Source of the DNA: Actinomycetes bacterium
GTDB lineage: Bacteria > Actinomycetota > Actinomycetes > S36-B12 > UBA10799
Direction: 5' to 3'
Assembly: GCA_029779995.1 (NCBI GenBank)
Contig: JAKOZM010000205.1
Location: 1 to 10,903, forward strand
Length of the DNA: 10,903 nucleotides
The position numbers and the translations under genes were made by a program. Below the pieces are notes generated by a model. That model saw only the letters and a list, made by a program, of their open reading frames with translations. It did not search any database and had not been told where the DNA came from. Below are positions 1 through 10,903 of this stretch, one piece after another. Each line of letters starts with the position of its first letter. Within the stretch, counting starts at the first letter, position 1.

Positions 1-2010
1 ACGGAGCGCGGCTGCGCCGAGTTGGGTGCGCCATTCCTCGACCGACGGTGGCGTGGTGAGTTCGCCGATTGCGTCGATGATCTCGTGCATGGTGCCGCGC
101 CGGGACAGGACGTTGTTGCCGCCGCGGGCCTTGATCAACTGCCGGGCGCGCTGGACCACGACATCCGTGAGCGGCGCATCGACGAGGCCCGCGTGGCGCC
201 ATCGCAGCTCCACGACGCGATCGTTGGTGATCGCGGACCGGTGCCACAAACGGGTCCGATCCCGCGGGTCATAGAAGAAGGGGATCTTGCTGTCCTCGGC
301 TCGGAACGTCCCGGGTCGCAGCCCGCGTAGCTCGTCGACGACCGGCCCGTCGTACGTCAGGCCCTTGTAGGTGACGCCGGCGTTGCCGATGCTCAACCAG
401 CGGATCGGCAGGAACTGATAGATCAGGTCCGGGTGTTGTGGCACGAGGATCCTGCCGGTCGCCACCGAGAGCATGTCGAAGGCCTCGAGCGGGGAGAACT
501 TGCCGTCCTCGACTCCGGGGATCTTGATGCCGTCGTGCTTGTTGCGGTGATAGTCCAATGCAATGAACCGGTGCAGATGCTGCTCCAGTTCCCGCGCGGT
601 CAGGAGCGGCTCGTCGGCGGTCATGCCCACATGTCGGCCGCGCTCCTGGACGTTGCGGCCCTTGAATCCCGGGATCGCCTGATAGGCCCGCTGCAGGGTG
701 TCGTGCCAGCGCTCGACGTGCGCGTTGTCCGTCGGGTGCCCGACGCGTGAAGTCAGCAGGTCGACGCCCAGGTCACGCAGGACCTCCCGTAGATGGGTGG
801 AGATGAAGATCGCGCCGTTGTCGGCGCGGATCGACTTCGGTGTCACCCCCGGCTTCACGTGGACCCCGTCGAGGGAGCGGTCGGTCTTCAACGCCGGCTT
901 GTGAGCCACCAGTGGGTGCGGTGAGAAGTCCAACGACGCCGGTATGCCGCACCAGCGGAAGTCATCGATGGTGGTCCCGTTCACCACCATCGAGAACGGG
1001 CGCATCACGTCATACAACGCCATCGCGACATCGATCGCGGTCGCCGACCGAGGGACCACGCGGCACGCGACGACCACCCTGGTGGGCACTGAGATGAAGG
1101 TGATGATCTCAACCGAGAACGCACGTGAATGGACGTCATCCCAGACCAGGTTGTCCGCACGGGTCACGTCCACCGCGAGGTGACCGGGGTGAATGTCGGG
1201 GTAGCTGTCGAAACCGCGCCGCTTGCGCATCTTGACGCCCTTGTGGCCACGCGCCGTGGAGCCCAGTGCGGCGTAGCGTTGCGACAGATACTGCTGCGCC
1301 AGGCGTTGGGGGAGCTGGAGATCCGTGATCCCGTCCTGCTTCAGCCGCACGTGGATCCGGCGCTCGATCTCGATCAGGTTGACCTTCGACACCGTCCCAT
1401 CGAAGGGAGCCAACTCCTCGTCGACGATGCGAATGAATCGCGCATCCAGCACCTCCCAGCCCTGTTTGCCCTTCGTCTTACGTCCATCAACCAACCCACG
1501 AAGACCGTGTCGACGCCATGCCTTGATCCAGTTCCACAACGTGGTCGCAGATGTGTTGGTGTCCTTCAGCTCACCGGACATCACCCGCCACGCGAGCACC
1601 CGGTCGCCCGCGTTCTCCTGCGAGAGTTGGCGTGCCATCGCCTCGACCCTCTTGGTCAAGGGCAAACCAAAGCCGTCTCCGTACGGGTAGTGCGGTTCGC
1701 CTTCACGGGCAAGTTCGGGGCAGCCGTCGGCATACGAGGTGAGGATTACGAGCACGACTTCCAGTCGAACGAGCGCTTGGTTTCGGGCGCTTTGGGCAAG
1801 GCTGCTCCACCAGGGCTCGAGCGCGGTGTGAGTCACCTGCTCGCCGCCACCCGACTTCTGCACGACCAGCCGATCCCAGCGAATGTGCTCAACGTCGCCC
1901 AGCGCTCCCTTCACGGCCGGGCCGTGCCGGTCGATCGCCATAACGACAGCCGGTCCCGTAGGCATCAGGATCCGCGAGCCCAGTGAGAGCTCAACGCCGG
2001 CAATGGTCAC
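1..2010 (-). CDS. tnsB: TnsB-like DDE transposase (rve integrase core, Mu C-terminal domain), 3' end cut by window
   Basis: Translating the minus strand from a GTG at 2010-2008 gives 670 codons with no stop to the window edge. Residues around 153-175 look like a DNA-binding helix-turn-helix (TSATTLWNWIKAWRRHGL). The RNase H-fold integrase core carries D281 (in AVDVTRADN), D397 (in IRADNGAIF) and E433 (in DNAHVERWHDT), so the last two are separated by 35 residues, the classic DDE spacing. Near the C-terminus, ITYKGLTYDG-like sequence (GNAGVTYKGLTYDG) matches the beta-barrel that follows the catalytic core in Mu/TnsB transposases. TnsB proteins usually have about 650-720 residues, so only a short tail is missing. 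The protein should bind transposon ends and do the 3' strand cutting and joining with the TnsA partner encoded just upstream. The GTG overlaps the tnsA stop as GTGA, which suggests translational coupling and decides the start. No frameshift is seen, so the gene appears intact. The family assignment is firm; activity is inferred. Confidence 0.93.
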   Translation of the reverse strand, partial: MTIAGVELSLGSRILMPTGPAVVMAIDRHGPAVKGALGDVEHIRWDRLVVQKSGGGEQVTHTALEPWWSSLAQSARNQALVRLEVVLVILTSYADGCPELAREGEPHYPYGDGFGLPLTKRVEAMARQLSQENAGDRVLAWRVMSGELKDTNTSATTLWNWIKAWRRHGLRGLVDGRKTKGKQGWEVLDARFIRIVDEELAPFDGTVSKVNLIEIERRIHVRLKQDGITDLQLPQRLAQQYLSQRYAALGSTARGHKGVKMRKRRGFDSYPDIHPGHLAVDVTRADNLVWDDVHSRAFSVEIITFISVPTRVVVACRVVPRSATAIDVAMALYDVMRPFSMVVNGTTIDDFRWCGIPASLDFSPHPLVAHKPALKTDRSLDGVHVKPGVTPKSIRADNGAIFISTHLREVLRDLGVDLLTSRVGHPTDNAHVERWHDTLQRAYQAIPGFKGRNVQERGRHVGMTADEPLLTARELEQHLHRFIALDYHRNKHDGIKIPGVEDGKFSPLEAFDMLSVATGRILVPQHPDLIYQFLPIRWLSIGNAGVTYKGLTYDGPVVDELRGLRPGTFRAEDSKIPFFYDPRDRTRLWHRSAITNDRVVELRWRHAGLVDAPLTDVVVQRARQLIKARGGNNVLSRRGTMHEIIDAIGELTTPPSVEEWRTQLGAAALR

Positions 2011-2777
2011 CGCGCGGCCGCCGACGCCGTCAGACAAACCCGAGTCTCGCGACCCAATCGCTCATCAAGGTCCACCGTGAGGTCACCGCTGCGGATCCCA
2101 TGCCAGACCGCCGAGAGAAGGTGCCCTTCGCCCTCGTCCAGGTCAATCACTTGACCTATGGTCCAAAGAGTTCCCAGATTCTCAACGAGCATCTTGAGGG
2201 CTGTCCGGTGCCACGGCATCGTGCGCCGGTAGCCATCCAGCCACATCAGGTTGACCCGCCGGGTGGCACTCATGCCCGAGAAGAGCTCGTAGCGCCAGCC
2301 AAAAATGGCGCACGCCTCGCGAGTCAGCTCAGCGTGGGACTGGAACTTCTCGTCCTGCCGTTCGACCGGGCGAACGTCCCACACAGTGACGACACCAGCG
2401 ACATCGATGCTCAAGAGATCTGGGTAATGGAAATCAAGCCTCCCGGCCTTTGCGATTTGGAACAGAACCCGCGCAGGCTGCGGAACCAACCACACAATGC
2501 TGGGTCGCTGATCAAGGTCGCGGACGAGGTCATGTTCGAGCCCAGACTCAAGGCGCAGATGCTGGCCAACGGTGATTGAGAACGCCCACACAGGTATATG
2601 AGATTGATGGCTTCCACTTCGGATCCCACGCGCCTGCCGGATTCTCGCGAGGTCGGGCGGCGCTGGCCCGACCCAGGGCGTAGTCCCCGCACCAAAGTTG
2701 AAGTGCCATCGCGGCCCGCTCGGCGAGGTGGCACAAGAGCGCCCATGGGCAGGCAAACTCGCAATAGAGTGCTGCAT
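2007..2777 (-). CDS. tnsA: TnsA-like heteromeric transposase endonuclease subunit
   Basis: This gene encodes a 256-aa protein if it starts at the ATG at 2777-2775. An in-frame GTG at 2873 would give 288 aa. I prefer the ATG because GAAGG lies 7 bases before it and because the extra 32 residues are low in recognisable structure and overlap a long hairpin. In the 256-aa numbering the TnsA-type restriction-endonuclease fold shows E77 (in LRLESGLEHD), D120 (in FHYPDLLSID) and then D134-V-R136 (in VWDVRP). Tn7 TnsA uses Glu, Asp and a Gln-x-Lys. Here the last pair is Asp-x-Arg, a variant I recall in actinobacterial relatives. TnsA cleaves the 5' strands at the element ends, complementing TnsB and allowing cut-and-paste. 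The stop overlaps the tnsB start, and the two genes are clearly one operon transcribed leftwards. The family call rests on these motifs plus linkage to tnsB. Confidence 0.85.
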   Translation of the reverse strand: MQHSIASLPAHGRSCATSPSGPRWHFNFGAGTTPWVGPAPPDLARIRQARGIRSGSHQSHIPVWAFSITVGQHLRLESGLEHDLVRDLDQRPSIVWLVPQPARVLFQIAKAGRLDFHYPDLLSIDVAGVVTVWDVRPVERQDEKFQSHAELTREACAIFGWRYELFSGMSATRRVNLMWLDGYRRTMPWHRTALKMLVENLGTLWTIGQVIDLDEGEGHLLSAVWHGIRSGDLTVDLDERLGRETRVCLTASAAAR

Positions 2778-2784
2778 GACGGCA

Positions 2785-2789
2785 CCTTC
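2785..2789 (-). promoter_or_regulatory. Ribosome binding site choosing the tnsA ATG start
   Basis: On the minus strand GAAGG is followed by a 7-base spacer and then the ATG at 2777. The upstream GTG at 2873 has no comparable site. This favours the shorter protein and leaves the hairpin at 2808-2866 in the untranslated leader. Confidence 0.6.
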
Positions 2790-2807
2790 GTTCTTCGCGG
2801 ACTCATC

Positions 2808-2866
2808 GGGACCGTCACTGGGGCACTGTTCGTCGCAACCGAACGGTGCCCCTCTCTCGTGGTCCC
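2808..2866 (-). repeat. Long imperfect inverted repeat in the tnsA leader
   Basis: GGGGCACTGTTCG at 2820-2832 and CGAACGGTGCCCC at 2840-2852 are complementary at 12 of 13 positions, with a 7-base loop. The one mismatch can form a G-U pair in plus-strand RNA. An outer 6-bp arm, GGGACC (2808-2813) with GGTCCC (2861-2866), extends the structure. There is no following T-run, so it is not a typical intrinsic terminator. With tnsA starting at 2777, the inner hairpin ends 43 bases before the start codon. That position suits an mRNA leader structure or a protein operator limiting transposase expression. The structure is visible; the role is inferred. Confidence 0.6.
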
Positions 2867-2893
2867 TCAGCACAGGCTAGGACCGCTTCCCGG

Positions 2894-2920
2894 CTAATAC
2901 CGCCATCCGTTGAGAACCAA
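2894..2920 (-). promoter_or_regulatory. Weak candidate promoter for tnsAB
   Basis: On the minus strand TTGGTT (2920-2915) is followed after 15 bases by TATTAG (2899-2894). The hexamers partly match TTGACA and TATAAT, but the spacing is short. It is the best sigma-70-like candidate upstream of tnsA. A start site just downstream would place the hairpin at 2808-2866 in the leader. Actinobacterial promoters are hard to call by eye, so this is tentative. Confidence 0.25.
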
Positions 2921-2931
2921 ACGGCATTCGC

Positions 2932-2957
2932 TTATTGCGTCCGCGCTTCTATCCACA
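2932..2957 (-). mobile_element. Possible transposon terminus next to tnsA (TGTGG end)
   Basis: Read on the minus strand from 2957, the sequence begins TGTGG and reaches GCGGACGCAATAAG shortly after. Tn7 ends also begin TGTGG, followed by GCGGACAATAAAG as I remember them. In Tn7 tnsA reads inward from the nearby right end, so a terminus is expected in this spacer. The flanking GGGCG (2958-2962) would be one copy of a 5-bp target duplication. The other end lies outside the window, so this cannot be confirmed. If correct, the rightward operon lies outside, next to the element, rather than inside it. Confidence 0.22.
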
Positions 2958-3021
2958 GGGCGCCCGGAGAGGCCCCGCTACAGCGATATCAGACCGCCGC
3001 TGACCTGCGGGGACGCAATAA
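2932..3021. repeat. 11-bp inverted repeat pair flanking the centre of the divergent region
   Basis: TTATTGCGTCC at 2932-2942 is the exact reverse complement of GGACGCAATAA at 3011-3021. The right copy is part of a near-palindrome, CGCAAT-A-ATTGCG, at 3014-3026. Two well-conserved AT-containing sites 68 bases apart in a GC-rich spacer suggest paired operators, or transposase-binding sites near an element end. I cannot choose between these from sequence alone. Confidence 0.5.
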
Positions 3022-3056
3022 TTGCGCCACCAGCGGTCTCGGTTCAAAACGCCAGC

Positions 3057-3063
3057 GAAGAGG
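3057..3063 (+). promoter_or_regulatory. Ribosome binding site choosing the zinc-knuckle gene start
   Basis: GAAGAGG precedes the ATG at 3073 with a 9-base spacer. An in-frame TTG at 3022 would add 17 residues but lies inside the palindrome at 3014-3026 and has no such site. Confidence 0.6.
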
Positions 3064-3072
3064 TTCACGGCC

Positions 3073-3678
3073 ATGACGAATTTTGGGATGAGCAACGGCG
3101 AGTTCAATGCGATGCTGGTTCAGCTCGACGAACTGCCTGGGCGCTGCGTGAACCCCATGTGCCTTCGACAAGTCACCTACCGAACGACAACGCGTGGTCG
3201 ACAATCGCTCTTCTGCTCCACTCGTTGCCGCAAGGACACGTGGCGAATGAAGATCAAGCTCGCCAGATGGCTCCAACAGGTTGAGGAGAGTGCAGACCTC
3301 ATCGATCGGCCAGCGTCCATGGCATCACTCAATGCCGCGGCCGCCCGCCTTCGATGGCTGCTGGTGCGCTATCCGTTGGCTGAGGACTCCGGGGCGAAAT
3401 CTTCAACCGACGACGAGTACATGCCCCTCGCCGTAGCCATGGCACGGCTCGGTGGGGGTTTCACCCCCGAGATCCTTGACGAAGCATTGAGGTACGACGC
3501 TCGGATGCGCGTTCGTAGGCTGAGCCGCCGGACCAAGGTCCAGCCAGTGAGCCCGACCGACGTTGAGCTAGCGGACCAACGCAGGTATGCCGTCCGCTGG
3601 CAAGAACTAGCTCGGCGCCTCTCCTCGCGCGAGGAGGCCCCCAACGCATCCGAGCCCACGCCTGTGTCGGCGCAGTAG
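3073..3678 (+). CDS. Small zinc-knuckle protein of unknown function
   Basis: I do not recognise a named family for this 201-aa protein. Four cysteines form C25-x4-C30-x17-C48-x3-C52 (RCVNPMC, then LFCSTRCRKD). This is an FCS-like treble-clef or zinc-ribbon arrangement typical of small nucleic-acid- or protein-binding modules. A basic helix (WRMKIKLARW) follows directly. The middle is helical and alanine-rich. Residues around 143-185 are again very basic (RMRVRRLSRRTK), and the tail after about 187 is likely disordered. No signal peptide or membrane segment is seen. It is the first gene of the rightward operon, and its stop is 14 bases before the helicase start. That position suggests an accessory DNA-binding subunit or a regulator of the operon. 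Both roles are inferred; only the zinc site is seen. Confidence 0.75.
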   Translation: MTNFGMSNGEFNAMLVQLDELPGRCVNPMCLRQVTYRTTTRGRQSLFCSTRCRKDTWRMKIKLARWLQQVEESADLIDRPASMASLNAAAARLRWLLVRYPLAEDSGAKSSTDDEYMPLAVAMARLGGGFTPEILDEALRYDARMRVRRLSRRTKVQPVSPTDVELADQRRYAVRWQELARRLSSREEAPNASEPTPVSAQ

Positions 3679-3692
3679 GGCAGGATCAACTC

Positions 3693-6600
3693 GTGCCAAC
3701 GATCTTCGACAACCTTGCAATCGACCGTCAACTGGGCGGGGCTCTGAGGGAGCACTTTGCGAATTCCTACAGTCGAGTCGACGTGGCGACGGGGTATCTG
3801 GACTTGCGGGGGTGGGCTCATCTTGGCGAGGTCATCGAGCAGAAGACCTTCGCTGAAGGGGACGAGCCTGTCGCCCGAGTTCTCGTGGGCATGGTGGCCC
3901 CATCGGACTCGCAGGCGATCCTCAACTCACTTCAGAGTGAGCTGGCGGAACCCGATGTGGGTCCTGCGATCCATGACAATGCCAAAGCGATTGAGCAGAA
4001 GGAGCGACTGGTGCGTCACCTACGCACCCAGCTGATGCGCGGTCTACCGACGAAGAGCGGTCAGACCACTCTGCAACTGATGAAGCGTCAGCTGGAATCG
4101 GGGCGTGTCCAGATCAAGGTGTTCACGCGTCGCCCACTGCACGGGAAGACGTACATCCTTCGAGGTGGGGGCGGACCTGTGCCCTTGTGGTCGTACCTCG
4201 GGTCATCCAACTTCACGGGCGCCGGGCTGTTCAACAATCTGGAACTCAATATCGACATCGCCGACCAAGACCCGAACCAGAAACTTGCCGCCTGGTTCGA
4301 GGACCGTTGGAACGACAAGTACTCGTTGACGATCACCAAGGAGATCATCGAACTCATCGAGGAGTCGTGGTCGGGCGAGGAACAAGCGACCCCGTTCGAG
4401 GTCTACCTCAAGGTCTGCCACGCCCTTTCACAAGACGCCCGCGACGGCCTGGGGTACATCCTCCCGAAATCCATGCAAGACCTGCTGCTCGACTACCAAG
4501 TCACGGCCGTTCGCACCCTGGCCCGCCGCATCGTCCGCCGCGGCGGCACCATGCTCGGCGACGTCGTCGGCCTCGGCAAGACCCTCACGGCCATCGCTAC
4601 CGCCCTCATGCTCCAAGCGGCCGAGGACTACTCCACCTTGGTCCTCTGCCCGAAGAACCTCGAGCAGATGTGGAAGGAGCACCTTGAGGCATACGGCGTC
4701 GAGGGTGCACGCGTCGTGCCCTACTCGATGGCCGACAAACTGTTGCCGGACCTGAAGCTCTTCAAGCTCGTAATCTGCGATGAGTCCCACAACTTGCGCA
4801 ATGACTCGACGAAGGCACACGAGGCCATCAGGGAATACGTACGACGGAACTCCAGCAAGGTTCTGCTGCTCACGGCCACGCCATACAACCTGGCCTTCGC
4901 CGACGTGGCGAACCAGCTCGCCCTCTACATCGACGACGACGATGACCTCGGGATTGTCCCCTCAGCCGCCATGGCGAAAGACCCGAACCTGGTCGACAGG
5001 GTCGACGGCAAGACGAACACACTGGTCGCCTTCAAACGATCCGAGGAAGCCGACGACTGGCGGCGCCTCATGTCAGATCATCTCGTTCGTCGCACCCGGA
5101 CCTTCATCAAGAAGTCGGCGCGCAAAAAGACCGTCACCATGCCGGACGGCACGACGGGGCAGCGGGAGTACTTGCAGTTCGCCGATGGCAGGGAGTTCTT
5201 CTTCCCCACCCGGATCCCACACCCACTGACGCACAAGTTCGGAGAGAACGACCCGGCCTCACTCATGGAGGATGACGACACGCTCAATGCCATCGCGAGG
5301 CTGACTCTGCCCAGGTACCGACTGTCCGACTACGAAGACCCCAGAACCGCCAAGACGCCGCAGGACAAGCAGTACCTGGACGACATCCGGTCCGGCCGTG
5401 GCAACGTGAGCGGCTTCGTCCGCGTCGGGCTCTTCAAGCGGCTCTCTTCCTCAGGCCACTCCTTCATTTTGTCTCTCCAGCGGCAGCGAGCCCGCAACGA
5501 GCTCTTCATCTACGCCCTCGACGAGAAGCTGCAGATCCCGTTGGGCACCTTTACGGACCGTCAGATCTTGGTCAGCGATGAGGACCTCGAGAACGACGAG
5601 CCAGTCGGCGGGTCCCTGGCGAGCCGATATGAGGAACTTCGCCAAAACGCGCCGGCCAAGAGCAAATGGCTCAACTCCACCGTCTTCAAGACGACACTGC
5701 GCCACGACCTCGTCAAGGACAACGAACTCATCACGGCCATGCTGAACCGGTTCGGCAGCTGGGACTCCACCCGCGACACGAAGGTCAACGCGCTGGTCGA
5801 CCTGCTCCGAGGCGAGCACGAGGGCAAGAAGGTCCTCGTCTTCAGCGAGTACAAAGACACCGCCGACTACGTCGCCGAGGCCCTTGAAACCGCCGGAATC
5901 GACAATGTGGGCCTGGCTACCGGCGACTCCACAGACCCTTCCGACGCCGCTCGTCGCTTCTCGCCGCGCTCCAACCGGCTCCCCGGCCAGAGCGTCGAGG
6001 AGGTGAAGGAACCCGACAACCCGATCGACGTCCTGGTCGCCACGGACGTGCTCTCGGAGGGCCAGAACCTCCAAGACAGTCACGTCATCGTCAACTACGA
6101 CCTCCCGTGGGCGATCATCCGCCTCATCCAGCGCGCCGGCCGCGTCGACCGTGTCGGACAAGAATCCGACACGGTCCACGTATACCTGATCACTCACGAC
6201 AAGCTCGAACAGCAGATCCGCCTGCGACAGCGCATCCGCGCACGCCTCAGCGCAGCAGCCGAGGCATTTGGGTCCGACGAACAGTTCTTCGGGACCGACG
6301 ACGAAGTCAAACTGCTCAACGACTTCTACGACGGCCGACTATCAGACAGCGATGACGATGGTGAGGGCGAAGCGGACGCGGTCAGCGAGGCATGGCTCGC
6401 GTGGAGCAACGCGCAGGACAGCCACCCGGCCGTGACCAAGCGGGTCCTGGCCCTGCCAGACCTCATCCACTCAACCCGGGGCAGATACGCCCGCGAGGCC
6501 ACGGGCGGCGTGACCTGCTTCGTTCGCACCGAGTCTGGCGTCGACGCCTTCGCAATCAGCGAGTCGGCGAGCGGCACTGAACGACTCCTCACACCAGCCG

Positions 6601-6992
6601 AGGCTCTACGCATCTTCGAGGCCGAGCCCACCACTCCGACCGCACCGCTACGTGACGATCACTTCGAGCGGGAAGCCGAGTTGGTCCGCGGCCCATTGAC
6701 CATCGAGGCTCGAGCAGCCGGCAATCTCCGCGGAGTCCGCAAGCGGATCTGGGAACGCTTCGGTGGCACGTTCTACGCAGAGCAGGCGGAGGAGGCGCTC
6801 AACGCGCTTCACGAGCGGCCCCTAACAACCCATGCAACCAACCAACTATCTATCGCCCTGCGCAACAAGTACGCCGACCAGGACGTCCTCGACCTGCTCG
6901 ACCGCCTCTACCGGGAGGAACGCCTCGTCATCGGCTCCAGCGAGTCCGATGAGCTTCGGATCGTCTGTTCGATTGGAGTCGCTGACACATGA
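3693..6992 (+). CDS. PLD-family nuclease fused to SNF2-type helicase
   Basis: This is a 1099-aa cytosolic protein. The GTG start has AGGA 7 bases upstream. Residues about 1-230 form a phospholipase-D-like module: ATGYLDLRGW (32-41), H150-G-K152, GSSNFTGAG (170-178) and ELNI around E184. The Asp of a full HxKx4D motif is absent (Arg157). The H-K-N-E set (N173 and E184, 11 residues apart) recalls the single-domain BfiI/Nuc type, which acts as a dimer. The superfamily 2 motor follows: Walker A GDVVGLGKT (289-297, K296), DESH (363-366), TATP (394-397), VLVFSEYKDTADYV (714-727), ATDVLSEGQNLQ (783-794) and QRAGRVDRVGQ (813-823). There is an acidic linker at 885-895 and a C-terminal region I do not recognise. 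The likely role is ATP-driven translocation on foreign DNA coupled to cutting. Its TGA overlaps the methylase ATG (ATGA), so the two are probably made together. Confidence 0.9.
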   Translation: MPTIFDNLAIDRQLGGALREHFANSYSRVDVATGYLDLRGWAHLGEVIEQKTFAEGDEPVARVLVGMVAPSDSQAILNSLQSELAEPDVGPAIHDNAKAIEQKERLVRHLRTQLMRGLPTKSGQTTLQLMKRQLESGRVQIKVFTRRPLHGKTYILRGGGGPVPLWSYLGSSNFTGAGLFNNLELNIDIADQDPNQKLAAWFEDRWNDKYSLTITKEIIELIEESWSGEEQATPFEVYLKVCHALSQDARDGLGYILPKSMQDLLLDYQVTAVRTLARRIVRRGGTMLGDVVGLGKTLTAIATALMLQAAEDYSTLVLCPKNLEQMWKEHLEAYGVEGARVVPYSMADKLLPDLKLFKLVICDESHNLRNDSTKAHEAIREYVRRNSSKVLLLTATPYNLAFADVANQLALYIDDDDDLGIVPSAAMAKDPNLVDRVDGKTNTLVAFKRSEEADDWRRLMSDHLVRRTRTFIKKSARKKTVTMPDGTTGQREYLQFADGREFFFPTRIPHPLTHKFGENDPASLMEDDDTLNAIARLTLPRYRLSDYEDPRTAKTPQDKQYLDDIRSGRGNVSGFVRVGLFKRLSSSGHSFILSLQRQRARNELFIYALDEKLQIPLGTFTDRQILVSDEDLENDEPVGGSLASRYEELRQNAPAKSKWLNSTVFKTTLRHDLVKDNELITAMLNRFGSWDSTRDTKVNALVDLLRGEHEGKKVLVFSEYKDTADYVAEALETAGIDNVGLATGDSTDPSDAARRFSPRSNRLPGQSVEEVKEPDNPIDVLVATDVLSEGQNLQDSHVIVNYDLPWAIIRLIQRAGRVDRVGQESDTVHVYLITHDKLEQQIRLRQRIRARLSAAAEAFGSDEQFFGTDDEVKLLNDFYDGRLSDSDDDGEGEADAVSEAWLAWSNAQDSHPAVTKRVLALPDLIHSTRGRYAREATGGVTCFVRTESGVDAFAISESASGTERLLTPAEALRIFEAEPTTPTAPLRDDHFEREAELVRGPLTIEARAAGNLRGVRKRIWERFGGTFYAEQAEEALNALHERPLTTHATNQLSIALRNKYADQDVLDLLDRLYREERLVIGSSESDELRIVCSIGVADT

Positions 6993-9802
6993 TTCAAGAC
7001 CTGCTGCCCAAGGTTGATCGAGGAGACTTCCAGGAGGTCTTCATCGAGGACCTCAACTGGCTCGCCCCAGACGTGAAGCAGTCCGTCACAGCGACCGGCG
7101 ATGACGGCCGCAAGGTCAGTGCCCGGAACATTGCCTCCTACAAGGGGTTGCGTGTCTGGCTCTGCGATGAACGCCCAGGTTCTGTCCTTGAGGCCGAGCT
7201 CGACCGCCTCATCGCCAAGACCTCGACTGACCGGCTCGTCATCTTTGACGATGACAAGGAGCAGGTCTGGCGGTGGCCGGTTCGTCGGGCCAAGGACGGC
7301 TCCGTCACCTCACGCCTGACCAGCCACCGACACAAGAAGGGCGACGCTGACCCGAAGTTCGCCGCGCGGCTCGACATCATCCGTATGCCGTTCGACGTCG
7401 TGCTGGATGCCAACGCGGTGCTGGGCAAAGTCCGTGAGGCCTTCGACACCGAGGCCCAGAACGAGTCAAAGCGCGCCTCGAAGCTCATGGCCACCATGTA
7501 TGCCGCGGTCGAGAAGGCATACCCCACGAAGGTCGATCCCAAGGTCCGGGACCACGAGATCTCGGTGACGCTTGCCCGCATCCTCTTTCTCATGTTCGGC
7601 GACGACACCGAGATGTGGGAAACGGACGCCTTCCGAAACGTTATCCAGCACGAAGTCTTGCCCGACGGCTCGAACCTTGCCCGGGTGCTGAACGACCTCT
7701 TCGCCTTCCTCGACACCGCGCACCCGCAGCAGATTCCGACCGGCTTCGGTGGCTTCAAGTACGTCAACGGCGGCATCTTCGAAGAACCGATCGAGCTCCC
7801 CCCGCTCGGCAAGGACTTCCGCACGGCGATCCTCGACGCCTGCGCCGTCGACTGGTCAGGGATCAGCCCCGCCATCTTCGGCTCCATGTTCCAGTCCGTC
7901 CGTGACGCCGAGACCCGTCGCGCCCTCGGCGAGCACTACACCTCTGAGGAGAACATCCTCAAGACACTCAACCCACTCTTCCTCGACGAGCTGCGCGAAG
8001 AGTTCACCGCGGCTCTTGCCCGAGATACCACGCAAAAGAAGGTCAACTCGCTCAACAAGCTGTGGGAGCGACTCGGTGACACCCGATTCATGGATCCAGC
8101 CTGCGGCTGCGGCAACTTCATCATCGTGGCCTATCGCGAGCTCCGTGCGATCGAGCTCCAGGTCATGGAGGCCCTGCATAGCCTGAACCAAGTGGCCGGT
8201 CAGGAAACGTTGGGCGGGGACCTCGTGCGGCAGATCCGGGTAACCCTCGACCACTTCTACGGCATAGAGATCGACGAATGGCCAGCCCGAATCGCCGAGA
8301 CAGCGATGTTCATGATCGACCGGCAGTGCGACCTCAAGCTTCGCGAGAGTTTTGGCTATGCCCCCGAGCGCCTCCCGATCCAGCGTGAGGCGACGGTGGC
8401 CGTTTCCAATGCTCTTCGCGTCAACTGGGCGGACATACTCCCGCCCAGTCCCGGTGTCGTCGTCGCGGGAAACCCGCCCTTCTTGGGCAAGACCGAACGC
8501 ACCGCCGAACAGACAGAGGACATGAAGTGGGCTTGGGGAGCTGATTACTCGGGTGAGGCCGATTTCGTCACCTCCTGGTTTGCCAAGGCAGTGGACTACT
8601 TCAACGACGTGGACGGACGTTGGGCCTTCGTTTCGACGAACTCGGTTACTCAAGGCGTCGTCGTCGCACCCGTGTTCGGACAAATAGCATCCCGTGGGTG
8701 GCATATCCGGTTCGCTCACAGAACCTTTGAGTGGACTTCAGACGCCACGGGAACCGCTGCCGTCCACTGCGTAATCTTCGGCATGGACCGCAGGGCAGCG
8801 GGCCCCCGGCGGCTGTTCAACTACGCCTCTGTGAAGTCGCAACCCATCGAGTTCCAGCCGTCAATAATCAACGCATACCTCGTAGACGCAGCCGAGATCG
8901 TGGTGCGGGACCGACGGACCGCTCTCGCGCCGGAGATGACAACCAACATTCGATTCGGCTCGATGCCTGCCGATGGCGGCGGTTTGCTGGTGAACGCAAC
9001 AGAGGCGGCACACGTACGGTCCGTGGACCCTATTGCGCGCCGGTACCTTCGGAGATTCGTTGGCGCCAAGGAACTGCTCAACAACGCGGAGCGATGGTGC
9101 ATTTGGTTACCGGACGAACAACCCGAATCCATCGCCAAGTCGCCATTTCTCTCCCATCGAATCGAGATGGTCCGCGACTTCCGCACTGTGAAAGCGAAGG
9201 ATGCTGGCGTGCGGGCAGCGTCTGGCACCCCGCACCGATTCAACCGGGTCCAGCAGCCACCCGGCCCGTACCTTTGTATTCCTCGTCACGTCCCCGAGTC
9301 GTACACGCACTTCCCGGCTGCCCACTTCGGACCTGACGTGATCTCGGGCGATGCCAACTTCGTCCTAGATGATCCAACGGGGATCTTCTTCGCCATTGTG
9401 TCCTCAGGGATGTTCATGGTCTGGCAGAAGATGGTTGGCGGGCGCATCAAGAACGATCCCCGCTTCGCCAGCACTGTGACATGGAATACCTTCCCTCTTC
9501 CTCCACTGACACCTCCGGCGCGGCAAGCCATCGTTCGTGCTGGTATGTCAGTGCGCGAGGCTCGTGCAAGCACGCCGGATCTCACGCTAGCTCAGCTCTA
9601 CGAGCCAGGATCCATGACGAGTCGTCTCCAGGCCTCCCACGAACATCTCGATGAGATCGTCGAGTCCTTGTTCGGCCTCAATCCTCGGTCATCGACTGAG
9701 ATCGAACGTCAGACCGCGCTCTTCTCCCGCTACGTGGAGATGGTGACAGGACCCCTATCACTGGCGGTCACCCAGGGGCGCAGTCGTGCAAGAGCCAAGT
9801 AG
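6989..9802 (+). CDS. MmeI-like class I SAM-dependent adenine DNA methyltransferase, nuclease motif not seen
   Basis: This protein has 937 residues. GGAG lies 10 bases before the ATG, which overlaps the helicase stop. Residues about 185-345 match the helical spacer of MmeI-like enzymes (SVTLARILFLMFGDDTEMW, YVNGGIFEE, DWSGISPAIFGSMFQSV, GEHYTSEENIL). The SAM-binding motif is DPACGCGN (369-376). The catalytic motif NPPF (495-498) is the N6-adenine type and is followed by LGKTERTAEQTEDM. Residues about 600-840 should hold the target-recognition domain, ending in WNTFPLPPL (832-840). MmeI itself has an N-terminal D-ExK nuclease. Here the N-terminal 180 residues (FIEDLNWLAPDV, LVIFDDDKEQVWRWPV) show no such triad to my eye. 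The likely role is site-specific methylation that protects host DNA, or a modification/recognition subunit for the helicase-nuclease. Target sequence cannot be read from the gene. Confidence 0.9.
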   Translation: MIQDLLPKVDRGDFQEVFIEDLNWLAPDVKQSVTATGDDGRKVSARNIASYKGLRVWLCDERPGSVLEAELDRLIAKTSTDRLVIFDDDKEQVWRWPVRRAKDGSVTSRLTSHRHKKGDADPKFAARLDIIRMPFDVVLDANAVLGKVREAFDTEAQNESKRASKLMATMYAAVEKAYPTKVDPKVRDHEISVTLARILFLMFGDDTEMWETDAFRNVIQHEVLPDGSNLARVLNDLFAFLDTAHPQQIPTGFGGFKYVNGGIFEEPIELPPLGKDFRTAILDACAVDWSGISPAIFGSMFQSVRDAETRRALGEHYTSEENILKTLNPLFLDELREEFTAALARDTTQKKVNSLNKLWERLGDTRFMDPACGCGNFIIVAYRELRAIELQVMEALHSLNQVAGQETLGGDLVRQIRVTLDHFYGIEIDEWPARIAETAMFMIDRQCDLKLRESFGYAPERLPIQREATVAVSNALRVNWADILPPSPGVVVAGNPPFLGKTERTAEQTEDMKWAWGADYSGEADFVTSWFAKAVDYFNDVDGRWAFVSTNSVTQGVVVAPVFGQIASRGWHIRFAHRTFEWTSDATGTAAVHCVIFGMDRRAAGPRRLFNYASVKSQPIEFQPSIINAYLVDAAEIVVRDRRTALAPEMTTNIRFGSMPADGGGLLVNATEAAHVRSVDPIARRYLRRFVGAKELLNNAERWCIWLPDEQPESIAKSPFLSHRIEMVRDFRTVKAKDAGVRAASGTPHRFNRVQQPPGPYLCIPRHVPESYTHFPAAHFGPDVISGDANFVLDDPTGIFFAIVSSGMFMVWQKMVGGRIKNDPRFASTVTWNTFPLPPLTPPARQAIVRAGMSVREARASTPDLTLAQLYEPGSMTSRLQASHEHLDEIVESLFGLNPRSSTEIERQTALFSRYVEMVTGPLSLAVTQGRSRARAK

Positions 9803-10565
9803 CGGTCTTCCAGTTCGCGTGGTCGAACTGGCGACCACGATGTTCGCGCGGGAGACAGGCTTCAGCGGTCCAGACCTTTACCGGCTCTTCGCGGAGTACA
9901 CGGATGGGCTCGGCGAGTATGCCGGCTGGGGCGGGGGAGCCGAGTCGCGCTGGCAGACCTTCCAACGCGGTCTCAAGTTGCTCACGCGAGAACATCAGGT
10001 GCGCTTCCTGCTCGAACTGTGCGAGTACGACGGCTACATCAAACACGGCCGGCCATCAGACGAGCAGATCGCCAAGCTACGCGCGCTGCTGCTGGCCGAG
10101 AGCGCGCCGGGCTCGGATGCATCTGGTGAACGACTCGCGACCTTGGAGGACTGGAAGTCCGTACAGACCTCCTGGCGTCAGGCCCTCGACAAGATCCACT
10201 CAGACCCTGAGGGAGCCATCACGGCCACGCGCACTCTGTTGGAGAGCACCTGTAAGCACATCTGCGACGAACGCGGGGTGGCCTACGAGAACTCATGGGA
10301 CCTTAGCCGCCTCTACAAGGCAGCGTCGGGAGCCATGAACCTGGCTCCCGATCAGCACACAGAGCAGGTGTTCAAGCAGATCCTGTCCGGAGTGTCCACG
10401 GTCGTCATAGGTCTAGGTGCGATGCGCAACAGCCTCAGCGACGCGCATGGTCGAGGGAAGAACGCTGTCCGCCCGGCACCTCGACACGCCAAGCTTGCCG
10501 TGAATGCAGGCTTTGCCATCGCAGGCTTCCTCATCGATACGCACATTGAGCGTCCCGCGTCGTAG
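9786..10565 (+). CDS. Abortive-infection (Abi_C/HEPN-like) protein
   Basis: This gene encodes 259 aa. It starts at a GTG inside the methylase, 17 bases before the end of that gene, with AGGGG 7 bases upstream. Residues about 140-252 resemble the abortive-infection C-terminal domain (Abi_C, AbiJ-like): ATRTLLESTCKHICDERG (147-164), WDLSRLYKAA, then MRNSLSDAHGRG. R214 and H221, with six residues between, fit the HEPN R-x4-6-H ribonuclease motif. The N-terminal about 110 residues are helical (FSGPDLYRLFAEYTD, WQTFQRGLKLLTREHQVRFLLELCE) and may be an adaptor domain like those of AbiJ proteins, though that is tentative. There is no signal peptide or clear membrane segment. By analogy it could cleave RNA and stop growth when infection is sensed. 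Its overlap with the methylase gene argues that it belongs to the same system. The domain call is moderately firm; the activity and trigger are inferred. Confidence 0.8.
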   Translation: MQEPSSGLPVRVVELATTMFARETGFSGPDLYRLFAEYTDGLGEYAGWGGGAESRWQTFQRGLKLLTREHQVRFLLELCEYDGYIKHGRPSDEQIAKLRALLLAESAPGSDASGERLATLEDWKSVQTSWRQALDKIHSDPEGAITATRTLLESTCKHICDERGVAYENSWDLSRLYKAASGAMNLAPDQHTEQVFKQILSGVSTVVIGLGAMRNSLSDAHGRGKNAVRPAPRHAKLAVNAGFAIAGFLIDTHIERPAS

Positions 10566-10638
10566 ACGGGCAGGGGAATAGCTAGTCGACCCAAGACTGG
10601 CACCCATAACGCGACCTGGCCAACACGCCCGAGCTGCA

Positions 10639-10661
10639 TAACGTCACGTTAATACTGTATT
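10639..10661. repeat. Two abutting palindromes in an AT-rich patch
   Basis: TAACGT-C-ACGTTA (10639-10651) and AATAC-T-GTATT (10651-10661) are each perfect around a single central base and share one A. They lie in an AT-rich island about 75 bases past the last gene of the operon. They could be an operator pair for the next gene or a recombination/attachment-type site. The structure is seen; the role is unknown. Confidence 0.5.
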
Positions 10662-10844
10662 GAAGCGCCGTTACTCCAATCTTGGCTGCATCTCGACACG
10701 AGCCCCGGGTGAACAGCGTCGGGCCGAAACACAACCGTGAATTGGGGGACGTTCGCCAGGCGGCTCGACCGGCCCGGGGGACGTGCCCTGACCTGCGAGA
10801 ACGCGCGGAGTGGTTCCGGGGTGTGGTGCTGGCCGACCACGACG

Positions 10845-10867
10845 ACGGGGGAGGGGACGGGGGAGGG
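10845..10867 (+). repeat. G-rich tandem repeat with G-quadruplex potential
   Basis: ACGGGGGAGGG occurs twice (10845-10855 and 10857-10867) with one G between. This gives four runs of three to five G separated by 1-, 2- and 1-base loops, a tight quadruplex motif on the plus strand. Two more long G runs follow by 10894, and GGGGGACGT also occurs at 10744-10752 and 10776-10784. Confidence 0.6.
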
Positions 10868-10903
10868 ACACGTCTGCGGGGGACGGGTGCGGGGATGAAC
10901 GAG

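Follow-up and report, generated by a model that had tools for sequence, protein, structure and literature searches.

Which of the genes in the window, that is, the whole analysed stretch of 10,903 nucleotides assigned to an Actinomycetes bacterium, work together, and how would they do so? The question is raised by a row of four co-directional genes coding for a small zinc-site protein, a PLD nuclease fused to an SNF2-type motor (HEL), an MmeI-type adenine methyltransferase (MT) with its own target-recognition domain (TRD), and an Abi_C-type HEPN protein (Table 1). A preliminary description of the sequence read this row as one composite defence system. Its layout, with spacings of +14, -4, and -17 bases, agrees with the ORF coordinates, and Pfam matches and motif positions bear out the PLD and SF2 fusion, the NPPF methylase, and the R-x6-H motif of Abi_C that it named; on the other hand, it overlooked the missing MmeI nuclease motif, the TnsA- and TnsB-like genes, the transposon end at 10698, and an Iet-type gene pair. 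The conserved unit is the HEL/MT pair, and the four-gene row was wrongly bounded.

Table 1. Features of the window and the evidence by which they are assigned.
Feature	Position	Strand	Evidence or remark
Carrier transposase, TnsB-like, truncated at the window edge	1..2037	-	PADLOC TnsB (weak) and Pfam rve (below threshold)
Endonuclease of the Tn7-like carrier, TnsA-like	2007..2873	-	NCBIfam NF033179 at 111.9 bits (cut-off 110)
ORF 1, small C4 zinc-site protein, 201 aa	3073..3678	+	CX4C and CX3C; outside the conserved core
ORF 2 (HEL), PLD nuclease fused to SNF2-type SF2 motor, 1099 aa	3693..6992	+	Pfam, invariant motifs, adjacent homologues
ORF 3 (MT), MmeI-type N6-adenine methyltransferase with its own TRD, 937 aa	6989..9802	+	
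N-terminal domain of MT, ~residues 1-153, at the place of the MmeI nuclease	6989..7447	+	no MmeI match; covariation with HEL
TRD of MT, residues 634-840, fast-changing	8888..9508	+	Pfam MmeI_TRD
ORF 4, Abi_C/AbiJ-type HEPN protein, 259 aa	9786..10565	+	Pfam Abi_C, PADLOC AbiJ; cargo neighbour outside the core
Right terminal inverted repeat, end of the Tn7-like element	10680..10698	.	identity with G001 stops at 10698/10699; inverted copy from G001 336855

A Tn7-like element carries the operon

The minus strand of the first 2873 nucleotides of the window holds the TnsB- and TnsA-like genes. From position 1 to 10698 the window is identical to the assembly G001 save for a single mismatch, at 1485; beginning with 10699 the two sequences diverge. 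The last 19 bases of the shared stretch recur inverted at G001 336855, delimiting there an element of ~21 kb (336855-357846) that carries TnsA, TnsB-like, TniB, and TniQ genes, the TnsB-like gene being followed by TniB and TniQ. TnsA, TnsB (by weak matches and position), TniB, TniQ, and matching terminal repeats are all found, and no target-site duplication is seen at the element ends; the HEL/MT operon is cargo of a Tn7-like element whose right end lies at 10698. Since the same element occupies two different sites in two assemblies, the comparison speaks for its recent movement, while an assembly error at the window edge may alternatively account for the difference from 10699 on. Such a carrier is expected, because defence genes, and among them most often restriction-modification modules, are known cargo of Tn7-like elements (PMC8649781).

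The same element carries an IetA/IetS-type ATPase and subtilase pair (G001 336989-340307; L002:6990-10308) and a 564-aa gene (L002:11002-12696) with no Pfam or PADLOC match. Some 4 bases beyond the left end, the terminal repeat recurs in another inverted copy (L002 ~6837-6851; G001 336836-336850), as in two tandem elements, and the gene abutting the right end (G001 357849-361805) reads by eye as dnaB with long intein-like insertions. Within the window, a 15-nt inverted repeat (93%; 2932-2946 and 3007-3021), a possible operator, separates the divergent tnsA and zinc-protein genes.

HEL and MT form a conserved two-gene core

Nine named genome loci were found with MT, one of which (L005) starts at MT; HEL lies directly upstream of MT in all eight with upstream sequence (L006-L013). 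HEL also adjoins MT in plasmid loci and in the loci of the surveyed genomes, the hosts being actinobacterial chromosomes and plasmids. In a survey of the class, HEL is next door in 6/6 genomes whose MT has the N-terminal domain described below, versus none of the 11 loci with other MmeI relatives. Similarly, among the plasmid matches listed, each of the 11 top MT records, whose alignments start at residue 1-5, is also among the HEL records, versus 0/19 of the next MT records among the 22 records with HEL at >80% coverage. The plasmids belong to Gordonia, Pseudarthrobacter, Rhodococcus, Paenarthrobacter, and Ornithinimicrobium, the genes of the last two being broken by an IS element or frameshifts; a Microbacterium plasmid carries HEL followed by a 524-aa protein that has the N-terminal domain and no Pfam methylase domain, and the pair also occurs beside integrase genes. 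HEL/MT is a real two-gene system spread over several phyla, for which literature searches found no published description. The pair is uncommon: HEL is matched at E below 1e-100 in only three of 396 genomes of the phylum (G001, G075, and G264), and some helicase part of it at E <= 1e-3 in 294.

Other genes accompany the pair in places. A variable third gene downstream of the methylase codes for a Schlafen/AlbA_2 protein in two of the loci L015, L096, and L053 (~250 bases off in L096) and for an AAA_21 ATPase in one, and in two cyanobacterial plasmids a small gene and a VapC-type toxin gene lie between HEL and the methylase (L014:13487-14120; L054:12473-13106).

Conversely, tblastn at E <= 1e-3 finds neither ORF 1 nor ORF 4 in any of 33 other loci that carry the pair or a relative. 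When the same gene order is sought in unrelated hosts, the four-gene set therefore fails and the two-gene core holds. ORF 1 has two cysteine pairs, CVNPMC and CSTRC, so that the "zinc knuckle" of the preliminary description stands as to the cysteines, the term itself being loose: no family is matched beyond sub-threshold YacG hits (E about 0.05), nor is any of 72,556 plasmids, and two weak matches occur among 57 other relatives of G001, the self match aside. The protein is a possible regulator. ORF 4 has the features of Abi_C (Pfam E 3.2e-21; RNSLSDAH at 214), with a PADLOC AbiJ match that spans residues 139-250 only. Its relatives occur in 210 plasmid records, and all three neighbourhoods inspected lack the HEL/MT pair, one of them adjoining a different methylase/helicase pair; among seven pair-bearing or related genomes, two besides G001 have an Abi_C relative, on contigs other than that of the pair.

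These data bear on the reading in which all four proteins act together and Abi_C is an RNase fallback triggered when restriction fails. The 17-base, same-direction overlap of ORF 4 with MT was the sole basis of the fallback as first proposed, and closely spaced third genes elsewhere (AlbA_2 in Gordonia, AAA_21 in Anabaena) fit such a composite; nevertheless, the lack of Abi_C and zinc-protein homologues at the other loci and the existence of Abi_C relatives apart from the pair make it unlikely. The best reading is that the zinc and Abi_C genes are cargo neighbours and not part of the HEL/MT machine.

HEL has the motifs of an active nuclease and motor

HEL matches the Pfam families PLDc_2, SNF2-rel_dom, and Helicase_C, with HGKTYIL at 150, DESH at 363, and QRAGRVDRVGQ at 813; a ResIII match reflects the general motor domain, and no SRA family appears among its Pfam matches at E up to 0.1. 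The predicted structure is weak (pLDDT 69). In an alignment of 40 sequences, that of the window included, H150, K152, N173, G293-T297, and D363/E364/S365 are invariant. HEL is the proposed cutter and translocase of the pair, and the invariance of H150, K152, and N173 argues for an active nuclease. The same invariance weighs against a BREX-like block, in which MT would mark or sense sites and the HEL motor would stop phage replication without cutting, its PLD domain cutting rarely or never; this alternative is rather unlikely also because no DUF499 ATPase is found in any of the six genomes with the pair, where the control is matched in one of 14 genomes. That the pair travels on a mobile element could further suggest that it serves methylation alone, as an epigenetic pair or for self-marking of the transposon, and not defence. 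The conserved nuclease and ATPase motifs, the occurrence of the pair on plasmids and beside integrase genes, and its sharing of the present element with the Iet-type pair render this extremely unlikely.

The N-terminal domain of MT stands where MmeI has its nuclease

MT, the proposed specificity and modification subunit, has the methylase core and TRD of MmeI (Pfam MmeI_hel, MmeI_Mtase, MmeI_TRD, and MmeI_C), with DPACGCGN at 369 and NPPF at 495, of which N495, P496, and P497 are invariant among 63 aligned sequences. Its resemblance to MmeI starts only beyond residue 154-187, the alignment to full-length MmeI beginning at 187, and MmeI_N is absent from its Pfam matches. The D..ExK signature of PD-(D/E)xK nucleases is absent in 18/18 aligned MT relatives and visible in eight of ten relatives without HEL. 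As judged from these alignments, the first ~153 residues are a domain different from the MmeI nuclease and devoid of PD-(D/E)xK. A profile comparison with the nuclease domains of relatives gives a probability of 0.28%, so that the domain could descend from them or from another source. Because the crystal chain of MmeI is resolved only from ~residue 158, a fold search of MT compares the two proteins beyond this domain and gives no comparison of it with the MmeI nuclease. The domain may be a nuclease of another fold; its proposed role is that of an adaptor to HEL, for which the searchable literature yielded no description.

The alternative is that MT acts alone, as an ordinary type IIL enzyme with a diverged nuclease at its N-terminus, and that HEL is a separate defence gene that co-travels by chance. 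The PADLOC label of MT as a type IIG restriction enzyme and the predicted order of helices and strands in the domain, which looks nuclease-like by eye, point that way; yet the distribution of the D..ExK motif and the co-occurrence and covariation of the domain with HEL make it very unlikely.

The covariation was computed over 17 pairs with 2000 permutations, the pair of L012, whose MT is frameshifted, being left out. The identity of HEL correlates with that of the N-domain at r 0.970, of the methylase core at 0.921, and of the TRD at 0.233, and the observed value is reached in 78/2000 permutations for the TRD and in none for the other two. When the core is controlled for, HEL and the N-domain retain a partial correlation of 0.85; when the N-domain is controlled for, HEL and the core retain 0.53. 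Common descent accounts for part of this, because the core covaries with HEL as well. The pattern is plainest between the window and Phycicoccus (L006), with identities of 88% for HEL, 88% for the N-domain, 68% for the core, and 29% for the TRD. The contrast of the TRD fits a swap of specificity in which the motor and the N-domain are kept.

The N-domain occurs on other partners of HEL

A profile HMM of the N-domain, built from 18 MTs and searched against 2277 ORFs of the loci, some overlapping, matches the MTs at E 1e-93 to 8e-45 and, beside HEL relatives, also Eco57I-type methylases at E 1.5e-24 to 2.8e-11 (Picosynechococcus 1.5e-24, Synechocystis 1.6e-20, Anabaena 2.2e-14, and Pelobacter 2.8e-11; typed by Pfam except for Picosynechococcus). 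Two IMG/VR contigs likewise have it on Eco57I-type methylases next to HEL relatives (2.4e-21 and 5.2e-18). In Dolichospermum, HEL is followed by a protein of ~285-286 aa with the N-domain (L056:12352-13209; E 5.7e-14) and no Pfam match, and a 396-aa protein of an IMG/VR contig (L106:13145-14332) has the N-domain (3.1e-09) fused to sigma-70 regions 2 and 4. The latter is a second copy of the N-domain in the same cluster as a HEL/Eco57I-type methylase pair; a DprA-like gene follows it, and another is present in L105. MmeI relatives without HEL match the profile at E 0.0027 or weaker, marginally and at its C-terminal edge.

Three of the 33 pair-bearing or pair-related loci lack the N-domain: a Thermococcus locus (L057) with a distant HEL relative at 26% identity, and two contig ends (L102 and L103) that hold one split HEL relative of G264 (~43-44 and 40% identity) and no MT match. 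Upstream of this relative (L102:6719-12027), a 578-aa ORF has a methylase-like motif I, DPTVGSG, by eye and no N-domain; it is a possible third kind of HEL partner. When the 396 genomes of the phylum are surveyed with the N-domain first, five match: G001 and G075 with HEL; G271, in which an Eco57I-type methylase at a contig end is preceded by only a C-terminal remnant of HEL; and G384 (L116) and G346 (L117) with weak N-domain relatives that have methylase-like matches and no HEL within the locus sequence. The link between the N-domain and HEL is strong for the clear members and less settled for the distant ones. Tentatively, and at somewhat less than even odds, the domain would be a plug-in socket through which MmeI-type methylases, Eco57I-type methylases, and a sigma-70 protein call in one kind of PLD-SNF2 cutter; a new reader would then bring a new site to an unchanged cutter.

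A sister pair, a HEL relative and an Eco57I-type methylase, lies on plasmid pSYSX of the laboratory strain Synechocystis 6803. M.Ssp6803IV is an m6A enzyme that modifies GA-m6A-GGC (PMC7296061), and M.Ssp6803IV and V are located on pSYSX (PMC6604393). M.Ssp6803V is slr6095, in a type I set recognised on the record by gene order and S subunit. Since the gene table of pSYSX, which is incomplete, lists no DNA methylase besides that of the type I set and the sister methylase, the latter should by elimination be M.Ssp6803IV, with the site GAAGGC. The PADLOC type IIG model PDLC03628 covers it end to end (2661.8 bits).

Proposed mechanism and its implications

The restriction-modification-like reading of the PLD-helicase and the methylase in the preliminary description gains support from neighbour conservation across many hosts and from the invariant catalytic motifs. 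With a probability of roughly 0.65, HEL/MT is a two-component, ATP-dependent restriction-modification system in which the N-domain recruits the PLD motor where MmeI relatives have a nuclease fused to them. Specifically, MT would find an asymmetric site through its TRD and methylate a single adenine, on one of the two strands; where the site is unmethylated, the N-domain would dock and license HEL, which would dimerise through its single-HKD nuclease domains, move along the DNA, and then cut it, presumably protecting the host against phages. The observations behind this reading are the pairing of the genes, the missing PD-(D/E)xK motif, the intact motifs, the presence of the N-domain on two methylase families, and the covariation of HEL with the N-domain and hardly with the TRD.

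If the reading is true, the methylases that PADLOC labels as self-contained type IIG enzymes are half-enzymes working through a separate motor, and tests of their restriction activity, of phage evasion, and of how the host is protected after replication would have to be designed differently. The pair would also illustrate from nature how a nuclease can be separated from a methylase that reads DNA and the two joined anew by way of a single small domain, and the sister pair of pSYSX makes the two-component idea directly testable.

Comparison with known systems

The pair does not match DISARM or BREX, as first described, nor Hma. DISARM class 1 resembles it in that the models of the DrmD-type SNF2 helicase and the DrmMI methylase match parts of HEL and MT (PADLOC), and no DrmB, searched as PF09369 (MZB, DrmB/YprA-type), lies near the pair: the seven matches in 6/6 genomes are each >200 kb from it or on another contig. 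Type III systems (Mod and Res) similarly have two subunits, a methylase with a TRD and an SF2 motor-nuclease, and an asymmetric site like that of the presumed sister system; HEL/MT differs by motif I preceding NPPF, the PLD nuclease, and the SNF2-type motor. The Type-2 BREX-Related (DUF499) systems, for which Hma is an earlier related name (PMC12839542), also combine an HKD nuclease-Swi2/Snf2 helicase fusion with a nearby N6-methylase; the pair differs by the missing DUF499. For DUF3780, 0/6 genomes with the pair and 0/14 genomes of the control give a match.

With the MmeI family (type IIL), MT shares the methylase core and the TRD and differs by the other N-domain, the lack of PD-(D/E)xK in the chain, and the separate PLD-helicase gene; MmeI-family enzymes methylate one strand only (PMC3874165). 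CglI and NgoAVII also employ a PLD nuclease and an SF2 ATPase for restriction, but there the two are separate subunits, with a B3 recognition domain (PMC7913695). According to the same source, SauUSI is a type IV enzyme with the order PLD-SF2-coupler-SRA that dimerises via its nuclease domains, translocates, and shreds DNA. By analogy, it shows the motor logic that HEL would follow: both have a PLD nuclease fused N-terminally to an SF2 motor, whereas HEL has no SRA, and recognition would come from MT in trans.
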